Shown in pieces: positions 1 through 64,000 of a stretch of 64,000 bases of DNA; the stretch's first letter is position 1, and every line of letters begins with the position of its first letter. A program made the position numbers and the translations under genes. The notes under the pieces were generated by a model. It had not been told where the DNA came from and did no database searches. It was given only the letters and a program-made list of their open reading frames with translations. The DNA is from Halorubrum sp. DM2 (GTDB lineage Archaea > Halobacteriota > Halobacteria > Halobacteriales > Haloferacaceae), in assembly GCF_901686465.1 (NCBI RefSeq), contig NZ_LR594487.1, positions 654,894-718,893 of the forward strand. The letters run 5' to 3'.

Positions 1-121
1 CAAAATAGACCCCCGGACTCCACGTCGTCGAGGAGCAATAGCGCCACAGATCCGAGTGTACCCTGCCTGAGAACGTGCCCGACCACTACCATTATGTCCG
101 CCGAATGTTCAGCTTACGATA

Positions 122-2200
122 ATGGATCACTACGACGACTGCTGGCTCAGGTACGATGATATTGAGGTCGGCGGGCGTCGAGAGGCGTATCGTGCCCGAG
201 TGAGTCACGTATACGTCTCAGAGAAGTCGCCGGAGTGTAGCGCCGTCCGTGACGAACTCCGTCGGGCGATCCCGTCGCTTCTCGATCGGGAGCCGCACCT
301 CTGGCAACACCCGCCGACGACGGTCGACGGGTTCCTCGCCGTCGGCACGCCGGACGACATGGCGATGATCGCCGACTCGGTTCCCCCCGAGGACGTCAAC
401 AGCCTCGATGACGGCGGATACCTCGTGCGCTCGGTGACGTGGAACGGCGCTGACTGTATCGTCGTCACCGCGCCGACCGACCGGGGGCTCGTCTACGGGA
501 CCTTCCACCTCCTCCGCCTGCTGCGTACCCGGGAACCGATCGACGACCTCGACGTCCGCGAGGAGCCGGCGTCCGCACACCGCGTGATCGACCAGTGGGA
601 CACGCCGTTCCACCGGTCGGTCGAGCGCGGGTACGGCGGCGAGTCGGTCTTCGACTGGGAGCGGCTGCCCGACCTCCGAGACCGCTACGAGGACTACGCC
701 CGCCTGCTCGCGTCGGTGGGGGTCAACGGCATCGTGCTCAACAACGTCAACACGATCAAGCCCGACCGCGGGAGCGCCAACGCCGCCTTCGACGCGTTCG
801 AGGGGTGGCAGCTCCTCGAATCCAAACGCCTCGAAGACCTCACCGGGCTGGCGTCGGTGTTCCGGCGGTACGGAATTCGGACGTACCTCTCGGTGAACTT
901 CGCGGCACCGATGCTGGTCGGCGACCTCGACACCGCCGATCCGCTCGACGACGGTGTCCGCGAGTGGTGGCGGCGAAAGGCCGACGAGATATACGACCTG
1001 ATCCCGGACTTCGGCGGGTTCCTCGTGAAGGCCGACTCGGAGGGCCAGCCCGGTCCCCACGACTACGGCCGCGACCACGTCGACGGTGCGAACGCCATCG
1101 CGCAAGCGCTGGCCCCGCACGACGGTCGCGTCTGGTGGCGGGCGTTCGTCTACGGCTCCCACGAGGACCGCGCGGTTCAGGCCTACAAGACGTTCGAACC
1201 ACTGGACGGCGAGTTCGCGGACAACGTCACCGTTCAGGTGAAGAACGGCCCGATCGACTTTCAGCCCCGCGAGCCGGCGTCGACGCTGTTCGGCGCGATG
1301 TCCGAGACGGATCTCGGGCTCGAACTCCAAGTCACTCAGGAGTACACCGGTCAGGGGGTCCACGTGACCTACCACCTACCGATGTGGAAGGAAATCTTGG
1401 AGTTCGACACGTACGCCGACGGCGAGGGGTCGCCCGTGGGCGCGCAGTTCCGCGGCGACGGCGAGGGGATCGTCGGCGTCGGAAACGTCGGCGAGGACCA
1501 CAGCTGGACCGGGCACTACCTCGCGCAGGCGAACCTCTACGCGTTCGGGCGTATCGCTTGGAACCCCGATGCGGACGCGAGCGCAGTGACCGAGGAGTGG
1601 GTCGAGCAGACGTTCGGCACCGACGAGGCGGTGGTCGACACGGTCACCGAGATTCTGCTGTCGTCGTGGGAGGCCTCCGTCGACTACGAGACGGGCGGGC
1701 TCGGCCTGCTACACATGATGCACAACGGCGAGGAGTACTTAGAGAACCACTACTACCCGTCTCCGGGGGAGTGGCCCGGCTACCACGGGGTAAGCGAGGA
1801 CGGCGTCGGCGTCGACCGCACCGACACCGGCAGCGGCTACGCCGAGCAGTACACCGACCCGGTGGCCGAGCGGTTCGCTGACGTCGAGACGTGCCCGGAA
1901 GAGTTCCTCCTGTTCTTCCACCACGTCCCGTGGGAGCACGAACTCGCGGACGGCACGACGGTCGTCCAGCGGCTCTACGACAACTGCTTCGCGGGCGTCG
2001 AGGAAGCGCGACGGCTCCGCGACCTGTGGCGGTCCCTCGACGGACAGATCGACGAGCGGCGCTTCCGGCACGTCGCCGAGCGCTTCGACGAACAGGTCGC
2101 GCAGGCGGCGCGCTGGCGGGACGTGCTCACGGCGTACTTCTACGACCACGCGGGCATCCCCGACGAGCGCGGCCGCGTGCCCGGTGACGACGAGGACTGA
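122..2200 (+). CDS. aguA: GH67 alpha-glucuronidase
   Basis: This 692-residue protein has the usual length of GH67 alpha-glucuronidases, which release (4-O-methyl-)glucuronic acid from the ends of glucuronoxylan fragments. The family's catalytic blocks are visible: KADSEGQPGP with the likely acid Glu307, NGPIDFQPRE with Asp379, and QEYTGQG with Glu407. The Asp-to-Glu spacing of 28 residues is that of characterised GH67 enzymes. HSWTGHYLAQANLYAFGR near residue 470 is also typical. No signal peptide is seen, so it probably acts in the cytoplasm on imported oligosaccharides. An ATTATG TATA-like box at 91-96 lies about 27 nt before the ATG, which fits a leaderless transcript. It opens a block of sugar-acid and glycosidase genes. 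Confidence 0.93.
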   Translation: MDHYDDCWLRYDDIEVGGRREAYRARVSHVYVSEKSPECSAVRDELRRAIPSLLDREPHLWQHPPTTVDGFLAVGTPDDMAMIADSVPPEDVNSLDDGGYLVRSVTWNGADCIVVTAPTDRGLVYGTFHLLRLLRTREPIDDLDVREEPASAHRVIDQWDTPFHRSVERGYGGESVFDWERLPDLRDRYEDYARLLASVGVNGIVLNNVNTIKPDRGSANAAFDAFEGWQLLESKRLEDLTGLASVFRRYGIRTYLSVNFAAPMLVGDLDTADPLDDGVREWWRRKADEIYDLIPDFGGFLVKADSEGQPGPHDYGRDHVDGANAIAQALAPHDGRVWWRAFVYGSHEDRAVQAYKTFEPLDGEFADNVTVQVKNGPIDFQPREPASTLFGAMSETDLGLELQVTQEYTGQGVHVTYHLPMWKEILEFDTYADGEGSPVGAQFRGDGEGIVGVGNVGEDHSWTGHYLAQANLYAFGRIAWNPDADASAVTEEWVEQTFGTDEAVVDTVTEILLSSWEASVDYETGGLGLLHMMHNGEEYLENHYYPSPGEWPGYHGVSEDGVGVDRTDTGSGYAEQYTDPVAERFADVETCPEEFLLFFHHVPWEHELADGTTVVQRLYDNCFAGVEEARRLRDLWRSLDGQIDERRFRHVAERFDEQVAQAARWRDVLTAYFYDHAGIPDERGRVPGDDED

Positions 2201-2271
2201 TCGCCGGCCAGCGCCGTCGAATCGCCCCGCTCACCGCTGGATTTTTCATGTCCGTCCGCCACCCTCGCACC

Positions 2272-2505
2272 ATGTCGAAGACATCTGCGCTGCTCGACCT
2301 CGTCTGCGCGCACCGCCGCCAGATGAAGGTCGCTCTCGCCGTCCTCATCGCGTGCGGACTGTTGCTCGCGTTCTCCGCGGTCTTCGTCCGTCCCGGCGAC
2401 GACGCGTGGCCGATTCTCGTTATCGACGCCGTGCTCGTCGTCGGGGGGTTCGCCGCCTTTGCGTCGACGTACTGGTACTGTACGAAGCGCGAGATGGGTG
2501 AGTGA
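2272..2505 (+). CDS. small two-helix membrane protein
   Basis: This is a 77-residue protein with two predicted membrane helices, about residues 19-39 and 47-66, joined by a short polar loop, and with charged ends. I chose the ATG at 2272 over the one at 2248 because an ATTTTTC box at 2241-2247 would place a leaderless transcription start at 2272. No family is recognised. It lies between the alpha-glucuronidase and a convergent HEAT-repeat gene, and nothing ties it to sugar metabolism. Confidence 0.6.
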   Translation: MSKTSALLDLVCAHRRQMKVALAVLIACGLLLAFSAVFVRPGDDAWPILVIDAVLVVGGFAAFASTYWYCTKREMGE

Positions 2506-2514
2506 CTCCGTGAG

Positions 2515-3417
2515 TCACGGGCCGGCGAGGAACGTAACGGTCTCCTCGGCCAGTTCTCGGACCGTTTCGTCGTCGTCCTCGGCGGCGACCGTACGCAACT
2601 CGTCGACCACGTCGGGGTCTCCGCGGCGACCGAGCGCCCGTATCGAGCGCGCACGAACGGACCGGTCGTAGTGGTCGAGACAGTCCCGAAGCCGGTCGAC
2701 GGCGGGCGCGACGACCTCCGGGTCGGCCGCCGCCAGTTCGCCGAGCGCGTCGACGGCACCGCCAACGATCTCGGGGTCGTCGTCGTCGAGGAGCGCCGCG
2801 AGCGGGTCGACGGCGTCGAACGCGGATTCCGGCGTCGTCTCGGTGACCGCGACCGCGACGTTGACGAGCATGCGCCGCGCGGAAGCGCGTCGCTCGCGCT
2901 CCCCGCGTTCGTGCTCCGCGATCGTCTCCAGGGTGCCGGGATGGTCGACGAACTCTCCGATATCCGCAAACTCGGCCGTCTCGGTGACCTGTACTCCGGC
3001 AACCAGCGTGCGGACGTGCGGCGCAACGAGGTCAGGATGGTTGACGACGACCTTCCCGAGCAGCGTCGCCGCCGTCAACTGGACGTCGACGACGTCTGCG
3101 CCGGCGGCGCTCGCGACGGCTCCGAGACGCCCGTCGAGAGCCGTCGGGTCGGCGTCGGCGACGGCATCGAGCGTGGCGATCGCGCGCAACGCGATCGGTG
3201 AGTTGCTGTCGCCCGCGAGCGCCGCAACGTCGTCGAGCAGCGGCTGGATCGCGTCGATCTCCTGCTCGGCGAGTGCTTCGCAGACGTCGACGCCGCGCTG
3301 CTGGACGAGCGGGTTCGACGATTCGAGCGCGGCCCGGATCTCGGTCGCGTCGACGTCCCCGGGCGAGACCGTCTCTGGGGTCACGCCGTCGAGGGGCTTC
3401 GAAGAGTTCGTGGACAT
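2515..3417 (-). CDS. HEAT-repeat protein
   Basis: This 300-residue alpha-helical protein is built from repeated helix pairs such as DPEIVGGAVDALGELAAADPEVVAPAVDRL and SVRARSIRALGRRGDPDVVDEL, the HEAT or PBS-lyase type repeat pattern common in haloarchaea. Such proteins are usually scaffolds for protein contacts. No catalytic residues, signal peptide or membrane segment are seen. The start at 3417 (MSTNSSKPLDG) is preferred over an upstream extension because the added residues look like untranslated leader. It converges on the small membrane protein and ends 10 bases from it. Confidence 0.75.
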   Translation of the reverse strand: MSTNSSKPLDGVTPETVSPGDVDATEIRAALESSNPLVQQRGVDVCEALAEQEIDAIQPLLDDVAALAGDSNSPIALRAIATLDAVADADPTALDGRLGAVASAAGADVVDVQLTAATLLGKVVVNHPDLVAPHVRTLVAGVQVTETAEFADIGEFVDHPGTLETIAEHERGERERRASARRMLVNVAVAVTETTPESAFDAVDPLAALLDDDDPEIVGGAVDALGELAAADPEVVAPAVDRLRDCLDHYDRSVRARSIRALGRRGDPDVVDELRTVAAEDDDETVRELAEETVTFLAGP

Positions 3418-3501
3418 ACGCGGAGCAAAGACACCTTCATGTAAATACGTGTGGGTCAACAGAACAAGTGTTGACCGCCGGATAAGCGGGTTACGGGCGG
3501 G

Positions 3502-4677
3502 TTACGGCCGTTTGAGCGCGCCACCCTCGTCGAAGAGACTGTGACTGTCCTTCGGCTCTCCGGGGTGTTCCCGCGCGGCTTCGGGATTGAACTCGACGCC
3601 GAGTCCGGGCTCGTCGGGTACTTCGATGGCCCCGTCGGAGACCTCCAAGCTCGTCTCGACGACCTCCTCGCCCCACGGCACGTCGCGGCTCATGTGTTCG
3701 AGCACTTCGAGATTCTCCAGACCGGCACAGAGATGGACCGACGCGGCCGTCGAGACGCCCGCGTTGGGGTTGTGCGGCGCGATGGTCATGTACCGGTTCT
3801 TGGCCATCGCCGCGGCGTGTTGCGCCTCCTGGAGGCTGCCGTAGTTGGTGACGTCGGGCTGGATGATGTCGCAGGCTTGCTGCCGGATCACGTCGGCCAT
3901 CGTCTCGTTGTTGTAGATGCGCTCGCCGGTCGCGACGGGCATGTTCACCTTGTCGGTCACGTCGGCCATCACCTCGCGGTCCTCCAGCTCGACCGGCTCT
4001 TCGAGGAACATGATATCGTACTCCTCTAAGGCGTTCGCGACCTCGATGGCCCCCCGGCGGGTGAAGCGACCGTGACAGTCGAGCGCAATGCCGACGTCCC
4101 AGCCGACGGCGTCGCGGACGGCTTCGAGCAGCTCCGCGACCTCACCGATCTGGTCGTCGGTCAGCGAGTGTTCGTAATGGGCGAAGGGGTCGCACTTCAG
4201 GGCGGGATACTCCTGCTCTTCGACGGCCTTCTTCGCGTGGTGCGCGTAGTTCTCGGGGGTGCGCTCGCCGATGTGCCAGCCGTTGGCGTAGACGGGGATC
4301 TCGTCGTGGACCTTCCCGCCGAGCAGCTTCCAGACCGGCTCGTCGTGGTACTTCCCGGCGATGTCCCACAGCGCGATGTCGAAGGCCGCCGCGACCGCGT
4401 TGATTAGCTTCCCGCCGCGCCACGCGAACGGGTACCGGGTGAGCCGGCGGTTGATCTTCTTGCGGTTCAGCGGGTCCTCGCCGATTACGTAGTGTTTGTG
4501 CGACTGCGCAACCTCTTCGAGGACGGTGGTGAGCCCCTCAGCGCCGAGGGCCTCGCCGACCCCGGTGATCCCCTCGTCGGTCTTCACCCGAACGAAGAAC
4601 CAGTTGCGCCAGTCCGCGTCGACGACGTACGTCTCGACTTCAGTAACTTCCATGGGCACGCTACCATTCTGAGACAT
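3502..4677 (-). CDS. enolase-superfamily sugar-acid dehydratase
   Basis: This 391-residue protein is a mandelate racemase/muconate lactonizing enzyme family member of the gluconate/galactonate/xylonate dehydratase type. These enzymes remove water from aldonic acids to give 2-keto-3-deoxy acids. The barrel carries metal ligands in ALDCHGRF, FLEEPVE and TGERIY, and a catalytic His in the late APHNPNAG motif, with a second His in DCHGRF. The next gene, divergent from it, looks like a 2-keto-3-deoxy-pentonate dehydratase. That favours a pentonate such as D-xylonate as substrate, but galactonate or gluconate cannot be excluded from sequence. ATG codons at 4677 and 4653 are both possible starts. 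Confidence 0.85.
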   Translation of the reverse strand: MSQNGSVPMEVTEVETYVVDADWRNWFFVRVKTDEGITGVGEALGAEGLTTVLEEVAQSHKHYVIGEDPLNRKKINRRLTRYPFAWRGGKLINAVAAAFDIALWDIAGKYHDEPVWKLLGGKVHDEIPVYANGWHIGERTPENYAHHAKKAVEEQEYPALKCDPFAHYEHSLTDDQIGEVAELLEAVRDAVGWDVGIALDCHGRFTRRGAIEVANALEEYDIMFLEEPVELEDREVMADVTDKVNMPVATGERIYNNETMADVIRQQACDIIQPDVTNYGSLQEAQHAAAMAKNRYMTIAPHNPNAGVSTAASVHLCAGLENLEVLEHMSRDVPWGEEVVETSLEVSDGAIEVPDEPGLGVEFNPEAAREHPGEPKDSHSLFDEGGALKRP

Positions 4678-4838
4678 CCGATATACAATCGTCGATTCTT
4701 TTCAACCTTCTGAGACTGACCGGTACGCCCCGGAGCCGGCGAACGCACCGACCAGCGGTGCGGCTCCGAATCGGAGCGATCGGCTCACGTCGTGTGCGTC
4801 AGCGATACTCTTTTAATGGCGTCCGGTCATTCTCGGGT

Positions 4839-5714
4839 ATGCGGTATTATCGACTCCCCGGCGGAAAGCACAGCGTGGGGTCCGACTCGCTCGTCGTCGT
4901 CGCGGACGGTGACGCGTACGACCTGTCGGCGGCGTCCGACGACCTCGGGTCGTTCTCGCAGCTCGCCCGCGCCGCGAACGCGTGTGACAAGTCCGTCGAC
5001 GCCATCGCTCGCGACCGGATCCCCGACGCGGATCGGGTGGACCTCGATCTCGACGACGTGCTCCTGCCGGTGACTCCCGACGAGGTGTGGGCCGCGGGCG
5101 TCACGTACCAGATCAGCGAACAGGCGCGCGAGGCCGAGAGCGGCAAACCCGAGGTGTATATCGACGTCTACGACAGCGAGCGACCGGAGCTGTTCCTGAA
5201 GGCGACGCCGTCGCGGACGGTCGGCCCCAACGACGCCGTCGGGATCCGCGGCGACTCCACGTGGGACGTGCCGGAGCCGGAGCTCGGCGTCGTGCTCCAC
5301 CACGAGGAGGTCGTCGGGTACACGATCGGCAACGACGTGTCGAGCCGGTCCATCGAAGGTGAGAACCCGCTGTACCTCCCGCAGGCGAAGGTGTACGACA
5401 GGTGCTGCGCGGTCGGGCCGTGCGTGGCGACCCCGGGAGTCATCGACGACCCCCACGACCTCGAGATGACGCTCACCATCGAGCGCGACGACGAGATCGT
5501 CTTCGAGGACTCGACGTCGACGAGCGAAATGGCGACCACCTGCGAGAAGCTCGTCTCGTACCTCCGGCGGCACAACGACCTCCCGGAGACCGTCATCCTC
5601 CTGACCGGCACCGCCTTGGTCCCGCCGGAATCGTTCACGCTCGCCGAGGGCGACCAGATCGCGATCGACATCGAAGCGATCGGACAGCTGGTCAACGACA
5701 CCGTCACCGTCTGA
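4839..5714 (+). CDS. FAH-family 2-keto-3-deoxy-pentonate dehydratase-like protein
   Basis: This 291-residue fumarylacetoacetate hydrolase fold protein closely resembles archaeal 2-dehydro-3-deoxy-D-arabinonate/xylonate dehydratases (Sulfolobus KdaD, Haloferax XacE). The shared blocks are ELFLKATPSRTVG, GIRGDSTWDVPEPELGVV, and YTIGNDVSSRSIEGENPLYLPQAKVYD; the acidic PEPE residues bind Mg2+ in the family. The reaction would give 2-oxoglutarate semialdehyde in oxidative pentose breakdown. The ATG at 4839 is supported by a CTTTTAAT box at 4810-4817, placing it leaderless. It is divergent from the dehydratase gene that would act one step earlier. The semialdehyde dehydrogenase needed to finish the pathway is not in the window. 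Confidence 0.85.
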   Translation: MRYYRLPGGKHSVGSDSLVVVADGDAYDLSAASDDLGSFSQLARAANACDKSVDAIARDRIPDADRVDLDLDDVLLPVTPDEVWAAGVTYQISEQAREAESGKPEVYIDVYDSERPELFLKATPSRTVGPNDAVGIRGDSTWDVPEPELGVVLHHEEVVGYTIGNDVSSRSIEGENPLYLPQAKVYDRCCAVGPCVATPGVIDDPHDLEMTLTIERDDEIVFEDSTSTSEMATTCEKLVSYLRRHNDLPETVILLTGTALVPPESFTLAEGDQIAIDIEAIGQLVNDTVTV

Positions 5715-5817
5715 CGGTCCCTCGAACCACGTCCCGAGTCAAGCATCGTCAGCGTCCTACCGAGTGACGCGTCGTCCGCGCCCCTCCCGGATCACGTGTC
5801 GGTGTCGACCCTCCGGA

Positions 5818-8148
5818 TTACGTGTCGGTGTCGACCTGCGTCTCAGTGAAGTACGTCCGTCCGTTTTCGGGAACCTCCTTCGTCCACGTGACCTCGAACG
5901 TCGCAGTGTCAGCGATCGCCGCGGCGGAGTGGCCGACGCGGAACTCGTAGGGGCCGCTTTCGACGGCGAGGTCCATGTCGCGGTCGTGGTACGCGAGCTG
6001 GGTGGCGTCGACCTCGAAGGCGACGCGCGCGGTCTCGCCCGGATCGAGGGCGACGCGCTCGAACCCGACGAGCTCTTCGACCGGACGGGCCTGATCGGGG
6101 TTCCCCGCGCTGGCGTACAGCTGGACCACGTCGCGTCCGGCGGCCTCGCCGACGTTCTCGACGGTCACCTCGGCGGTGATCGTCCCCGCGGGGGGCAGTT
6201 CGGTCGCCGACAGCGAGAGGTCGCCGTACTCGAACTCGGTGTAGCTGAGCCCGTGGCCGAACGGGAACAGCGGGTCGGTCGCCGTGTAGACGTACTCCTC
6301 GTCCGCGGTGTTGGGCTTCCGGCTGTAGTGAACCGGGAGCTGTCCGGCCGACCGCGGAATCGACACCGGAAGGTGACCGGCGGGATTGTACTCGCCGAAC
6401 AGCACGGACGCGACGCCCTCGCCGCCGCGCTCGCCGGGGAGCCACGCCTGTACGACCGCCGGGACCGACTCCGCGATCGACTCGATCGAGTGCGGCTTCC
6501 CGCTCACCACGACGACCACGACAGGGGTGTCCGTCTCGTGGACGCGTTCGACGAGGTCGCGCTGGACGCCCGGGAGCCCGAGGTCGACCACGTCACGCCC
6601 CTCGCCGCTGGTGGCGACGCTGGGCTTGTTGACGCGGTCGCGGTCGGAGTCGGAGAAGTCGACGGCCGAGCGCGCGCCGACAAACGCGAGCGCCACGTCG
6701 GCGTCCGCGGCGGCGTCGGCGGCCGCGTCGAACCCGTCCGTCTCGGGGCCGGTTGTCGTACAGCCTCGCTCGTAGGTCACGTCGAAGCCGTGATCGGCCG
6801 CGCGCTCGCGGACCGCGTCGAGCGGCGTCGTGGCGTCGAGCTCGACCTCCGCCTCGGGGTAGTGGGCGGGATAGGCGTAATCGCCCATCAGCTCCTGTGC
6901 GTCGTCCGCCTTCGGTCCGAGGACCGCGACGGAGTCGGTCTCCTCGCCGACGAGGGGAAGCAGGTCGCCCTCGTTTTTCAGCAGGGTCATCGACTCCCGC
7001 GCCGCGCGCTCGGTGAGTTCGCGGGCCTCGTCCGTACCGTACGGCTCGTCGGCCGCCTCGGGGTCGACGGTCGCGTCGTCGAGTACCCCCGCGTCGGCCT
7101 TCGCGCGGAGGACGCGCCGCACCGCGGCGTCGAGCGTCGCCTCGGAGAGTTCGCCGGCCTCGACCGCGTCGACGAGGTGGTCGCCGTAACAGTCGGTGTA
7201 GGGCAGTTCCACGTCGATGCCGGCTTCGAGCGCGGTCGTCCCGGCCTCGCGCTCGTCGGCGGCGACGCCGTGTTCGCTCCGGAGGAACTCGATGCTGTAG
7301 TAGTCGGAGACGACGGTGCCCTCGAACCCCCACTCACCCCGGAGAACGTCGGTCAGCAGCCACTCGTCGCTCGCGCTGGGGACGCCGTCGATGTCGTGAT
7401 ACGCGTTCATCACGGACTCCGCGTCCGCGGTGCGAACCGCGGCTTCGAACGGGAACAAGTGCGTCTCGCGCAGCTCGCGGCGGCCAATGTTGACCGAGCT
7501 CCGGTTTTTCCCGCCGTCGCCCGCGCCGTGACCCGCGAAGTGTTTCAGCGTCGCCGTCACGCCGTCACCGCCGTCCTGTAGTCCCTCGACGTAGCCGCAC
7601 GCCATCGACGCGACGAGGTACGGGTCCTCGCCGAACGTCTCCTCGACGCGCCCCCATCGGAGGTCACGGGCGATGTCGAGGACGGGCGAGAGCGCGTGTG
7701 CGGTGCCGATCGCTTCGAGCTGACCGCGAACGATGTCCGTGACGGATTCGAGGAGCTCCGGCGACCACGTGCTCGCCATTCCGATCATCTGCGGGAACGT
7801 CGTGCCTGCGGGCCCCATATACCCGCTCAGACACTCCTCGTGCGGGATCGCCGGGATCCCGAGTCGGGTCTGCTCGCGAAGGTACTCTTGGAGTTCGTTC
7901 GTCCGCTCGGCGGCCGCCTTCGGCGGAAGACTACCCTCTCCGCCGATCCGCGTGAGATGGCCGATCCCGTTCGAAAGGTGCTCGTCGACGGCGGCCTCGT
8001 CGATCTCGCCGTCCTCTGTCAGGATCCGGTCGGCGTTCACGGAGCCGAGCTGCGCTGCCTTTTCGGCGACCGTCATCCGGTCGAGGAGCTCGTCGACGCG
8101 TCGGTCGGTCGATGTCTCGGAGACACCGCCGTCTGAACCAGTTCGCAT
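5818..8148 (-). CDS. GH3 beta-xylosidase/beta-glucosidase
   Basis: This 776-residue glycoside hydrolase family 3 enzyme has the N-terminal barrel, the alpha/beta sandwich and a C-terminal fibronectin-III-like domain from about residue 660. The nucleophile is Asp282 in TVVSDYYSIEF, and the substrate-binding KHFAGHG motif is present. The block EECLSGYMGPAGTTFPQMIGMAST is typical of the xylosidase-like branch, which matches the GH67 neighbour; substrate specificity is an inference. There is no signal peptide. The ATG at 8148 is preceded by GGAGGTGA, a near-perfect Shine-Dalgarno sequence, with 5 nt between GGAGG and the start. A GTG at 8154 overlaps that site and is unlikely to be used. Confidence 0.92.
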   Translation of the reverse strand: MRTGSDGGVSETSTDRRVDELLDRMTVAEKAAQLGSVNADRILTEDGEIDEAAVDEHLSNGIGHLTRIGGEGSLPPKAAAERTNELQEYLREQTRLGIPAIPHEECLSGYMGPAGTTFPQMIGMASTWSPELLESVTDIVRGQLEAIGTAHALSPVLDIARDLRWGRVEETFGEDPYLVASMACGYVEGLQDGGDGVTATLKHFAGHGAGDGGKNRSSVNIGRRELRETHLFPFEAAVRTADAESVMNAYHDIDGVPSASDEWLLTDVLRGEWGFEGTVVSDYYSIEFLRSEHGVAADEREAGTTALEAGIDVELPYTDCYGDHLVDAVEAGELSEATLDAAVRRVLRAKADAGVLDDATVDPEAADEPYGTDEARELTERAARESMTLLKNEGDLLPLVGEETDSVAVLGPKADDAQELMGDYAYPAHYPEAEVELDATTPLDAVRERAADHGFDVTYERGCTTTGPETDGFDAAADAAADADVALAFVGARSAVDFSDSDRDRVNKPSVATSGEGRDVVDLGLPGVQRDLVERVHETDTPVVVVVVSGKPHSIESIAESVPAVVQAWLPGERGGEGVASVLFGEYNPAGHLPVSIPRSAGQLPVHYSRKPNTADEEYVYTATDPLFPFGHGLSYTEFEYGDLSLSATELPPAGTITAEVTVENVGEAAGRDVVQLYASAGNPDQARPVEELVGFERVALDPGETARVAFEVDATQLAYHDRDMDLAVESGPYEFRVGHSAAAIADTATFEVTWTKEVPENGRTYFTETQVDTDT

Positions 8149-8505
8149 TATCACCTCCCTCTCGATCCCAGTTATTAATGATTCGGGTGTCGGCGCGTGT
8201 TTACGGCAACGAATCGCCGGTATCGGAACACGCTGACGATGGCCGCCTCGTTCTTAATATCAGAATATACGACTCGATCATTGTATAAAACACCGCCCGA
8301 ATATTTGTGGTTGAATATGTCAAACACTCCAAATCGGTGTTTTCACGCCGATGTTTCAAATATACGATATGTGGACGAGGGTTCTGTAATAGAGAACAGG
8401 GCGGGTTCGGAGAGATCGGTCTGGAGAGGCACCGATGGAGTAATCGCCTCGTCCGAGAGCGGCCACCGAGGTAGTTTTAAATAACGGCGTCGGCAGGTGT
8501 AGACC
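8149..8505. promoter_or_regulatory. divergent promoter region between the two GH3 genes
   Basis: This 357-bp AT-rich spacer separates divergent GH3 genes. Toward the left gene it holds GGAGGTGA at 8151-8158 and an ATTAATAAC-like box near 8172-8180. Toward the right gene it holds TTTTAAATA at 8475-8483, centred 27 nt before the ATG at 8506. Between them are AT-rich blocks with ATATTTG near 8298 and its complement CAAATAT near 8356, and GTTCT-N7-AGAAC near 8380, which could be regulator sites. No credible gene is seen. Confidence 0.55.
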
Positions 8506-10779
8506 ATGGACAATCGGCCCAAGCAGCCGGCGTACCAGCGGGAAAGCGCTTCGACGGACGAGCGGATCGATGATCTCCTCGACCGGATGACGCTGGCGGA
8601 GAAGGCCGGACAGGTGACCGGAACGTGGGCGGGAACGCTCCGCGAGACGCACGACCTCGACGACGTGAAGGAAGCGATCGATGACGGCCACCTCGGGTTC
8701 GCAGCGCCGTTCGGCTGGGGCGGGGCGCTCGCGACGACTCCCGAGGACGCCGTGTCCGCAGTCGAGGAACTCCAGACGTACGCCCGGGAGGAGACCCGGC
8801 TCGGGATCCCGTTGCTGTTCAGCGTCGACGCGGTCCACGGACACGCGTACGTCTCGGGCGCGACGGTGTTCCCGAACGGTCTCGGGGCGGCGGCGACGTG
8901 GGATCCGGAGGGGGTCGAAGCCGCGGCCGCCGTGACGGCGACGGAGGTGCGCGCGACGGGTGCCCATCAGAACTACGGGCCAACGGTCGACGTGGGACGC
9001 GACGCGCGGTGGGGGCGCGTCTTCGAGACGTTCGGAGAGAGCCCGCACCTCGTCGGAGCGCTCGCCGCCGCGAAGGTTCGGGGGTATCAGGGGGAGGGTT
9101 CTGCCGCCCCCGACGGTCCCGCCATCCCCACCGACCGCGTCGTCGCGACGGCCAAGCACTTCCCGGCGTACGGGGAACCGGAGCGCGGCGAAGACGCCTC
9201 CCCAGTCGACGTCTCCGAGTACAAGCTTCGGAACACGTTCGTCCGCCCGTTCGAGCGCGTTCTCGACGCGGGCGTCGCGTCGGTCATGCCGTCGTACAAC
9301 TCGATCAACGGCGAGCCCTCCCACGGCTCCGCTGCGTACCTCGACCGGCTGCTCCGCGACGAGCTGGGATTCGACGGGCACGTCGTCTCCGATTGGAACG
9401 GGATCCGACACCTCCACGAGGACCACCGCACCGCCGTCGACCACGCCGACGGCGTCCGACAGGCACGGACCGCGGGCGTCGACGTGGCGTCGGTCGGTCA
9501 CACGCCTCACGCCGACCGCGTCGTCGAACTGATCGAAGACGACAGGCTCGACGAGGCGACACTCGAACGGGCGGTACGGCGTGTCCTCCGGCTAAAGTTC
9601 GACCTCGGGCTGTTCGATGAGGAGCCCGAGGACGCGGCCGACGAGACCGACGCCGTCGAGACGTTGGGCGCGCCGGCCCACCGCGAGCGGGCCCTCGAAA
9701 CCGCACGTGACAGCATGACGCTGTTGCAAAACGACGGGCTGCTACCGCTCTCCGGCGACGAGGACGTGTTCGTGGGCGGCCCGAACGCCGACGACCTCGT
9801 CAACCAGCTGGGCGGCTGGAGCGTCGGGCGCGACGAGGGGGTTCCCGGGAAGACGATCCGGGAAGCCGTCGCAGACGCGACCGCCGGGACCGTGTCGTAC
9901 GTGCCGGGGACGACTATGAACGAGGCCATCGACATCGACGAGGCGGTCCGGGCGGCGCGAGACGCGGACGTGGCCGTGCTCGCGCTCGGCGAGGGGTGGT
10001 ACATCCACGAGTTCGGGCCGGAAGCGCAGGCCGGATCCGAGACGGGCGAGTGGCCCACCAGAAGCGACCTCCGGCTTCCCGAGTCGCAGCGGGAACTCGT
10101 CCGCCGAGTACACGAGACGGAAACGCCGGTCGTCGGCGTCCTCGTGACCGGGCGACCGCTGATCGTCGACTGGATGGCCGAACACGTGCCGGCCATCCTC
10201 ATGGCGTACTTTCCGGGAACGGAGGGCGGCGTCGCGGTCGCGGAGACGCTGTTCGGAGACAACGATCCGAGCGGTCGGCTCCCGATCTCGGTGCCGCGCG
10301 ACGAGGGCGACCTCCCGCAACACCACGACGCGCTCGCGCATCCGACGCCCATCGGGGTGGACGAACACCCGGATTCGTACGATCCCCTGTTCGAGTTCGG
10401 CCACGGACTCAGCTACACGACGTTCGAAACGACGGACCTGAGCGCGAGCGTCGCGGCCCGGCCGGGCGGGAGCGGAGAGGACGACGCACCGACGGACCGG
10501 ACGGTCCGGGTCTCGGTCGAAGTGTCCAACGTCGGCGACTGTGCCGGCACGGAGACGGTACAAGTGTACGCCCGACAGCGACACGCGTCTCGCGTCCGGC
10601 CCGTTCGGTCGCTCGTCGGGTTCGAGCGCGTGACCCTCGCCGCGGGCGAGAGCGAGCGCGTCGAGGTGTCGGTCCCCGTGAAGCGACTCGGCTTCCATAA
10701 GCCCCGAGAGGGGCACGTCGTCGAATCCGGGCCGTACCGATTCGACGTGGCCGGTGCGTCAACGACACTCGAACTGTGA
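8506..10779 (+). CDS. GH3 beta-glucosidase
   Basis: This 757-residue family 3 glycoside hydrolase has the barrel, the alpha/beta sandwich and a fibronectin-III-like C-terminus in order. The nucleophile is Asp296 in GHVVSDWNGIRHL. KHFPAYGEPERGED is the substrate-binding region, and NYGPTVDVGRDARWGRVFETFGE is a family signature. It is only moderately like the neighbouring GH3, so the two probably split substrates (beta-glucoside against beta-xyloside). No signal peptide is present. A TTTTAAATA box centred 27 nt upstream supports a leaderless start. It converges on the SMC-like gene downstream. Confidence 0.92.
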   Translation: MDNRPKQPAYQRESASTDERIDDLLDRMTLAEKAGQVTGTWAGTLRETHDLDDVKEAIDDGHLGFAAPFGWGGALATTPEDAVSAVEELQTYAREETRLGIPLLFSVDAVHGHAYVSGATVFPNGLGAAATWDPEGVEAAAAVTATEVRATGAHQNYGPTVDVGRDARWGRVFETFGESPHLVGALAAAKVRGYQGEGSAAPDGPAIPTDRVVATAKHFPAYGEPERGEDASPVDVSEYKLRNTFVRPFERVLDAGVASVMPSYNSINGEPSHGSAAYLDRLLRDELGFDGHVVSDWNGIRHLHEDHRTAVDHADGVRQARTAGVDVASVGHTPHADRVVELIEDDRLDEATLERAVRRVLRLKFDLGLFDEEPEDAADETDAVETLGAPAHRERALETARDSMTLLQNDGLLPLSGDEDVFVGGPNADDLVNQLGGWSVGRDEGVPGKTIREAVADATAGTVSYVPGTTMNEAIDIDEAVRAARDADVAVLALGEGWYIHEFGPEAQAGSETGEWPTRSDLRLPESQRELVRRVHETETPVVGVLVTGRPLIVDWMAEHVPAILMAYFPGTEGGVAVAETLFGDNDPSGRLPISVPRDEGDLPQHHDALAHPTPIGVDEHPDSYDPLFEFGHGLSYTTFETTDLSASVAARPGGSGEDDAPTDRTVRVSVEVSNVGDCAGTETVQVYARQRHASRVRPVRSLVGFERVTLAAGESERVEVSVPVKRLGFHKPREGHVVESGPYRFDVAGASTTLEL

Positions 10780-10828
10780 CGACACCGTGGGTTTCCCCAT
10801 CGTCTGTTCTGATATTATGAACGCTGCT

Positions 10829-10856
10829 GGAATTACAAATGTAGTAGTGTAATTCC
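10829..10856. promoter_or_regulatory. 28-bp palindrome, possible operator or terminator
   Basis: GGAATTACA and TGTAATTCC form perfect 9-bp inverted arms around a 10-bp spacer. It lies between the convergent ends of the GH3 and SMC-like genes, so a terminator hairpin is possible. A near-identical site at 15013-15034 matches 20 of 22 core bases including the spacer. Spacer conservation argues for protein binding instead. Confidence 0.5.
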
Positions 10857-10932
10857 TACTGCTCCGGTTGCTTCTCGGCTTCAAGAGACAGAGAACGAAG
10901 CCCGCCTGCGAGTCGGTCTACGACCGGGCCGA

Positions 10933-12861
10933 TCAGTCGATGTTCTCGACGTAGGTGTACTCCTCGGAGAGCGCGGCGGCGTCCTCCGGCAGGAGCGCGG
11001 CGACGAGGTGGTCAGCGTGCGTCCGGAAGTAGTCGACGACGCGTGCGATTCGGTCCGAATCGATCGCCTCAAGCGAGTCGAGCAGGACGAACGGGACCGT
11101 CTCGTGAACGTCGTGGACGAGATAGCCCGCGAGCGCGAACACGAGCCCCGTTACCTCTCGCTCGCTCTCAGAGAGATGGTCCACCGTGTCCTCGTAGGCC
11201 GTGCCGTCGGGCGACGAGCGGACGATGTGAAGGTCGAACCGAGTCCGGGTGACCTTGCGACGCCCCTCTCGGACCCGGGTCTCTCGACGCTCGATCCAGA
11301 TCCGATCGAGGTTCTCGTAGTCGAGGATGTCGAGGACGGTCTCCATGTGTTCGTTGAACTCCTCGACGGCGTTCTCCTCAATGCGGTCGACGCGCGTCCG
11401 GAGTTCCGTCAGCCGGTCGGCGATCTCCTCGCGCTCCGCCTCCAGCTCCTCGCGCCGCTCGATCGCGCTCTCGCGCTCTTCGATCTCGGCTTCGATCTCG
11501 TCGATCTCGGCTTCGATCCGCTCGATACGGAGTTCGATCCCGTTCGCCTCGCGGTGGAGTTCTAACGCCTCGTCGTAGCCGTCAACGTCGATCGACTCCG
11601 CTTCCTCCTCCAGCTCCTCGATTTCCGTCTGTTTTGACTCGACTCGCTCTTCCAGATCAGCAATTCGGGATTCCGTCGATTCGATCTCCGTCCCGACCGC
11701 GTCGAGCCGATCCTCAGCGCGCTCGATCTCGCGCCGGGCCTCGCGGATCGACGACTGCCGGTCGGTGAGTTCCTGAATTTCCGCGCGGATCTCGTTGCGT
11801 TCGTCGAGCTTGTCGGAGCGAAGCTCTCGAAGCCGGTCGAGGGTCGATTCGATCTGCTCGCCTTCGACTTCGGACCCACAGGTCCAACAGACCGTCTGAT
11901 CGCCCGCGGTCAGCGCATCGGTCGGGTCGTCTTCCGACGTTTCCTCGCCGATGTCGATCCCCGAACCGTCGACCATGTCTTCGTTGAACCCGATCACGCT
12001 CCCGAGTTCGCTGACGTCGTCGTCGAGGGACCGCTTCCGGCGACGCAGCTCGTCGATCCGGCCCGCGAGCCGGTCCAGGTTCTCGTCCGGCTCCTCCGCC
12101 TCCTCGACGGTCTCACGGAGTTCCTCACGCTCCGATTTCAGCTCCGCGAGCGTCGAGCGCTCGGTTTCGAGGTCGAACTGGAGGTCGTCGAGGGCCGACC
12201 GAGCGTCGCGCACGCGCTGGAACGCCTCCTCCATTTCCTGTTTTCGCGTCCGGCTCTCCTCGACGCCGGCGTCGAGGTCGTCGAGTTCCTCACGGACTGA
12301 TTCGAGTTCCTCTTGTGCCGCCTCCAGTTCCTCGACCTTTTCGCGGCGGTCCGCTTCGAGATCGGTGAGGTCGCGTTCGAGGCTATCGAGCGTCTCGATT
12401 TCGGACGCCAACTCGTCGCGTTCGCGCTGGCACTCGCGTATCTCCGCGTCGATCGCGTCCGTGTCGATCGGTCGCATGATGATCTCGCGGAGGTCGTCGC
12501 CGCGCGCCACCGCCCGACGCGCCTCATTGTCTTCCAGCAGGAACGCGAACAGGTCGGCCAGTTCCGGGTCGTCGAGGTAGGGGTCACCGCCGAACGCCAC
12601 CGAGTCGCCGCGGCGCTGGAGCGTTCGCGTGTACGTCTCGTCGTCGAGCGTGATGGTCACTGTACCCTCCTCGGCGTCGCCTTTCAGCGAACTCTGGCGG
12701 CTGCCGAGCCCGGCCATCAACGCCTGTAAAAAGGAGGTCCGGTTCGTCGCGTTGCGGCCGGTCAGGATCGAGACGCCGTCGGAGAGCGTTACCGACGCTT
12801 CGTCGATACCACCGATATTTCGGACATCGACTTGGACGGCAGGTTTCGAGATCTGAGCCAT
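10933..12861 (-). CDS. archaea-specific SMC/Rad50-like coiled-coil ATPase
   Basis: This 642-residue protein has an N-terminal ATPase half, a long heptad-rich coiled coil (about residues 145-480) and a C-terminal ATPase half, as in SMC and Rad50 proteins. A single CWTC pair (Cys325, Cys328) at the middle of the coil resembles the Rad50 zinc hook. The C-terminal half keeps a signature-like LSESER and a Walker B-like VPFVLLDSLEAID. The Walker A loop reads GRNATNRTS: the invariant GK is replaced, leaving Arg in place of Lys. This matches my recollection of the haloarchaeal family called archaea-specific SMC-related proteins. A role in chromosome or recombination work is inferred from architecture only. 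No Mre11 partner is adjacent. Confidence 0.8.
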   Translation of the reverse strand: MAQISKPAVQVDVRNIGGIDEASVTLSDGVSILTGRNATNRTSFLQALMAGLGSRQSSLKGDAEEGTVTITLDDETYTRTLQRRGDSVAFGGDPYLDDPELADLFAFLLEDNEARRAVARGDDLREIIMRPIDTDAIDAEIRECQRERDELASEIETLDSLERDLTDLEADRREKVEELEAAQEELESVREELDDLDAGVEESRTRKQEMEEAFQRVRDARSALDDLQFDLETERSTLAELKSEREELRETVEEAEEPDENLDRLAGRIDELRRRKRSLDDDVSELGSVIGFNEDMVDGSGIDIGEETSEDDPTDALTAGDQTVCWTCGSEVEGEQIESTLDRLRELRSDKLDERNEIRAEIQELTDRQSSIREARREIERAEDRLDAVGTEIESTESRIADLEERVESKQTEIEELEEEAESIDVDGYDEALELHREANGIELRIERIEAEIDEIEAEIEERESAIERREELEAEREEIADRLTELRTRVDRIEENAVEEFNEHMETVLDILDYENLDRIWIERRETRVREGRRKVTRTRFDLHIVRSSPDGTAYEDTVDHLSESEREVTGLVFALAGYLVHDVHETVPFVLLDSLEAIDSDRIARVVDYFRTHADHLVAALLPEDAAALSEEYTYVENID

Positions 12862-13282
12862 CGATATGGCTTAAGGATAGGTTTTAAAGTATTAAATCTA
12901 CTGTTCCATGTAGTGGTTATTCACTTCTGAAACTGCTTCGTTCAAGCAGTGTCGCCGAGAGCATCAGCGCGTGCCGGAGAACACGATATCTCTCTGTAGG
13001 TCACCGAGGAGGTGAGAGCACTCGATTCGAGGCCGTCGGTATCATCAGAAAAAGACACCCGCGATTTAGCCACAAAGGTTGAAGGAAGCGAGGCCGATTT
13101 TAAGTGATTCATGCCAAAAACGACTATCACAGGGGACCTATAGACCAGATCTACTGTGATTTGTGGCGGAAATGACAATACTGCGGCTGTTACTGAAGCT
13201 TGGAACTCGGATCTATCTGGCATTACTATTATTTTTAAATACAATATTGAATTTTGATATGATGAGTCTGATGAGTTCGAAT
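12862..13282. other. AT-rich spacer without a supportable gene
   Basis: This stretch is clearly lower in GC than its surroundings. The longest open frame (about 100 codons on the minus strand, 12942-13244) lacks the acidic bias and codon use of the neighbours and matches no family I know. It borders a decayed transposon-derived element and may itself be decayed mobile DNA. Confidence 0.5.
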
Positions 13283-13658
13283 GACTCTCTTAAAATCGTA
13301 CTTTCAGACAGATTCTCGCCTGAAGCAGCTGTTCGGTGAGAGCTACTTGTAGGTCGGGTATTTTGAGGGTGAAGAGGCTATCAAGGGCGGAATCGCCGCT
13401 AACGGGGCGAACACGACCGCCGAAGCCCCAGCCTCGTCGGCCTCCCTCCGCGTTGCTCCGGTCGGCCGACTCCAGCGAGAATCGAAGATTCTCTGGCAGC
13501 CGGCGGCAGAGCCGCCGGCGACCTCACGCGTGCTGGCTCGCCGCCTGTCGGCCGCTCGCAGGCGCGCGCCACCGCAATCTGGCGGATCGATCGCTAAGTC
13601 ACCTGTACTGAGCAATCGAGAGAGTAGCACTATCAACTGCTGAGAGTTCAACAAAGTC
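13283..13658 (+). mobile_element. decayed MITE-like element with IS6-like ends (copy A)
   Basis: The left end reads GACTCTCTTAAAATC followed by TTTCAGACAG-ATTCTCGCCTGAA, a diverged form of the left ends at 27058 and 33243. The right end reads CCTGTACTGAGCAAT and then ACTATCAACTGCTGAGAGTTCAACAAAGTC, like those ending at 33569 and 40468. No 8-bp target duplication remains (GTTCGAAT against CCGATCCG), so the copy is old. It carries no gene, only a short version of the GC-rich dispersed repeat. Confidence 0.7.
13407..13575 (+). repeat. GC-rich dispersed repeat, copy 1 (short form)
   Basis: It begins GCGAACACGACCGCCGAAGC-CCCAG and ends GGCGCGCGCCACCGC, the same terminal boxes as the copies at 33.6, 40.1 and 59.0 kb. 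The inner part differs from them and is shorter. It sits inside decayed element copy A, next to its right end. Open frames across it are an artefact of GC richness. Confidence 0.75.
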
Positions 13659-13796
13659 CCGATCCGAACAGTACCATTCGATAGAGAGGGTACGCTCATT
13701 CCAACCCGCAGTGATATTGAGATACACTTCAGTAATTCTAAATATGAACGTGGGGAGGGACTGGAGACCGAGGAACCCGACGGTCACCGTCGTGGT

Positions 13797-14765
13797 TCAG
13801 GCCCAGTACGCATCACCCGGTTGCGTTTCGAAGACGGCTCGGTTGAGGATGTCGACAGCCTTCTCTAATCCCTCTCGACCGGACGTGAGCGAGTCTTCGT
13901 GTTCGATGGAAAGCGCGCCCTCGTAGCCGACCATCCGGAGCGTCGAGACCACGTCCTTCCAGTGACTCTCTCCGTGGCCGTAACCGATCGAGCGGAACAG
14001 CCACGACCGGTTCTGCTCGTCCGTGTAAGGATTCGTGTCGAGGTATCCCTGTATCCGAGCGTTGTGTTCGTACAGGCCGGTGTCCTTGGCGTGGAAGTGA
14101 TGGATAGCATCGCGCTCGCCGAGGTAGCGGATCGCCTCGGTGACATCGATCCCCTGCCAGTAGAGGTGTGAGGGATCGAAGTTTGCCCCGATCCGCTCGT
14201 TGGTCGCTTCGCGGAGCCGGAGCAGGCTCGTCGGCTCGTAGGCCAGCATATTCGGGTGCATCTCGATGCCGATATTCACCCCGTGGTCGGCGGCGTGTTC
14301 GGCCAAGGCAGTCCACGTCGGCACCGCGACCTCCCCCCACTGATACTCCAGCGCCTCGGCGTGTTCCGGCGGCCACGGTGCGGTGATCCAGTTCGGAACC
14401 TCACCGCTCGGGCTCCCTGCGGGTAGCCCTGAGAAGGTGTTCACGGTGTCGACGCCCAACTGGCCGGCGAGCCGCACGGCCTCCCTGATCTCGGTCGCTG
14501 CCCGCTCGGCCCGGTCGTCGTCCGGATGGAGCGGGTTGTTGTGTGTCGAGAGCGCGCTGATCTCGAGGTCGTGTTCGGCAACGAGATCGAGCAGCTCTCG
14601 CTGTGCCGCCTCGTCGTCGAGGTACTCCTCCCGTGAGAGGTGGCTATCCCCCACGAACCCCCCGCAGCCGAGTTCGATCGTTCCGACCCCGATGCCGGAG
14701 AGGTATTCGAGCGTCTGATCTAGCGGTTCGTCGCCCAACGCGACCGTGAGGACTCCAACGTCCAT
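13797..14765 (-). CDS. sugar phosphate isomerase/epimerase family TIM barrel
   Basis: This 322-residue protein belongs to the xylose-isomerase-like TIM barrel superfamily, which includes IolE, hydroxypyruvate isomerase and 3-keto-sugar epimerases. The four metal-ligand blocks are in the expected order: IGIEMHPN, NFDPSHLYWQ, HHFHAKD and LSIEHEDS. Start 14765 (MDVGVLTVALG) fits the conserved fold, and an AGTTTTAT box at 14791-14798 lies about 27-30 nt upstream, so the transcript is likely leaderless. It is followed upstream by an IclR regulator on the same strand. The substrate is not deducible; a keto-sugar or sugar acid would suit the cluster. Confidence 0.85.
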   Translation of the reverse strand: MDVGVLTVALGDEPLDQTLEYLSGIGVGTIELGCGGFVGDSHLSREEYLDDEAAQRELLDLVAEHDLEISALSTHNNPLHPDDDRAERAATEIREAVRLAGQLGVDTVNTFSGLPAGSPSGEVPNWITAPWPPEHAEALEYQWGEVAVPTWTALAEHAADHGVNIGIEMHPNMLAYEPTSLLRLREATNERIGANFDPSHLYWQGIDVTEAIRYLGERDAIHHFHAKDTGLYEHNARIQGYLDTNPYTDEQNRSWLFRSIGYGHGESHWKDVVSTLRMVGYEGALSIEHEDSLTSGREGLEKAVDILNRAVFETQPGDAYWA

Positions 14766-15117
14766 GATCGACGGATCACTCCGCCGAGAGATAAAACTAT
14801 GGTCGGCGTGCGCGGCTAGTCCCCGCGCCACGTGGGGCAACACCCTATCACAATGGGTCAATAGACAGCCCCATGGGCCGACTGACGGTCTCGCCACGCC
14901 CGCCGATCCGCGGCCTCACTGGCCGGTATTGTTCTGTACTGGATCTGGTCTACGGCGGAAGCGTTTACATATCCCAAATGAGCGCTGCGATCGGACGAGC
15001 TGTTCGAATAGAATTACATATGTAGTACTGTAATGGAATCGGGGTGCCCCACAATATAATGATTATTATAAATGTATTCTGTGGTAGAAATTTACATATC
15101 GAAAACGCGTTCGGTCC
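14766..15117. promoter_or_regulatory. promoter spacer between isomerase and IclR genes
   Basis: This 352-bp spacer holds the isomerase TATA box near 14794. It also has direct repeats TTTACATATC at about 14965 and 15091, and the palindrome listed separately at 15013-15034. No gene is seen. The density of ATTACA/TTACAT motifs beside an IclR gene suggests a regulated promoter region. Confidence 0.5.
15013..15034. promoter_or_regulatory. palindrome matching the 10.8-kb site
   Basis: ATTACA-N10-TGTAAT with spacer TATGTAGTAC. The site at 10831-10852 has the same arms and a spacer differing at two of ten positions. It lies upstream of the isomerase gene and just past the 3' end of the IclR gene. 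A binding site for that regulator is a reasonable guess. Confidence 0.5.
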
Positions 15118-15882
15118 TCACGGGCCGAGCAGCGACTCCAGCGAATCGACGGCGGTCAGCAGATCCTCGGTGACCTCGCGTTCCAGCTGTGAAACCCCGA
15201 CGCGGTACTTCGGACCGCCGACACTCAACCCGCCGACGATATTACCGTCGGTGCCCCGGACGGGTGCGCCGATCGCGACCAGATCCGGCGCGAACTCGCC
15301 GTCGACTAGAGCGTATCCCTGCGATCCGATCTCGTCTAACGAGTCGAACAGTCGGTCGCGATCCGTGATCGTCTCGTCCGACTCGCGGGGAAGCCCCCAC
15401 TCGTTGACGATGGCTTCCACCCGATTCCTGTCCAGTTCGGCGAGGATCGCCTTTCCCGCGGCGGTGTTGTGGAGGTGGTACTCCGACCGGTAGCGAACGT
15501 CCGTCTCGTCGTCCCCGTCGTCGGAGGACCCGTAGCAGGCGAGTAGTCGGCCGTGTTCAAAGACCGTGAAGTTCGCCTCTTGGCCGGTTTTTCGCGCCAG
15601 CCGGTCGACGACCGCCTCGACGTCGTCGCCGGTCGGGTACCGGTGTCGCGCGCGCTCGCCCAGCAGGGCGACTCTGAAGCTGACTCGGTAGGTATCGCCC
15701 TCCTTCACGAGGTAGCGACTGTCCACGAGCGTGTTGAGGTGGCTACAGATCGAACTCTTCGAGCTGTCGACCATCGTGTCGAGTTCGGCGGGCGTGAGTC
15801 CGTCGTGTTCCAAGATAAGCCGGAGGATCTCGAGAGAGGTACGCGTCGTCTTGAGTCGTCGCCCGGTTGCGTCTCCGATCAT
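15118..15882 (-). CDS. IclR-family transcriptional regulator
   Basis: This 254-residue protein has an N-terminal winged helix (about residues 10-70, TSLEILRLILEHDGLTPAELDTMVDSSKSSICSHLNTLVDSRYL) and a C-terminal IclR effector domain with NTAAGKAILAEL and GYALVDGEFAPDLVAIGAPVRG. Haloarchaeal IclR proteins often control sugar and organic-acid catabolism, for example pentose breakdown in Haloferax. Placement between the isomerase and the transporter cluster suggests local control. The start at 15882 gives the usual short N-terminus before the helix-turn-helix. An AT-rich box near 15909-15920 and a TTCA-N5-TGAA site lie upstream. Confidence 0.92.
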   Translation of the reverse strand: MIGDATGRRLKTTRTSLEILRLILEHDGLTPAELDTMVDSSKSSICSHLNTLVDSRYLVKEGDTYRVSFRVALLGERARHRYPTGDDVEAVVDRLARKTGQEANFTVFEHGRLLACYGSSDDGDDETDVRYRSEYHLHNTAAGKAILAELDRNRVEAIVNEWGLPRESDETITDRDRLFDSLDEIGSQGYALVDGEFAPDLVAIGAPVRGTDGNIVGGLSVGGPKYRVGVSQLEREVTEDLLTAVDSLESLLGP

Positions 15883-15975
15883 ACGTGATCGTGTCTGCCG
15901 TCCGTAATAACAATTTTCATAATGTGAATCACCGCCCCGGTCCACGTCGGCTGCGAAGGATCGTTCGCACGCCGT

Positions 15976-16890
15976 TCAGATGGCCCGTGACCGCTTCACC
16001 CACCCGATTCGAGTGATCGCCTCTGCCCCGAGTTCCCCCAGTAAACTCGCGGCCTCCAAGTCGTACTCGTCGAAGGCGTCGACGACGACATCACCGGCGC
16101 TGAGGACGCCGTGACTCCCGATCGGGACGTACAGCCCCGACTGGAGGGCTCCGCGGCTGTGGTCGTCTTCCGTCTGATCGTGGTTCGCGTGGATGACCGG
16201 TTCCCCGGTTCGATACGTCCGCGCGGCCGGCGTGTCCTCCGTGACGGTGTAGTTCGGTCGGTCGCCGGCTCGCTCCAGGCACTCCTCGGTGGCCACCGTC
16301 GTCTGGAGGACGTTCCGGTTTTCGTCGACGAGGCGGACGGTCGTGTTCACGAGTCCGAGGACGTTCTTCGCGGCGTCCGCCAGAATCTCCGCGACCTCGT
16401 CTTTCGAGCTCGCGCTCCGGAGCTCTTGGCTCGTTCGACGCAGGATCTCGATCCGCTGCTCCTGCCGTTTCATATCCGTCACGTCCCTCACGACGCCCTG
16501 TAACGCGACAGTTGCTCCCTCCTCGACGAGGGGCTCACAGCAGAGTCGTATCGTTCGTTCCGTCGTCCGATCGCTGGCGTAGCCGACGCCGAGAGAGAAC
16601 GATTCACCGCGCTCGATGGCGGCCACGAGGCCGTCGAGGACCGCTTGCCGATCCGTCTCCGCGTATCGCCCCACGACGTCCGAAACCGTCGGTGTCTCCT
16701 CGGTCTCGAAGCCGTGGATCCGCTTCGCCTCGTCGCTCCACCAGAGCTCCGACCGCGGCACGTCGTACGACCACATCCCGATGCCCGTGAGCCGTTGGAG
16801 GCTCCCGAGCACCTCCGGCAGCCGTCCCTCGAACGCGTCCGGGACGGACTGCGAGACCTCGGTCCGATCCCAGTCCGGTGAGTCGACCAT
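15976..16890 (-). CDS. PAS and GAF domain sensor protein
   Basis: This 304-residue soluble protein has a PAS fold (about residues 20-145; GIGMWSYDVPRSELWWSDEAKRIHGF, then VRDVTDMKRQEQRIEIL) and a GAF domain (about 160-295; DAAKNVLGLVNTTVRLVDENRNVL and GLYVPIGSHGVLSAGD). No kinase, HTH or cyclase output domain follows. Haloarchaeal proteins of this layout often end in a Bat-type HTH, so this may be a shortened relative or a signalling partner. It lies between IclR and the divergent UPF0261 gene. The start at 16890 is chosen because the upstream extension lacks acidic coding character. Confidence 0.8.
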   Translation of the reverse strand: MVDSPDWDRTEVSQSVPDAFEGRLPEVLGSLQRLTGIGMWSYDVPRSELWWSDEAKRIHGFETEETPTVSDVVGRYAETDRQAVLDGLVAAIERGESFSLGVGYASDRTTERTIRLCCEPLVEEGATVALQGVVRDVTDMKRQEQRIEILRRTSQELRSASSKDEVAEILADAAKNVLGLVNTTVRLVDENRNVLQTTVATEECLERAGDRPNYTVTEDTPAARTYRTGEPVIHANHDQTEDDHSRGALQSGLYVPIGSHGVLSAGDVVVDAFDEYDLEAASLLGELGAEAITRIGWVKRSRAI

Positions 16891-17093
16891 GAATAGCGTC
16901 GTGTAACGAGGAGACCGTAATAAATCTACATGTGAACCCCGCTCGCGGGAACCGGTGGATCGACCCGAATGTTCATTATGTTCTGTGCTGTCGGTAGGTC
17001 TGTACTCATGCCACGCAAACACACGCCACAGCGACTCGGACACACAGTCGGACGCACACTTCCCCGTCGGTTGCCCCGTCCGCGGGTGGAACG

Positions 17094-18293
17094 ATGAGCA
17101 TCTACATCGTCGGGACGCTCGACACGAAGGGCGAGGAGATCGGCTTCGCCCGCGACGTGATCGAATCGCAGGGGATCGACGTCCACCTCGTCGACGTCGG
17201 CGTGATGGGCGACCCCGAGATCGAGCCGGACACCGACGCCGCGACGGTCGCGACGGCGGGCGGTACCGACCTCGAGTCGCTGCGCGAGACCGGCGACCGC
17301 GGCGCGGCCGTCGAGGCCATGGGTGACGGTGCCGCCGCGATCGTCACCCGAGCACACGAGGCGGGGCGGCTCGACGGCGTCCTCGGGCTCGGCGGCTCCG
17401 GCAACACGTCGATGGCGACGGCGGCGATGCGCGCGCTCCCGGTCGGCGTCCCGAAGTTCATGGTCTCGACGGTCGCGTCGGGTGACACGGAGCCGTATGT
17501 GGGTCACGCCGACATCGCGATGATGTACTCCGTCGCCGACATCGAGGGGCTCAACCAGCTCTCGCGAACCGTGATCGCCAACGCCGCGCTCGCGGTGGTG
17601 GGCATGATCTCCCGGGATCCCGACGTCGAGACCGAGGAGAAGCCGACGATCGGCATCACGATGTTCGGCGTGACGACGCCCTCCGTCCAGACCGCGCGCG
17701 AGTGGCTCGAAGCGCAGGGGTACGAGACGATCGTCTTCCACGCGACCGGAACGGGGGGCCGCGCGATGGAGTCGCTGGTCGAGGAGGGCGTCATCGACGC
17801 GGTGCTCGACGTCACGACCACGGAATGGGCGGACGAGCTCGTCGGCGGCGTCCTCTCGGCCGGACCGGAACGACTCGAGGCGGCGGGGAACGCCGGTGTC
17901 CCGCAGGTAGTCTCGACCGGCGCGCTCGACATGGTCAACTTCGGTCCGGAGTCGTCCGTTCCCGAGGAGTTCGCGGACCGTCACTTCCACGTCCACAATC
18001 CGCAGGTGACGCTGATGCGGACCACTCCCGAGGAGAACGTCGAGCTCGGCCGAATCATCGCGGAGAAACTCAACGCGGCGACCGGTCCGGTGACGGTCGC
18101 GCTCCCGCTCGGCGGCGTCTCCATGCTCGACGCGCCGGGCGAGGAGTTTCACGACCCCGAGGCCGACGCGGCGCTCTTCGACGCGCTCCGCGAACACCTC
18201 GACGACGACGTGGAGCTGATCGAGATGGACGCGAACATCAACGACGAGGAGTTCGCGCTGGCGCTCGCAAAGCGGATCGACCGGTACATGTGA
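17094..18293 (+). CDS. UPF0261/Tm-1-like ATP-binding domain protein
   Basis: This 399-residue protein is a full-length UPF0261 member: IVGTLDTKGEEIGFARDVIE at the start, GLGGSGNTSMATAAMRALPVGVPKFMVST around residue 100-125, and SGDTEPYVGHADIAMMYSVADIEGLN after it. This is the N-terminal half of plant Tm-1 proteins, whose C-terminal half is a TIM barrel like the product at 24943-25776. The biochemical role is not established. The gene starts the transporter cluster, 86 bp before the binding-protein gene. GGGTGG just before ATG 17094 may serve as ribosome-binding site. Confidence 0.9.
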   Translation: MSIYIVGTLDTKGEEIGFARDVIESQGIDVHLVDVGVMGDPEIEPDTDAATVATAGGTDLESLRETGDRGAAVEAMGDGAAAIVTRAHEAGRLDGVLGLGGSGNTSMATAAMRALPVGVPKFMVSTVASGDTEPYVGHADIAMMYSVADIEGLNQLSRTVIANAALAVVGMISRDPDVETEEKPTIGITMFGVTTPSVQTAREWLEAQGYETIVFHATGTGGRAMESLVEEGVIDAVLDVTTTEWADELVGGVLSAGPERLEAAGNAGVPQVVSTGALDMVNFGPESSVPEEFADRHFHVHNPQVTLMRTTPEENVELGRIIAEKLNAATGPVTVALPLGGVSMLDAPGEEFHDPEADAALFDALREHLDDDVELIEMDANINDEEFALALAKRIDRYM

Positions 18294-18319
18294 ACCCCGT
18301 CTCGGTGTCGTGACCGGTT

Positions 18320-18348
18320 ACCACCCAAACATTTAATTGCTGGTTGGT
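18320..18348. promoter_or_regulatory. imperfect inverted repeat around a TATA box
   Basis: ACCACCCA (18320-18327) and TGGTTGGT (18341-18348) are inverted with one mismatch. They flank CATTTAATTG (18330-18339), a good TATA box for the substrate-binding protein gene starting at 18379. A regulator bound here would block TBP access. Confidence 0.5.
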
Positions 18349-18378
18349 ACCATGTGACTACGAACGTTCCAAAAATCC

Positions 18379-19734
18379 ATGATGAATACGCAATCACAGA
18401 CCGACAGCACGAGGCGACGCTATCTGAAAGCAATCGGCGCGACCGGCCTCGCGGCCGGTTTTGCCGGCTGTACGGGCGGTAACGGGGGTGACGGTGGCGA
18501 CGGCGAATACGCGCCCATCGGGAACTTCCCCCCGGAGGGCGACACGGTGTCGATCGGATTCAACGGACCGACCTCCGGCGCGCTGGGGCCCGACGGACAG
18601 GACCAAGAGGCGGGCTTCGACCTCGCGGTCCAGCACCTCAACAACGGCGGCGGTCTCGTCGACTACTGGGACCGACTGAGCGGCGACGGCATCATGGGCT
18701 ACGAGGTCGAGCCCACGAGGGCGGACACGGCCGGCAGCGCCGACACCGCACAGGACAACATCGAGCGGATGATCCAGCAGGACAACATCCAGTTCTGGAC
18801 CGGCGGCATGTCCAGTACGGTGACGATGGCCATGCAAAACGTCGCGCAACGGGAGAAGATCCCGTTCATGGGTGGCAACTCCACGTCCGCCAGCATCTCG
18901 GGAGAGAACTGCTCGCGGTACTACTTCCACCCGACGTTCCACGCGGAGATTATCGGAATGGCGATGGGCGACGCCGCGCCCTCCGTCCTCGGTGAGGACC
19001 GCTCGCTGTTCCACATCTACATGGACTACTCGTACGGGCAGTCCAACCGGGACGCCGCCCGCAAGTACCTCACGGAGAACGGCCCCTGGGAGCACGCCGG
19101 ACAGGCCGCCATCGCAGAGGGAGAGAACGACCACAGCTCGCAGATTCAGGCGCTCGAAGAGTCCGGTGCCGACACGCTGTACTTCTCCAGCTTCGGCAAC
19201 TTCGCCGCCAGCGGGCTCGCACAGCTGAACGACGCCGGACTGACCGACGACATCGACGTCATCATCCCGCACGTCAGCGCGTTCACGCTCGACCCGCTCG
19301 GTGCCGACGCGGAGGGCGTCCTCGGCATGGAGCCGTGGAACCCCGCCGCCGACAATGAGCCGAGCCAGGTGTTCATCGATTCGTACCGAGACGAGTACGA
19401 CGAGACGCCAAACCAGAGCTCGCTGCACACCTACGAGTCGATGATGGTCTACGCCGCCGCCGTCGAGGAGGCGGGCACGTTCCACCCGCCGACCGTGGTC
19501 CGCACGCTCGAGGAGTTCGAGTGGAGCCTCGCGTGGGGAGACTCGGTGTTCCGCGAGGCCGATCACCAGGTCGAGCGCCCGTGGTACCTCGTGCAGGGTG
19601 TCGGCGACGACCGAGCCGAGGAGCTCGGTATCCGCACGGAGGTCGTCGAGACGACCGATCCGCTGATCTACGGCTCCGACGCGTTCCCGGCAACGGAGTG
19701 CGCGATGGGCGACAACGAGTACGGCGACGAGTAG
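18379..19734 (+). CDS. LIV-type ABC transporter substrate-binding lipoprotein
   Basis: This 451-residue periplasmic-binding protein belongs to the branched-chain amino acid (LivK-like) group. A Tat signal with TRRRYLKAIGATGLAAGFAGC ends at a lipobox Cys near residue 32, followed by a Gly/Asp linker. The mature part has the family openings FNGPTSGALGPDGQ and later GGMSSTVTMAMQNVAQREKIPFMGG. Proteins of this class bind amino acids, amides, urea, aromatic acids and other organic acids, so the ligand is not fixed by family. It is anchored outside the membrane. The permease genes follow after a 200-bp gap with its own promoter. Confidence 0.92.
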   Translation: MMNTQSQTDSTRRRYLKAIGATGLAAGFAGCTGGNGGDGGDGEYAPIGNFPPEGDTVSIGFNGPTSGALGPDGQDQEAGFDLAVQHLNNGGGLVDYWDRLSGDGIMGYEVEPTRADTAGSADTAQDNIERMIQQDNIQFWTGGMSSTVTMAMQNVAQREKIPFMGGNSTSASISGENCSRYYFHPTFHAEIIGMAMGDAAPSVLGEDRSLFHIYMDYSYGQSNRDAARKYLTENGPWEHAGQAAIAEGENDHSSQIQALEESGADTLYFSSFGNFAASGLAQLNDAGLTDDIDVIIPHVSAFTLDPLGADAEGVLGMEPWNPAADNEPSQVFIDSYRDEYDETPNQSSLHTYESMMVYAAAVEEAGTFHPPTVVRTLEEFEWSLAWGDSVFREADHQVERPWYLVQGVGDDRAEELGIRTEVVETTDPLIYGSDAFPATECAMGDNEYGDE

Positions 19735-19906
19735 CTCCGCCCGCGGTCGGGAGAGTCGGGATCGCACCGCCTTCCGTCACCCGACTTTTGTCCCAGTACG
19801 TCGCTCGCTCGCTGAGCGGGACCCAGAGAGCGTACATCGATTCCACGTGGAGAGTCACCAAAGCACAAGATTAACATAGTGAAAAATTACAATAATCGTA
19901 CACTCC

Positions 19907-19948
19907 ATGAAACAGCAAACACCGTCTGATCCGAGGTGGCTGGGATGA
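19907..19948 (+). CDS. 13-codon leader ORF coupled to LivH
   Basis: ATG at 19907 opens MKQQTPSDPRWLG, and its TGA (19946-19948) overlaps the ATG of the permease gene as ATGA. A GAGGTGG sequence (19933-19939) inside it serves as Shine-Dalgarno site for the permease. AAAAATTACAA at 19882-19892 is the nearest TATA-like stretch, which would make this ORF nearly leaderless. Whether the peptide is made is unknown; chance is possible at this length. Confidence 0.4.
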   Translation: MKQQTPSDPRWLG

Positions 19949-20886
19949 CTCTCGACGCAGCCGTCGGATTCGTATTCATCGCCTTGAGCGTCGCATCCCT
20001 GTATCTGCTGGTCGCCATCGGCCTGTCAATCGTGTTCGGGTCGCTTAAATACGTGAACATGGCTCATGGCGTCCTCTATCTCGGCGGCGCGTACATCGGA
20101 CTCCTCATCGCGTCCGAAGAGGAGTACGGCGGGCTCCTCTCCGACTACGGGGCGGTCGGCCTCGACTGGGGGTTCGTGCCGGCGTTAATCTTGACGCCGA
20201 TCGTCATCTTCGCCGTCGGCGTCGCCATGGAACGGCTGCTCGCGAAGCCGTTCTACGACCGCGATCTGCTCGACCAGCTGCTGGTCACGTTCGGCGTCCT
20301 GATCGCCGCCCAGGAGGTTGTCGCCATCGTCTTCGGTCGGACGGGGACGATATTTCCCCGACCCGAATGGCTCTCGGGCGCGATCTCGCTTCCCGTAATC
20401 GGAACGCCGCCCGGGCTGGCCGCGGCGTCGACGATACGAGTGCTGGTCGTGACGCTCACGCTGGTGCTCATCGGGATCATCTTCGCGTTCTTCAAGTACA
20501 CCGACTACGGGCTCGCGGTGCGGGCCGGGACCGAAGACTCCGAGATGGCCGAAATGCTGGGAATCCGGGTCGGTCGCCCATTCCTGCTTATCTTCGCGAT
20601 CGGGGCCGCGTACGCGGGACTCGCCGGCGTGCTCGGCGGATCGCTGTTCAGTGTCACCACCGGGATCGGGATGGAGATCATCATTCCGTCGCTGGTGATC
20701 GTTATCATGGGCGGCGTCGGAAGCCTTCGCGGAACGGTCGTCGGCTCGCTGCTCGCCGGGCTCGCGTTCGCGCTGGCGACGGTGGTCGCGCCGAGCATGA
20801 CCCAAGCGATCATCTACCTGCTGGCTATCGTCGTGTTGACAATTAGACCGAGCGGTATCTACCCCTCTGCGAGGATCGGACAATGA
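19945..20886 (+). CDS. LIV-type ABC permease (LivH-like)
   Basis: This 313-residue membrane protein has about eight hydrophobic segments and the LivH hallmarks FGSLKYVNMAHGVLYLGGAYIG near the N-terminus and TDYGLAVRAGTEDSEMAEMLGI in the loop that contacts the ATPase. The end IIYLLAIVVLTIRPSGIYP is typical. ATG 19945 is chosen over GTG 19936 because GAGGTGG lies six bases before it. It overlaps the LivM-like gene by 4 bp (ATGA), so the permeases are co-translated. Confidence 0.93.
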   Translation: MTLDAAVGFVFIALSVASLYLLVAIGLSIVFGSLKYVNMAHGVLYLGGAYIGLLIASEEEYGGLLSDYGAVGLDWGFVPALILTPIVIFAVGVAMERLLAKPFYDRDLLDQLLVTFGVLIAAQEVVAIVFGRTGTIFPRPEWLSGAISLPVIGTPPGLAAASTIRVLVVTLTLVLIGIIFAFFKYTDYGLAVRAGTEDSEMAEMLGIRVGRPFLLIFAIGAAYAGLAGVLGGSLFSVTTGIGMEIIIPSLVIVIMGGVGSLRGTVVGSLLAGLAFALATVVAPSMTQAIIYLLAIVVLTIRPSGIYPSARIGQ

Positions 20887-22037
20887 GCACTGATAACGCC
20901 CAACCCGACGTCGAGGACGAATCGTCGCTGATCAGCGTGGACGCGTGGGACCGGATCAAACACACCGAGCGGTTCATCTTCCTGATCTCGGTGGGGTTCG
21001 TCCTCACGTTCTCGTACCTGTTCAGTCGCGCACCCGTCATCTCGGACGTGACACAAGGGTACCACGGGCTCACGGTGACCATCCTCATCTGGTCTATCTT
21101 CGCGCTCGGGTTCAACCTCCTGTTGGGACAGACCGGACTCCTCTCGTTCGGACACGCGATGTTCTTCGGGATCGCGAGCTACGCGACCGCGCTGTTCTCG
21201 ATCCACGTGTTCAACGAGCCGCTCACGATCGTCGTCGTCGGAGTGCTGTCCGCGGTCGCCCTCGGAGCGGTGGCGGCGCTCATCCTCCTCCGGCTCCACA
21301 CGGTGTACTTCGCCATCGTCGCGCTGGCGATCGGCCAGTTCCTGTACTTCCTCGCGAACAACCCGCTCGAAGGGATCACACAGGGGATAAACGGGCTCTC
21401 AGTGGATCGAGCGCCGCTCCTCGGCATCGTCGATCTCAACCACCGGTACGGAGGGATTCTCGGGGAGTTCGTCGTGGACAACCTGTACCTCTTCGTCGGC
21501 GTCTTCTTCGTCGGCGTCGTCGTGTTCATCACCCGGATTCGCAAATCGCCCTACGGCCTGATCTTCAAGGCGATCCGCGAGAACGAGACCCGAGCGTCCT
21601 TCGTGGGGCTCGACGTCTGGCGCTACAAGTTCGCCGCGTTCCTCCTCTCGGCGGGAATATCGGGGCTCGCCGGCTCGCTTTTGGCGGTCAACACGCAGTT
21701 CGCCGGTGTCGAACGCCTGTACTGGTCGATCAGCGGGGACGTGGTCGTGATGGCGGTCCTCGGCGGTCTCGGTACGCTCGCCGGCCCGGTCATCGGCACG
21801 TTCGTGTGGTTCTACTTCAAGGGGATCGTTAACGGGTTCCCCACGCTCGGAAACTACTGGCTGCTCATGTTGGCGGTCTCGTTCACTGCGGTCGTGTGGG
21901 CGTACCCCGACGGAATCTGGGGAATGATCACGAGCCTCACGGCAGAGCTCCGGGAGCCGAAGACGCTCGCTGCGAAGGTGAAAGCCCGAGTGACGGGTGG
22001 CTCAGCTACCGAGGAGTCCGACGGGGGTGAGCGGTAA
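20883..22037 (+). CDS. LIV-type ABC permease (LivM-like)
   Basis: This 384-residue membrane protein has the LivM signature FNLLLGQTGLLSFGHAMFFGIASYA, the loop SPYGLIFKAIRENETRASFVGLDVWRYKFAAF, and GGLGTLAGPVIGTF near the end. About nine hydrophobic segments are visible after a 40-residue charged N-terminus. It pairs with the preceding permease to form the channel. It shares one base with the following ATPase gene (TAATG), so the operon is tightly packed. Confidence 0.93.
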   Translation: MSTDNAQPDVEDESSLISVDAWDRIKHTERFIFLISVGFVLTFSYLFSRAPVISDVTQGYHGLTVTILIWSIFALGFNLLLGQTGLLSFGHAMFFGIASYATALFSIHVFNEPLTIVVVGVLSAVALGAVAALILLRLHTVYFAIVALAIGQFLYFLANNPLEGITQGINGLSVDRAPLLGIVDLNHRYGGILGEFVVDNLYLFVGVFFVGVVVFITRIRKSPYGLIFKAIRENETRASFVGLDVWRYKFAAFLLSAGISGLAGSLLAVNTQFAGVERLYWSISGDVVVMAVLGGLGTLAGPVIGTFVWFYFKGIVNGFPTLGNYWLLMLAVSFTAVVWAYPDGIWGMITSLTAELREPKTLAAKVKARVTGGSATEESDGGER

Positions 22038-22795
22038 TGGCACTGCTCGAAACAGACGAGTTGACGAAGGAGTTCGGCGGCCTTACGGCGCTCAAAGACG
22101 TCGACATCGCCGTCGAGGAGGGCGAGCTGGTGTCGCTCATCGGTCCCAACGGCGCGGGGAAGTCGACGCTCATCAACACGATCACGGGGCGGCTCACGCC
22201 GACCGAAGGAACGGTGACGTACGCGGGCACCGAACTCGTCGGGATGGAGCCCTTCGAGATCGCTCAACTGGGCGTGGGACGGACGTTCCAGACGGCGTCG
22301 ATCCTGCCCGAACTCACCGTCCGCGAGAACGTTCAGGTCGCGGCGTTCGCGGCCGAACACGGCTCCTTCCGGATCAATTTCCTCAGCCGCCGGGACTCCT
22401 TCGACGAGGTTCAACGGTTGACGGACGACATCCTCGACACAATCGAACTCGACGACAAGTCGGAGACGACGGCCGCGTCGCTCCCGTATGGCGACAAGCG
22501 ACGGCTAGAAGTCGCCATCGGACTCGCGACCGATCCGGACCTGCTGTTCATGGACGAGCCGACGGCGGGGATGTCGCCGGCGGAAACCGAGATGACCGTC
22601 GATCTCATCGAAAACCTTCAGTCGGAGTGGGGAATAACGATCTTCTTGGTCGAACACGACATGGACATCGTCTTCAACATCTCCGACCGGATCTTCACGC
22701 TTCACCAAGGCGAGCTCATCGCGAAGGGGACACCCGACGAGATCAGGGACCATCCGGCGGTTCGCGAGGCCTACCTCGGGGGTGAAGAGCAATGA
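22037..22795 (+). CDS. LIV-type ABC ATPase (LivG-like)
   Basis: This 252-residue ATPase has Walker A GPNGAGKST (about residue 37), the LivG-type QTASILPELTVRENV segment, a signature SLPYGDKRRLEVA in place of LSGGQ, as usual in LivG, and Walker B LLFMDEPTAGMSP followed by the switch His in LVEHDM. It energises the permease pair. It overlaps the next ATPase gene by 4 bp. Confidence 0.94.
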   Translation: MALLETDELTKEFGGLTALKDVDIAVEEGELVSLIGPNGAGKSTLINTITGRLTPTEGTVTYAGTELVGMEPFEIAQLGVGRTFQTASILPELTVRENVQVAAFAAEHGSFRINFLSRRDSFDEVQRLTDDILDTIELDDKSETTAASLPYGDKRRLEVAIGLATDPDLLFMDEPTAGMSPAETEMTVDLIENLQSEWGITIFLVEHDMDIVFNISDRIFTLHQGELIAKGTPDEIRDHPAVREAYLGGEEQ

Positions 22796-23535
22796 GTCTG
22801 CTCGAACTCGAGGACGTCCACGCCCACTACGGACCGAGTCACATCCTCCGGGGCGTCTCGATATCCATCGACGAGGGAGAGGTTGTTACCCTTCTCGGAC
22901 GCAACGGAGCCGGAAAGACGACGACCGTGCGCAGCATCGCCGGGACGGAGCCGCCACAGATTCGGTCGGGAGCTATCAGGTTCGACGGAACCGACATCAC
23001 CGACTGGCCGGCCGACGACATCGCCATGGGTGGGATCGGCGTCGTCCCCGAGGGGCGGCGGCTGTTCACCGAGCTGACCGTCGAGGAGAATCTCGAGCTG
23101 TCGACCATCACGCGGAGCTGGTGGAACACCATCCGACGACGCGGGCTCGGAGGAGGCGAGAGCACCATGGAAATCGGCGAGCTCTACGACCTGTTCCCGC
23201 GCTTAGAGGAGCGGCGGGAACAGCAGGCGGGGACGCTCTCTGGCGGCGAACAGCAGATGCTGTCGATCGCGCGGACCCTCCGGCTGCCGGACCTCGACCT
23301 CCTCCTGTTAGACGAGCCCACCGAGGGGCTGGCCCCGCAGATCGTCACCGCGGTCGGTGACGCCGTCGAAGAGATCGCAGACAGGGGGTTGACGGTGCTG
23401 CTCATCGAACAGAACGTCCGCGAGGCGCTCCGGATCGCGGACCGCGGATACGTCCTCGACCAGGGAGATATCGTGTATCAGGGGACCACCGAGGACCTCG
23501 AAAACGAGGACCTCGACGAGTACCTCGTCGTCTGA
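22792..23535 (+). CDS. LIV-type ABC ATPase (LivF-like)
   Basis: This 247-residue ATPase has the LivF opening DVHAHYGPSHILRGVSISIDEGEVVTLLGRNGAGKTT, the typical GVVPEGRRLFTELTVEENL block, signature LSGGEQQMLSIARTL, and Walker B LLLLDEPTEGLAPQI. It partners with the LivG-like ATPase. It is the last gene of the permease-ATPase unit; a new promoter follows before the PQQ-propeller gene. Confidence 0.94.
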   Translation: MSLLELEDVHAHYGPSHILRGVSISIDEGEVVTLLGRNGAGKTTTVRSIAGTEPPQIRSGAIRFDGTDITDWPADDIAMGGIGVVPEGRRLFTELTVEENLELSTITRSWWNTIRRRGLGGGESTMEIGELYDLFPRLEERREQQAGTLSGGEQQMLSIARTLRLPDLDLLLLDEPTEGLAPQIVTAVGDAVEEIADRGLTVLLIEQNVREALRIADRGYVLDQGDIVYQGTTEDLENEDLDEYLVV

Positions 23536-23627
23536 TCGTCGCGGCCGACACGGGCCGGACCAATTCGGCTCCAGACGGCGGTTAACGGCCGACACTATTA
23601 TCTCCGCGACGCCGAAGAGTGTATTGG

Positions 23628-24893
23628 ATGACGAACCAAAACCGACGACAGTTCCTCGCGGCGGCCTCGGCGTCCGCGCTTGCTTTCACTGCGGGCTGTC
23701 AGCGGCTGTCGCCGTCCGCGTCGGGGAGCCATCCCGTCACGGAACCGATCGAGTCGTGGGCGACGTTTCGCGGCGACCGACACAACACCGGCTACACGGG
23801 CGACGACTCCGACATCGGCACCGACCCGTCGCCGGCGTGGACGTACGAGGCGGACGGTCCGTTCTGGGGGAGTCCGGTGGTCGCCGACGGGACCGTGTTC
23901 ATCGGGAGCGCCGATAACGCACTGTACGCGCTCGACGCCGAGACGGGCGACGAGGAGTGGACGTTTGCGGCCGACCACCGGATCGAGGCGACGCCGGCGT
24001 ACAGCGACGGAACGGTCTACGTCGGATCGTACGACAAGCGCCTGTACGCCGTCGACGCGGCGGCGGGAACCGAGCGCTGGTCGCGCTCGTTCGACGGGCT
24101 GATCCGCGGCAGTCCGACGCCGTGGGACGGGTCGATCATCGTGGGCGTCGGCTGTCACAACCTCGCGTGCGCGTGGTACGCCGACGAAGAAGGGGCCCCC
24201 GAGAACGGGTGGATCTACTCGCTCGACGCGGCGACCGGAGAGACCGACTGGCGGGTCGACGTGGGTACGGAAGTCGTGAGCACCCCGGCCGTGGCCGACG
24301 ACACCGTCTACGTCGGCGACTCCGACGGCATCCTCCACGCGCTGGATCCCGCCTCGGGGGACACGCGCTGGACCTACGAAACCCGCGACATGATCTGGTC
24401 GAGTCCCGCGGTCGCGTACGGAACGGTGTTCATCACCGACTGGAACGGGAACGTCCACGCCGTCGACGCCGAAACCGGCGATGAGGCGTGGCTCGCCGAC
24501 ACGGCCGGGCGCTACATCTCCGGCTCCGTCGCCGTCGACGAAGAAGGCGTCTACGTCGGCCACACGCCGTACAACACCCTCGACGACCCGACCACGAACT
24601 ACGCGAAGGTGTTCCGGTTCGATCGTCGAACCGGCGAGGAGGACTGGGCCTTCGAGACGTCGGCGCTGGAGATCGGAAGCAGCCCGGTCGTGACGACCGA
24701 CCGCGTCTACGTCGGCAGCCACCGACAGACCGAGGAGGGAGACAGCACCGTCGGCATCCACGCGCTCACGACAGACGGCGAGGAGGAGTGGTTCGTCGAG
24801 ATCGGCGGTCGGGGCGTCGGTTCCAGCCCGGCGCTCGTCGACGGACGGCTGTACTTCGGCGGAACCGACGCGACCGTGTACGCGATGGAGTGA
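23628..24893 (+). CDS. PQQ-like beta-propeller lipoprotein
   Basis: This 421-residue exported protein has a Tat signal (NRRQFLAAASASALAFTAGC) with a lipobox Cys near residue 22. About seven repeats of the form VYVGSxDxxLYALDAxTGxExW follow, the PQQ/BamB-type propeller blade. Such lipoproteins are frequent in haloarchaea; some are dehydrogenase-like but most are uncharacterised. Cofactor binding cannot be claimed here. ATG 23628 has an ACTATTATC box about 27-30 nt upstream, consistent with a leaderless transcript. It follows the transporter by 92 bp on the same strand. Confidence 0.85.
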   Translation: MTNQNRRQFLAAASASALAFTAGCQRLSPSASGSHPVTEPIESWATFRGDRHNTGYTGDDSDIGTDPSPAWTYEADGPFWGSPVVADGTVFIGSADNALYALDAETGDEEWTFAADHRIEATPAYSDGTVYVGSYDKRLYAVDAAAGTERWSRSFDGLIRGSPTPWDGSIIVGVGCHNLACAWYADEEGAPENGWIYSLDAATGETDWRVDVGTEVVSTPAVADDTVYVGDSDGILHALDPASGDTRWTYETRDMIWSSPAVAYGTVFITDWNGNVHAVDAETGDEAWLADTAGRYISGSVAVDEEGVYVGHTPYNTLDDPTTNYAKVFRFDRRTGEEDWAFETSALEIGSSPVVTTDRVYVGSHRQTEEGDSTVGIHALTTDGEEEWFVEIGGRGVGSSPALVDGRLYFGGTDATVYAME

Positions 24894-24942
24894 ACCGGAC
24901 GCGACGCCGCGGCGGGCGAACAGAGTCCGTCCGCCGACGGGA

Positions 24943-25776
24943 TCAGAAGTCGATCTCTTTGAACTTGCGCGCCTGATTCTCGATCGCCTCCTCGGTCGCG
25001 AGCCGTTCGATGCTCGACGCCCCGAAGAACCCGACGATGCCCTCCGTGTTGTTGAGGACGTACTCGGCGTCGTCGGGCCAGGCGATTGGCCCTCCGTGAC
25101 AGATGACGTGGACGTCCTCGCGGACGGACTTGGCGGCGTCGTGGTGCGCTTGGACGCGCTCGGACGCCTCGTCCAGATCGAGCGCCGTCTCCGCGCCGAT
25201 GTCGCCGGAGGTGGTCAGTCCCATGTGCGAGACGATCACGTCAGCGCCCGCCTCCGCCATCGACTCCGCCTGCTCCTCGGTAAATACGTACGGGCAGGTC
25301 AGCATTCCCTGATCGCTGGCCTCGCGGATCATCTCTACCTCCTCGTCGTATCCCATTCCGGTCTCCTCGAGGTTCTGTCGGAAGTCGCTGTCCTCGTCGA
25401 TGAGACCGACGGTCGGGAAGTTCTGTACGCCGGAGAAGCCGCGCCGACGCAGGTCCTCGATGAACACGTCCATCTCACGGAACGGGTCCGTTCCGTTGAC
25501 GCCCGCGAGTACCGGCGTGTCCTCGACGACCGGGATGACCTCGTGGCCCATCTCCACGACGATTTCGTTTGCGTCCCCGTACGGAAGCAGCCCCGCGAGC
25601 GACCCGCGCCCGTTCATCCGGTACCGCCCGGAGTTGTAGATGATGAGGAGGTCGACGCCGCCCCGCTCGGCGAACTTCGCCGAGATCCCCGTCCCCGCAC
25701 CCGCTCCGATGACCGGCTCGCCCGCTTCGATAGTCGATTCTACCCGTTCGAGTGATTCCGCACGGTCGTATTTCAT
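24943..25776 (-). CDS. PEP hydrolase-like TIM-barrel protein (Tm-1 C-terminal type)
   Basis: This 277-residue TIM-barrel protein is of the phosphoenolpyruvate hydrolase/TIM-barrel signal family, with GAGAGTGISAKFAERGGVDLLIIYNSGRYRMNGRGSLAGLLPYGDAN near the start, GVQNFPTVGLID in the middle, and ICHGGPIAWPDDAEYVL and VGFFGASSIERLA at the end. In plant and fungal Tm-1-type proteins this domain is fused after UPF0261. The presence of both here, flanking one transporter, points to a shared pathway. The substrate is unknown. The start at 25776 (MKYDRAESLERV) matches the usual family N-terminus. Confidence 0.88.
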   Translation of the reverse strand: MKYDRAESLERVESTIEAGEPVIGAGAGTGISAKFAERGGVDLLIIYNSGRYRMNGRGSLAGLLPYGDANEIVVEMGHEVIPVVEDTPVLAGVNGTDPFREMDVFIEDLRRRGFSGVQNFPTVGLIDEDSDFRQNLEETGMGYDEEVEMIREASDQGMLTCPYVFTEEQAESMAEAGADVIVSHMGLTTSGDIGAETALDLDEASERVQAHHDAAKSVREDVHVICHGGPIAWPDDAEYVLNNTEGIVGFFGASSIERLATEEAIENQARKFKEIDF

Positions 25777-25941
25777 CGTACGTGACGACACACCGCACAT
25801 CACTTTAACATTGTGGAAGAAGCGCCGATTACGGCCGTATTCGGGCCTGAGCGGCGGCTATCCGCTGTCGCAGGCCGGCGTCGAAACTCGGATGGTGGCC
25901 GGTCGGCCGAGCGCTACCGGCCGCGTCCGCTCCGCGGACTG

Positions 25942-26352
25942 TCAGTCTTCGGGGAACTCACCCGGCGGGAACACCGTTGCGTCCTCGTCCTCGCGGATCT
26001 CGGCCTCCGGACCCGGCGGACCGTACGCCGCGAGGAACCGAAGTGGCTCCCACGACGTGTTGATCGTGCTGTGTTCGACGCCGCTCGGGATATGTACCAT
26101 CTCGCCCGCTCCGACGGTCCGCTTCTCGTCGGCGATGGTCTGTTCCCCCTCTCCGCTGAGGAAGTACAGGATCTCTTCGGAGTCGGGATGCGTGTGTCGC
26201 TCGTGGCCTTTCCCCGGTTCGAGCACCACGACACCGGCGCTGAATTCCGCTGCGCCAGTGACGGACGGAGTGTTCATCCACTTGATCGTCCCCCAGTCGA
26301 GCTGGATCGTTTCGACATCGTCCGGACTGACGAACCGCTTTTCAGCTACCAT
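25942..26352 (-). CDS. cupin-domain protein
   Basis: This 136-residue single-domain cupin has motif 1 as GHERHTHPDSEEILYFLSGEG with metal-binding His, His and Glu, and motif 2 as VGAGEMVHIPSGVEHSTINT with the fourth ligand His. Such proteins are sugar isomerases, small-molecule-binding regulators or dioxygenase-like enzymes; nothing here decides between them. It lies 165 bp upstream of the TIM-barrel gene on the same strand and closes the catabolic cluster. Beyond it the DNA becomes AT-rich and accessory. Confidence 0.85.
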   Translation of the reverse strand: MVAEKRFVSPDDVETIQLDWGTIKWMNTPSVTGAAEFSAGVVVLEPGKGHERHTHPDSEEILYFLSGEGEQTIADEKRTVGAGEMVHIPSGVEHSTINTSWEPLRFLAAYGPPGPEAEIREDEDATVFPPGEFPED

Positions 26353-27057
26353 GCTACACACTGCCATTCACAGGTGCCGGTTAAATACGTTGGTGTCAAT
26401 TGTGCGATCGTACTTAGAGGCGCTGAGTCCATGCGAGGCGAACGACCTGAACCACTCGTTTACCGTTACTGCTTCGACAAAATTAAAATAATTTGGTAAA
26501 TAAGTATTCAAATAGTTTTTCTTATATATTATTTGTCTGTCGCTATTCAGGTTCCATCTTGGTCATTTCTGAACAGAGATCGTGTTTTTGACAAGCTTAC
26601 TGAAGTGAACTATATTAATAAAAAGCGTTATAAACTCATATTTATCACAAAAATCAAGAAAAAGCGATTTTCTATATCGTTTTGTTAATCGAAAGGTGAT
26701 TCGGAATCCGACCGGTTTTTGGCTGTCGATCGATTTCCCGATCTCAGTTATACTCGATCAAGCGAACACAATTGAACTCAAATACATAAAGAATCCTATA
26801 TACATATTAAAATGGTATTTCTGGCAGCCGAAACAGAACACTAAACTTCAGCAACAGCCACGGTGTTGCTTCTCGCTCCACGAACGCTACGTTGATCTCG
26901 TCTAAACAGTCCCTGAAGCGGGTGTTCTCGGGGATGGACGGCTTTGAAACCCTACCGTCACCTTTCAAACCGTATCTGCGCACCACCACGAGAATACTCA
27001 AGACAGTGAAATTAGAGTGGGACGATAGCTACTGACCTCCAAGACCAACTCACGCGG
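26353..27057. other. AT-rich accessory spacer
   Basis: This is the most AT-rich stretch of the window, especially 26470-26830, with many runs of A and T and no open frame of haloarchaeal character. Its only recognisable content is the IS6-type transposase remnant at 26812-26935. It marks the left edge of an accessory island reaching to about 28.2 kb. Confidence 0.6.
26812..26935 (-). pseudogene. N-terminal remnant of an IS6-family transposase
   Basis: The minus strand reads IPENTRFRDCLDEINVAFVE-REATPWLLLKFSVLFRLPEI. This fits the start of haloarchaeal IS6-type transposases, which begin near MPE-x-RL and contain the hallmark FVEREATP. The start codon appears as ATC (26935-26933) and homology is lost after about 40 codons, so the gene is dead. 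The DDE catalytic part is absent. Confidence 0.7.
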
Positions 27058-27150
27058 CTTTGTTGAAATCCTATTCTTCAGACAGTTACTCACCTGAAAC
27101 ATCCGGTCACTGGAGAGTGCGAATTGATCGCTGAGAATCCTCCTAGTTTG
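27058..27150 (+). mobile_element. solo left end of an IS6-like element (copy B)
   Basis: GGCTTTGTTGAAATCC opens the sequence and is followed by TCTTCAGACAGTTACTCACC-TGAAACATCCGGTCACTGGAGAGTGCGAA. This tracks the left end of the intact element at 33243 for about 85 bp. No matching right end is found downstream before 28.5 kb. It is a truncated or deleted copy lying beside the antitoxin-like gene. Confidence 0.65.
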
Positions 27151-27161
27151 AGACGAACCGA

Positions 27162-27578
27162 CTACGCACTCGCGGGGGCGCTGTCGGCATCGCCGTTATC
27201 GATGAGCGGGTAGTCGATGTGAACTTCGATGCGGTCAAATGGGACGACAGGTTGTATCGCGCCGCTGGGGCCGCCCTCTTCGAGCGTAAGGATACCCAGT
27301 ACTTCCAGCTGCTTCAGGTCAGAGTGGACGTCGGATGCGTCTCGCTCAACGAGCCGCGCCGCTTCGCGCATACTTTCGGGAGCTTCCTCGGCGATCGCTC
27401 GGATGAGCTCTAAGCGGAGCGGGGTGAGACTGTCGACGAAGTCGTCGTAGGTTCCGAACTGGAGCATCGCCTTTCCGTCCTGGTCGTCGAGATCGTCGTC
27501 CTCGACATCCTGGACGAACTGGAGTGCGTCCTCACGGAGCTGTTCTCGGCCGCCGACGGTGATGTGGAGTGTGGTCAT
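27162..27578 (-). CDS. HVO_A0114-family HTH protein, probable antitoxin/repressor
   Basis: This 138-residue protein resembles the haloarchaeal HVO_A0114 family of putative DNA-binding proteins. A winged-helix region runs over about residues 48-108 (LTPLRLELIRAIAEEAPESMREAARLVERDASDVHSDLKQLEVLGILTLEE). It follows the DUF6516-like gene by 33 bp on the same strand, a pairing seen repeatedly in haloarchaea and suspected to be a toxin-antitoxin module. Palindromes before the pair are natural targets for it. Function is inferred from pairing. Confidence 0.78.
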   Translation of the reverse strand: MTTLHITVGGREQLREDALQFVQDVEDDDLDDQDGKAMLQFGTYDDFVDSLTPLRLELIRAIAEEAPESMREAARLVERDASDVHSDLKQLEVLGILTLEEGGPSGAIQPVVPFDRIEVHIDYPLIDNGDADSAPASA

Positions 27579-27611
27579 GGTCGGGGTGGCAGTGGGTCGG
27601 GTGGTGTTCGA

Positions 27612-27929
27612 TCAGTGTGGTCGGGGTGGGTCGCCGCCGACAGCGTCCCAGTACTCGTCCGCATTCGCCCAGAACTCGACGAGCAGCTCCTCCATCCCAG
27701 GGAACTCGATGTCGTCGAGATCGCCAGCTGCGGTGTGATGCTCGTGCCCCTTCGTGTCCTCGTGGGAGTTGTCGTACCGGACGAGCGTGAGATCGTCGAG
27801 GGTGCCCAGATGGAGCGTGTACTTCCAGCCCGAGGGGTACGTCTCGGTGTCGTCAGTCGGTCGAAGCACGACGTTCTCGACGAGGCCGGTTTCGACGTGC
27901 GTGTACTGGAAGAGCGGCTCTGCGGGCAT
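27612..27929 (-). CDS. DUF6516-like protein, probable toxin partner
   Basis: This 105-residue acidic protein has an N-terminal beta-rich part (PLFQYTHVETGLVENVVLRPTDDTETYPSGWKYTLHLG) and the block LVRYDNSHEDTKGHEHHTAAGD, rich in His and Asp. This matches the DUF6516 type found next to HVO_A0114 proteins. The conserved charged block could be a nuclease-like centre, but no toxic activity is proven. It is the first gene of the pair. A CTTATGTT box near 27956-27963 lies about 27-30 nt before its ATG. Confidence 0.72.
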   Translation of the reverse strand: MPAEPLFQYTHVETGLVENVVLRPTDDTETYPSGWKYTLHLGTLDDLTLVRYDNSHEDTKGHEHHTAAGDLDDIEFPGMEELLVEFWANADEYWDAVGGDPPRPH

Positions 27930-27936
27930 CCCTTAC

Positions 27937-27985
27937 GTGTTGGGACACCTCCCAACAACATAAGCGTTGGGCAGAAGTCCAACAC
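27937..27985. promoter_or_regulatory. double palindromic operator before the HTH/DUF6516 pair
   Basis: TGTTGGG-N6-CCCAACA (27938-27957) and GTTGG-N8-CCAAC (27966-27983) are two inverted repeats with the same half-site. They bracket the CTTATGTT promoter box: the first covers the start-proximal side, the second the upstream side. This is the layout expected for autorepression. Confidence 0.7.
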
Positions 27986-28251
27986 TGAACAGAAACACCG
28001 CTCGTCCCGCAAAGGCCTCTGATCGGTCTCCCGCACAGATCGAAGCCGAGCCCCGAGTCGCCATTGAATCAGCCGCTGTTACCCGGATGGTGTCTGCGGC
28101 ACCTCAATAACACACCCTCCCAACCGCATATTTGTACCCAATACGCGATTGGGTCAATGCTGTATTGAGTGTTCTATATGTCACCTACACTGACCGCTTC
28201 TCGAAGGGCAGCGCACGTACGCGATCCGTTCCTGACGTCCTGACCGATCGG
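27986..28251. other. spacer with an orphan promoter-operator
   Basis: No gene of normal character is seen. On the plus strand a GCATATTTG box (28126-28134) is followed by the palindrome ACCCAATACGCGATTGGGT (28136-28154). The next ATG codons lead only into ORFs of 3 and 21 codons. This looks like the surviving promoter of a lost gene. Confidence 0.45.
28136..28154. promoter_or_regulatory. 19-bp perfect palindrome, operator-like
   Basis: ACCCAAT and ATTGGGT are perfect 7-bp arms around ACGCG. It lies immediately downstream of a TATA-like ATATTTG. It resembles, but is not identical to, the CCCAA/TTGGG half-sites of the operator 200 bp to its left. Confidence 0.55.
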
Positions 28252-28503
28252 CTACGACAGCTCGGAGAGCCGCCGCCGCGCGGCCGTCACCGCCTCCATC
28301 GCGTCGATCCACTCCCGTGGGTCCGTACACCAGATCCGGTCGCCCTCGACGCTCACGCAGAACACCGATTCGCTGGAGGGCGAGAGCGTGACGCGGTCGA
28401 CCTCGGGACGGTCGCCGAGGTACGCGTCGATGAGCCGCCGGGCCGTCTCTGCCTCGGAGCGGAGCCGGTTCCCCGCGGCGTACTCGATAGCTATCTCCGT
28501 CAT
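28252..28503 (-). CDS. Rdx/SelW-like small protein lacking CxxC
   Basis: This 83-residue protein follows the pattern of haloarchaeal Rdx (SelT/SelW/SelH-like) thioredoxin-fold proteins: beta strand IAIEYAAGN, helix with RSEAETARRLIDAYLGD, strand VDRVTLSPSSESVFCVSVEGDRIW, then a C-terminal helix. In the family the first strand ends in a CxxC redox motif; here that place reads AAGN, so redox activity by that route is impossible. The family call is from pattern only. GTTATTAATC at 28525-28534, centred 27 nt upstream, supports the ATG at 28503. Confidence 0.55.
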   Translation of the reverse strand: MTEIAIEYAAGNRLRSEAETARRLIDAYLGDRPEVDRVTLSPSSESVFCVSVEGDRIWCTDPREWIDAMEAVTAARRRLSELS

Positions 28504-28631
28504 GCTCACACGTTAGAACCACATGATTAATAACTATCGTTTTCTGGCAGCGATTGCGGCTTTCGATGACAGTCGATTGGTGTTACGACGATCATCGAAC
28601 AAAAGGCCGTCGAGTTCGCTGGCCGTCGAAC

Positions 28632-30230
28632 TCACCGACCGTCGAACACGACCTCGCCGTCGACGACGGTCAGTCCGACGTCGATGTCGTCGATGGCGTC
28701 GGACCGCTCCCACGGTGACGCGTCGAGCGCGACGAAGTCGGCCCGTTTGCCCGGTTCGATCGTGCCGAGGCGGTCCTCGTCGAAGCCGGCGTAGGCGGCA
28801 CCGCTCGTGTACGCGCGCAGCGCCTCCGTGACGGCGAGTCGCTGAGGCTCGGCCGGGGCGTTGACCGCGTGGTGGACGCCGACGAGCGGGTCCATCGGCA
28901 TCCCGTCGGAGCCGAACGCGAGCCGGACCCCCGCGTCGAGCATCTCGCGGTAGCGGTTCGTCTCGGCGGTGCGCTCCGGGCCGAGTCGCTCCTCGTAGAG
29001 ACCGCCCTCGCCCGCCCACTTCAGGAAGTTCGGCTGGACGCTGGCGACGACGCCGGTCTCCGCGAGGCGCTCGATCGCCTCGTCGTCGGCCAGTTCGACG
29101 TGTTCGATCCGGTGGCGAGCCTCGCCCGGGTCGGTCTCCGAGGCCTCCTCGTAGGCGTCCAACACCGCCGCGATCGCCTCGTCGCCGATGGCGTGCGCGG
29201 TGAACTGAAAGCCCGCGTCGGTCGCCGCCGCCACCGTCTCGCGCAGTTCCTCGGGGTCGACGACCCACTGTCCGGTCTCGTCGGGGGCGTCCGCGTACGG
29301 CTCCGAGAGGCGGGCGGTCCGACCGCCGAAACTCCCGTCCGTGTACGACTTGATCGCGCCGGTCCGAACCGTGTCGCTCCCGGCGTTCGTAGCGAGGCCG
29401 CTCTCGTCGAGCGCGTCGAGGTGGTCGCTCCAGTAGTTGATCCGGACGCGGGCGGTCAGGTCGCCGGCGGCGTCGAGGTCGCGGTAGACGCGCGGGGCGT
29501 GCGAGTTCCGGACCATGTCGTGGAACCCGGTGATCCCGCGGGCGGCGCAGCCGTCGAGCGCGGCCTCGACGACCGCGCGCGTCTCCACGCGGTCGGGCTC
29601 GACCGCCCGGTAGATCGGGTCGATGGTGGCTTCGAGGAGGACGCCCGTCGGCTCCCCGTCGTCGTCCGCGGGGACCGTCTCGTCGGGGGCGTCCGCGAGC
29701 GCGTCCGCGAACCGGTCGAGGACGACGCCGTTCACCGCCGCGACGTGCATGTCCTCGCGGAACGCCGCGACCGGGCGCTCGGTCGAGACGCGGTCGAGGT
29801 CTTCACGGGTGAGGTAGCGCGACTCGTCCCACGTCGACTCGTCGTAGCCGTAGCCCAGCACCCAGTCGCCGGTTTCGGTGCTCTCTCGCCCGCTCTCCTC
29901 GTTTTCCACTTCCGCCGCGCGCTCCGCGAGCAGGTCGACGGCGGCCTCGGGCGCGTCGGCGTCGGAGAGGTCGGCGTGGACCAGGTAGCGACCGACGGTG
30001 GTCAGGTGCGTGTGCGCGTCGACGAAGCCCGGGAGAAGGACGCGCCCGTCGAGGTCGACCACGTCGGTGCCGACGCCCGCGAGCAGTTCCACGTCGTGCG
30101 TCCGCCCGGTCCGAACGATCGCGCCGTCGCGCACGGCGACGGCCTCGCGGACCGCGTCGCCGCCGTCCTCGGGGTCCGCGAGCGTGTGTACCTCCCCGTT
30201 CACGAAGATCCGGTCCGCGGCCTCGGTCAT
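28632..30230 (-). CDS. YtcJ-type metal-dependent amidohydrolase
   Basis: This 532-residue protein is an amidohydrolase of the YtcJ/exoenzyme-regulatory-protein-like group. Metal-binding motifs are FVDAHTHLT (HxH), AHAIGDEAI and HRIEHVEL (His ligands), and FGSDGMPMDPL (Asp). The N- and C-terminal parts form the composite beta-sandwich (IFVNGEVHTLAD and IEPGKRADFVALDASP). These enzymes hydrolyse amides or carbamates of varied substrates, and the substrate is unknown. It lies on the opposite strand to the next gene, a stress protein. Confidence 0.9.
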   Translation of the reverse strand: MTEAADRIFVNGEVHTLADPEDGGDAVREAVAVRDGAIVRTGRTHDVELLAGVGTDVVDLDGRVLLPGFVDAHTHLTTVGRYLVHADLSDADAPEAAVDLLAERAAEVENEESGRESTETGDWVLGYGYDESTWDESRYLTREDLDRVSTERPVAAFREDMHVAAVNGVVLDRFADALADAPDETVPADDDGEPTGVLLEATIDPIYRAVEPDRVETRAVVEAALDGCAARGITGFHDMVRNSHAPRVYRDLDAAGDLTARVRINYWSDHLDALDESGLATNAGSDTVRTGAIKSYTDGSFGGRTARLSEPYADAPDETGQWVVDPEELRETVAAATDAGFQFTAHAIGDEAIAAVLDAYEEASETDPGEARHRIEHVELADDEAIERLAETGVVASVQPNFLKWAGEGGLYEERLGPERTAETNRYREMLDAGVRLAFGSDGMPMDPLVGVHHAVNAPAEPQRLAVTEALRAYTSGAAYAGFDEDRLGTIEPGKRADFVALDASPWERSDAIDDIDVGLTVVDGEVVFDGR

Positions 30231-30337
30231 GGGAATTCCGCCGAGACACAGCGTGTTAACCGTTCGGAAAACGGCGATGGCACCGCCGGCCGAGAAACGG
30301 CGACCGATTTATTCGCGCCGCCGGCGAACCCTCACGT

Positions 30338-30787
30338 GTGTACGACCATATCCTCCTCCCGACTGACGGCAGCGTCGGCGTCGACCGTGCGATCGACCAC
30401 GCGATCGACGCCGCCGCCCGCTACGGCGCGACGCTCCACGTCCTCTACGTCGTCGACGGCGGCGTGGTGAACGCCTACTCCGGCGACGAGTTCGTCGACG
30501 GGGCCGAGGGTGCCGAGGAGACGCTCGAAGAGACCGGCCGCGAGGCGATAGACGCCGTCGCCGCGCTCGCGGACGACGCCGGCGTGGAGGCGGTCACCGC
30601 GATGCGGTACGGCGCTCCCCACGAGGAGATCCTCCGGTACATCGACGAGGAGGACGTCGACCTCACGGTGATGGGGTCGAAGACGCGGTCCGGCGACTAC
30701 CGCCGGATGCTCGGCTCCGTCACCGAGCGCGTCTCCCGGCAGTCGACCGCGCCAGTGAGCATCGTGAAGACGACGGTCGAGGCCTGA
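30338..30787 (+). CDS. universal stress protein (UspA family)
   Basis: This 149-residue UspA-fold protein begins MYDHILLPTDGSVGVDRAIDHAID and ends MGSKTRSGDYRRMLGSVTERVSRQSTAPVSIVKT. The G-2x-G-9x-G(S/T) nucleotide-binding motif is present in altered spacing. The start is GTG at 30338; TTTATTC at 30308-30314 is centred 27 nt upstream, indicating a leaderless GTG start. It is one of three UspA-type genes in the window. Confidence 0.92.
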   Translation: MYDHILLPTDGSVGVDRAIDHAIDAAARYGATLHVLYVVDGGVVNAYSGDEFVDGAEGAEETLEETGREAIDAVAALADDAGVEAVTAMRYGAPHEEILRYIDEEDVDLTVMGSKTRSGDYRRMLGSVTERVSRQSTAPVSIVKTTVEA

Positions 30788-30801
30788 GTCGCCCGGTCGA
30801 G

Positions 30802-31776
30802 CTACAGCCCCTCTCGCACGTCGTCCGCGACCGCCGACAGCGCCGTCTCCGCCGTCGGGACCCGGTCCGCGAGGCTACAGAACCCGTGCGCCATCGCCGG
30901 GTAGTGCCGGTGTCGGACGGGCGTTCCCTCGCGCTCGAACCGCTCCGCGAGCGCGACGCCGTCGTCGCGCAGGGGGTCGAACCCGGCAGTGACGACCGTC
31001 GCGGGCGGGAGGTCCCCGAGGTCCGTCGCCCGGAGGGAGACCGCGTGGGGGTTCGCGGCGTCGACCGGACTCCGCAGGTACCGCTCGTAGAACCACCGCA
31101 TGTCCGCGCGGGTGAGCAGGGGGCCGTCCGCGTTCTCCCGGTACGAGTCCGTCTCGAAGTCGTCACCGGCGATCGGGTACAGGAGGAACTGGCCGGCGGG
31201 CGTCGGCGAGTCGTCGACCTCGCGGGCGCGGAGCGACGCCGCGACCGCGAGCGCGCCCCCGGCGCTCGTGCCCGAGACGCCGACTCGATCGGAGTCGACG
31301 CCGAGCGCGTCGGCCGTTTCGACGACCCACTCGACCGCCGCGGCCGCCTCGTCGACGGCGACCGGGAACGGGTGTTCGGGGGCAAGCCGGTAGTCGACGG
31401 AGACCACGACCGCGTCGCCGCGGACCGCGAGTTCGCGACAGATGCCGTCGACCGAGTCGAGCGTGCCGAGCGTCCACCCGCCGCCGTGGAAGTGGACGAG
31501 GGCGCGGGCTCCCGACGCGCCGGCGGCGTCGCTCGTCGACGCGGTCGTCGCCTCCGCGCCCTCCGGGCGATACACGCGGACCGGCACCTCGCCGTGGGGC
31601 CCGTCGAACGCGAGGTCGCGGGCGTCGGCCACGGGCGGCTCAGGCGGCCCGGAGAACAGGTCGTCTTCGAGGTCGCGGGCGGCCGCGACGGAGAGGTCGC
31701 TCCACCCCGGCAGCCCCAGCGACTCGATCTCGGCGATCGCCGCGGCGAGGTCCGGGTCAAGTTCGTCCGCGCGCAT
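30802..31776 (-). CDS. HSL-family alpha/beta hydrolase (esterase)
   Basis: This 324-residue protein is a hormone-sensitive-lipase type esterase. It has the oxyanion-hole motif HFHGGGWTLG, the nucleophile elbow GTSAGGAL, the Asp region VVTAGFDPLRDDG and the catalytic His in MAHGFCSL, all in normal order. It likely hydrolyses short-chain esters in the cytoplasm. It converges on the stress protein and is divergent from the XPB helicase gene 49 bp away. Confidence 0.92.
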   Translation of the reverse strand: MRADELDPDLAAAIAEIESLGLPGWSDLSVAAARDLEDDLFSGPPEPPVADARDLAFDGPHGEVPVRVYRPEGAEATTASTSDAAGASGARALVHFHGGGWTLGTLDSVDGICRELAVRGDAVVVSVDYRLAPEHPFPVAVDEAAAAVEWVVETADALGVDSDRVGVSGTSAGGALAVAASLRAREVDDSPTPAGQFLLYPIAGDDFETDSYRENADGPLLTRADMRWFYERYLRSPVDAANPHAVSLRATDLGDLPPATVVTAGFDPLRDDGVALAERFEREGTPVRHRHYPAMAHGFCSLADRVPTAETALSAVADDVREGL

Positions 31777-31825
31777 GGCGGACCGAGGCGGTGGGCCTTT
31801 GTAAGTCGGTCGGCAACTCCGGTCG

Positions 31826-33208
31826 ATGGACGTCCGGCTGACCTACGAGGACGGCACGATCCGGGTCGAGGCGGACGCCGACCTCGCGGCCGACGCGCTG
31901 CCGCCGCTGCCCGGCGTCGAGACGGACCCGCGAACGGGCACGGCGCGCGCTCCCGCGCACCGCTACGCCGAACTCCGGCGGGCGCTCCGGGTGGCCGGGA
32001 TCGGCGTCGACGACCGGGTCCTCGACGTGAGCGACCGCGCCGCCGAGGCGGCCGGGCTGCCGGACGCGCTCGCCACCGACTACGACCTCCGCGAGTACCA
32101 GCGGGAGGCGCTCGACGCGTGGCACGAGGCGGGCGACCGGGGGGTGATCGAACTGCCGACCGGGGCGGGGAAGACCGTGATCGCGATCCGGGCGATGGTC
32201 GATCTCGGCGTGCCGACGCTCGTCGTCGTCCCGACCGTCGACCTCGTCGACCAGTGGCAGCGCGAACTGGAACGCGAGTTTTCGGCCCCGATCGGCCGGT
32301 TCGGCGGCGGCGAGCAGCGCCGGGAAGCGATCACGGTGTCGACGTACGACTCCGCGTACCTCAAGGCGGACGGCGTCGGCGACGCCTTCGAGTTCGTCGT
32401 CTTCGACGAGGTACACCACCTCGGCGGCGAGGGGTACCGCGACGCCGCGCGGCTGCTCGCAGCCCCCGCGCGGCTCGGTCTCACCGCGACCTTCGAGCGC
32501 CCCGACGGCGCTCACGAGGCGGTCGCGGAGCTGGTCGGCGACCGCGTCTACGCGCTCGATGTCGACGACCTCGCCGGTGACCACCTCGCGCCCTACGACA
32601 TCCGGCGGATCGAGGTGGAGCTGACCGACGCGGAGCGCGAGCGCTACGACGAGAAGCAGGGTACGTTCGTCGAGTACGTCCGCGAGGCCGGGATCACGTT
32701 CACCAGCGGGAGCGACTATCAGGAGCTGGTCAAGCGCTCCGGCAACGACCCCGCCGCCCGCGAGGCCCTCCTCGCGAAACAGGACGCCCGCGAGATCATG
32801 ATGAACGCCGAGCGGAAGGTGGCAAAGCTGGCGGCGATCCTCGACCGCCACCGCGACGACCGCGTGATCGTGTTCACCGGCCACACCGACCTCGTCTACC
32901 GGCTCTCGGAGCGGTTCCTGCTGCCCGCGATCACCGCCGAGACGGGCGCGAAGGAGCGCCGCGAGATCCTCGAACGCTTCCGCGATGGGACCTACGGGCG
33001 CGTCGTCGCCGCCAACGTCTTAGACGAGGGCGTCGACGTGCCCGACGCCAACGTCGCGGTCGTCCTCTCCGGCTCCGGTAGCGAGCGCGAGTTCACCCAG
33101 CGGCTCGGGCGCGTCCTCCGACCGAAGGAGGACGGTGGCCGGGCGACGCTCTACGAACTCGTCAGCGCCGAGACCGCTGAGGAGCGCGTGGCAAGCCGGC
33201 GGCGGTGA
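31826..33208 (+). CDS. rad25: XPB/Rad25-type DNA helicase
   Basis: This 460-residue superfamily 2 helicase matches archaeal XPB. An N-terminal damage-recognition-like domain (about 1-85) precedes the Q-like LREYQREALDAW, Walker A PTGAGKT, DEVHH box and LTATFERPDG. The second RecA domain has VIVFTGHTDLVYRLSERF, VLDEGVDVPDANV and QRLGRVLRP. XPB opens DNA in nucleotide excision repair and interacts with the nuclease Bax1 in some archaea; no Bax1 gene is adjacent. The product ends 34 bp before a transposable element, which did not damage it. Confidence 0.93.
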   Translation: MDVRLTYEDGTIRVEADADLAADALPPLPGVETDPRTGTARAPAHRYAELRRALRVAGIGVDDRVLDVSDRAAEAAGLPDALATDYDLREYQREALDAWHEAGDRGVIELPTGAGKTVIAIRAMVDLGVPTLVVVPTVDLVDQWQRELEREFSAPIGRFGGGEQRREAITVSTYDSAYLKADGVGDAFEFVVFDEVHHLGGEGYRDAARLLAAPARLGLTATFERPDGAHEAVAELVGDRVYALDVDDLAGDHLAPYDIRRIEVELTDAERERYDEKQGTFVEYVREAGITFTSGSDYQELVKRSGNDPAAREALLAKQDAREIMMNAERKVAKLAAILDRHRDDRVIVFTGHTDLVYRLSERFLLPAITAETGAKERREILERFRDGTYGRVVAANVLDEGVDVPDANVAVVLSGSGSEREFTQRLGRVLRPKEDGGRATLYELVSAETAEERVASRRR

Positions 33209-33242
33209 GCAGGAACAGTCGAAAGACGATATGTATTGACCG

Positions 33243-33569
33243 GGCTCTGTTGAAATCCCAGTATTCAGATGTTTTCTCGTCTGAAATAGCCGGTCTGTAA
33301 AGCGTGCGAACGTGTCGGTGAGAAAGACGCTATATCTCGAACGCGCCTCCACACTCCGGACATTCGGCGATACCGTTTGGTGGTTCAGGCTCAACTTGTA
33401 CTTCCACCTCTGCCCCGCATTCAGGGCATTCGAAAATTTCCGTTTTCATCATATAGTGATTTTTCTGGCTGGGACTTAAGCGTGGGTACCAGTTCTATCG
33501 GAGAGTAGTTCTCCTGTATTGAGCAATTTGCGGTGTGAACTATCAACTGTTGAGGATTTCAACAGAGCC
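33243..33569 (-). mobile_element. intact 327-bp MITE-like element with IS6-like ends (copy C)
   Basis: Perfect 16-bp terminal inverted repeats (GGCTCTGTTGAAATCC at the left, its complement at the right) are flanked by an exact 8-bp direct repeat ATTGACCG (33235-33242 and 33570-33577). The TIR resembles IS6-family ends and IS6 makes 8-bp duplications. There is no room for a transposase; the only gene is a 39-codon zinc-ribbon ORF. Subterminal regions match copies A, B and D. Confidence 0.92.
33330..33449 (-). CDS. 39-residue double CPECG zinc-ribbon protein
   Basis: This tiny ORF encodes two CPECG knuckles, at residues 8-12 and 30-34, joined by an acidic, Pro-rich linker, and ends GGAFEI. It belongs to the style of haloarchaeal small CPxCG zinc-finger proteins. 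The ATG at 33449 (or 33452, one codon longer) has CTTAAG at 33475-33480, about 27 nt upstream, so expression is plausible. It fills the centre of the 327-bp element and is its only cargo. Binding of zinc is expected from the four cysteines; a target is unknown. Confidence 0.75.
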   Translation of the reverse strand: MKTEIFECPECGAEVEVQVEPEPPNGIAECPECGGAFEI

Positions 33570-33610
33570 ATTGACCGAGGAGTGACTACGACAATTGCTT
33601 ATAAATGACG

Positions 33611-33921
33611 GTGCGGTGGCGCGTGCCTCCGAGCGGTCGCCTCTGGCGACCGCGAGGAGCACCGCGCGAGGGAGTCAGCGGCGACCAGCGGGAGCCGCTG
33701 ACGAGGCTGGGGAGGTGTGAGGTGCTGTGCGGGGTGGGAATCGAAGGGGCAGTCGCGAGGACAAAGCACGACGAAGTAAGCACCGCAGGGAGTGAGCGAA
33801 GCGAACGACCGAGGAGCGCAGCGAGTCGCGCGAGTCCTCGCGGCTGGGGCTTCGGTGGTCGTGTTCTCAGCAGAATCCGCATCGTAGCGAGCGGCTGGGG
33901 CTTTAGCGGTGTTCGCTGTTC
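33611..33921 (-). repeat. GC-rich dispersed repeat, copy 2
   Basis: On the minus strand it starts with two boxes of the form GAACACC-N3-AAGCCCCAGCCGC (near 33921 and 33867). It continues through the shared GC-rich body and ends GGCACGCGCCACCGCACC. It lies outside element C, 41 bp beyond its right end. A TTGCTTATAAATGA stretch at 33596-33609 borders it. Open frames through it are not genes. Confidence 0.8.
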
Positions 33922-33958
33922 CGACAGCTATTCTCAGCGAGTCGGCGTATCGAACCGA

Positions 33959-34657
33959 TTAATCGTCGCCGTCGATGTCGAGCGAGCGCTTCTCGCCGAG
34001 TTCCTGTTCGAGACTCCCGCGCTCCCAGCTCCTGACGGCGTCGCCCTCGACCTCGGCGCGGAGCTTCTCTTCGAGGAGGTTCACCGCGACGCTGTTCGCG
34101 CCTTCGGGGATGATCACGTCGGCGTGTTTCTTCGACGGCTCGATGAACTGCTCGTGCATCGGCTTCACCGTCGAGAGGTACTGGTCGATGACGCCCTCCA
34201 GGTCGCGGCCGCGGTCGATAACGTCCCGCCGGATCCGCCGCAAAATGCGCACGTCGGCGTCCGTCTCGACGAACAGCCGGAGGTCCATCATGTCGTTTAT
34301 CTCCTCGTCGTACAGCGCTAAGATCCCCTCTAACACGATGACGTCGGTCGGCTCGACGGTGATGCGCTCGTCTTTCCGGTTGTGAACCTCGAAGTCGTAC
34401 TGGGGCATCTGGACGGACTGGCCCTCAAGCAGGGATTCGAGGTGCTCTCGCAGCAGTTCCCACTCGAACGCCGAGGGGTGGTCGTAGTTGACCTCCTGCC
34501 GCTCCTCGAAGTCGAGGTGCGAGAGGTCCTCGTAGTAGTTGTCGAGCGGGATTCGAGTGACGCTGTCGCCGAGATCGCGGGTGACGAGCCGGGAGACCGT
34601 CGTCTTCCCAGCGCCCGTCCCGCCCGCGATCCCGATCACGAACGAGGGAATGGCCAT
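33959..34657 (-). CDS. udk: uridine kinase
   Basis: This 232-residue P-loop kinase has Walker A GIAGGTGAGKTT, the nucleoside-binding segment IPLDNYYEDLSHLDFEERQEVNYDHPSAFEW, VLEGILALYD, and the lid region RRIRRDVIDRGRDLEGVIDQY. It phosphorylates uridine/cytidine in pyrimidine salvage. ATG 34657 (MAIPSFVIG) starts right before the P-loop as usual for the family; an upstream in-frame extension is basic and unlike coding sequence. It is a few dozen bases from the repeat copy. Confidence 0.93.
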   Translation of the reverse strand: MAIPSFVIGIAGGTGAGKTTVSRLVTRDLGDSVTRIPLDNYYEDLSHLDFEERQEVNYDHPSAFEWELLREHLESLLEGQSVQMPQYDFEVHNRKDERITVEPTDVIVLEGILALYDEEINDMMDLRLFVETDADVRILRRIRRDVIDRGRDLEGVIDQYLSTVKPMHEQFIEPSKKHADVIIPEGANSVAVNLLEEKLRAEVEGDAVRSWERGSLEQELGEKRSLDIDGDD

Positions 34658-34913
34658 ACCGCCGTTCGAACGTCGGAGGGTTTGAACGCTCCCTTTTCGT
34701 CGTCCCGCCCTCCGCATCACTCGCCGCGTTCGACTCGCCGCGTTCAACTCGCCCGTAACTCCCGGAGAACTCCCGGACAACTCACGGACAACTCGGGCAA
34801 CTCTCTGAAGGTCTCGCGCCGTTTAGTGTGCGAATCGATCGCAAGAGTACGATCGGTGGCGGTATAACGGTATCGGGGGCAGCTTTTAGCCGATCGGAGC
34901 GAATTCGAGACGT

Positions 34914-35645
34914 ATGCGAACAGACACCACGGTCCGTGACGTGATGCACCGCGAATTTCTCGGCGTCAGCGAGTCGGACTCGCTCTCGGACGCGGCCGCG
35001 CTGCTGGTCGAAGAGGAGACGAACTGCGTGGTCGTCGTGCGCGGCGGCGACCCGGTCGGGCGGCTGGAGTCCCGCGACGCGCTCGACGCGCTGCTGGCGG
35101 CGACCGGAGGCGACACGGAAGCCGAGTCGGAGACGGATGTCGACGAGCGCACCGTCGGCGACGCGATGGGACCGCCGCTCCCGACGATGTCCCCGGACGA
35201 CTCCCTGACGGCGGTCGAGGAGCGCCTCGTCGCGGACGGGGCCGACCGCGTCGTCGCCGTCGACGAGGGAGAGGCGGTCGGCGTCGTGACGGACGGCGAC
35301 GTGCTCGCCGCGGGCGCGCCGCGAACGGGGGCCGACGGGTTCGGCGGCGAGACCCCGACCGGCGACCCCCGACGCGACGAGACGGTGGTCTCGACGGCCG
35401 CCGCGGCGGACTCCGACGCCGAACGAGGTGCCGGGGCGACGATCGATCCGGAGTCGGCGGCGGACCGCGCAGCGGCCGCCTCGCTGGACGGACCCCCTGA
35501 CGGTGACAGCGGGAGCGCCTCGCGGCCCGCGGAGACGCCGAGCGAGTCGTCGACGCAGGGCGTCTGCGAGAACTGCGGCGCGTTAGTCCCCGACCTCGTC
35601 AGCGCCAACGGGCAGGCGGTCTGCCCGAACTGCCGCGAGGTCTGA
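34914..35645 (+). CDS. CBS-domain protein with C-terminal zinc ribbon
   Basis: This 243-residue protein has two CBS domains (about residues 5-60 and 80-140; VRDVMHREFLGVSESDSLSDAAALLVEE and VGDAMGPPLPTMSPDDSLTAVEERL). A long acidic low-complexity linker follows, and the protein ends in a zinc ribbon CENCGALVPDLVSANGQAVCPNC. CBS pairs bind adenosine nucleotides; the zinc ribbon may contact nucleic acid or protein. A TTTTTAG box near 34881-34887 supports a leaderless start. Confidence 0.88.
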   Translation: MRTDTTVRDVMHREFLGVSESDSLSDAAALLVEEETNCVVVVRGGDPVGRLESRDALDALLAATGGDTEAESETDVDERTVGDAMGPPLPTMSPDDSLTAVEERLVADGADRVVAVDEGEAVGVVTDGDVLAAGAPRTGADGFGGETPTGDPRRDETVVSTAAAADSDAERGAGATIDPESAADRAAAASLDGPPDGDSGSASRPAETPSESSTQGVCENCGALVPDLVSANGQAVCPNCREV

Positions 35646-35725
35646 CCCGTCTCCGGACGACCGTTCTCCGAGCGATCGGTTCGCCGGTCGGCAGCCTCAA
35701 CACGCCGCGAGCCGAAGCCGGGCAC

Positions 35726-36274
35726 ATGGCCGCAACGGACCCCCGCATCGAGCCGGCGACCGCCGACGACGTCGACGCCGTCACCGACATGTGGGTAGCG
35801 CTCGCGGCCGGCCAGCGAGAGTACGGTTCCACGCTCCGCGCCGAGGCGAACCGCGCGACGGTCCGCGAGTGGGTCGCGCAGTCGGTCGTCACGGGCGACC
35901 TGCTCGTCGCGCGCGACCCGGGATCTGCGGCGGACTCCGAGGACGAAGCCGGTCTCGTCGGCTTCGTCGGCTTCTCGCTCGAACACGGCGGCTACGAGCG
36001 CGACGCCGTCCGCGGCACCGTCAGTAACCTCTTCGTGGTGCCGGAGCGGCGCGGCGAGAGGGTCGGAACGGCGCTGCTCGACGAGGCCGAGCGCGCGCTC
36101 CGCGACCGGGGGGCCGACCGCGTGGCGCTGGAGGCGCTCGCCGACAACGACCGCGCCCGGTCGTTCTACGCGGCGCGCGGCTACGACGCCCACCGCGTCG
36201 AACTGACGAAGCCGCTGGGCGACGAGAGCGATGGAGACGGGGCCGATGACGACGCGAGAGACGAAAGCGACTGA
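35726..36274 (+). CDS. GNAT-family N-acetyltransferase
   Basis: This 182-residue protein has the GNAT fold with the acetyl-CoA loop RRGERVGTALLDEAERALRDRGADRVALEAL and the end motif NDRARSFYAARGYDAHRVEL. The C-terminal 20 residues are acidic and low in complexity. The substrate is unknown. It is followed by tRNA-Thr. Confidence 0.88.
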   Translation: MAATDPRIEPATADDVDAVTDMWVALAAGQREYGSTLRAEANRATVREWVAQSVVTGDLLVARDPGSAADSEDEAGLVGFVGFSLEHGGYERDAVRGTVSNLFVVPERRGERVGTALLDEAERALRDRGADRVALEALADNDRARSFYAARGYDAHRVELTKPLGDESDGDGADDDARDESD

Positions 36275-36335
36275 CCCCGGCCGGGTTCGCGGAAAGCGAC
36301 ACGCACACATAGGAGGACCGAGTACGGCCGCACGC

Positions 36336-36409
36336 GCCAGGGGAGCATGGGCGGTTCATGCACTCGACTTGTAATCGAGACTTCCGGGGTTCAAATCCCT
36401 GCCCTGGCT
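36336..36409 (+). tRNA. tRNA-Thr (UGU)
   Basis: The 74-nt cloverleaf has acceptor stem GCCAGGG/CCCTGGC, D stem GCAT/ATGC, anticodon stem CTCGA/TCGAG with loop CTTGTAA (anticodon TGT), and T arm CGGGG-TTCAAAT-CCCTG. The discriminator base is T. No CCA is encoded and no intron is seen. Confidence 0.96.
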
Positions 36410-36473
36410 TGGATCCGCTCCGCGCTCGTTCTCACGGGCGTTTCTTAAGTATCCTCGACGCCCAACGGCGAAT

Positions 36474-36677
36474 ATGGACCCGTCGGACCGCGCGCTGCTC
36501 GGCGTGGCCGGAATCGTCGGCGCGCTCGTGCTGGCGGTCGCGTTCGCCGGCGGCTACCTCTTCGGCTTCGACGAGTCGGCGGCCCGCCCGATCCGGCTCC
36601 TCGCGGTCGAACCCCTCACGTGGATCGTGGTCGCCGCGCTCGTCGTCGCCGTCGTCGGCAACGCCTACATCGAGTGA
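36474..36677 (+). CDS. small two-helix membrane protein
   Basis: This 67-residue hydrophobic protein has two membrane helices (about residues 8-30 and 45-65) joined by a short loop with FDESAARP. No family function is known to me. A TTCTTAAG box near 36443-36450 is the likely promoter element. It stands alone between tRNA-Thr and a convergent stress-protein gene. Confidence 0.7.
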   Translation: MDPSDRALLGVAGIVGALVLAVAFAGGYLFGFDESAARPIRLLAVEPLTWIVVAALVVAVVGNAYIE

Positions 36678-36710
36678 GGGGGCGACGCTCGCGAGAGGGG
36701 CCGGAGGGGT

Positions 36711-37130
36711 TCACCGCACGACCGTGACCGGCACGGGCGACTTCTGGAACACCGTCTTCGCGACGTTGCCGACGAGCAGTCGGTCCGCGAGCGAACTGTT
36801 GTGCGTGCCTAAGACGACCGTGTCGAACCCCTCGGCGTGGTCGATGATACTGCGGGCGGGCCGGCCGACCGCGATGAGCGTCTCGACGGTCTTGTCGTGT
36901 TCGGCGGCGATCTCTTGGGCCCGCTTGAACACGGGTTCGGCCGCCTCGCGAACGCCGTCGTCGTCGTCGTCGGACAGGGCGAGCCCGGTCGCCTCGCCCA
37001 TCATCGGCGAGGCACCGCCGAGGACGTGGATCACGGTTATCTCGGCGTCGTCGTGCGCGTCGAGCGCGTACCGAAGCGCCTGCTCCGCGAGGTCAGATCC
37101 GTCCATCGCCACCAAGACGCGTTCGATCAT
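36711..37130 (-). CDS. universal stress protein (UspA family)
   Basis: This 139-residue UspA protein begins MIERVLVAMDGSDLAEQALRYALDAH and ends VVLGTHNSSLADRLLVGNVAKTVFQKSPVPVTVVR, with the GxxxxxxxxGN-S/T nucleotide-binding pattern. The start at 37130 is the family's normal beginning; the upstream in-frame stretch is rejected as non-coding. Confidence 0.92.
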   Translation of the reverse strand: MIERVLVAMDGSDLAEQALRYALDAHDDAEITVIHVLGGASPMMGEATGLALSDDDDDGVREAAEPVFKRAQEIAAEHDKTVETLIAVGRPARSIIDHAEGFDTVVLGTHNSSLADRLLVGNVAKTVFQKSPVPVTVVR

Positions 37131-37256
37131 GCCGGCGTTACACGGAGGAGTGTGATAAACGCTCGCACGCGAGGTCCCGAAGTCGCTTCCCGACTGCCGC
37201 CCAGCCGTCCACCGCTCAGCCGTCCACCGCTCAGCCTCGTCTCTCAACCGCGCCTC

Positions 37257-37781
37257 TCAGCCCTCGGCGTTCCCGTCGACATCTTCGATCGCTCGGACGA
37301 GCGCGTCGAGCGCAGTCTCGGCCGCGCCGCGCTTCACCGCGTCGCGGTCGCCGTCGAGGACGGCTCGCTCCGTCCGGACGAACGACTCCTCGGTGCCCCA
37401 CGGCGCGGCGTGCGCGACGCCGAAGTAGACGAGTCCCACTGGCTTCTCGTCGGTCCCGCCCGTCGGCCCGGCGATCCCGGTCGTCGCGACCGCCCAGTCC
37501 GCGTTCGCCCGGTCGCGCGCGCCGGCCGCCATCTCGCGCACGACCGGGTCGCTGACCGCGCCGCGAGCGTCGAGCGACTCGCGGGAGACGCCGAGCAGCT
37601 CCCGTTTCGCGTCGTAGGTGTAGGTCACGAACCCGCGGTCGAAGTAGGCGCTCGCGCCCGGAACGTCCGTCACCCGTGACCCGACGAGCCCGCCCGTGAG
37701 CGACTCCGCGGTCGCGAGCGTCTCGTCGCGGTCGCCGAGGAGCGCGTTCAGCCGCTCGGCGGGGTCCGTCGCGTCCTCCAT
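37257..37781 (-). CDS. CinA C-terminal (NMN deamidase, PncC-type) protein
   Basis: This 174-residue protein is a stand-alone CinA C-terminal domain: ATAESLTGGLVGSRVTDVPGASAYFDRGFVTYTYDAKRELLGV, then MAAGARDRANADWAVATTGIAGPTGGTDEKPVGLVYFGVA. The family deamidates nicotinamide mononucleotide to recycle it into NAD. The start at 37781 fits the family length of about 165 residues. It is divergent from the methyltransferase gene, 60 bp away. Confidence 0.92.
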   Translation of the reverse strand: MEDATDPAERLNALLGDRDETLATAESLTGGLVGSRVTDVPGASAYFDRGFVTYTYDAKRELLGVSRESLDARGAVSDPVVREMAAGARDRANADWAVATTGIAGPTGGTDEKPVGLVYFGVAHAAPWGTEESFVRTERAVLDGDRDAVKRGAAETALDALVRAIEDVDGNAEG

Positions 37782-37841
37782 GCCTCCCGCTCCGAGCGGC
37801 GCGCCCCTGAGGTTTACGCCCCGGCGCGTCGAAGGGCGACC

Positions 37842-38510
37842 GTGACCGACACCGACTGGGACGAGCGGTTCGCGTCGGGCGAGTACCCGCGCGCGCCGGA
37901 GCCGTCCCCCGTGCTCCGCGCCTACGAGCCGTCCGTACCCGACGGCCGCGCGCTCGACGTCGCCGCCGGAACCGGCCGCAACGCGGTGTTCCTCGCCGAC
38001 CGCGGCCGCGAGGTCGACGCGCTCGACGCCTCCGCGGAAGGACTCGAAATCCTCCGCGAGCGCGCCGCGGAACGCGGGATCGGCGATCGAGTCGAGACGA
38101 TTCAGGCCGACGCCTCGACGCACGAGTTCCCGGCGGAGACCTACGACGTGATCGCGATGAGCTACTTCCACGCGCTCGACCGGTTCGCCGACCTGATCGA
38201 GTCGCTCGCGCCGGACGGGTACCTCTTCGTCGAGGGACACCTGCGGTCGGCGGACGCGTCGTCCGGGCCGAGCGGAGACCGGTACCGCTACGCGGCGAAC
38301 GAACTGCTCCGCGCCGGGATGGGACTGAGCGTGCGCTACTACGACGAGACGACGACGGAGCGGCCGGACGGTCGACGTCGGGCCACGGCCCGACTGCTCG
38401 CGCAGAAGTCGACCGGCGGTCGGCAGTCGTATCCGCAGCGCCCGGGCGTACCGGAGCGGTGGCCGGGCGGCGACGCCGACTCGACCGCCGAAAACGAGCG
38501 AGACCCGTGA
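37842..38510 (+). CDS. class I SAM-dependent methyltransferase
   Basis: This 222-residue Rossmann methyltransferase has motif I LDVAAGTGRNAVFLADRG, an acidic residue after the second strand (EVDALDAS), and VIAMSYFHALDRFADLIESLAPDGYLFVEGH for motifs II-III. It resembles TehB/UbiE-like small-molecule methyltransferases; the substrate is not evident. The start is GTG at 37842. Its TGA overlaps the GTG of the next gene (GTGA), so the two are coupled. Confidence 0.88.
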   Translation: MTDTDWDERFASGEYPRAPEPSPVLRAYEPSVPDGRALDVAAGTGRNAVFLADRGREVDALDASAEGLEILRERAAERGIGDRVETIQADASTHEFPAETYDVIAMSYFHALDRFADLIESLAPDGYLFVEGHLRSADASSGPSGDRYRYAANELLRAGMGLSVRYYDETTTERPDGRRRATARLLAQKSTGGRQSYPQRPGVPERWPGGDADSTAENERDP

Positions 38511-39070
38511 GCGACGAGGCCACCGGGTCCTCGGCGTCGCCCGCGGCGGTCCTCCGGTCGCTCGTCGCGAACGCGGTCGACGCCGAACCCGCGAGCCTCG
38601 ACGACCGGATCGAGGTCGTCGAACGCGGGGCCGGAGCGACGGACGCGGAGGACGCCGCGCCCCCAGACGAACGGCTCGCGGAGCTAGTCGGCGCGGCCGA
38701 GAGCGTCGTCGCCGTCGTCCCGCGATTCGACGCCGATCTCGCCCGGCGACTGAACGCGTCGCTGTCGTCGTCCGGGACCGTCCCGAGCGACGTCCGAGTG
38801 GTGTTCACGGACGCGGCGGGCGACCGCCTCGCCGGGGCGACCGGTCCCGTCGTCCGGCGCGCCCTCTCCGAGCGCGGGGTCGACGCCTACCGGCACGACG
38901 GCGAGTCGCCGGTCGCGGTGGTCCTCGCGGACGACCGCGCCGCGGTCGGACTGACCGACGGCGACGGGATCTCGGCGCTGCTGTGGACGGACGCGCCGGC
39001 GGTCCGCGAGTGGGCGGCCGCGACGTGCGCACGCTACCTCGACGCGGCCGAGCCGGTGACGGAGGGGTGA
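38507..39070 (+). CDS. uncharacterised protein coupled to the methyltransferase
   Basis: This 187-residue protein starts at GTG 38507, overlapping the methyltransferase stop by 4 bp. Its first half is acidic and helical. The second half (RLNASLSSSGTVPSDVRVVFTDAAGDRL through VVLADDRAAVGLTDGDGISALLWTDAPAVREWAAATCARYL) resembles the effector-like C-termini of haloarchaeal regulators, but no HTH is visible. It may be a sensor without a DNA-binding part. Function unknown. Confidence 0.7.
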   Translation: MSDEATGSSASPAAVLRSLVANAVDAEPASLDDRIEVVERGAGATDAEDAAPPDERLAELVGAAESVVAVVPRFDADLARRLNASLSSSGTVPSDVRVVFTDAAGDRLAGATGPVVRRALSERGVDAYRHDGESPVAVVLADDRAAVGLTDGDGISALLWTDAPAVREWAAATCARYLDAAEPVTEG

Positions 39071-39139
39071 GCAGGTCTCGTCCGTGCGAACCGCGTCGGT
39101 CTCCCGACCGCTTTTGAGGGTCGCCGTCGAAGGACGCGT

Positions 39140-39400
39140 ATGAAAGCGCTACTGCTGTTGGTGGCCGGGATCGGCGGACTGCTCGAAGCCGTCGCGCCGC
39201 GGCGCGCGGTCGCGGTCTGGACGCGCGCGCTCTACCGGAACGCGGGCGAGGCGGAGCCGCGGGAGTGGGTGTACGCGGCCGCGAAGGCCGAGGGGGCGCT
39301 GGTGGCCGCGGGCGCGCTCGTCGGGCTGTTCCGGCTCGCGACCGACGACGACGAGGTGCCGGAAGCGGGGGACGCGGACGAGCCCGACGGTTCGGCGTAG
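39140..39400 (+). CDS. small membrane-associated protein
   Basis: This 86-residue protein has an N-terminal hydrophobic helix (LLLLVAGIGGLLEAVAP) and a second one (GALVAAGALVGLFRLA), with basic residues between them and an acidic tail. No function is recognised. It is the last intact gene before the composite element. Confidence 0.65.
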   Translation: MKALLLLVAGIGGLLEAVAPRRAVAVWTRALYRNAGEAEPREWVYAAAKAEGALVAAGALVGLFRLATDDDEVPEAGDADEPDGSA

Positions 39401-39563
39401 GTGGGATCGGAGATCGGACGCAAACGAGATCGAGGGGCAGAGACGGAGTCGACGGGGGATCAGTGGCTCTGTTGAAATCATGGAAACGTGATAGGTTCTG
39501 TTCTCCCGTGCGGTCAATACAATATATTCGAGTAAGACATCGGGTCTCACCCTGTAGAGATCT

Positions 39564-40016
39564 TCAGGGTGAGCCGACGTTGTTATGACGCTGTGTGAGG
39601 TATGCGGTCGCTCCAAATAACGTAGCAACGTAGATTAATGGGGTAACGAGTCCAAATACGTGAATGGCCGCAACGAAATAATACAGCGGCTTGGAAGGGT
39701 TCCAGCCGTTCTCGTTCTGATTCAACGCACGAACGTCCATGATCAGACTCACCGAGAATAGCGGCACCAACAATCCACCGACGAAAACCAGTCCGATACC
39801 AGTAATGACGGAGAGGAGCGGGAATCCAGCTTCGGCTCCAAAATGGGCAATCCACACGACTGCTGTGAGAATCGGAACGACTACAACGCCATACCACCAG
39901 TTAGATTCTGGCACTGTTCCTTGTTTGAGTGAAACGCCGCAGTTCAAAAATTGTTCGCCAGCTAATGCTGTCTGCTGAATTTGAACCCTACATCTTGTAC
40001 GGTGTCCGAACATCAT
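39564..40016 (-). CDS. cargo membrane protein of the composite element
   Basis: This protein of up to 150 residues has three to four membrane helices, with VVVVPILTAVVWIAHFG, FPLLSVITGIGLVFVGGLLVPLFSVSLIMDVRAL, and LYYFVAAIHVFGLVTPLIYVATLFGATAYL. The pattern DxRAL...W.P...LYYF and the final LTQRHNNVG is that of a common haloarchaeal small membrane protein family without known function. Base composition is much lower in GC than the neighbouring genes, consistent with transfer. The first ~35 residues may be untranslated, since they lack family character. It lies between two element ends. Confidence 0.72.
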   Translation of the reverse strand: MMFGHRTRCRVQIQQTALAGEQFLNCGVSLKQGTVPESNWWYGVVVVPILTAVVWIAHFGAEAGFPLLSVITGIGLVFVGGLLVPLFSVSLIMDVRALNQNENGWNPSKPLYYFVAAIHVFGLVTPLIYVATLFGATAYLTQRHNNVGSP

Positions 40017-40137
40017 CTGAGACTGGTAGGACTTCCGACGGTCGATAAGCAGGTTTCATGGACCGGCTGTTTCAGGCGAGAATCTATCTGAAGAAGAGAT
40101 TTTTATAAAGCCTCTCGTATATAAATCGCTGATCGAT

Positions 40138-40396
40138 ACGAACACCGCCGAAGCCCCAGTCGCGAGGCGGGCGCACGCTCGCTGTGCTCCTCGTCGCTCG
40201 CTTCACTCGCTCCTGCGGTGCTTGCTTCGCCTGCGCCCGCCTCGCGACTGCCCCTTCGAGTCCCGCCCAACCGCAACCGCAGCCTCACACCTCCCCAGCC
40301 TCGTCGGCGGCTCCCGTTGGTCGCCGCCGACTCCCTCGCGCGGTGCTCCTCGCGGTCGCCGAGGGCGACCGCTCGGAGGCACGCGCCACCGCACCG
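40138..40396 (+). repeat. GC-rich dispersed repeat, copy 3
   Basis: It starts ACGAACACCGCCGAAGCCCC-AG and ends GGAGGCACGCGCCACCGCAC, sharing the body with copies 2 and 4. It is preceded by TATATAAATCGC, a TATA-like stretch also seen at the other copies. It lies inside composite element D next to its right end. The open frames across it are artefacts. Confidence 0.8.
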
Positions 40397-40471
40397 CAGA
40401 TCGGTCGCTGTTCTTCCTGTACTGAGCGATTAAGGGAAGTATCAACTAATAAGAATTTCAACAAAGCCGGA

Positions 40472-41113
40472 TCAGTCGTTCGCGGGGTCCGCCTCGGCCC
40501 CCTCAAACGGTCGCTCCTCCTCGGGTCGCTCTCCGGTCAACAGGACGTGGCAGTCGCGACACCGCGCCTCGTAGGACTCCTCCGCGCCGACGAGGATCGT
40601 CGGGTCGTCGACGTGGGCCGGTTCGCCCTCGATGAGCCGCTGGTTCCGAGAGGCCGGCTCCCCGCAGACCGAGCAGATCGCCTGTAGCTTGTCGACGTAC
40701 TCGGCGGTCGCCATCAGCTGCGGCAGCGGCTCGAACGGCTCCCCGCGGAACGTCTGGTCGGTGCCCGAGACGATCACCCTGGTTCCGCGGTCCGCGAGGG
40801 TGTTACAGACCTCGATGAGCGCGTTCGAGAAGAAGTTCGCCTCGTCGATCGCGACCACCTCGGCGGGGTCGTCGTCGAGGATGTCGAGCGGGCCGTCGCC
40901 CTCGTTGTCGACGACGGTCGCCTCCCACTGTCGGCCGGTGTGGCTGCCGATCGTCGCCTCCCCGTAGCGGTCGTCGACCGCGGGCGTGTAGACGGCGACC
41001 GACTGACCGGCGATCTCCGAGCGCCGGAGCCGGCGGAGCAGCTCCTCCGTCTTGCCCGAGAACATCGACCCCGAAATGACCTCGATCCAGCCGGATCGAG
41101 TGATGGCGTGCAT
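40472..41113 (-). CDS. tdk: thymidine kinase
   Basis: This 213-residue type II thymidine kinase has the P-loop ISGSMFSGKTEELLRRLRR, the DEANFFSNALIEVCNTLADRG block, the lasso-region sequence MATAEYVDKLQAICSVCGEPASRNQRL and the zinc cysteines CSVC and CRDC. It salvages thymidine. The TGA stop (40474-40472) lies inside the 8-bp target duplication of element D, so the element inserted exactly at the 3' end and left the reading frame intact. Confidence 0.94.
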   Translation of the reverse strand: MHAITRSGWIEVISGSMFSGKTEELLRRLRRSEIAGQSVAVYTPAVDDRYGEATIGSHTGRQWEATVVDNEGDGPLDILDDDPAEVVAIDEANFFSNALIEVCNTLADRGTRVIVSGTDQTFRGEPFEPLPQLMATAEYVDKLQAICSVCGEPASRNQRLIEGEPAHVDDPTILVGAEESYEARCRDCHVLLTGERPEEERPFEGAEADPAND

Positions 41114-41170
41114 ACCCGATCGGGCCGGAGCCAGCGACTAAACCGTTTCTCTCCGGGCGCGGGCGGCGAG

Positions 41171-41626
41171 CTAGACGCCGGTCGCCACTCCGACGACCGC
41201 GGCCGCGACGAGGACGTACGTCGCCGCGGAGACCGCCCAGTCCCGGCGGATCGGACCGAGCCGCTGCCGCGGGAGGCCGGACGCCCGGGGGAGCGGGACG
41301 AGCGCGAAGAAGCCGACCATCAGCGCGAGCAGCGCGACGCCCGCGACGGCGAGGGTCACGAGGGGACCGAGGCCGAGAAGCGATCCGACCGCGGCGACGA
41401 GACCGACGAACAGCAGCCCCGAGCCGCCGCCGGCGACGTAGTGGACCCACGTCGCCAGCCGCTCCGGCGCGTCGTCGACCGGAGTGTCGGTGAGCACGCC
41501 CGCGGCGACCTTCGGTGCGGTCGTCCCCTCGGGGAGCCGCGCCATCGCCACGTCCATCGCGAGCGTCGCGACGAGCCCGACGACCGGGCCGAGGGCGAGA
41601 CCGGCGAGCAGCGAGAGCGTCGTCAT
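41171..41626 (-). CDS. four-helix membrane protein
   Basis: This 151-residue protein has four predicted membrane helices with a conserved-looking polar segment DVAMARLPEGTTAPKVAAGVLTDTPVDDAPERLATWVHYVAGGGSG. No function is known to me. It lies 57 bp upstream of tdk on the same strand and may be cotranscribed with it. Confidence 0.75.
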   Translation of the reverse strand: MTTLSLLAGLALGPVVGLVATLAMDVAMARLPEGTTAPKVAAGVLTDTPVDDAPERLATWVHYVAGGGSGLLFVGLVAAVGSLLGLGPLVTLAVAGVALLALMVGFFALVPLPRASGLPRQRLGPIRRDWAVSAATYVLVAAAVVGVATGV

Positions 41627-41710
41627 TGCGAGATCACACGGTCGGAAGGGGTTTCACTCCGTCGACCGGGGAGCCCGACTTCGGGGACGAGATCCGGCGG
41701 GCGAGCGCCC

Positions 41711-42787
41711 TCAGTCGTCGCGAGGATCGTCGCGGGGGACGACGGTCTCGCCGCCGATCACGACCCGCGAGACGTCGGCGTGGCCGGCCCGCCTGACGAT
41801 CGCCCGGACGAGGTCGCGCGCGCCGGCGAGGTTGTCTGAGTCGCCGTCGAGGACGAGCAGGTCGGCGTCGGCCCCCTCCCGCACCACGCCGCGGTTCAGG
41901 CCGGCTATCTCCGCGCCGTTGCGCGTCGCCATCCGCAGTATCTCCTGCGCGGGGAGATCGGAGAGCTTCGCGGCGAACTCCATCTCGCGGAACATCGACG
42001 GCGAGTCGGTCATCACGTTGTCGGTGCCCAAGGCGACGGTCGTCCGCTCGGTCAGCTCGCGGATCGGCGGGACGCCGACGTTCGTCACCAGATTCGACCG
42101 CGGGCAGACCACGACTGGGGTCCCCCGATGTTCGAGCCGTTCGAGGTGGATCCCCTCCGCGTGGACCATGTGGACGAGGAAGTCCGGGTCCAGATCCATC
42201 GCGGGGTTGATGTCGTCGGCGTCGCGCTCGCCCGCGTGGATCCCGAACAGCTTGCCGGCCTCGCGCGTCTCGGAGCGGACCGCGTCGAAGTCGGCGTCGC
42301 GGGCCCCGGAGGCCCCGTACCCGTCGGCCACGGAGAGGACGTCGGGGTCGTCGCGGCCGAAGACGACCGCCTCGATCGCGCGCTTACCGAACTCGACGCC
42401 CTCGCCGGCGAGCGCGTCGCGAAGCGCGCCGACGCCGTCGACGCCGCCCTCGCGGAACTCCAGGAAGGTCCCGGTCCCGGTCGACTCCATGTACCGCAGG
42501 GTGCGGGCCATCGCCGACACCTTCTCCTCGCGGCCGGCCGCCCGGAGGAGCCGGTGTTTCAGCCCGTCCGGCGGGGCGACGAGTTCGTCGAGCGAGAGGC
42601 CCTCGCCCGCCTCCTTGGCGATGGAGTCGCCGATGTGGGTGTGGGCGTTGACGAACGCCGGGCAGATCACGTCGTCGCCCTCGGTCTCGCGTTCCTCAAC
42701 CCGGACGATCTCGCCGTCCGCGACGACGACCCGGCCCTCGACCGGCTCGAAGTCGGGGCCGACCAGAATGGTCCCTTCGAGATACAT
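41711..42787 (-). CDS. chlorohydrolase/cytosine-deaminase-type amidohydrolase
   Basis: This 358-residue amidohydrolase has the metal motif FVNAHTHIGD, GIHAGERD, a His in LVHMVHAEGI and the Asp in LGTDNVMTDSP. The composite domain formed by the ends (GRVVVADGEIVRVEE and ADLLVLDGDSDNL) is typical of deaminases such as S-adenosylhomocysteine or guanine deaminase relatives. The exact substrate is not visible. It lies downstream of an HD-domain gene on the same strand with a 51-bp gap, so nucleotide metabolism is plausible. Confidence 0.88.
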   Translation of the reverse strand: MYLEGTILVGPDFEPVEGRVVVADGEIVRVEERETEGDDVICPAFVNAHTHIGDSIAKEAGEGLSLDELVAPPDGLKHRLLRAAGREEKVSAMARTLRYMESTGTGTFLEFREGGVDGVGALRDALAGEGVEFGKRAIEAVVFGRDDPDVLSVADGYGASGARDADFDAVRSETREAGKLFGIHAGERDADDINPAMDLDPDFLVHMVHAEGIHLERLEHRGTPVVVCPRSNLVTNVGVPPIRELTERTTVALGTDNVMTDSPSMFREMEFAAKLSDLPAQEILRMATRNGAEIAGLNRGVVREGADADLLVLDGDSDNLAGARDLVRAIVRRAGHADVSRVVIGGETVVPRDDPRDD

Positions 42788-42838
42788 ACCGGAGGCTCGC
42801 CAGCCGAGGGTAAAACGTCACGGGGACGCCCCGTCCGC

Positions 42839-44098
42839 TCAGAACTCGTCGAGCGTCGTCGGCATCGCGCCGCGCACCTCGGTCACGAGACCGTCGGAGT
42901 CGAGTCCGAGGACGTCCCCGGCCGCCCGGCCGACGCGGTCGGTCGCCGGTTCGGGGGCATACACGCCGAGCCGCCACTGGTTCCGCTGTGCGGTCCGGAG
43001 CGCGGAGACGAGCGGCGACTGCCGCCACAAGCGCCGGATCTCGCCGTTGACGGTGACGCGCGCGGTCGACTCCCGCATCGTCGGCTCGGGCGGCACGTCC
43101 AAGATCACGTGGTCGCGCGCGACGCCCGCCTCCTCGGCTATCTCGCGTTCGAGCGCCGCCTCCGCGGCGTGGTCCGCCTCGTGGACCCGGTCGGGAACGT
43201 CGTCGTACTCGGCCCACACGGCCAGCTTGTAGAGGTCGCGCTCGTCGTACCGCCGGGAGAGTCCGGCGGTCTCCCGGCAGTCCCGGATCGCCGCGAGGAA
43301 GTCGTGGTCGTCCATCCGCCGGAGCTCGGCCGCGGTCGTCGCGGTCGCGTCGAGGAGGTCGCTCGCGGCCCGGCGCAACATCGCCTTCGAGATGCGCGCC
43401 ACGTGATGGGTGTAGACGACCGGGTTCATCAGCGCCCGGGCGAGCAGCAGGCTCTCGGCGGTCTGGACGTTCCCCTCGTCCAAGACGAGCTGCGGGCCGC
43501 CGCGGTCCGGCTCGTCTCCGTCCGGGATGTCGTCCCGTTCGACGAACGTCAGCTCCCGGACGAACCGCTCGGTGTCGATGGTGCCGTACGGGACGCCCGT
43601 GTGGTAGGCGTCGCGCACGAGGTAGTCCATGCGGTCCACGTCGAGTTCGCCCGAGACGAGGCCGGCGTACGGTCCCTCGCCGGCGACGATCTCCGCGATC
43701 CGGTCCGGGTCGAGATCGTGGTCGCGCAGGGCCTCGCCGACCGCGCCGGTCGCGAGCAGCTCGCCGACATCGTCGTGGTACTTACCGGTCCGCCGGTGCG
43801 TGAGCGATTCGAGGTTGTGGCTGAACGGGCCGTGACCGGTGTCGTGGAGCATCGCCGCCGCCTCGATGCGGTCGGCGCGTTTCCCCTCGATCCCGAGGTG
43901 GTCGAGCGCACGGCTCGCGAGGTGGTAGACGCCGAGGCTGTGTTCGAACCGTGTGTGGTTCGCGGAGGGGTAGACGAGCTGGACCGTCCCGAGCTGTTTC
44001 ACGTGGCGGAGGCGCTGGACGGCGGGGGTGTCGACGAGGTCGGCGGCGACCCCGTCGATCTCGATGTGGTCGTGGACGGTATCCTTGACCGTGATCAT
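42839..44098 (-). CDS. HD-domain phosphohydrolase (SAMHD1/dNTPase-like)
   Basis: This 419-residue protein has the HD phosphohydrolase core at the start: KDTVHDHIEIDG, RLRHVKQLGTVQLVYPSANHTRFEHSLGVYHLA, AAAMLHDTGHGPFSHNLE and, later, MDYLVRDAYHTGVPYGTID. This is the arrangement of dGTPase/SAMHD1-like dNTP triphosphohydrolases. The C-terminal 200 residues include VTVNGEIRRLWRQSPLV. It probably controls nucleotide pools. A close paralog lies 560 bp further along on the same strand. Confidence 0.88.
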   Translation of the reverse strand: MITVKDTVHDHIEIDGVAADLVDTPAVQRLRHVKQLGTVQLVYPSANHTRFEHSLGVYHLASRALDHLGIEGKRADRIEAAAMLHDTGHGPFSHNLESLTHRRTGKYHDDVGELLATGAVGEALRDHDLDPDRIAEIVAGEGPYAGLVSGELDVDRMDYLVRDAYHTGVPYGTIDTERFVRELTFVERDDIPDGDEPDRGGPQLVLDEGNVQTAESLLLARALMNPVVYTHHVARISKAMLRRAASDLLDATATTAAELRRMDDHDFLAAIRDCRETAGLSRRYDERDLYKLAVWAEYDDVPDRVHEADHAAEAALEREIAEEAGVARDHVILDVPPEPTMRESTARVTVNGEIRRLWRQSPLVSALRTAQRNQWRLGVYAPEPATDRVGRAAGDVLGLDSDGLVTEVRGAMPTTLDEF

Positions 44099-44214
44099 GC
44101 GTCCGCCTTCGGCGGCACGAGATAAAAGGCTGTGAGTGTCGATCGGGACGCGCCGATACCGCGAGCCACGGATCGGCGGTACAATTTATATCCCGATCGG
44201 ACGAAGCGTCGCGC

Positions 44215-44619
44215 ATGTACGACGTGTTGCTCGGAATTGGACTCGACGACGAGGCGAGAGCGACCGCACAGGCGGCGGCGGTGACGGACCTCCCGGCCGC
44301 CGCCGACGAGGTGACCGCGCACCTCTGTCACGTCTTCCGAGACAACCCGGAGGGCGCGTCGGTCCACCAGCTCGGAACCGTGCGGCGCGCCCGCGAGGTG
44401 TTGGAAGACGTCGGTGTCGAGTGCGTCCACTACGAGGCCAGCGGCGACCCCGCCGACGAGCTGCTCGTGGCCGCGGCCGACGTCGACGCCGACGCGATCT
44501 GCGTGTCGGGTCGGAAGCGGAGTCCGACCGGGAAGGCCGTCTTCGGCAGCACCACGCAGGCGCTCGTGTTGAACGCGGACCGGCCGGTTCTGACGGTTCC
44601 GGGACCGGAACGAGAGTAA
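44215..44619 (+). CDS. universal stress protein (UspA family)
   Basis: This 134-residue UspA-like protein begins MYDVLLGIGLDDEARATAQAAAVTDLP and ends ICVSGRKRSPTGKAVFGSTTQALVLNADRPVLTVPGPE, with the GRKRSPTGKAVFGS nucleotide loop. AATTTAT near 44183-44189 lies about 27-30 nt before the ATG, fitting a leaderless transcript. It is inserted, in opposite orientation, between the two HD-domain paralogs. Confidence 0.9.
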   Translation: MYDVLLGIGLDDEARATAQAAAVTDLPAAADEVTAHLCHVFRDNPEGASVHQLGTVRRAREVLEDVGVECVHYEASGDPADELLVAAADVDADAICVSGRKRSPTGKAVFGSTTQALVLNADRPVLTVPGPERE

Positions 44620-44661
44620 ACGAGAGAATCCGCGCGGGAGACAAGCGGTCGACGGAGCCGG

Positions 44662-45873
44662 TCAGGCCGAGGGACGGTTCGCCGCACGCAGCCCCAGCAC
44701 GTCCCGCGCCGCGATCGCGACCGCGTCGACGTGCTCGGCCGGACAGTACACCCCGAGCGTCCAGCGGCGGCGCTCCGCGGCCCGGAGTCCGGCGACCAGT
44801 TCCGAGGCGTCCTCCAGCCGCTGGGGGACGCCGTCGACGACGACGGCGGAGCCGGACTCCTTGAGCGCCGGCCGGGAGGGGATGTCGACGACGACCGCGT
44901 CGCGGTCGATTCCGACGCTCTCGGCGATCTCTCGTTCGGCCGCCCGCTCCTCCGCGCGCCCGGCGTCGACCGTGCCGGCCGGCACCTCGTCGAGTTCGGC
45001 CCAGACGGCGCGTTTGTACAGGTCGCGCCGCTCGATGCGCTCGCCGAGCGCCGGGACGCGGTCGCGCAGTTCGACGAGGAGGTCGTGGTCCGCCATCCGC
45101 CGGAACGCCTCGACGTCCGCCTCCGTCCGATCGAGGTAGCGCTCGCAGGCGCGCTCTAACATTGCGCCCGCGACGCGGGAGACGTGGTGGCGGTAGACGA
45201 CGGCGTTCATCAGCGAGCGCGCGACGAGGAGGCTCTCCGCGGTGGCGACGTTCCCCTCGTCCAAGACGAGGTCGGCGTCGCTCCGGGACTCAGCCGAACC
45301 GTCGCCGCCGACCAGCCGGAGTTCGGTGACGAGCCGACCGGTGTCGACGGTTCCGTACGGGACGCCGGTGTGGTGGGCGTCGCGCACGAGGTAGTCCATG
45401 CGGTCCACGTCGAGTTCGCCCGAGACGAGCGGCCCGAGCGCGCCCGCTCCGTCGATCAGGGCGGCGACGCGCTCCGGGTCGAGCCCGTTGCGTTCGAGGA
45501 CCTGACACACCTCGCGGTCCGCGTCGGTGAGCAGCCATCGCACGTCGTCGTGGTCGCGCCCGGTCGCGCGCCGGATGATCCCCTCGGTCTGGTGGCCGTA
45601 CGGGCCGTGGCCGACGTCGTGGAGCATCGCCGCGGCGCGGACGTGCGCCGCGGTGTCGTCGTCGACGCCGAGCCCCTCCACCGCGCGGCCCGCGAGGTGG
45701 TAGACGCCGAGGCTGTGTTCGAACCGCGTGTGGTTCGCGGCGGGGTAGACGAGCCGGACCGTGGACAGCTGTTTGATGTGGCGCAGCCGCTGGAACGCCG
45801 GCGTGTCGACCAGTTCGGCGGCGACGTCGCCGAGCCGGACGTGACCGTGGACGCTGTCCTTGATCGCCTTCAT
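44662..45873 (-). CDS. HD-domain phosphohydrolase paralog
   Basis: This 403-residue protein is a paralog of the product at 42839-44098, with the same order of motifs: RLRHIKQLSTVRLVYPAANHTRFEHSLGVYHLAGRAVEGL, AAAMLHDVGHGPYGHQTE, MDYLVRDAHHTGVPYGTVD and LDEGNVATAESLLVARSLMNAVVYRHH. All HD ligands are kept, so both copies look active. The C-terminal thirds differ more than the cores, which suggests distinct regulation or substrate choice. Confidence 0.88.
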   Translation of the reverse strand: MKAIKDSVHGHVRLGDVAAELVDTPAFQRLRHIKQLSTVRLVYPAANHTRFEHSLGVYHLAGRAVEGLGVDDDTAAHVRAAAMLHDVGHGPYGHQTEGIIRRATGRDHDDVRWLLTDADREVCQVLERNGLDPERVAALIDGAGALGPLVSGELDVDRMDYLVRDAHHTGVPYGTVDTGRLVTELRLVGGDGSAESRSDADLVLDEGNVATAESLLVARSLMNAVVYRHHVSRVAGAMLERACERYLDRTEADVEAFRRMADHDLLVELRDRVPALGERIERRDLYKRAVWAELDEVPAGTVDAGRAEERAAEREIAESVGIDRDAVVVDIPSRPALKESGSAVVVDGVPQRLEDASELVAGLRAAERRRWTLGVYCPAEHVDAVAIAARDVLGLRAANRPSA

Positions 45874-45945
45874 TGTCGGCTGATCGCCCGCCGGGGAATT
45901 GGTCGTTTCGGCTCGCCGATCGGCCGCCCGGTCTCGCCAACGCGG

Positions 45946-46902
45946 TCAGTGTCGGGACTCGGCGACGACGACCGCGCCGCGCATCCCGTCGTCCCGGTGG
46001 CGTTCGCAGGCGTACTCGTAGATCCCCGGATCCTCGAAGACGCGTTCGAAGGTGTGTTCGTCCTCCTGATATTCGGGGGAGTCGGCGGCCTCGACGGCGA
46101 CGAGGTCGCTCTCGAACGACCCGTCCTCGGCGACGACGCTGTGTTCGCCCGCGCCGGGGACCCAGCGCCACCTGACGGTCGTGCCGGGCGTCACGCGGAG
46201 CGCGGGGGTGTCGTAGACGGGCGCAGTCTCCCACTCCTCGGCCTCCGGATCGTATCCACCGGGACCGCCGACGCGGACGCTGACCGCGTCCCGTCGGAGC
46301 GGGTTCGCGGTCTCCGAAACGTTGGGCGTTCGATCGAACCAGTCGCCGTAGTCGACCGGCGTCGTGTCGTACTCCGTGACATACAACTCGATCTCCGGGC
46401 CGACGACGATCGCCCCCTGCTCGCCGATCGTCTGATGGGGACGGCAGGAGTATCGGGTGACCCCCTCGTCGGCCTCGGTGAGGGTGACGGCGTACTCGTG
46501 GGTCGCCTCGTCGGTGAGTTCCGACTCGATCGCCGCGGGACCGTCGTACGTCACCACGTCGTGGACGCCGCTCTCACCGGTCCACTCCCAGCGGACCGTC
46601 GTGTCGTAGTCGACCCACACCGCCGCGGGGTCGAACCGGAACCCGTCGCCGTCGCCGACCGGGATTACAACCTCGTCCTCTCCCCGTCGGTCGACCGTCC
46701 CGGCGTAATCGGTCCCGCCGTCGAACCAGTGGCCGTACTCCGGCTCCGGCACGTCCGTCGTGTCGGTGAACCCGTCGCCGGAGTCAGTGTTGCCGCCGCC
46801 AATCGGATCGAGCGAGCCGAGACAGCCGGCGAGCGCTCCGAGCGTTCCGCCCGCCGCCAGCGCCAGCGCGCGGCGACGGGAGGTGGAGGGCGTTCGTGAC
46901 AT
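45946..46902 (-). CDS. two-domain halocyanin-like copper lipoprotein
   Basis: This 318-residue exported protein has a Tat signal (SRRRALALAAGGTLGALAGC) with a lipobox Cys near residue 26 and two plastocyanin-like domains. Domain 1 has SGVHDVV and YSCRPHQTIGEQG: the Cu ligands His, Cys and His are present, but the axial Met is replaced by Glu or Gln. Domain 2 has AGEHSVV and YACERHRDDGMRG with all four ligands. Halocyanins carry electrons at the membrane surface. Domain 2 should bind a normal type 1 copper; domain 1 would have an altered site. Confidence 0.87.
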   Translation of the reverse strand: MSRTPSTSRRRALALAAGGTLGALAGCLGSLDPIGGGNTDSGDGFTDTTDVPEPEYGHWFDGGTDYAGTVDRRGEDEVVIPVGDGDGFRFDPAAVWVDYDTTVRWEWTGESGVHDVVTYDGPAAIESELTDEATHEYAVTLTEADEGVTRYSCRPHQTIGEQGAIVVGPEIELYVTEYDTTPVDYGDWFDRTPNVSETANPLRRDAVSVRVGGPGGYDPEAEEWETAPVYDTPALRVTPGTTVRWRWVPGAGEHSVVAEDGSFESDLVAVEAADSPEYQEDEHTFERVFEDPGIYEYACERHRDDGMRGAVVVAESRH

Positions 46903-46911
46903 CGGCCGGGA

Positions 46912-47460
46912 TCACTCGTCGACGACGTCGATCCCGAACCGCTCTTCGAGCGCGCGCACGACCGACCCGCCCACGTTCGCGGTCGCGGCCCGGCCGTCCT
47001 CGACCGCGAGGAGATCGTCCTCGTCGACCTCCAGCTCGGCCGCCACCTCCTCGACGGTCAGCCCGGCGTCCTGTCGCGCCTCGGTGACGACGTCGCCGTA
47101 GCCGGAGACGAGGTACGGGAGCCGATCGGACTCGTAGCTCGTCCCCTCCTCCTCCCAGCGCTTCGAGTCGCCGGTCGCGGAGTCGTACATCTTCGCCTGC
47201 TTCCGGGCCAGCTCCTTGTTCCGGCTCTCGGTCGGACTCGACCCGGACCCGGCCCCACCGGGGCTGCCGCCCGTGTTTCCGCCGCGAGAGTCGCCCCCGC
47301 TCGGGGCGTTCCCGGCGTCGTCGTGGGGGCGGCAGTTCGAACACACGAGCAGCTTCGCGCCGGCGACCGTCGCCTTCCGGAGGTCGGTGGTCTCGCGGCC
47401 GCAGAGCTCGCACGCGTCGCCGTCGTCGCCGCCGCCGCCGCCCGTCGAGTACTTCGGCAT
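46912..47460 (-). CDS. mbf1: archaeal multiprotein bridging factor MBF1
   Basis: This 182-residue protein has an N-terminal zinc ribbon (ACELCGRETTDLRKATVAGAKLLVCSNC), a Gly/Ser linker, and a Cro-type HTH (YGDVVTEARQDAGLTVEEVAAELEVDEDDLLAVEDGRA), the archaeal MBF1 plan. It is thought to link transcription and translation machineries. The start at 47460 precedes the zinc ribbon directly. It ends 9 bp upstream of the halocyanin gene on the same strand. Confidence 0.92.
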   Translation of the reverse strand: MPKYSTGGGGGDDGDACELCGRETTDLRKATVAGAKLLVCSNCRPHDDAGNAPSGGDSRGGNTGGSPGGAGSGSSPTESRNKELARKQAKMYDSATGDSKRWEEEGTSYESDRLPYLVSGYGDVVTEARQDAGLTVEEVAAELEVDEDDLLAVEDGRAATANVGGSVVRALEERFGIDVVDE

Positions 47461-47540
47461 ACCCCGAGTAGTGGGCCGGGCCGTTAAAAAGCCGTGGAGG
47501 GCGCGCTCGGCGTCGCGAACGCGTTTGACCGCGGCGGGCG

Positions 47541-48902
47541 TCAGGGCCCGAGGTATCCCCACGCCTGAAGCCGGTCGCCGTCGCCGTCGATCCAGCGCTC
47601 GCCGATGTCGTCGCGGTAGTACATGTTCGGCATGACGACGTCGTCGATGCGGTCGTACGCCTGCTCGCGGGCGGCGCTCATCGTCTCGCCTTTCCCGGTC
47701 ACGACGATTGGCATCCCGCTCTCGCCGGCGACGCGCCACTGCCCGTCGACCTGCTTCGTGTCCTCCAGATGGATTCCGTCGGGGGCGACCCCCGACGACG
47801 TCACGCTCGCTCCGCTCGCGTGACTCCCGTCGCGGTGCTCCGTCTGGAAGACGACCGCCGCGTTCCGCGAGCTCTCGTCGTACGTCTTCTCGTCGTCGAA
47901 CGGGAACGGCGGGAGGACGACCCTGACGGCGATCTGGTACCCGCCGTGGACCTCCGGCTCGGGGGCGTTACCGTGGGCGAGGTCGTAGAAGAACTCGCCG
48001 GTCGAGGACTCGATCGACTCCTCCTGTAAGGCGATGGTCGGGTAGCCGAACCGCGGCGTGAACTCCAGCGGGTAGATCCCCGTCTCGTTGACGATACAGT
48101 TGATGTCGATGCTGCCGACGTACCCCTCGTCAGCGAGCCACCCCTCGATCCTCCCGAACGTCTCCTCGAACAGTCGGTTCCGGCCGGCCCAGAACATCGA
48201 CGTTCCCATCTCGCCGGTCGACGGGCCGATGTTCCCCGGGAACAGCTTCTTGTGCTCGAAGTTGAAGTTGACCCGGTCGACGAACTCGTCGCCGTCGAAG
48301 AAGCCGCAGATCGCGACCTCGACGCCCTCGACCTTCCGCTGGAGCTGGAACCCCTTCATCCGGTGGCCCCACGCCTTCTTGTACGCCTTCAGGACGTCGA
48401 TCACGTCGCTGCCGTCGTCCTCGTTGCCGACGTACAGCAGCCGCTTGACGTTCTGGACCTCGCCGAGCGGCTTGATAACGTACGGGGCGGGGTTCTCGCG
48501 GACGTGCTGGATCCCGGCGTCGAACTCGTGGAAGACGTGGTGTTCGACGGTGTTGACGCCGTGGTCTTCGAGGACCTCCATCGCGTAGCCGCGGTCCTCT
48601 TCGAGTCGGTCGGTGTTCGGCGTTCCGCCGACCACCGCGTGGCCCTCCTCACGGAGCTCCTGCGCGAGCGCGCCGGTCCCCACGTCGGAGCCGACCCAGA
48701 TGTCGTCGAAGATTATCACGTCGGCCCAGTCGACCTCGGCGCGCCAGTCGTCCGTCTTGGGGACGAAGCCGTCACCGATCTCCTGATCGCTTTCGGCCTC
48801 GATGTAGTACTTCACGGCGTGACCCTCGCGGTGGACCTGCCAGGCGAGGTCCGTGATAAGCGCCGCGTCGGCCGAGACGAAGAGGAAGTTCGCTGCGTCC
48901 AT
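47541..48902 (-). CDS. PurD-like ATP-grasp ligase
   Basis: This 453-residue protein has the phosphoribosylamine-glycine ligase (ATP-grasp) layout: an N-terminal Rossmann-like part (MDAANFLFVSADAALITDLAWQVHREGHAVKYYIEAE), a central ATP-grasp region (APYVIKPLGEVQNVKRLLYVGNEDDG, GFQLQRKVEGVEVAICGFFDG) and the metal site near GYVGSIDINCIVNETGIYPLEFTPRFGYP. It resembles PurD but is diverged, and true PurD activity is uncertain; a related amide- or peptide-forming ligase is possible. The start at 48902 is the family's normal N-terminus. Confidence 0.82.
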   Translation of the reverse strand: MDAANFLFVSADAALITDLAWQVHREGHAVKYYIEAESDQEIGDGFVPKTDDWRAEVDWADVIIFDDIWVGSDVGTGALAQELREEGHAVVGGTPNTDRLEEDRGYAMEVLEDHGVNTVEHHVFHEFDAGIQHVRENPAPYVIKPLGEVQNVKRLLYVGNEDDGSDVIDVLKAYKKAWGHRMKGFQLQRKVEGVEVAICGFFDGDEFVDRVNFNFEHKKLFPGNIGPSTGEMGTSMFWAGRNRLFEETFGRIEGWLADEGYVGSIDINCIVNETGIYPLEFTPRFGYPTIALQEESIESSTGEFFYDLAHGNAPEPEVHGGYQIAVRVVLPPFPFDDEKTYDESSRNAAVVFQTEHRDGSHASGASVTSSGVAPDGIHLEDTKQVDGQWRVAGESGMPIVVTGKGETMSAAREQAYDRIDDVVMPNMYYRDDIGERWIDGDGDRLQAWGYLGP

Positions 48903-49057
48903 ACCCGGCCGTCGTCGGGAACAGACTTGAGTGTAGGTGTGTGTATGGATCTCGAGTGACGCCGGCGTGTCGGCGGCGTCTCGGAGGGGCTGTCCTCGGC
49001 GGGTCGGTTGAAACGTTAACGCTCGGGTTGATGGAGGACGGCGTGGTCGATCCGGGT

Positions 49058-49864
49058 ATGCCAACTGTGACACGTGACGGCGTGACGATCGATTACGCCG
49101 TCGACGGGGACCCGTCGGGACCGGCCGTGCTGCTGCTCGAAGGGCTCGGGTACGGCCGGTGGATGTGGCGGTGGCTCGCCGAGGCGCTCGCCGACGACTA
49201 CGAGGTCCTTCGACCCGACAACCGCGGCACGGGGGACTCGGACGCGCCCGAAGGACCGTACACCGCCGCCGAGATGGCGGCCGACGCGAGCGCGGTCCTC
49301 GACGATCGCGGGGTCGACGCGGTCCACGTCTGCGGCGCGTCGATGGGCGGGATGATCGCGCAGGAACTCGCGCTCGGCGACGACCGCGTCGCCTCCCTGA
49401 CGCTGCTGTGTACCTCGCCGGGCGGCGAGGAGGCGGCCCCCACGCCCCCGGAGGTTCAAGAGCACATCTTCGCCGCGCCCGAGGACGCCGACCCCCGCGA
49501 GCGGATCCGGTACCTGATGGAGCCGGCCGTCTCCGAGGGGTTCTACGACCGCGAGCCGGAGCTCGTCGAGGACATCGTCGACTGGCGGCTGGCGGGCGAC
49601 GCGACCCCGGCGGGCCGCGAGGCGCAGGTCGCGGCGGTGGCGGCGTTCGACGCGAGCGACCGGCTCGGCGACCTCGACGTGCCGGCGCTCGTCCTCCACG
49701 GAACCGCGGACCGCGTCCTCCCGGTCGAGAACGCCGACCTGCTCGCCGAGCGCCTCCCGCACGCCGACGTGGACCTGTTCGACGGCGGGCCACACCTCTT
49801 CTTCATCGAGGAGCGCGAGCGCGTCAACGACCGGATCCGGGGCTTCCTCGGCGAGGTCGCCTGA
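49058..49864 (+). CDS. alpha/beta-hydrolase
   Basis: This 268-residue hydrolase has the fold 1 order: LLLEGLGYGRWMWRWLAEALADDYEVLRPDNRGTGDSD, the nucleophile elbow GASMGGMIAQELAL, the Asp in VLHGTADRVLPV and the His in GPHLFFIEE. It resembles 3-oxoadipate enol-lactonase/esterase-type enzymes. The start at 49058 begins the conserved region; ATG 49031 would add nine residues. It ends one base before the acyl-CoA ligase ATG (TGAGATG), so the two genes are coupled and probably serve one pathway. Confidence 0.87.
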   Translation: MPTVTRDGVTIDYAVDGDPSGPAVLLLEGLGYGRWMWRWLAEALADDYEVLRPDNRGTGDSDAPEGPYTAAEMAADASAVLDDRGVDAVHVCGASMGGMIAQELALGDDRVASLTLLCTSPGGEEAAPTPPEVQEHIFAAPEDADPRERIRYLMEPAVSEGFYDREPELVEDIVDWRLAGDATPAGREAQVAAVAAFDASDRLGDLDVPALVLHGTADRVLPVENADLLAERLPHADVDLFDGGPHLFFIEERERVNDRIRGFLGEVA

Positions 49865-49865
49865 G

Positions 49866-51470
49866 ATGGCGACGGAAAACGATCCCCGGGCCGAGGACCG
49901 CGAGAACGAGTCCGACGCGGACTCCGACCCGCGACCGCACCCGCACGGCGACCGCGGCTACGAGTGGGTCGGCTCGCTGTCCGCCCGCCGCGCCGAGCTC
50001 TCGCCGGACAGGGTCGCCGTCACCGACACCGCGGCGAACGCCGAGTACACGTACGCCGAACTGGACGAGCGCGCCAACCGCACCGCGCGGTTCCTCCGAG
50101 AGGCCGGGGTCGACGCGGGCGACCGGGTCGCCGTCGTCTCCCGGAACCGCGTCGAACTGGTCGACCTGTTCTTCGCGACCGGCAAGACCGGAGCGGTCCT
50201 CGCGCCGCTCTCGCACCGGCTCGCGGAGCGCGACCTCGCCGCCGTGTTGGGCGCGGCCGACCCCGAACTGCTGCTCGTCGAGACCCCGTTCGAGGGCGAC
50301 GTGGTCGACGCCCTAGAGCGGGCCGACGTGGAGCCGGCGGTCCGGGCGATCCCGACCGACGGCGACGACGCGTGGCGGCCGTACACGCAGGACCTCCCCG
50401 CGGACGGCTCCCCGGTCGAGACCGCGGACGTGTCGCTCGCCGACCCGCACCTCCTCTTACACACCGGGGGGTCGACGGGGACGCCGAAGGAGACCGTGAT
50501 CAGCCACGGCGCGATCCGGTGGAACGCGTTCAACACGATCACCGCGTGGGGGCTCCGGGAGGACGACGTGACGCCGATGGTGTTCCCGATGTTCCACACC
50601 GGCGGGTGGAACGTCCTCACGGTCCCGTTCTTCCAGATGGGCGGGCGCATCCTGTTGAGTCCCGAGGTCGACCCCGGCCGCGTCCTGCGTGACGTCGAGC
50701 GCGAGTCCGCGACGACGCTCGTCGCGGTCCCCGCGGTGTTGCGCATGATGACTCGCCACGACGACTGGGACGACGCCGACCTCTCCTCGCTGCGGTTCGT
50801 GAAGAGCGGCGGCGGTCCCTGCCGCGAGGGCGTCATCGACGCCTGGCGCGACCGCGGCGTGGAGATATCGCAGGGGTACGGGCTCACCGAGTGCGGACCG
50901 AACAACTTCGCGATGCCCGACGGCTTCCCGCCGGAGAAGACCGGAAGCGTCGGCGTCCCGGCGCTCGCGGTCGACGCGCGCGTCGTCGACGACGACGGCC
51001 CGGTTCCCGACGGCACCGTCGGCGAACTCGAACTCGCCGGGCCGGCCGCGGCCGACGGCTATCGGAACGAACCGGAAGAGACCGCGGAGACGTTCGGCGA
51101 CTGGGTGTCGACCGGCGACCTCGCGCGCGTCGACGAGGACGGCTACTACCACATCGAGGGGCGGAAGAAGAACATGTTCGTCTCCGGCGGCGAGAACGTG
51201 TATCCGCCCCGCGTCGAGGACGCGCTCACCGATCTCCCCGGGATCGAGGAGGCGGTCGTGATCGGCGTCCCGAGCGAGCGGTGGGGGACGGTCGGGAAGG
51301 CGGTCCTCGTCGGCGACGAGTCGCTGACCCTCGACGACGTCGAGTCGCACCTCGCCTCGCGGGTCGCCCGCTACGCGGTCCCGAAGGAACTCGCGTTCGT
51401 CGACGAGATGCCGACCTCGGGGCCCTCGAAGATCGACCGCGCGGCGCTGAAAGAGCGGTTCGGCGGGTAG
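49866..51470 (+). CDS. AMP-forming acyl-CoA synthetase
   Basis: This 534-residue ANL-superfamily ligase has the phosphate-binding loop LLHTGGSTGTPKETVISH, the adenine-binding QGYGLTECGPNNFAMP, the hinge STGDLARVDEDGYYHIEGRKKNMFVSGGENVYPPRVE and the C-terminal PTSGPSKIDRAALKERF with the catalytic Lys. It would convert a carboxylic acid to its CoA ester. The following ABC importer, KAS III-like and MaoC genes suggest an imported organic or fatty acid. An acidic, His/Asp-rich 30-residue N-terminus precedes the core. Confidence 0.92.
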   Translation: MATENDPRAEDRENESDADSDPRPHPHGDRGYEWVGSLSARRAELSPDRVAVTDTAANAEYTYAELDERANRTARFLREAGVDAGDRVAVVSRNRVELVDLFFATGKTGAVLAPLSHRLAERDLAAVLGAADPELLLVETPFEGDVVDALERADVEPAVRAIPTDGDDAWRPYTQDLPADGSPVETADVSLADPHLLLHTGGSTGTPKETVISHGAIRWNAFNTITAWGLREDDVTPMVFPMFHTGGWNVLTVPFFQMGGRILLSPEVDPGRVLRDVERESATTLVAVPAVLRMMTRHDDWDDADLSSLRFVKSGGGPCREGVIDAWRDRGVEISQGYGLTECGPNNFAMPDGFPPEKTGSVGVPALAVDARVVDDDGPVPDGTVGELELAGPAAADGYRNEPEETAETFGDWVSTGDLARVDEDGYYHIEGRKKNMFVSGGENVYPPRVEDALTDLPGIEEAVVIGVPSERWGTVGKAVLVGDESLTLDDVESHLASRVARYAVPKELAFVDEMPTSGPSKIDRAALKERFGG

Positions 51471-51591
51471 GGCGGAGCGGTCGGGTCGCGTTCGTCTCTC
51501 CGCGACGGCCGCCGAGACCGTCCGTGACCGGCCGCGCTGGCCATAATTCTACAGGAACAACCATTATGTATGTACGGGATAAGGACGGAGC

Positions 51592-52293
51592 ATGCTCGAC
51601 GTCACGATGGATATGGAGCAGTTCGACTGCCCGTTCATCGACACCTCCGCCGACCACGACGTCGCCTTCTCCGCGATGCACTGGCAGCTCGACACGGCCG
51701 CCGAGCAGCTGGAGACGCGGCTGCTCGTGGAGTCGCCGGACCGGTACGAGCTGGGCGAGGGGCTCTCGGCGCTCCGCGACCACGAGAACATGGCCGAGTA
51801 CCGCCTGTTCTCGAAGCAGGACGGGACCGCCATCATCCGCACCGTCATCGAGGAGACGAATGCCATGTCAACGATAACCGACCACGGCGGCTACATCACC
51901 GGCCCGTTCCGCATCGCCGACGGCTCCGAGCGCTGGCAGGTCGGGTTCGACGACGAGGCGACGACGGAGGACGCGCTCCACGACCTGGAGAAGGGCAACG
52001 AGTTCGTCGTCGAGGACCGCTCCGAGCTGTCGATGGAGGCGCTGTTCGACACGATGCGGAACGCGAACGCGGCCTCGACGATGCTGGGGGCGTGCCGCGA
52101 CCTGACCGATGTCGAGCGGGAGACCATCGAGACGGCCGCGGACGAGGGGTACTTCGAGTCGCCGCGCGAGGCGACGCTGTCGACGCTGGCCGACGAGTTC
52201 GATGTCTCGACGGCCGCCGTCTCGAAGAACATGCGCCGCGGTGAAAAGAAGCTCCTCCGCAGCGTCGTCGAGGCGCTCGACCGACTGGAGTAG
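51592..52293 (+). CDS. Bat-type HTH-10 transcriptional regulator
   Basis: This 233-residue protein ends in the bacterio-opsin-activator HTH (LTDVERETIETAADEGYFESPREATLSTLADEFDVSTAAVSKNMRRGEKKLL, about residues 165-225). The N-terminal 150 residues form the sensor part often found in this family. A TTATGTA box at 51564-51570, about 27 nt before the ATG, implies a leaderless transcript. Its location between the acyl-CoA ligase and the transporter suggests it controls them. Confidence 0.9.
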   Translation: MLDVTMDMEQFDCPFIDTSADHDVAFSAMHWQLDTAAEQLETRLLVESPDRYELGEGLSALRDHENMAEYRLFSKQDGTAIIRTVIEETNAMSTITDHGGYITGPFRIADGSERWQVGFDDEATTEDALHDLEKGNEFVVEDRSELSMEALFDTMRNANAASTMLGACRDLTDVERETIETAADEGYFESPREATLSTLADEFDVSTAAVSKNMRRGEKKLLRSVVEALDRLE

Positions 52294-52433
52294 CCCCGAC
52301 GCGAGAGACCCCACGGTCGCGGAACCGATATTCGGCGCTTCAGCGCCGAAAGTGAGGGTAATCCGGAGATTTCACGTGGGCTGTTAACATCTTAACTCGG
52401 CCCTTCATTGTGGTGTCCGTTCTCGGATCGTGT

Positions 52434-53858
52434 ATGCGAGACGACCACACACGGCGATCGTACCTGCGACGAACCAGCGCCGCGGTCGGCGCAGCCGGAC
52501 TCACCGGGCTCGCCGGCTGTTCCGGCGGCGGAGACGGCTCGGACGGCTCGGACGGCTCCGACGGGGGAGACGGGATGGACGGGGGAGACGGCGGGGATGG
52601 CGGCGACGGCGACCTCTCCGGCGAGACGATCCGGATCGGCGCGCTCCAGCCGACCTCCGGCGACCTCCAGTACTACGGACAGATCAGCCTGCGCGGGTTC
52701 TACTCCGGGCTGGCGTACAAACACGACCTCGACCCAATCCAAGAGGCGACGCCGGGGACGTACACGGTCGAACCGGACGGGGGACCGACCTACGAGATCA
52801 TCGTCGAGGACACCGGTTTCAGCCCGGACACGGCCCAGAGCGTCGCGACCGACCTCGTGGTCGACGACGAGGTCGACGTGCTGTTCGGCGGCACGTCCTC
52901 CGACAGCGCGCGCCGCGTGATCGACACGGTCGTCGACGAGACGGACGTTCCCTACCTGATCGGGCCGGCCGCCGACGCCGGCATCACGGTCAGCGACGAG
53001 TTCTGTCATCCGCTGGCGTTCCGCGCGAGCGAACACACCGCGATGGACGCCCGCGCCGGCGGGACGTACGTCGCCGAGAACTTCGACATCGACACGGTGG
53101 CGATCTTCGCGTCCGACAACGCGTTCGGACAGAGCGTCGCGAGCAACTACGCCGAGGTGTTGGAGGCCAACGGCGTCGACGTCCTCGAACCGCGGTTCGT
53201 CGAGGTCGGCTACTCCGAGTTCGACGGGCTCTTCGAACAGGCCGTCTCCGACGGCGCGTCGGGCGTCGTCGGCGGCTTCACGGCGTCGACGCTGCCCCAG
53301 TTCCTCACGTCGGCGATCTCGTACGACGTCCAGGTGTTCGGCGGGTTCGCGGCGCTCCTGACTACGCAGCTCATCGGCGGCACCATCCAGTCGGAGTTGG
53401 GCGAGGACTTCACCGCCCAGGACATCAAAGACGCCGGTCTCGGGCCGTTCACCAGTCGATACCACTGGAACCAGTACGAGAACCCCATCAACGAGGAGTT
53501 CCGGCAGATGCACATCGACGCGTACGGGATCGTCCCCGACCTGTTCAGCTCCGGGACGTTCACGGCCGCGTCGGCGCTCTCGCAGGCGGTCTCGGAGGCC
53601 GGCTCGACGGACGGTGCCGACGTCGCCGACGCGCTGCGCGGGATGACGGTCGCGGACACGCCGAAGGGGGCGGACGGGTACACGTTCCAGGAACACAACA
53701 ACCAGGCCGCCTCGCAGATGACCGTCGCGTGGCCCGTCCCGACCAGCGACGAGTACGCCGACACGTGGGACGCGCCGATCATGCCCGGCGAACCGGAACA
53801 GCGGCTCGACGCCGAGGACGTGATGGTCCCCGAAGAGGACGCGAGCTGCTCGCTGTAA
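52434..53858 (+). CDS. LIV-type ABC substrate-binding lipoprotein (second system)
   Basis: This 474-residue protein has a Tat signal (HTRRSYLRRTSAAVGAAGLTGLAGC) with a lipobox Cys near residue 28, then a linker of repeated Gly-Asp and Gly-Ser-Asp units. The binding domain follows (IRIGALQPTSGDLQYYGQISLRGFYSGLAYK; LFGGTSSDSARRVIDTVVDETDVPYL). It belongs to the LivK/amide-binding group but differs clearly from the binding protein at 18.4 kb. TTAACATCTTAAC around 52384-52396 is the likely promoter. It shares one base with the next gene (TAATG). Confidence 0.92.
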   Translation: MRDDHTRRSYLRRTSAAVGAAGLTGLAGCSGGGDGSDGSDGSDGGDGMDGGDGGDGGDGDLSGETIRIGALQPTSGDLQYYGQISLRGFYSGLAYKHDLDPIQEATPGTYTVEPDGGPTYEIIVEDTGFSPDTAQSVATDLVVDDEVDVLFGGTSSDSARRVIDTVVDETDVPYLIGPAADAGITVSDEFCHPLAFRASEHTAMDARAGGTYVAENFDIDTVAIFASDNAFGQSVASNYAEVLEANGVDVLEPRFVEVGYSEFDGLFEQAVSDGASGVVGGFTASTLPQFLTSAISYDVQVFGGFAALLTTQLIGGTIQSELGEDFTAQDIKDAGLGPFTSRYHWNQYENPINEEFRQMHIDAYGIVPDLFSSGTFTAASALSQAVSEAGSTDGADVADALRGMTVADTPKGADGYTFQEHNNQAASQMTVAWPVPTSDEYADTWDAPIMPGEPEQRLDAEDVMVPEEDASCSL

Positions 53859-54733
53859 TGCTGTTAGAGACCGAGGGGCTCACGAAGCGGTTCGGCGGCA
53901 TCACCGCCGTCGACGGCGTCGACTTCGACTTAGAGGCCGGCGAGCTCTGCTCGATCATCGGCCCGAACGGCGCGGGGAAGACGACGTTCTTCAACCTGCT
54001 CACGGGCGTGTTGGAGCCGTCCGACGGACGCATCCGGTTCGACCCGCCCGGCCGCGCCGACGGCGACGCGTCGGTCGACATCACGGCGGCCTCGCCGGAC
54101 GAGACGGCGCTCGCGGGGATCCACCGGTCGTACCAGATCACGAACCTCTTTCCGACGCTGTCGGTGCTGGAGAACGTCCGCGTCGCGGCGCAGGCGAGCC
54201 GCGGGAACGACTCCTGGAAGCTGTGGCGCAACGTGGCCGAGTTCGAGGACCACTACGCCGAGGCGACCCGAATCCTCGAACGGATCGGGCTGGCGGGCGA
54301 GGCCGAGACCGTCACGGAGAACCTGAGCCACGGCGAGAAGCGCAGCCTCGAGATCGGCGTCGCGCTCGCGGGGGACCCGGACCTCCTCCTGCTCGACGAG
54401 CCGACGGCCGGCGTGTCGAGCGAGGGCGTCGAGGAGGTCGTCGCGCTGATCGAGGACGTGGCCGCGGACCACTCGGTGATGCTCATCGAACACAACATGG
54501 AGGTGGTGATGGACATCTCCGACCGGATCGCGGTCCTCCACCGCGGGGAGCTGATCGCCGACGGACCGCCCGAAGACGTGCGCGGAGACGAGGTCGTTCA
54601 GGAGGCGTACCTCGGCGGCTACGGCCGCGAGGGGTCCGAAGACGGATTCGCCGAGAGCGAGACCGCGACCGACGACGGGGACGCCGCCGCCGACGGCGGC
54701 CGTCGCGTCCGCGCCGGGGGTGAACCGCGGTGA
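53858..54733 (+). CDS. LIV-type ABC ATPase (LivG-like, second system)
   Basis: This 291-residue ATPase has Walker A GPNGAGKTT, the QITNLFPTLSVLENV segment, signature-like NLSHGEKRSLEIG and Walker B LLLLDEPTAGVSS with switch His in LIEHNM. It has an extra 35-residue acidic tail after the core, which ordinary LivG proteins lack. The TGA overlaps the GTG of the next gene. Confidence 0.93.
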   Translation: MLLETEGLTKRFGGITAVDGVDFDLEAGELCSIIGPNGAGKTTFFNLLTGVLEPSDGRIRFDPPGRADGDASVDITAASPDETALAGIHRSYQITNLFPTLSVLENVRVAAQASRGNDSWKLWRNVAEFEDHYAEATRILERIGLAGEAETVTENLSHGEKRSLEIGVALAGDPDLLLLDEPTAGVSSEGVEEVVALIEDVAADHSVMLIEHNMEVVMDISDRIAVLHRGELIADGPPEDVRGDEVVQEAYLGGYGREGSEDGFAESETATDDGDAAADGGRRVRAGGEPR

Positions 54734-55428
54734 CGATCCTCGAACTGGACGGCGTCCACACCTACTACGGCGAGAGCCACATCCTCCAGGGGCTGTCCCT
54801 GTCGGTCGAGGAGGGAGAGATCGTCGCCTTAGTCGGGCGGAACGGCGTCGGGAAGACGACGACGCTCCGCACCGCGCTCGGGCTGACGCCGCCGCGCGAG
54901 GGGACGGTCCGGTTCCACGGGACGGACGTGACGGGGATGGAGCCGCACGCGATCGCCGCCCGCGGGATGGGATGGGTTCCCGAGGAGCGGCGCGTGTTCT
55001 CGCACCTCACGGTCGAGGAGAATCTCCGCGTCGCCGCGCACTCCGCGGCCGATCCGGACGCGCGGGTCGCGGAGGCGTACGAGCTGTTCCCGGCGCTCGA
55101 CCGCTTCAGCGACAAGGAGGCGGGCGACCTGAGCGGCGGGCAACAGCAGATGCTCGCCATCGCCCGCGGCATGGCCGGCGACAACGACCTGCTGCTCGTC
55201 GACGAGCCGAGCGAGGGGCTCGCGCCGCAGATCGTCGAGGACGTCGTCGAGGCGCTGCGGGCGGCCTCCGCGGACACGACGATGGTGCTGGTCGAACAGA
55301 ACTTCCGGCTGGCGATGGATCTCGCCGACCGGTTCTACCTCGTCGACCACGGGGCCGTCGTCGAGGAGGGCGACACCGCCGGCGTCACGAGCGACGACGA
55401 GCGCATCCGGAGGTACCTCACCGCATGA
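54730..55428 (+). CDS. LIV-type ABC ATPase (LivF-like, second system)
   Basis: This 232-residue ATPase has the LivF hallmark HTYYGESHILQGLSLSVEEGEIVALVGRNGVGKTT, GMGWVPEERRVFSHLTVEENL, signature DLSGGQQQMLAIARGM and Walker B LLLVDEPSEGLAPQI. The start is GTG at 54730, overlapping the previous stop. It overlaps the LivH-like gene by 4 bp (ATGA). Confidence 0.93.
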   Translation: MTILELDGVHTYYGESHILQGLSLSVEEGEIVALVGRNGVGKTTTLRTALGLTPPREGTVRFHGTDVTGMEPHAIAARGMGWVPEERRVFSHLTVEENLRVAAHSAADPDARVAEAYELFPALDRFSDKEAGDLSGGQQQMLAIARGMAGDNDLLLVDEPSEGLAPQIVEDVVEALRAASADTTMVLVEQNFRLAMDLADRFYLVDHGAVVEEGDTAGVTSDDERIRRYLTA

Positions 55429-56453
55429 GCCTCGGAGCGCTCGCCGCCGTCGACCCGAGCACGCTGCTCGCGACGGGCGGCGCGGTCGACGGGCTTCGGA
55501 CGGCCGCCCGCGTGCTCGCCGAGGGGATCGGCAAGGGCGCGGTGTACTTCACCATCGCCGTCGGGCTGACGCTCGTCTTCGGGCTGATGGGCGTGCTCAA
55601 CTTCGCGCACGGCGCGGTCGCGATGGTCGGCGCGTACCTCGGCGGCCTCGTCTTGGTCCTCGTCGTCGGCGCGAACACCGGCTCGCTCGCGACGATACTC
55701 GTCTTCTTCGTCGCGCTGGCGGTGGTGTTCGCGGTCACCACCGCCGCCGGCAGCGCGATGGAGGTGACGCTCATCCGACCGATCTACGACCGGACGCCGA
55801 CCTACCAGATCCTCTTGACCTTCGGCGTCTCGCTGGTCATCGAGGAGATCGCCCGCATCGTCCTGACGCTCCGCGGGATCCAGCCGGACCCGCAGTGGCA
55901 GGCACCGATGGCCACCGCCCCGGACGTGCTGTTGGGTCGGACCGAACTGCTCGGGATCGGGGTCAGGCGGCTCTACCTCTTCGAGATAGCGATCGGCGCG
56001 CTCGTCGCGGTCGCGGTCTGGGCCTTCCTGACGAAGACGCTGTACGGCCTGTACATCCGCGCCGGCAGCGAGGACACCGAGATGGTTCAGGCGCTCGGCG
56101 TCGACGTGCGGCGGGCGTTCACCGTCGTGTTCGGCGTCGGGACCGGCCTCGCGGCGGTCGGCGGCGTCCTGCTGATGTGGGACCCGATCTGGGGACCGAG
56201 CGTCCTGTTGAGCATCGACGTCCTGTTGTACGCGTTCGTCGTCGTCATCATCGGCGGGCTGGGGAGCTTCACCGGGACGCTCGCCGCGGCGGGCATCGTC
56301 GGGGTCGTCGACTCGGTGACGACGTGGCTGTTCACCACCGGAATCGTCACCTTCCCCGGCCTCTCCGAGGTGACCATCTTCCTCCTGCTCGTGGTGATGC
56401 TGATCATCCGCCCGCAGGGGCTCTACGGCGTCGAGGAGGTGGGGGGCCATTAG
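55425..56453 (+). CDS. LIV-type ABC permease (LivH-like, second system)
   Basis: This 342-residue permease has VFGLMGVLNFAHGAVAMVGAYLGG near the start, the ATPase-contact loop TLYGLYIRAGSEDTEMVQALGVDVRRAF and the end LLLVVMLIIRPQGLYG. About eight hydrophobic segments follow a 30-residue N-terminal stretch. Its TAG stop shares bases with the first codons of the LivM-like gene (ATTAG). Confidence 0.93.
   Translation: MSLGALAAVDPSTLLATGGAVDGLRTAARVLAEGIGKGAVYFTIAVGLTLVFGLMGVLNFAHGAVAMVGAYLGGLVLVLVVGANTGSLATILVFFVALAVVFAVTTAAGSAMEVTLIRPIYDRTPTYQILLTFGVSLVIEEIARIVLTLRGIQPDPQWQAPMATAPDVLLGRTELLGIGVRRLYLFEIAIGALVAVAVWAFLTKTLYGLYIRAGSEDTEMVQALGVDVRRAFTVVFGVGTGLAAVGGVLLMWDPIWGPSVLLSIDVLLYAFVVVIIGGLGSFTGTLAAAGIVGVVDSVTTWLFTTGIVTFPGLSEVTIFLLLVVMLIIRPQGLYGVEEVGGH
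56435..56451 (+). promoter_or_regulatory. Shine-Dalgarno site before an ATT start codon
   Basis: GGAGGTG at 56435-56441 is a near-perfect complement of 16S rRNA and lies 7 nt before ATT at 56449. That ATT overlaps the LivH stop in the way ATG normally does in this operon. No ATG, GTG or TTG is in frame between here and 56722. Confidence 0.65.
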
Positions 56454-57807
56454 CGACCCCGACACCCCCGCCGAGGCGAGCGACGATGCCGAGGCGAACC
56501 CCGACGGCGAGACGAGCGTCGATGCCGAGGAGAACGCAGATTCCGGAGCCAGCACTGACCTCGCGGCCCGCGGCGACCGCGGCCTCCGCGAGTACCTCCG
56601 GGATCACGTCGTTCACGCGGCCGTAATCGTCGGCTTCCTGCTGTACCCGCTCGTCTACGAGGCGCTGCTCGCGACCCCGGCCGCGCCGTTCGCGGAGACG
56701 TTCCTCCCGGCGATCACGTTCATGGTCGTGGTGTTGTACATGGGGCTGTTCGCGATGAGCTTCGACTTCGTCAGCGGGTACACCGGTTACCTCTCGTTCG
56801 GTCACGCGGCGTTCTTCGGGACCGGCGGCTACTTCGTCGTCCTCGCCGCGAACGGACAGGTGCCGGGGGTCCCCGGTGGGACGCCGTTCATGATAACCCT
56901 GCTTCTGGGCGCGGTGTTGGCGGGCCTGCTCGCACTCGTCATCGGGTCCGTGTCGTTCCGGCTCACCGGCGTCTACTTCGCGATGATCACGCTCGGGTTC
57001 GCGCAGGTGATCTACGAGCTGATCCGCTCGTGGGGGTACGTATCGACGAACCCGACCGAGGGCGCGACCGTCAGCGGCGACGCGCTCGCGATCGGCGTCC
57101 CCTACGTCGATCGGCTCAGCCTCGACGTGGGACGGCTCACGGGCGAGAGCGTCGAGAACCTGCTCGGACTCGGGATCGACCTGTCCGCGACGGTGGTCTC
57201 GTACTACGCGCTCGGGATCGTCGTCGTGGTCTGCTACTTCGCGATGCAGCGGATCGTCCACTCGCCGTTCGGGCGCGTGATGATCGCGATCCGCGAAAAC
57301 GAGGAGCGGGCCCGCGCCGTCGGCTACGCGACCTACCGGTTCAAGCTGGCCGCGTTCGCCATCAGCGGGTTCTTCGGGGCGATCGCGGGCGGGATCTTCG
57401 CCGCCTACTCGCGGTCGGTCGCGCCCGACAGCACGTTCTACTTCCTCGTCACCGCCGACGCGCTGATCACGACGATCGTCGGCGGGTTCGGCACCCTCGC
57501 GGGACCGGTGTACGGGACCCTGTTCAACCAGGGGCTCGAAGACGTGCTCTCCACCGAGAGCGGCGGGATCGCGACGCTGCTGCGCGAGGGACTGCCCGCG
57601 GGCGTCCTCGAAGCCGAACTCTTCGGGGTCAGCGTGGAGCTGTTCGTCAACACCGCGGTCGACGGACGCGCCCCGCTGTACCTCGGGATCGTCTTTGTGC
57701 TGTTCGTGCTGTTCGTCCCGAACGGCATCCTCGGGACGCTGCGCGACCGGCTCGGCGGCACCGTCGGGAAGCGGCTCCCGGACCACCTGCGGCGCTACCT
57801 CCGGTAG
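56449..57807 (+). CDS. LIV-type ABC permease (LivM-like, second system), ATT start
   Basis: The reading frame runs open from 56449 and encodes 452 residues: a 35-residue acidic, Ala-rich low-complexity start, then membrane segments beginning with HAAVIVGFLLYPLVYEALL. The LivM core has FDFVSGYTGYLSFGHAAFFGTGGYFV, SPFGRVMIAIRENEERARAVGYATYRFKLAAF, and GGFGTLAGPVYGTLFNQ. The first in-frame ATG, at 56722, lies inside a core helix and would remove the preceding segments. A strong ribosome-binding site points to ATT 56449. Nothing else about the gene suggests decay. Confidence 0.85.
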   Translation: MSDPDTPAEASDDAEANPDGETSVDAEENADSGASTDLAARGDRGLREYLRDHVVHAAVIVGFLLYPLVYEALLATPAAPFAETFLPAITFMVVVLYMGLFAMSFDFVSGYTGYLSFGHAAFFGTGGYFVVLAANGQVPGVPGGTPFMITLLLGAVLAGLLALVIGSVSFRLTGVYFAMITLGFAQVIYELIRSWGYVSTNPTEGATVSGDALAIGVPYVDRLSLDVGRLTGESVENLLGLGIDLSATVVSYYALGIVVVVCYFAMQRIVHSPFGRVMIAIRENEERARAVGYATYRFKLAAFAISGFFGAIAGGIFAAYSRSVAPDSTFYFLVTADALITTIVGGFGTLAGPVYGTLFNQGLEDVLSTESGGIATLLREGLPAGVLEAELFGVSVELFVNTAVDGRAPLYLGIVFVLFVLFVPNGILGTLRDRLGGTVGKRLPDHLRRYLR

Positions 57808-57844
57808 CGTCGCGGGCCCGCGGCGATCAGCGACTCACCAACAC

Positions 57845-57922
57845 ATGACACGCGCCACGCGACGAGACGGACCGAACCGAACCGCCCGAGCGAGCGAGAA
57901 CCGCGCCGGAGCGAACCGATGA
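57845..57922 (+). CDS. possible 25-codon leader ORF before the KAS III-like gene
   Basis: ATG 57845 opens a basic 25-residue frame whose TGA overlaps the KAS III-like ATG as ATGA. Its composition (many Arg) is unlike local proteins and may be chance in GC-rich DNA. It is recorded because the same ATGA coupling occurs at 19907-19948. Confidence 0.25.
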   Translation: MTRATRRDGPNRTARASENRAGANR

Positions 57923-58989
57923 CCGTCGGGATCACGGGGATGGGGACGTACGTCCCGGGCGAGACAGTTAGCGGCGAGGCCATCGCGGCCGAGAGCGGGA
58001 TCCCGGAGGAGGTCGTCGTCGAGAAGATGGGCGTCCGGGAGAAACACGTCTGTCCGCCCGACGGCGACCACGCGACCGACATGTCGGTCGAGGCGGCGGA
58101 GGCCGCGCTCGCGGACGCGGGCGTCGAGCCGGCCGATCTCGACCTGATTGTCTACCACGGCTCGGAGTACAAAGACCACGTCGTCTGGTCGGCGGCCGCG
58201 GCGATCGCAGACCGGCTCGGCGCGACGAACGCGTACGCGACCGAGAGCTACACGCTGTGTGCGGGCGCGCCGATCGCATTGCGGCAGGCGCGCGCGCAGT
58301 TGGAGACCGAACCGATCGAGACCGCGCTGCTCGTCGCCGCCAGCCGCGAGGAGGACCTCGTCGACTACGCGAACGAGGACAGCTCGTTCATGTTCAACTT
58401 CGGCAGCGGCGCGAGCGCGTTCGTCGTCGAGGCGGCGGACGGCGATCCGGCCGACCCGGACGACGGCGAGGGGACCGCCGCGGACCCCTTTGAGGGCCGA
58501 TCCCGGGCGATCGTCGAGGCGAGCGCGGCCGAGACCGACGGCTCGTTCGCCGACGACGTGGTGATGCCCGCGGGCGGGTCGAAGCGCCCGCCGAGCGCGG
58601 AGACGGTGCGCGAGGGGCTCCACACGCTCGACGTCCCCGACCCCGACGGGATGAAAGAGCGGCTCGCGCCCGTCTCGCTGCCGGCGTACCTCTCGGTCGC
58701 CGACGAGGCGCTGGACCGCTCCGGGTTCGACCGCGACGACCTCGACTACGTCGCGCTCACCCACATGAAGCGCTCGTTCCACGAGCGCGTCCTCGACGAA
58801 CTCGGACTCGACCCCGCGAGCGACGGCTACTACCTCGACGAGTTCGGCCACGTCCAGAGCGTCGATCAGGCGCTCGCGCTGGCGCGCGGCGTCGAGACCG
58901 ACCGCCTCGAAGCCGGCGACCTCGTCTGCCTGCTCGCGGCCGGAACCGGCTACACCTGGTCCGCCACCGTGCTCCGCTGGCTCGGCTGA
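57919..58989 (+). CDS. KAS III-like 3-oxoacyl synthase family enzyme
   Basis: This 356-residue thiolase-fold protein has the KAS III/HMG-CoA synthase-like opening ITGMGTYVPGETVSGEAIA and catalytic Cys114 in YTLCAGAPIAL. His282 lies in LTHMKRSFHERVL. At the third active-site position, where FabH has Asn in a GN motif, the sequence reads EFGHVQSVD with His311. That gives Cys-His-His, as in KAS I/II-type enzymes. The substrate is probably an acyl-CoA. It follows the second transporter and precedes a convergent MaoC gene. Confidence 0.85.
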   Translation: MTVGITGMGTYVPGETVSGEAIAAESGIPEEVVVEKMGVREKHVCPPDGDHATDMSVEAAEAALADAGVEPADLDLIVYHGSEYKDHVVWSAAAAIADRLGATNAYATESYTLCAGAPIALRQARAQLETEPIETALLVAASREEDLVDYANEDSSFMFNFGSGASAFVVEAADGDPADPDDGEGTAADPFEGRSRAIVEASAAETDGSFADDVVMPAGGSKRPPSAETVREGLHTLDVPDPDGMKERLAPVSLPAYLSVADEALDRSGFDRDDLDYVALTHMKRSFHERVLDELGLDPASDGYYLDEFGHVQSVDQALALARGVETDRLEAGDLVCLLAAGTGYTWSATVLRWLG

Positions 58990-59020
58990 CCGTTTATGAA
59001 TAGCCGATGAGCGATCGACG

Positions 59021-59355
59021 GCGAACCACTCTGAAGCCCCAGCCGCTCGGCTGTACGATGCTGTGATTGCTTATAAATCAGTTATCGACGCGAACCACTC
59101 CGAAGCCCCAGCCGCGAGGACTCGCGCGACTCGCTGCGGTCCTCAGTCGCTCGCGGTGCTCGCTCCTTGCGGTCCTTGCTTCGCCGTGCTTCGTCCTCGC
59201 GGCTGCCCCTTCGAGTCCCACCCGACCCCGACCGCACAGCCCCGCACCTCACGCCTCCCCAGCCTCGTCAGTCGCCGTCGCTCCGCTCCGGCGACTGACT
59301 CCCTCGCACGGCGCTCCTCGCGCCCTGTCGGGCGCTCGGAGGCGCGCGCCACCGC
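59021..59355 (+). repeat. GC-rich dispersed repeat, copy 4 (long form)
   Basis: Two copies of the box GCGAACCACT-C-GAAGCCCCAGCCGC (59021 and 59090) stand 69 bp apart, with TTGCTTATAAATCAG between them. The GC-rich body follows and ends GGAGGCGCGCGCCACCGC. It fills most of the 421-bp spacer between the KAS III-like and MaoC genes. It is not inside an IS6-like element here. Open frames across it are discounted. Confidence 0.8.
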
Positions 59356-59410
59356 TAACTGTCGTGCGTTTATATCCTCTGTCGGCCGGCCGGTCGCCTT
59401 CGGCGGTCGG

Positions 59411-59821
59411 TCAGTCACCGCCTCCGTGCGGGACCGACAACACCGTCGCCTCCCCGGAAAGGACCCGCTCGTCGCGCTCGGGGACGGTCGCGGTCGTCTC
59501 GACGGCGAGCCGGTCGCCGCCGAGGTCGTCCGTGACGCGGACGGTCGCCTCGACCGTCTCGCCCGGAAAGACGGGGTTCTCGAACGAGAGGTCCTGCGAG
59601 AGGTAGACGATGTCGCCCGAGAGCCGTGCGAGCGCCCCGGAGACGACCGCGGCCGAGAGGATCCCGTGCGCGACGCGGCCGCCGAACATCGTCTCGGTGG
59701 CGTACTCGTCGTCCACGTGGATCGGGTTCTCGTCGCCGGAGAGCGCGGCGAACGTCTCTATCGTCTCGTCGGTGATCGATACCGCGTGGGTCGCCGTCTC
59801 GCCGACCGTCGCGACTGGCAT
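59411..59821 (-). CDS. MaoC-family (R)-specific enoyl-CoA hydratase
   Basis: This 136-residue hot-dog-fold protein has the hydratase motif FAALSGDENPIHVDDEYATETMFGGRVAHGIL, with catalytic Asp and His in the D-x4-H spacing. It hydrates trans-2-enoyl-CoA to (R)-3-hydroxyacyl-CoA, as PhaJ does. The start at 59821 (MPVATVGETATHAVSI) gives the usual family length. It suits the acyl-CoA theme of the neighbouring ligase and KAS III-like genes. Confidence 0.92.
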   Translation of the reverse strand: MPVATVGETATHAVSITDETIETFAALSGDENPIHVDDEYATETMFGGRVAHGILSAAVVSGALARLSGDIVYLSQDLSFENPVFPGETVEATVRVTDDLGGDRLAVETTATVPERDERVLSGEATVLSVPHGGGD

Positions 59822-59947
59822 ACCGATCGGTCGCGCCGCCGGGGTCTCAACCCCGTGGTTCAGCCTCGAACCCCGGAAGAACCTCGCGGTGGCGGCGCGG
59901 TCGCAGTCGAGCGGTCTCACGGCGGCGGGGCGGCCGTTGCCGGCCGC

Positions 59948-61180
59948 TCAGTCGTCGGCGGGCGCGCCGACCACGTCGCTGTCCGTCGGGTTCGGGCCGC
60001 CGTACGCCGCGACGAGCTCGTCCAGTCGTTCCGGGTCGTCGGCGTGCGCGAGCGGCTCGGCGGCGGTCTCGCAGGCGGCCTCGACCCCCAGCCGCTCGCA
60101 CACCTCGTCGACTGTCGCCTCGGCCATCCGGCGGTACGTGGTCAGCTTTCCGCCCACGACGCTGTACAGTCCGGTCGCGCCGTCGCGTTCGTGGTCGAGC
60201 AGGGTGAAGCCCCGGGAGATCCCGCGGCGGTTCTGCCCCGCCTCGTCCGGCGCGTACAGCGGGCGGACCCCCCACCACCGCCGGACCTCGGGCGCGTCGG
60301 CGACCGCGGGGAACATCGCGGCGCACTCCTCGACCGACCGCTCTACCTCCCAGTCGGCGGTCTCGTAGTCGTCGGGGTCGGAGACGGGGACGCTCGTCGT
60401 CCCCAGCACGACCTCGCCGTCGTGCGGCACGACGATGTCGCCGTCGTCGGGGTCCCGACACCGGTTCAACACCGGCTCCAGCCCGTCGTACGCGACCGAG
60501 ACCATCACGCCGCGGCTCGGTGCCATCCCGATCTCGACGCCGGCCATCTCGCCGATCGCGTCCGCCCACGCGCCGGTGGCGTTGACGACGACCTCCGGCG
60601 TCAGCGTCGCGTCCACCGCGCCGCCGACGCGCACGGCGTCGACCGCGCCGTCGGTGACGGTCACGTCCTCGACGGGCGCGTGCGGGTGGACGGCGGCCCC
60701 GTGTCGCTCGGCGTCGGCCGCGTTGGCGGCGACCAGCCGCGACGGGTAGATCACGCCGTCGGGGACGGCGAACGCCTCCGCGACCTCGTCCGCGAGCCCC
60801 GGCACGCGTTCGCGCACCGCCGCCTCGTCGAGCCGCTCCGTCTCGATCCCGACCTCCTCACAGGCGGCGATCTTCTCCGCGAAGTACTCGGGGTCGTCGC
60901 CGTCGAGCCGGACAAACAGGCCGCCGGTGTCGCGGACGCAGCCGCCGGCGATAGCGCGGAGCGTGCGGTTCTCCTCGAGACACTCGCGAGCGCCCTCGGG
61001 GTCCGCCTCGGCGTACCGGGCCCCGCTGTGGAGCAGCCCGTGTGAGCGCCCCGAGGTGCCGCTCCCCAGCCCGCCGCGGTCGACGAGCGTCACGTCGACG
61101 CCGCGGATCGCGAGGTCCCTCGCAATCCCCGTCCCGGTCGCGCCGCCGCCGATCACGAGGACCGTCGGACCGTCGCTCAC
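59948..61180 (-). CDS. GlpA-like FAD-dependent glycerol-3-phosphate dehydrogenase, short form
   Basis: This 410-residue flavoprotein has the FAD-binding opening VLVIGGGATGTGIARDLAIRGVDVTLVDRGGLGSGTSGRSHGLLHSGARY, the GlpA/GlpD-type block VVNATGAWADAIGEMAGV and GLYSVVGGKLTTYRRMAEATVDEV. It probably oxidises glycerol-3-phosphate at the membrane. GlpA proteins of other haloarchaea are longer, with a C-terminal iron-sulfur-type domain that is absent here, and no GlpB or GlpC gene is adjacent. It may be a secondary paralog. Confidence 0.85.
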   Translation of the reverse strand: MSDGPTVLVIGGGATGTGIARDLAIRGVDVTLVDRGGLGSGTSGRSHGLLHSGARYAEADPEGARECLEENRTLRAIAGGCVRDTGGLFVRLDGDDPEYFAEKIAACEEVGIETERLDEAAVRERVPGLADEVAEAFAVPDGVIYPSRLVAANAADAERHGAAVHPHAPVEDVTVTDGAVDAVRVGGAVDATLTPEVVVNATGAWADAIGEMAGVEIGMAPSRGVMVSVAYDGLEPVLNRCRDPDDGDIVVPHDGEVVLGTTSVPVSDPDDYETADWEVERSVEECAAMFPAVADAPEVRRWWGVRPLYAPDEAGQNRRGISRGFTLLDHERDGATGLYSVVGGKLTTYRRMAEATVDEVCERLGVEAACETAAEPLAHADDPERLDELVAAYGGPNPTDSDVVGAPADD

Positions 61181-61358
61181 GCGCCCGTCACCCCGGTCGA
61201 ATCGGCGGGTCGGTCCGCCGCGGAACGCTGTCGGTTCGGGTCGCTATAGAACATGCGATTGATACGCGCTCCGGCCACTTGAGGGCGTCGTCGGATTAAC
61301 CAAGGATACGTACTCAAGAGCGTCCTGCGGCCGCAATTCGTCGCTTTTGACGCCCCGC

Positions 61359-61592
61359 TCAGCGCGAGTCGCCCGCGTCGGCCGGGCAGGTGTCGACGCC
61401 GAGCAGGCTGTACATGCCGCAGGTCCCGGTCGCGGCGGTCGCGAGCATCATGAGCGCGACGACGCCCAGCACCGGGGCCGCGAGGGCGGGAAGAGGGCCG
61501 ACGCTCGCGAGGGTCGCTATCGAGGCGACACCGGCGACGGCACCGATACCGGTTCTGACCCGCTTGTCCGTCGCACCGACGTTCTGGTACAT
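61359..61592 (-). CDS. DUF2892 (YgaP-like) membrane protein
   Basis: This 77-residue protein begins MYQNVGATDKRVRTGIGAVAGVASIATLAS, the DUF2892 pattern, has two membrane helices, and ends GTCGMYSLLGVDTCPA with two conserved-looking Cys residues. Homologs are often fused to rhodanese domains; here it stands alone. The start at 61592 matches the family. Confidence 0.88.
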   Translation of the reverse strand: MYQNVGATDKRVRTGIGAVAGVASIATLASVGPLPALAAPVLGVVALMMLATAATGTCGMYSLLGVDTCPADAGDSR

Positions 61593-61669
61593 ACAACACA
61601 ATACGACGCACAACCGTATGAACCTTTCCACCCCAGCCGAACCCGTCCGCGCCATCCGGGTTCGCCGGC

Positions 61670-63277
61670 TCACTCGAAATCGCCGAGGTCGGCCTGTACT
61701 GACTCGGCGCTCGCGCTCGATCCCGGCAGATCGCCGTGGTCGGCCGCGATCGAGCGAGCGGCCCCCAGTCCGCCCGACAGCGACGCTCGGCGCGCGATCG
61801 CCTCGTCGGCGAGGCGGGCCGCGGCCGCGCCGTGGACTGCCCCGTACCGGTCGCGGAACTCGCTTCTGGCCGCCTCGTAGTCGACGACGGGGTACGGGTA
61901 CTCCTCCCCGATCCGGACGCCGACCTCGCGCTGGACGGAGAGGGGGGTCTTCTCGGGGGCGTCGAGGTGCGCCGCGGGGAGCGGGTCGAGTTCGGGGACC
62001 CACCGCGTGACGAACTCGCCGTCGGGGTCCTGATCGCGGACCTGCTTGCGGGGATCGTACAGCCGCAGGCCGGGGCGACCGACCAACCCGCACTGCGACT
62101 GCCACTGGGTGTAGTTGATCGCGGGGTCGCCGTCGATCAGGTGTCGGTAGAAGTGGTCCGCCCCGATCCGCCACGGCTGCTGGAGTATCTGGAAGTAGCA
62201 GCTCGCGCACAGCGCCCGCATCCGGAAGTTGAGCCACCCCGTCTCGCGCAGGCAGCGCATGCTGGCGTCGACCATCGGGAACCCCGTCTCGCCGCGCTTC
62301 CACGCCGCGACGAGGTCGGGGTCGTGCCGATCGCGGTTGAACCCGCGGTAGACGGGATTGACGGCCTCGTCGAGCCACCCCGGCCAGTCCAGCAGCTTCT
62401 GGGTGTAGTGGCGGTTCCAGAACAGCCGGGAGACGAACATCGACTTCCCGCGCCCGTCCGGCGCGCGCTCGTCGACGTGCCGGTGGACCTCGCGGACCGA
62501 GAGACAGCCGAACCGCAGGTACGGCGAGAGGCCGCTCGTCCCCTCGCGGGCGTCGACCGGCGAGGAGATCGATCCCGGGTAGTCGGCGATGCGCTCGGTG
62601 AACGCGCGGAGCTTCTCCCGCGCCGGACCGCGACCGCCGGTCGGGACGCGGGTCTTCGCGGACGCGACGCAGTACGCCTCGCTCACGCGCTCGGGGTCGA
62701 CCCCGGTGTCGAGTCCGTCGACCGCGACCGACCGGGGGTCCCAGTCGAACGGGTCGTCCGCGAGCCACGATTCGACGCGATCGCTCCACCCGTCTCGGGG
62801 GCGGTCGGCGTCCCGGACGAGGCCGTCGCCCGCGACGAATCGGACGCCGAGTTCCTCGCGCGCTCGCGCGTCGCGTCGCCGACCGTACCGGCCGGTCGGA
62901 CTCGCGGCCGCGACGACGTCCCACCCGGCGTCGACGAACCGGGCGAGGACGTCGAGCAGGTCGCCGTGGGCGTACGTCAGCCCCGCGCCGCCGACGTCGC
63001 GGTACTGGCGGTCGAGGTCGCGCAGGCAGTCGTGGAGGAACTCGATCCGGGCGTCACAGGCGATCCCCCGCTCGTCGTAGAAGCCCGGGTCGAAGACGAA
63101 AAGCGGCAGCAGGCGGTCGGACTCCGCCGCGGCCGCCGCCACCGCCGGGTTGTCCGCGATCCGCAGGTCCTTGCGGTGCCAGACGACGGTCCCCGGCGAC
63201 TCCGACTCGGTCGCGGCTGCCGCGACCGCTTCCCGGTCCGGCGTGGTCGGGAGCGGAGCGTTGTCCGGCGAACCCAT
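61670..63277 (-). CDS. phr: deoxyribodipyrimidine photolyase
   Basis: This 535-residue photolyase/cryptochrome family protein has the N-terminal antenna domain (WHRKDLRIADNPAV, LPLFVFDPGFY) and the FAD-binding part (TSGLSPYLRFGCLSVREVHRHV, FWNRHYTQKLLDWPGW, TGFPMVDASMRCLRETGWLNFRMRALCASC, DPAINYTQWQSQCG). These features mark a CPD-repairing class I enzyme that uses light to split UV dimers. The start at 63277 (MGSPDNAPLP) is preferred over upstream in-frame codons. It is about 240 bp from the next gene. Confidence 0.92.
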   Translation of the reverse strand: MGSPDNAPLPTTPDREAVAAAATESESPGTVVWHRKDLRIADNPAVAAAAAESDRLLPLFVFDPGFYDERGIACDARIEFLHDCLRDLDRQYRDVGGAGLTYAHGDLLDVLARFVDAGWDVVAAASPTGRYGRRRDARAREELGVRFVAGDGLVRDADRPRDGWSDRVESWLADDPFDWDPRSVAVDGLDTGVDPERVSEAYCVASAKTRVPTGGRGPAREKLRAFTERIADYPGSISSPVDAREGTSGLSPYLRFGCLSVREVHRHVDERAPDGRGKSMFVSRLFWNRHYTQKLLDWPGWLDEAVNPVYRGFNRDRHDPDLVAAWKRGETGFPMVDASMRCLRETGWLNFRMRALCASCYFQILQQPWRIGADHFYRHLIDGDPAINYTQWQSQCGLVGRPGLRLYDPRKQVRDQDPDGEFVTRWVPELDPLPAAHLDAPEKTPLSVQREVGVRIGEEYPYPVVDYEAARSEFRDRYGAVHGAAAARLADEAIARRASLSGGLGAARSIAADHGDLPGSSASAESVQADLGDFE

Positions 63278-63521
63278 CTCGTCGTGGCCTTCGGCGCGTC
63301 CGACAAAGGGTCTGTCGGCGGTCGTCGGACCGCCCTCGACGGTTCTCCGGGAAACGTTCAACACGGTCCCGACGCCCGATTCACGTAGTCGCCGAACCTA
63401 GCTGAGACTCTTGACGCTGGGCTCAGTTGGTCGAAAAACGGTCCAGACAGCAGAGGCGAAACAAGCGTGTCGTGCCGCATCAATGCTGCTGCGTCGACTC
63501 GTACGGGTGAGAAGGACGAGG

Positions 63522-63926
63522 TTAGCTTTCTGTAGCGGGAGCCGAAGTCTCGGCCTGCTCGTACTTGGTCTCGAACTCCTGGATGAGCTGGCCCATCTTG
63601 GCGTACCAGTCGTTGAGCATCCGCTGCATCTCGTCGGTGATCTTCGACGGGTCCGTCGGCGAGTAGACGTGGTAGTAACCGCCCTGATCGTAGTTGATCT
63701 GCTCCTTCTCGATGAACCCCGTCTGGAGTAGGCGCTGGACAGCCCGATACGCGGTCGAGCGCTCTCGATCCACGCGCTCGGCGAGTTCATCAACGGTCAG
63801 CGGTTCCCCTGACTCGACGAGCACCTGGTAGCACTCTCTGTCGAGATCCTTGAGCCCGTGGAAGCACTCCAACAGCCCCTCACACGCCATGTCCTGACGG
63901 AGCTGTTCAGCCATCGAATCTGGCAT
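63522..63926 (-). CDS. winged-helix transcriptional regulator (TrmB-like)
   Basis: This 134-residue protein has a winged helix at about residues 25-85 (KDLDRECYQVLVESGEPLTVDELAERVDRERSTAYRAVQRLLQTGFIEKEQ), followed by a beta wing (YYHVYSPTDPSKI) and a C-terminal coiled helix with NDWYAKMGQLIQEFETKYEQ. It is like haloarchaeal TrmB/sulfur-linked HTH proteins. ATG 63926 is used; ATG 63914 is possible. CTTTTAA at 63956-63962 is the TATA box, and a palindrome lies just upstream. Confidence 0.85.
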   Translation of the reverse strand: MPDSMAEQLRQDMACEGLLECFHGLKDLDRECYQVLVESGEPLTVDELAERVDRERSTAYRAVQRLLQTGFIEKEQINYDQGGYYHVYSPTDPSKITDEMQRMLNDWYAKMGQLIQEFETKYEQAETSAPATES

Positions 63927-63967
63927 TGTAATCGATCCTACGTAAGTCCGCAGGCGTTAAAAGATTT

Positions 63968-63984
63968 TTGTACAGATTGTACAA
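63968..63984. promoter_or_regulatory. 17-bp perfect palindrome upstream of the HTH gene
   Basis: TTGTACAGATTGTACAA has perfect 7-bp arms around GAT. It lies just upstream of the CTTTTAA box of the regulator gene at 63522-63926. It may be an autoregulatory site or serve a divergent gene beyond the window edge. Confidence 0.6.
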
Positions 63985-64000
63985 TTTTGTGGCAAACCTA

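Follow-up and report, generated by a model that had tools for sequence, protein, structure and literature searches.

A 327-bp zinc-ribbon element of Halorubrum, very probably a mobile insertion cassette with IS5-type ends

IS231 provides an example of the mobile insertion cassette (MIC) relationship in Bacillus cereus. MICs, such as those of this species, have been described, as have insertion sequences (ISs) with passenger genes, which are referred to as transporter ISs (PMC3129680). In an MIC, IS-type ends and target duplications surround a passenger without a transposase, and the unit is thought to be mobilized in trans; the 327-bp element described here is likewise built. Haloarchaeal examples are ISH2 of Halobacterium and HqIRS32 of Haloquadratum, transposase-less elements of about 520–530 bp that contain a probable coding ORF and are mobilized in trans (PMC3119063, PMC10264941). 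ISH1, of 1130 bp, has an 8-bp target-site duplication (TSD) (PMC10264941), and a passenger gene carried by a transposon of Halorubrum lacusprofundi has been suggested to act in virus exclusion (PMC10544981). Hence MICs, passenger-carrying ISs and ISH2 as a haloarchaeal MITE with a coding ORF are already known. In the open-access literature, we found no description of the cassette family reported below or of its terminal inverted repeat (TIR) sequence.

The window, i.e. the whole 64,000-nucleotide stretch of Halorubrum sp. DM2 that was analyzed, contains a transposase-less element of 327 bp at 33243..33569. Its left TIR (GGCTCTGTTGAAATCC; 33243..33258, plus strand) and right TIR (33554..33569, minus strand) are complementary at 16 of 16 positions, and an exact 8-bp direct repeat, ATTGACCG, flanks the element at 33235..33242 and 33570..33577. 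No other perfect 16-bp inverted repeat (150–4000 bp apart) in the 64 kb is flanked by an exact 8-bp direct repeat, and none occurred in 20 Markov-random windows. As an empty-site query, we used both flanks of the element joined by a single ATTGACCG. This query found matches in 52 of 52 Halorubrum genomes, several of which run through the junction, with the single site, and without the 327 bp. Because these relatives align across the junction without the insertion, it follows that the insertion is confined to the window's lineage and is intergenic. A helicase-like gene (31826-33208) precedes the element and a kinase-like ORF (33959-34780) on the opposite strand follows it, both labels having been read from the translations. 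With a GC content of 48%, compared to 67% for its surroundings, the element is an AT-rich insert. The earlier note had delimited a 327-bp element with 16-bp TIRs and an 8-bp duplication, and these data confirm it. The transposition had also been called recent; the intact TSD and the absence of the insertion from the relatives examined are in line with this, but no timing can be given.

Adjoining the element, at 33610-33870, is a dispersed repeat, GC-rich and roughly 250 bp long, which has about 40 chromosomal copies at 79–88% identity. Copies also occur within another cassette of the window (39465-40468, described below), and one copy probably makes up the whole interior of a 582-bp cassette (L252 6370-6951) with the TSD AACTGATC.

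With up to two mismatches allowed, the GGCTCTGTTGAAATCC TIR has 62 matches in the window's genome (35 forward, 27 reverse), compared to a single match for the reversed control. Cassette-end matches were seen in 51 of 52 Halorubrum genomes, and a 27-base left-end pattern identified 118 stretches in the GTDB set, from Halorubrum, Natrinema, Halorussus, Halopenitus, Natrialba, Halobellus, Halorientalis, Haloplanus, Halohasta, Haloterrigena, Halostagnicola, Natronoglomus, Haloferax, Halarchaeum and Halonotius. We then catalogued paired TIRs with exact 8-bp duplications in the retrieved loci, using shifted 8-mers as the control, and obtained 73 distinct elements of 178–2994 bp versus 0 in the control. 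Those without inner TIR matches (61 elements) form 49 clusters, 46 of them transposase-less. A small transmembrane (TM) protein ORF, called by one hydropathy rule, is present in 25 of these 46 representatives, compared to a mean of 5.1 in random genomic stretches (maximum 9, 50 draws) and 2.1 in Markov shuffles. One caveat here is that TM and ORF calls in the cassettes are heuristic.

Dozens of different passengers are carried, mainly small membrane proteins of 57–182 aa. Others include a HalOD1-domain protein, a DUF5518 protein, an M48 peptidase and a lipobox protein with a weak (below cut-off) Lamin-Tail-Domain match; the majority of the passengers scanned match no Pfam family. For passengers common to two elements, the dN/dS ratios are 0.11, 0.21-0.26, 0.23, 0.23, 0.23, 0.32 and 0.43 (passenger families of 63, 57, 125, 128, 116, 182 and 313 aa, not listed in the order of the ratios), and many ratios for the overlapping frames are near or >1. 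Where testable, several passengers evolve under purifying selection. The TIR/TSD scan revealed a second cassette of this family in the window, of 1004 bp (39465..40468) with an exact TSD, GGATCAGT. Its passenger ORF (39564..40016, minus strand) encodes 150 aa (homologous part about 116 aa) with ~4 hydrophobic segments. A 713-bp relative with a different TSD (L306) carries a 94% identical passenger, and the dN/dS of 0.11 for this pair argues for strong purifying selection on the predicted four-TM protein.

Other arrangements were also encountered. In the window, a solo left end at 27056-27071 (TIR 15/16) has left-end homology to about 27137, and a right end was not detected. Elsewhere in the same genome are nested or tandem cassettes (L017 2013-2898, 1241012-1241897; L020 2020-3646, 3012019-3013645; L013 1550-2956, 3111549-3112955) that contain a 164-aa passenger three times, with ~95% nucleotide identity and no Pfam or NCBIfam match; one of these copies has two tandem right ends within one TSD. 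On plasmid pHrrPV6 of Halorubrum sp. PV6, a 759-bp cassette (L076 2303-3061) with an exact TSD, TGCCGTAG, carries an annotated HicA/HicB-type toxin-antitoxin pair.

Ends of the GGCTCTGTTGAAATCC type with exact 8-bp duplications also flank elements that encode an IS5-family transposase (273 aa; NF033579, 218 bits versus a cut-off of 140; PF01609). Autonomous elements with exact 8-bp duplications include L110 (1176 bp), L131 (1211 bp), L109 (1355 bp), L122 (1418 bp), L113 (1535 bp) and L121 (1651 bp), among others, and in most autonomous copies the distance between the element tip and the start codon of the transposase is exactly 53 bp. By tblastn, this transposase matches 15 of the 73 catalogued elements, 12 of them at 77–98% identity. 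In the window's genome (one contig; plasmids may be missing), the best match is only 47% identical and resides in a 937-bp element with diverged ends, GGCTCTGGTGAATCGC; a close cognate transposase was not found there. ISH1 belongs to the IS5 family. It has the transposase family and the 8-bp duplication in common with the elements described here, whereas the transposase-bearing relatives here have extra passengers, namely varying membrane proteins beside the transposase. These autonomous relatives fit the transporter ISs, from which the 327-bp element differs in lacking a transposase (PMC3129680). In Halorubrum relatives, the left and the right ends of the autonomous IS5-type elements L111, L124 and L125 are each present twice, with a spacing of about 90 bp, which suggests integration of one element at a fixed position in another element's end.

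The 327-bp element has its TIRs in common with autonomous ISs, namely the IS5-family elements; its TSD has the same length as theirs (8 bp, exact in both); and it carries a passenger gene without a transposase gene. Based on these features, it is best described as an MIC with IS5-type, not IS6, ends. In comparison with the MICs of B. cereus, the present family is archaeal, has IS5-type ends and very many passengers with a membrane-protein bias, and possesses separable left and right modules (~57 and 45 bp); copies of one passenger are found with different ends. ISH2 and HqIRS32 resemble the window's cassette in being haloarchaeal, transposase-less and ORF-bearing, but ISH2 is mobilized by ISH8, generates 10-bp duplications and is a single element with a single ORF, not a family with interchangeable passengers (PMC3119063, PMC10264941). 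Very probably, then, the locus is an MIC with two end modules recognized by an IS5-family transposase in trans and one independently promoted passenger. It is a member of a large family in haloarchaea, whose common left and right modules carry many different small passengers, whether or not the transposase gene is also present.

The passenger of the 327-bp element is a zinc-ribbon ORF (33330..33449, minus strand), the product of which is MKTEIFECPECGAEVEVQVEPEPPNGIAECPECGGAFEI. Translation from the ATG at 33449 gives 39 aa, and from the ATG one codon upstream (33452) 40 aa. The 39-aa protein contains two CPECG knuckles and has the C-terminus CGGAFEI. A box-A-like promoter element, CTTAAG (33475..33480, minus strand), is centered about 28 nt upstream of the ATG and is conserved in the sister copy considered below. 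Such spacing is expected for leaderless haloarchaeal transcripts. A non-autonomous element with a small, TATA-equipped zinc-ribbon gene and two CPECG knuckles had been proposed from the outset, and this description holds, with CTTAAG as the 'TATA'. In Pfam, Zn_ribbon_LysW (PF21344) is the only listed family over its cut-off (28–39 bits versus 27). LysW carrier proteins have a C-terminal EDWGE-type tail. This tail is absent from the 39-aa protein, and family models of the carriers score 20.5 versus a cut-off of 53.2 and 25.8 versus 75; we therefore rejected membership in that group. An AlphaFold2 model (two-sequence input) has four strands and a pLDDT of 82.6; in a fold search its nearest matches, all of them zinc-ribbon look-alikes and none significant (E > 0.1), include ZitP, archaeal ribosomal S27e-like chains and LysW.

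Haloarchaea contain C(P)XCG one-domain zinc-finger micro-proteins (Brz, HVO_2753, HVO_0758) that are also <70 aa and have two CPxCG knuckles (PMC11241148, PMC2253796), and some of the CPxCG micro-proteins influence transcription, stress adaptation or biofilm formation (PMC2253796, PMC6562870). With its 39 aa and two CPECG motifs, the passenger matches this description. It scores below all cut-offs of the NCBIfam models for each of the three named families, and, unlike their members, it rides on a transposable cassette. We prefer to view it as a predicted host-affecting passenger of the CPxCG micro-protein kind. A role as regulator of transposition, which the earlier note had considered in the form of a selfish element encoding its own regulator, is unlikely because related elements with the same ends transpose without the zinc ribbon. 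The other idea put forward there, a vehicle that spreads small zinc-finger genes, does not fit the family either. The same ends carry dozens of unrelated passengers, no CPxCG passenger other than the zinc ribbon was seen in the catalogue (other C..C pairs do not belong to CPxCG proteins), and the zinc ribbon occurs only here and in one relative.

That relative emerged from a search for the zinc-ribbon interior in 392 genomes sampled from the order plus all 52 genomes of the genus; the interior is present in only two genomes, the window's and that of Halorubrum G302. The G302 element (L025 5086-5407) is 322 bp in length and lies in an unrelated genomic context. Hence a second mobile copy of the zinc-ribbon element exists, and its frame is intact; neither of the two outcomes that the earlier note had named as refuting, randomly broken frames or a lack of other mobile copies, was observed. 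The two proteins differ by I5L, E20D and E32V (39-aa numbering), with all four cysteines kept. From the ATG on, the ORFs show three nonsynonymous and one synonymous differences, too few for dN/dS, and the non-coding interior, 91–96% identical, is about as conserved as the ORF. Given only two copies, four differences and an equally conserved non-coding interior, selection on the zinc ribbon is not demonstrable. A TSD was looked for at the flanks of the G302 element and is absent, as expected after recombination between elements. The same contig encodes a matching IS5-family transposase twice (93–97% identity). We also considered viral spread of the zinc-ribbon cassette, and rejected it: neither the interior nor either of two end patterns has a match in IMG/VR, and the element has no match in phage records. 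In plasmid records, the cassette ends have matches and the zinc ribbon does not.

It could be argued that the element is a simple MITE of an IS5-type transposon, with the zinc-ribbon frame a chance, dead and unexpressed relic. The element is indeed very short, the catalogue includes elements of 178-276 bp without a TM or zinc-ribbon ORF, and the even conservation of coding and non-coding interior is as a relic would have it. However, two precisely spaced CPxCG motifs with a Pfam zinc-ribbon match, a fairly confident, beta-rich and zinc-ribbon-like AlphaFold2 model, a promoter-like box at leaderless spacing, the intact frame and four cysteines of the second mobile copy, and the purifying selection on sister passengers all speak against this explanation, which we regard as improbable.

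Beyond the TIR, the family's ends are asymmetric, with GGCTCTGTTGAAATCCTATTCTTCAGAcAtATTcTCgcCTGAAACAGCcGGTCgaTGA on the left and GGCTcTGTTGAAATCCTCAGcAg.TGATA on the right. The 327-bp element has one end of each type, both normal: a left-end module at 33243..33299 (plus strand) and a right-end module at 33525..33569 (minus strand), the consensus of which, read inward, continues beyond TGATA to the inner border CCTGTATTGA. Interior positions 61-282 are about 95% identical between the window and G302 copies. By contrast, the left modules are 57–61% identical (61% at positions 17-57, compared to 75% for random left pairs) and the right modules 55% (random right pairs, 58%), and each end is better matched by the ends of elements with unrelated passengers. 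A similar tendency is seen in other pairs with a shared passenger (interior 0.91 with ends 0.59/0.74; interior 0.87 with ends 0.66/0.76), and in one pair the relation is inverted, with an interior of 0.76 and ends of about 0.95. These alignments are most simply read as an exchange of ends around one and the same zinc-ribbon passenger, probably by inter-element recombination; passengers and ends behave like modules that can be swapped.

An alternative is that the cassette arose by internal deletion from one autonomous IS5-type element that formerly contained both transposase and zinc ribbon, and the presence of passengers beside the transposase in autonomous family members lends this some plausibility. 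Yet in most autonomous copies the partner of the left-type end is of the transposase-proximal type, TCAGAGAGTTACATG, whereas the right end of the 327-bp element is of the non-autonomous type (TCAGcAg.TGATA). Moreover, no autonomous element with the zinc ribbon was found, and the unrelated end modules of the sister copy favor module exchange. We therefore judge this origin to be unlikely, to about the same degree as the relic.

Kinship with IS6 had been proposed in the earlier note from TIR shape and duplication length, and the outline of the TIR (GG at the tip, then cTGTt) together with the 8-bp duplication does resemble IS6 (PMC7986276). Among the elements of the window's genome with IS6-type transposases (PF13610), those that can be delimited are mostly about 697 bp and end differently, in GGTAGTGTTCAGATAAG, and a tblastn comparison of IS6 transposases with the 73 TSD-verified elements gave no match. 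Full-length IS6 elements with the cassette's ends are thus found neither among the delimited IS6 elements of this genome nor among the 73, and the IS6-like outline is a resemblance only, common to IS5-type ends. An IS6-family derivative carrying its own zinc-finger transposition regulator is therefore extremely improbable, since, besides the differing ends, IS5-family and not IS6 transposases are present in the family, and same-end elements without the zinc ribbon show that it is not needed for transposition.

Returning to the trans-mobilized cassette, its ends, TSD and empty site, the ends common with IS5-family transposase elements, the diversity of passengers, and the differing end modules around one interior in two genomes are all observed. 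An IS5-family transposase from another element would cut at the TIRs and carry out the insertion with a stagger of 8 bp, and ends and passengers would be swapped when elements recombine within their conserved end modules. The zinc ribbon may be expressed from a leaderless transcript and may persist as a host-affecting passenger, not a transposition regulator. More tentatively, and with somewhat less than even confidence, we suggest that haloarchaea possess a modular cassette system, integron-like but driven by a DDE transposase, in which exchangeable end modules may gather, reshuffle and disseminate small genes of an open-ended repertoire, most of them for membrane proteins under selection, with the 327-bp zinc-ribbon cassette among the smallest members.

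IS annotation and gene calling readily overlook cassettes of 300-800 bp that hold a single tiny gene. Should passengers and ends be exchangeable, archaea would have a simple route to spread micro-proteins, including zinc-finger and membrane proteins, and for many orphan small proteins both origin and function would become testable.
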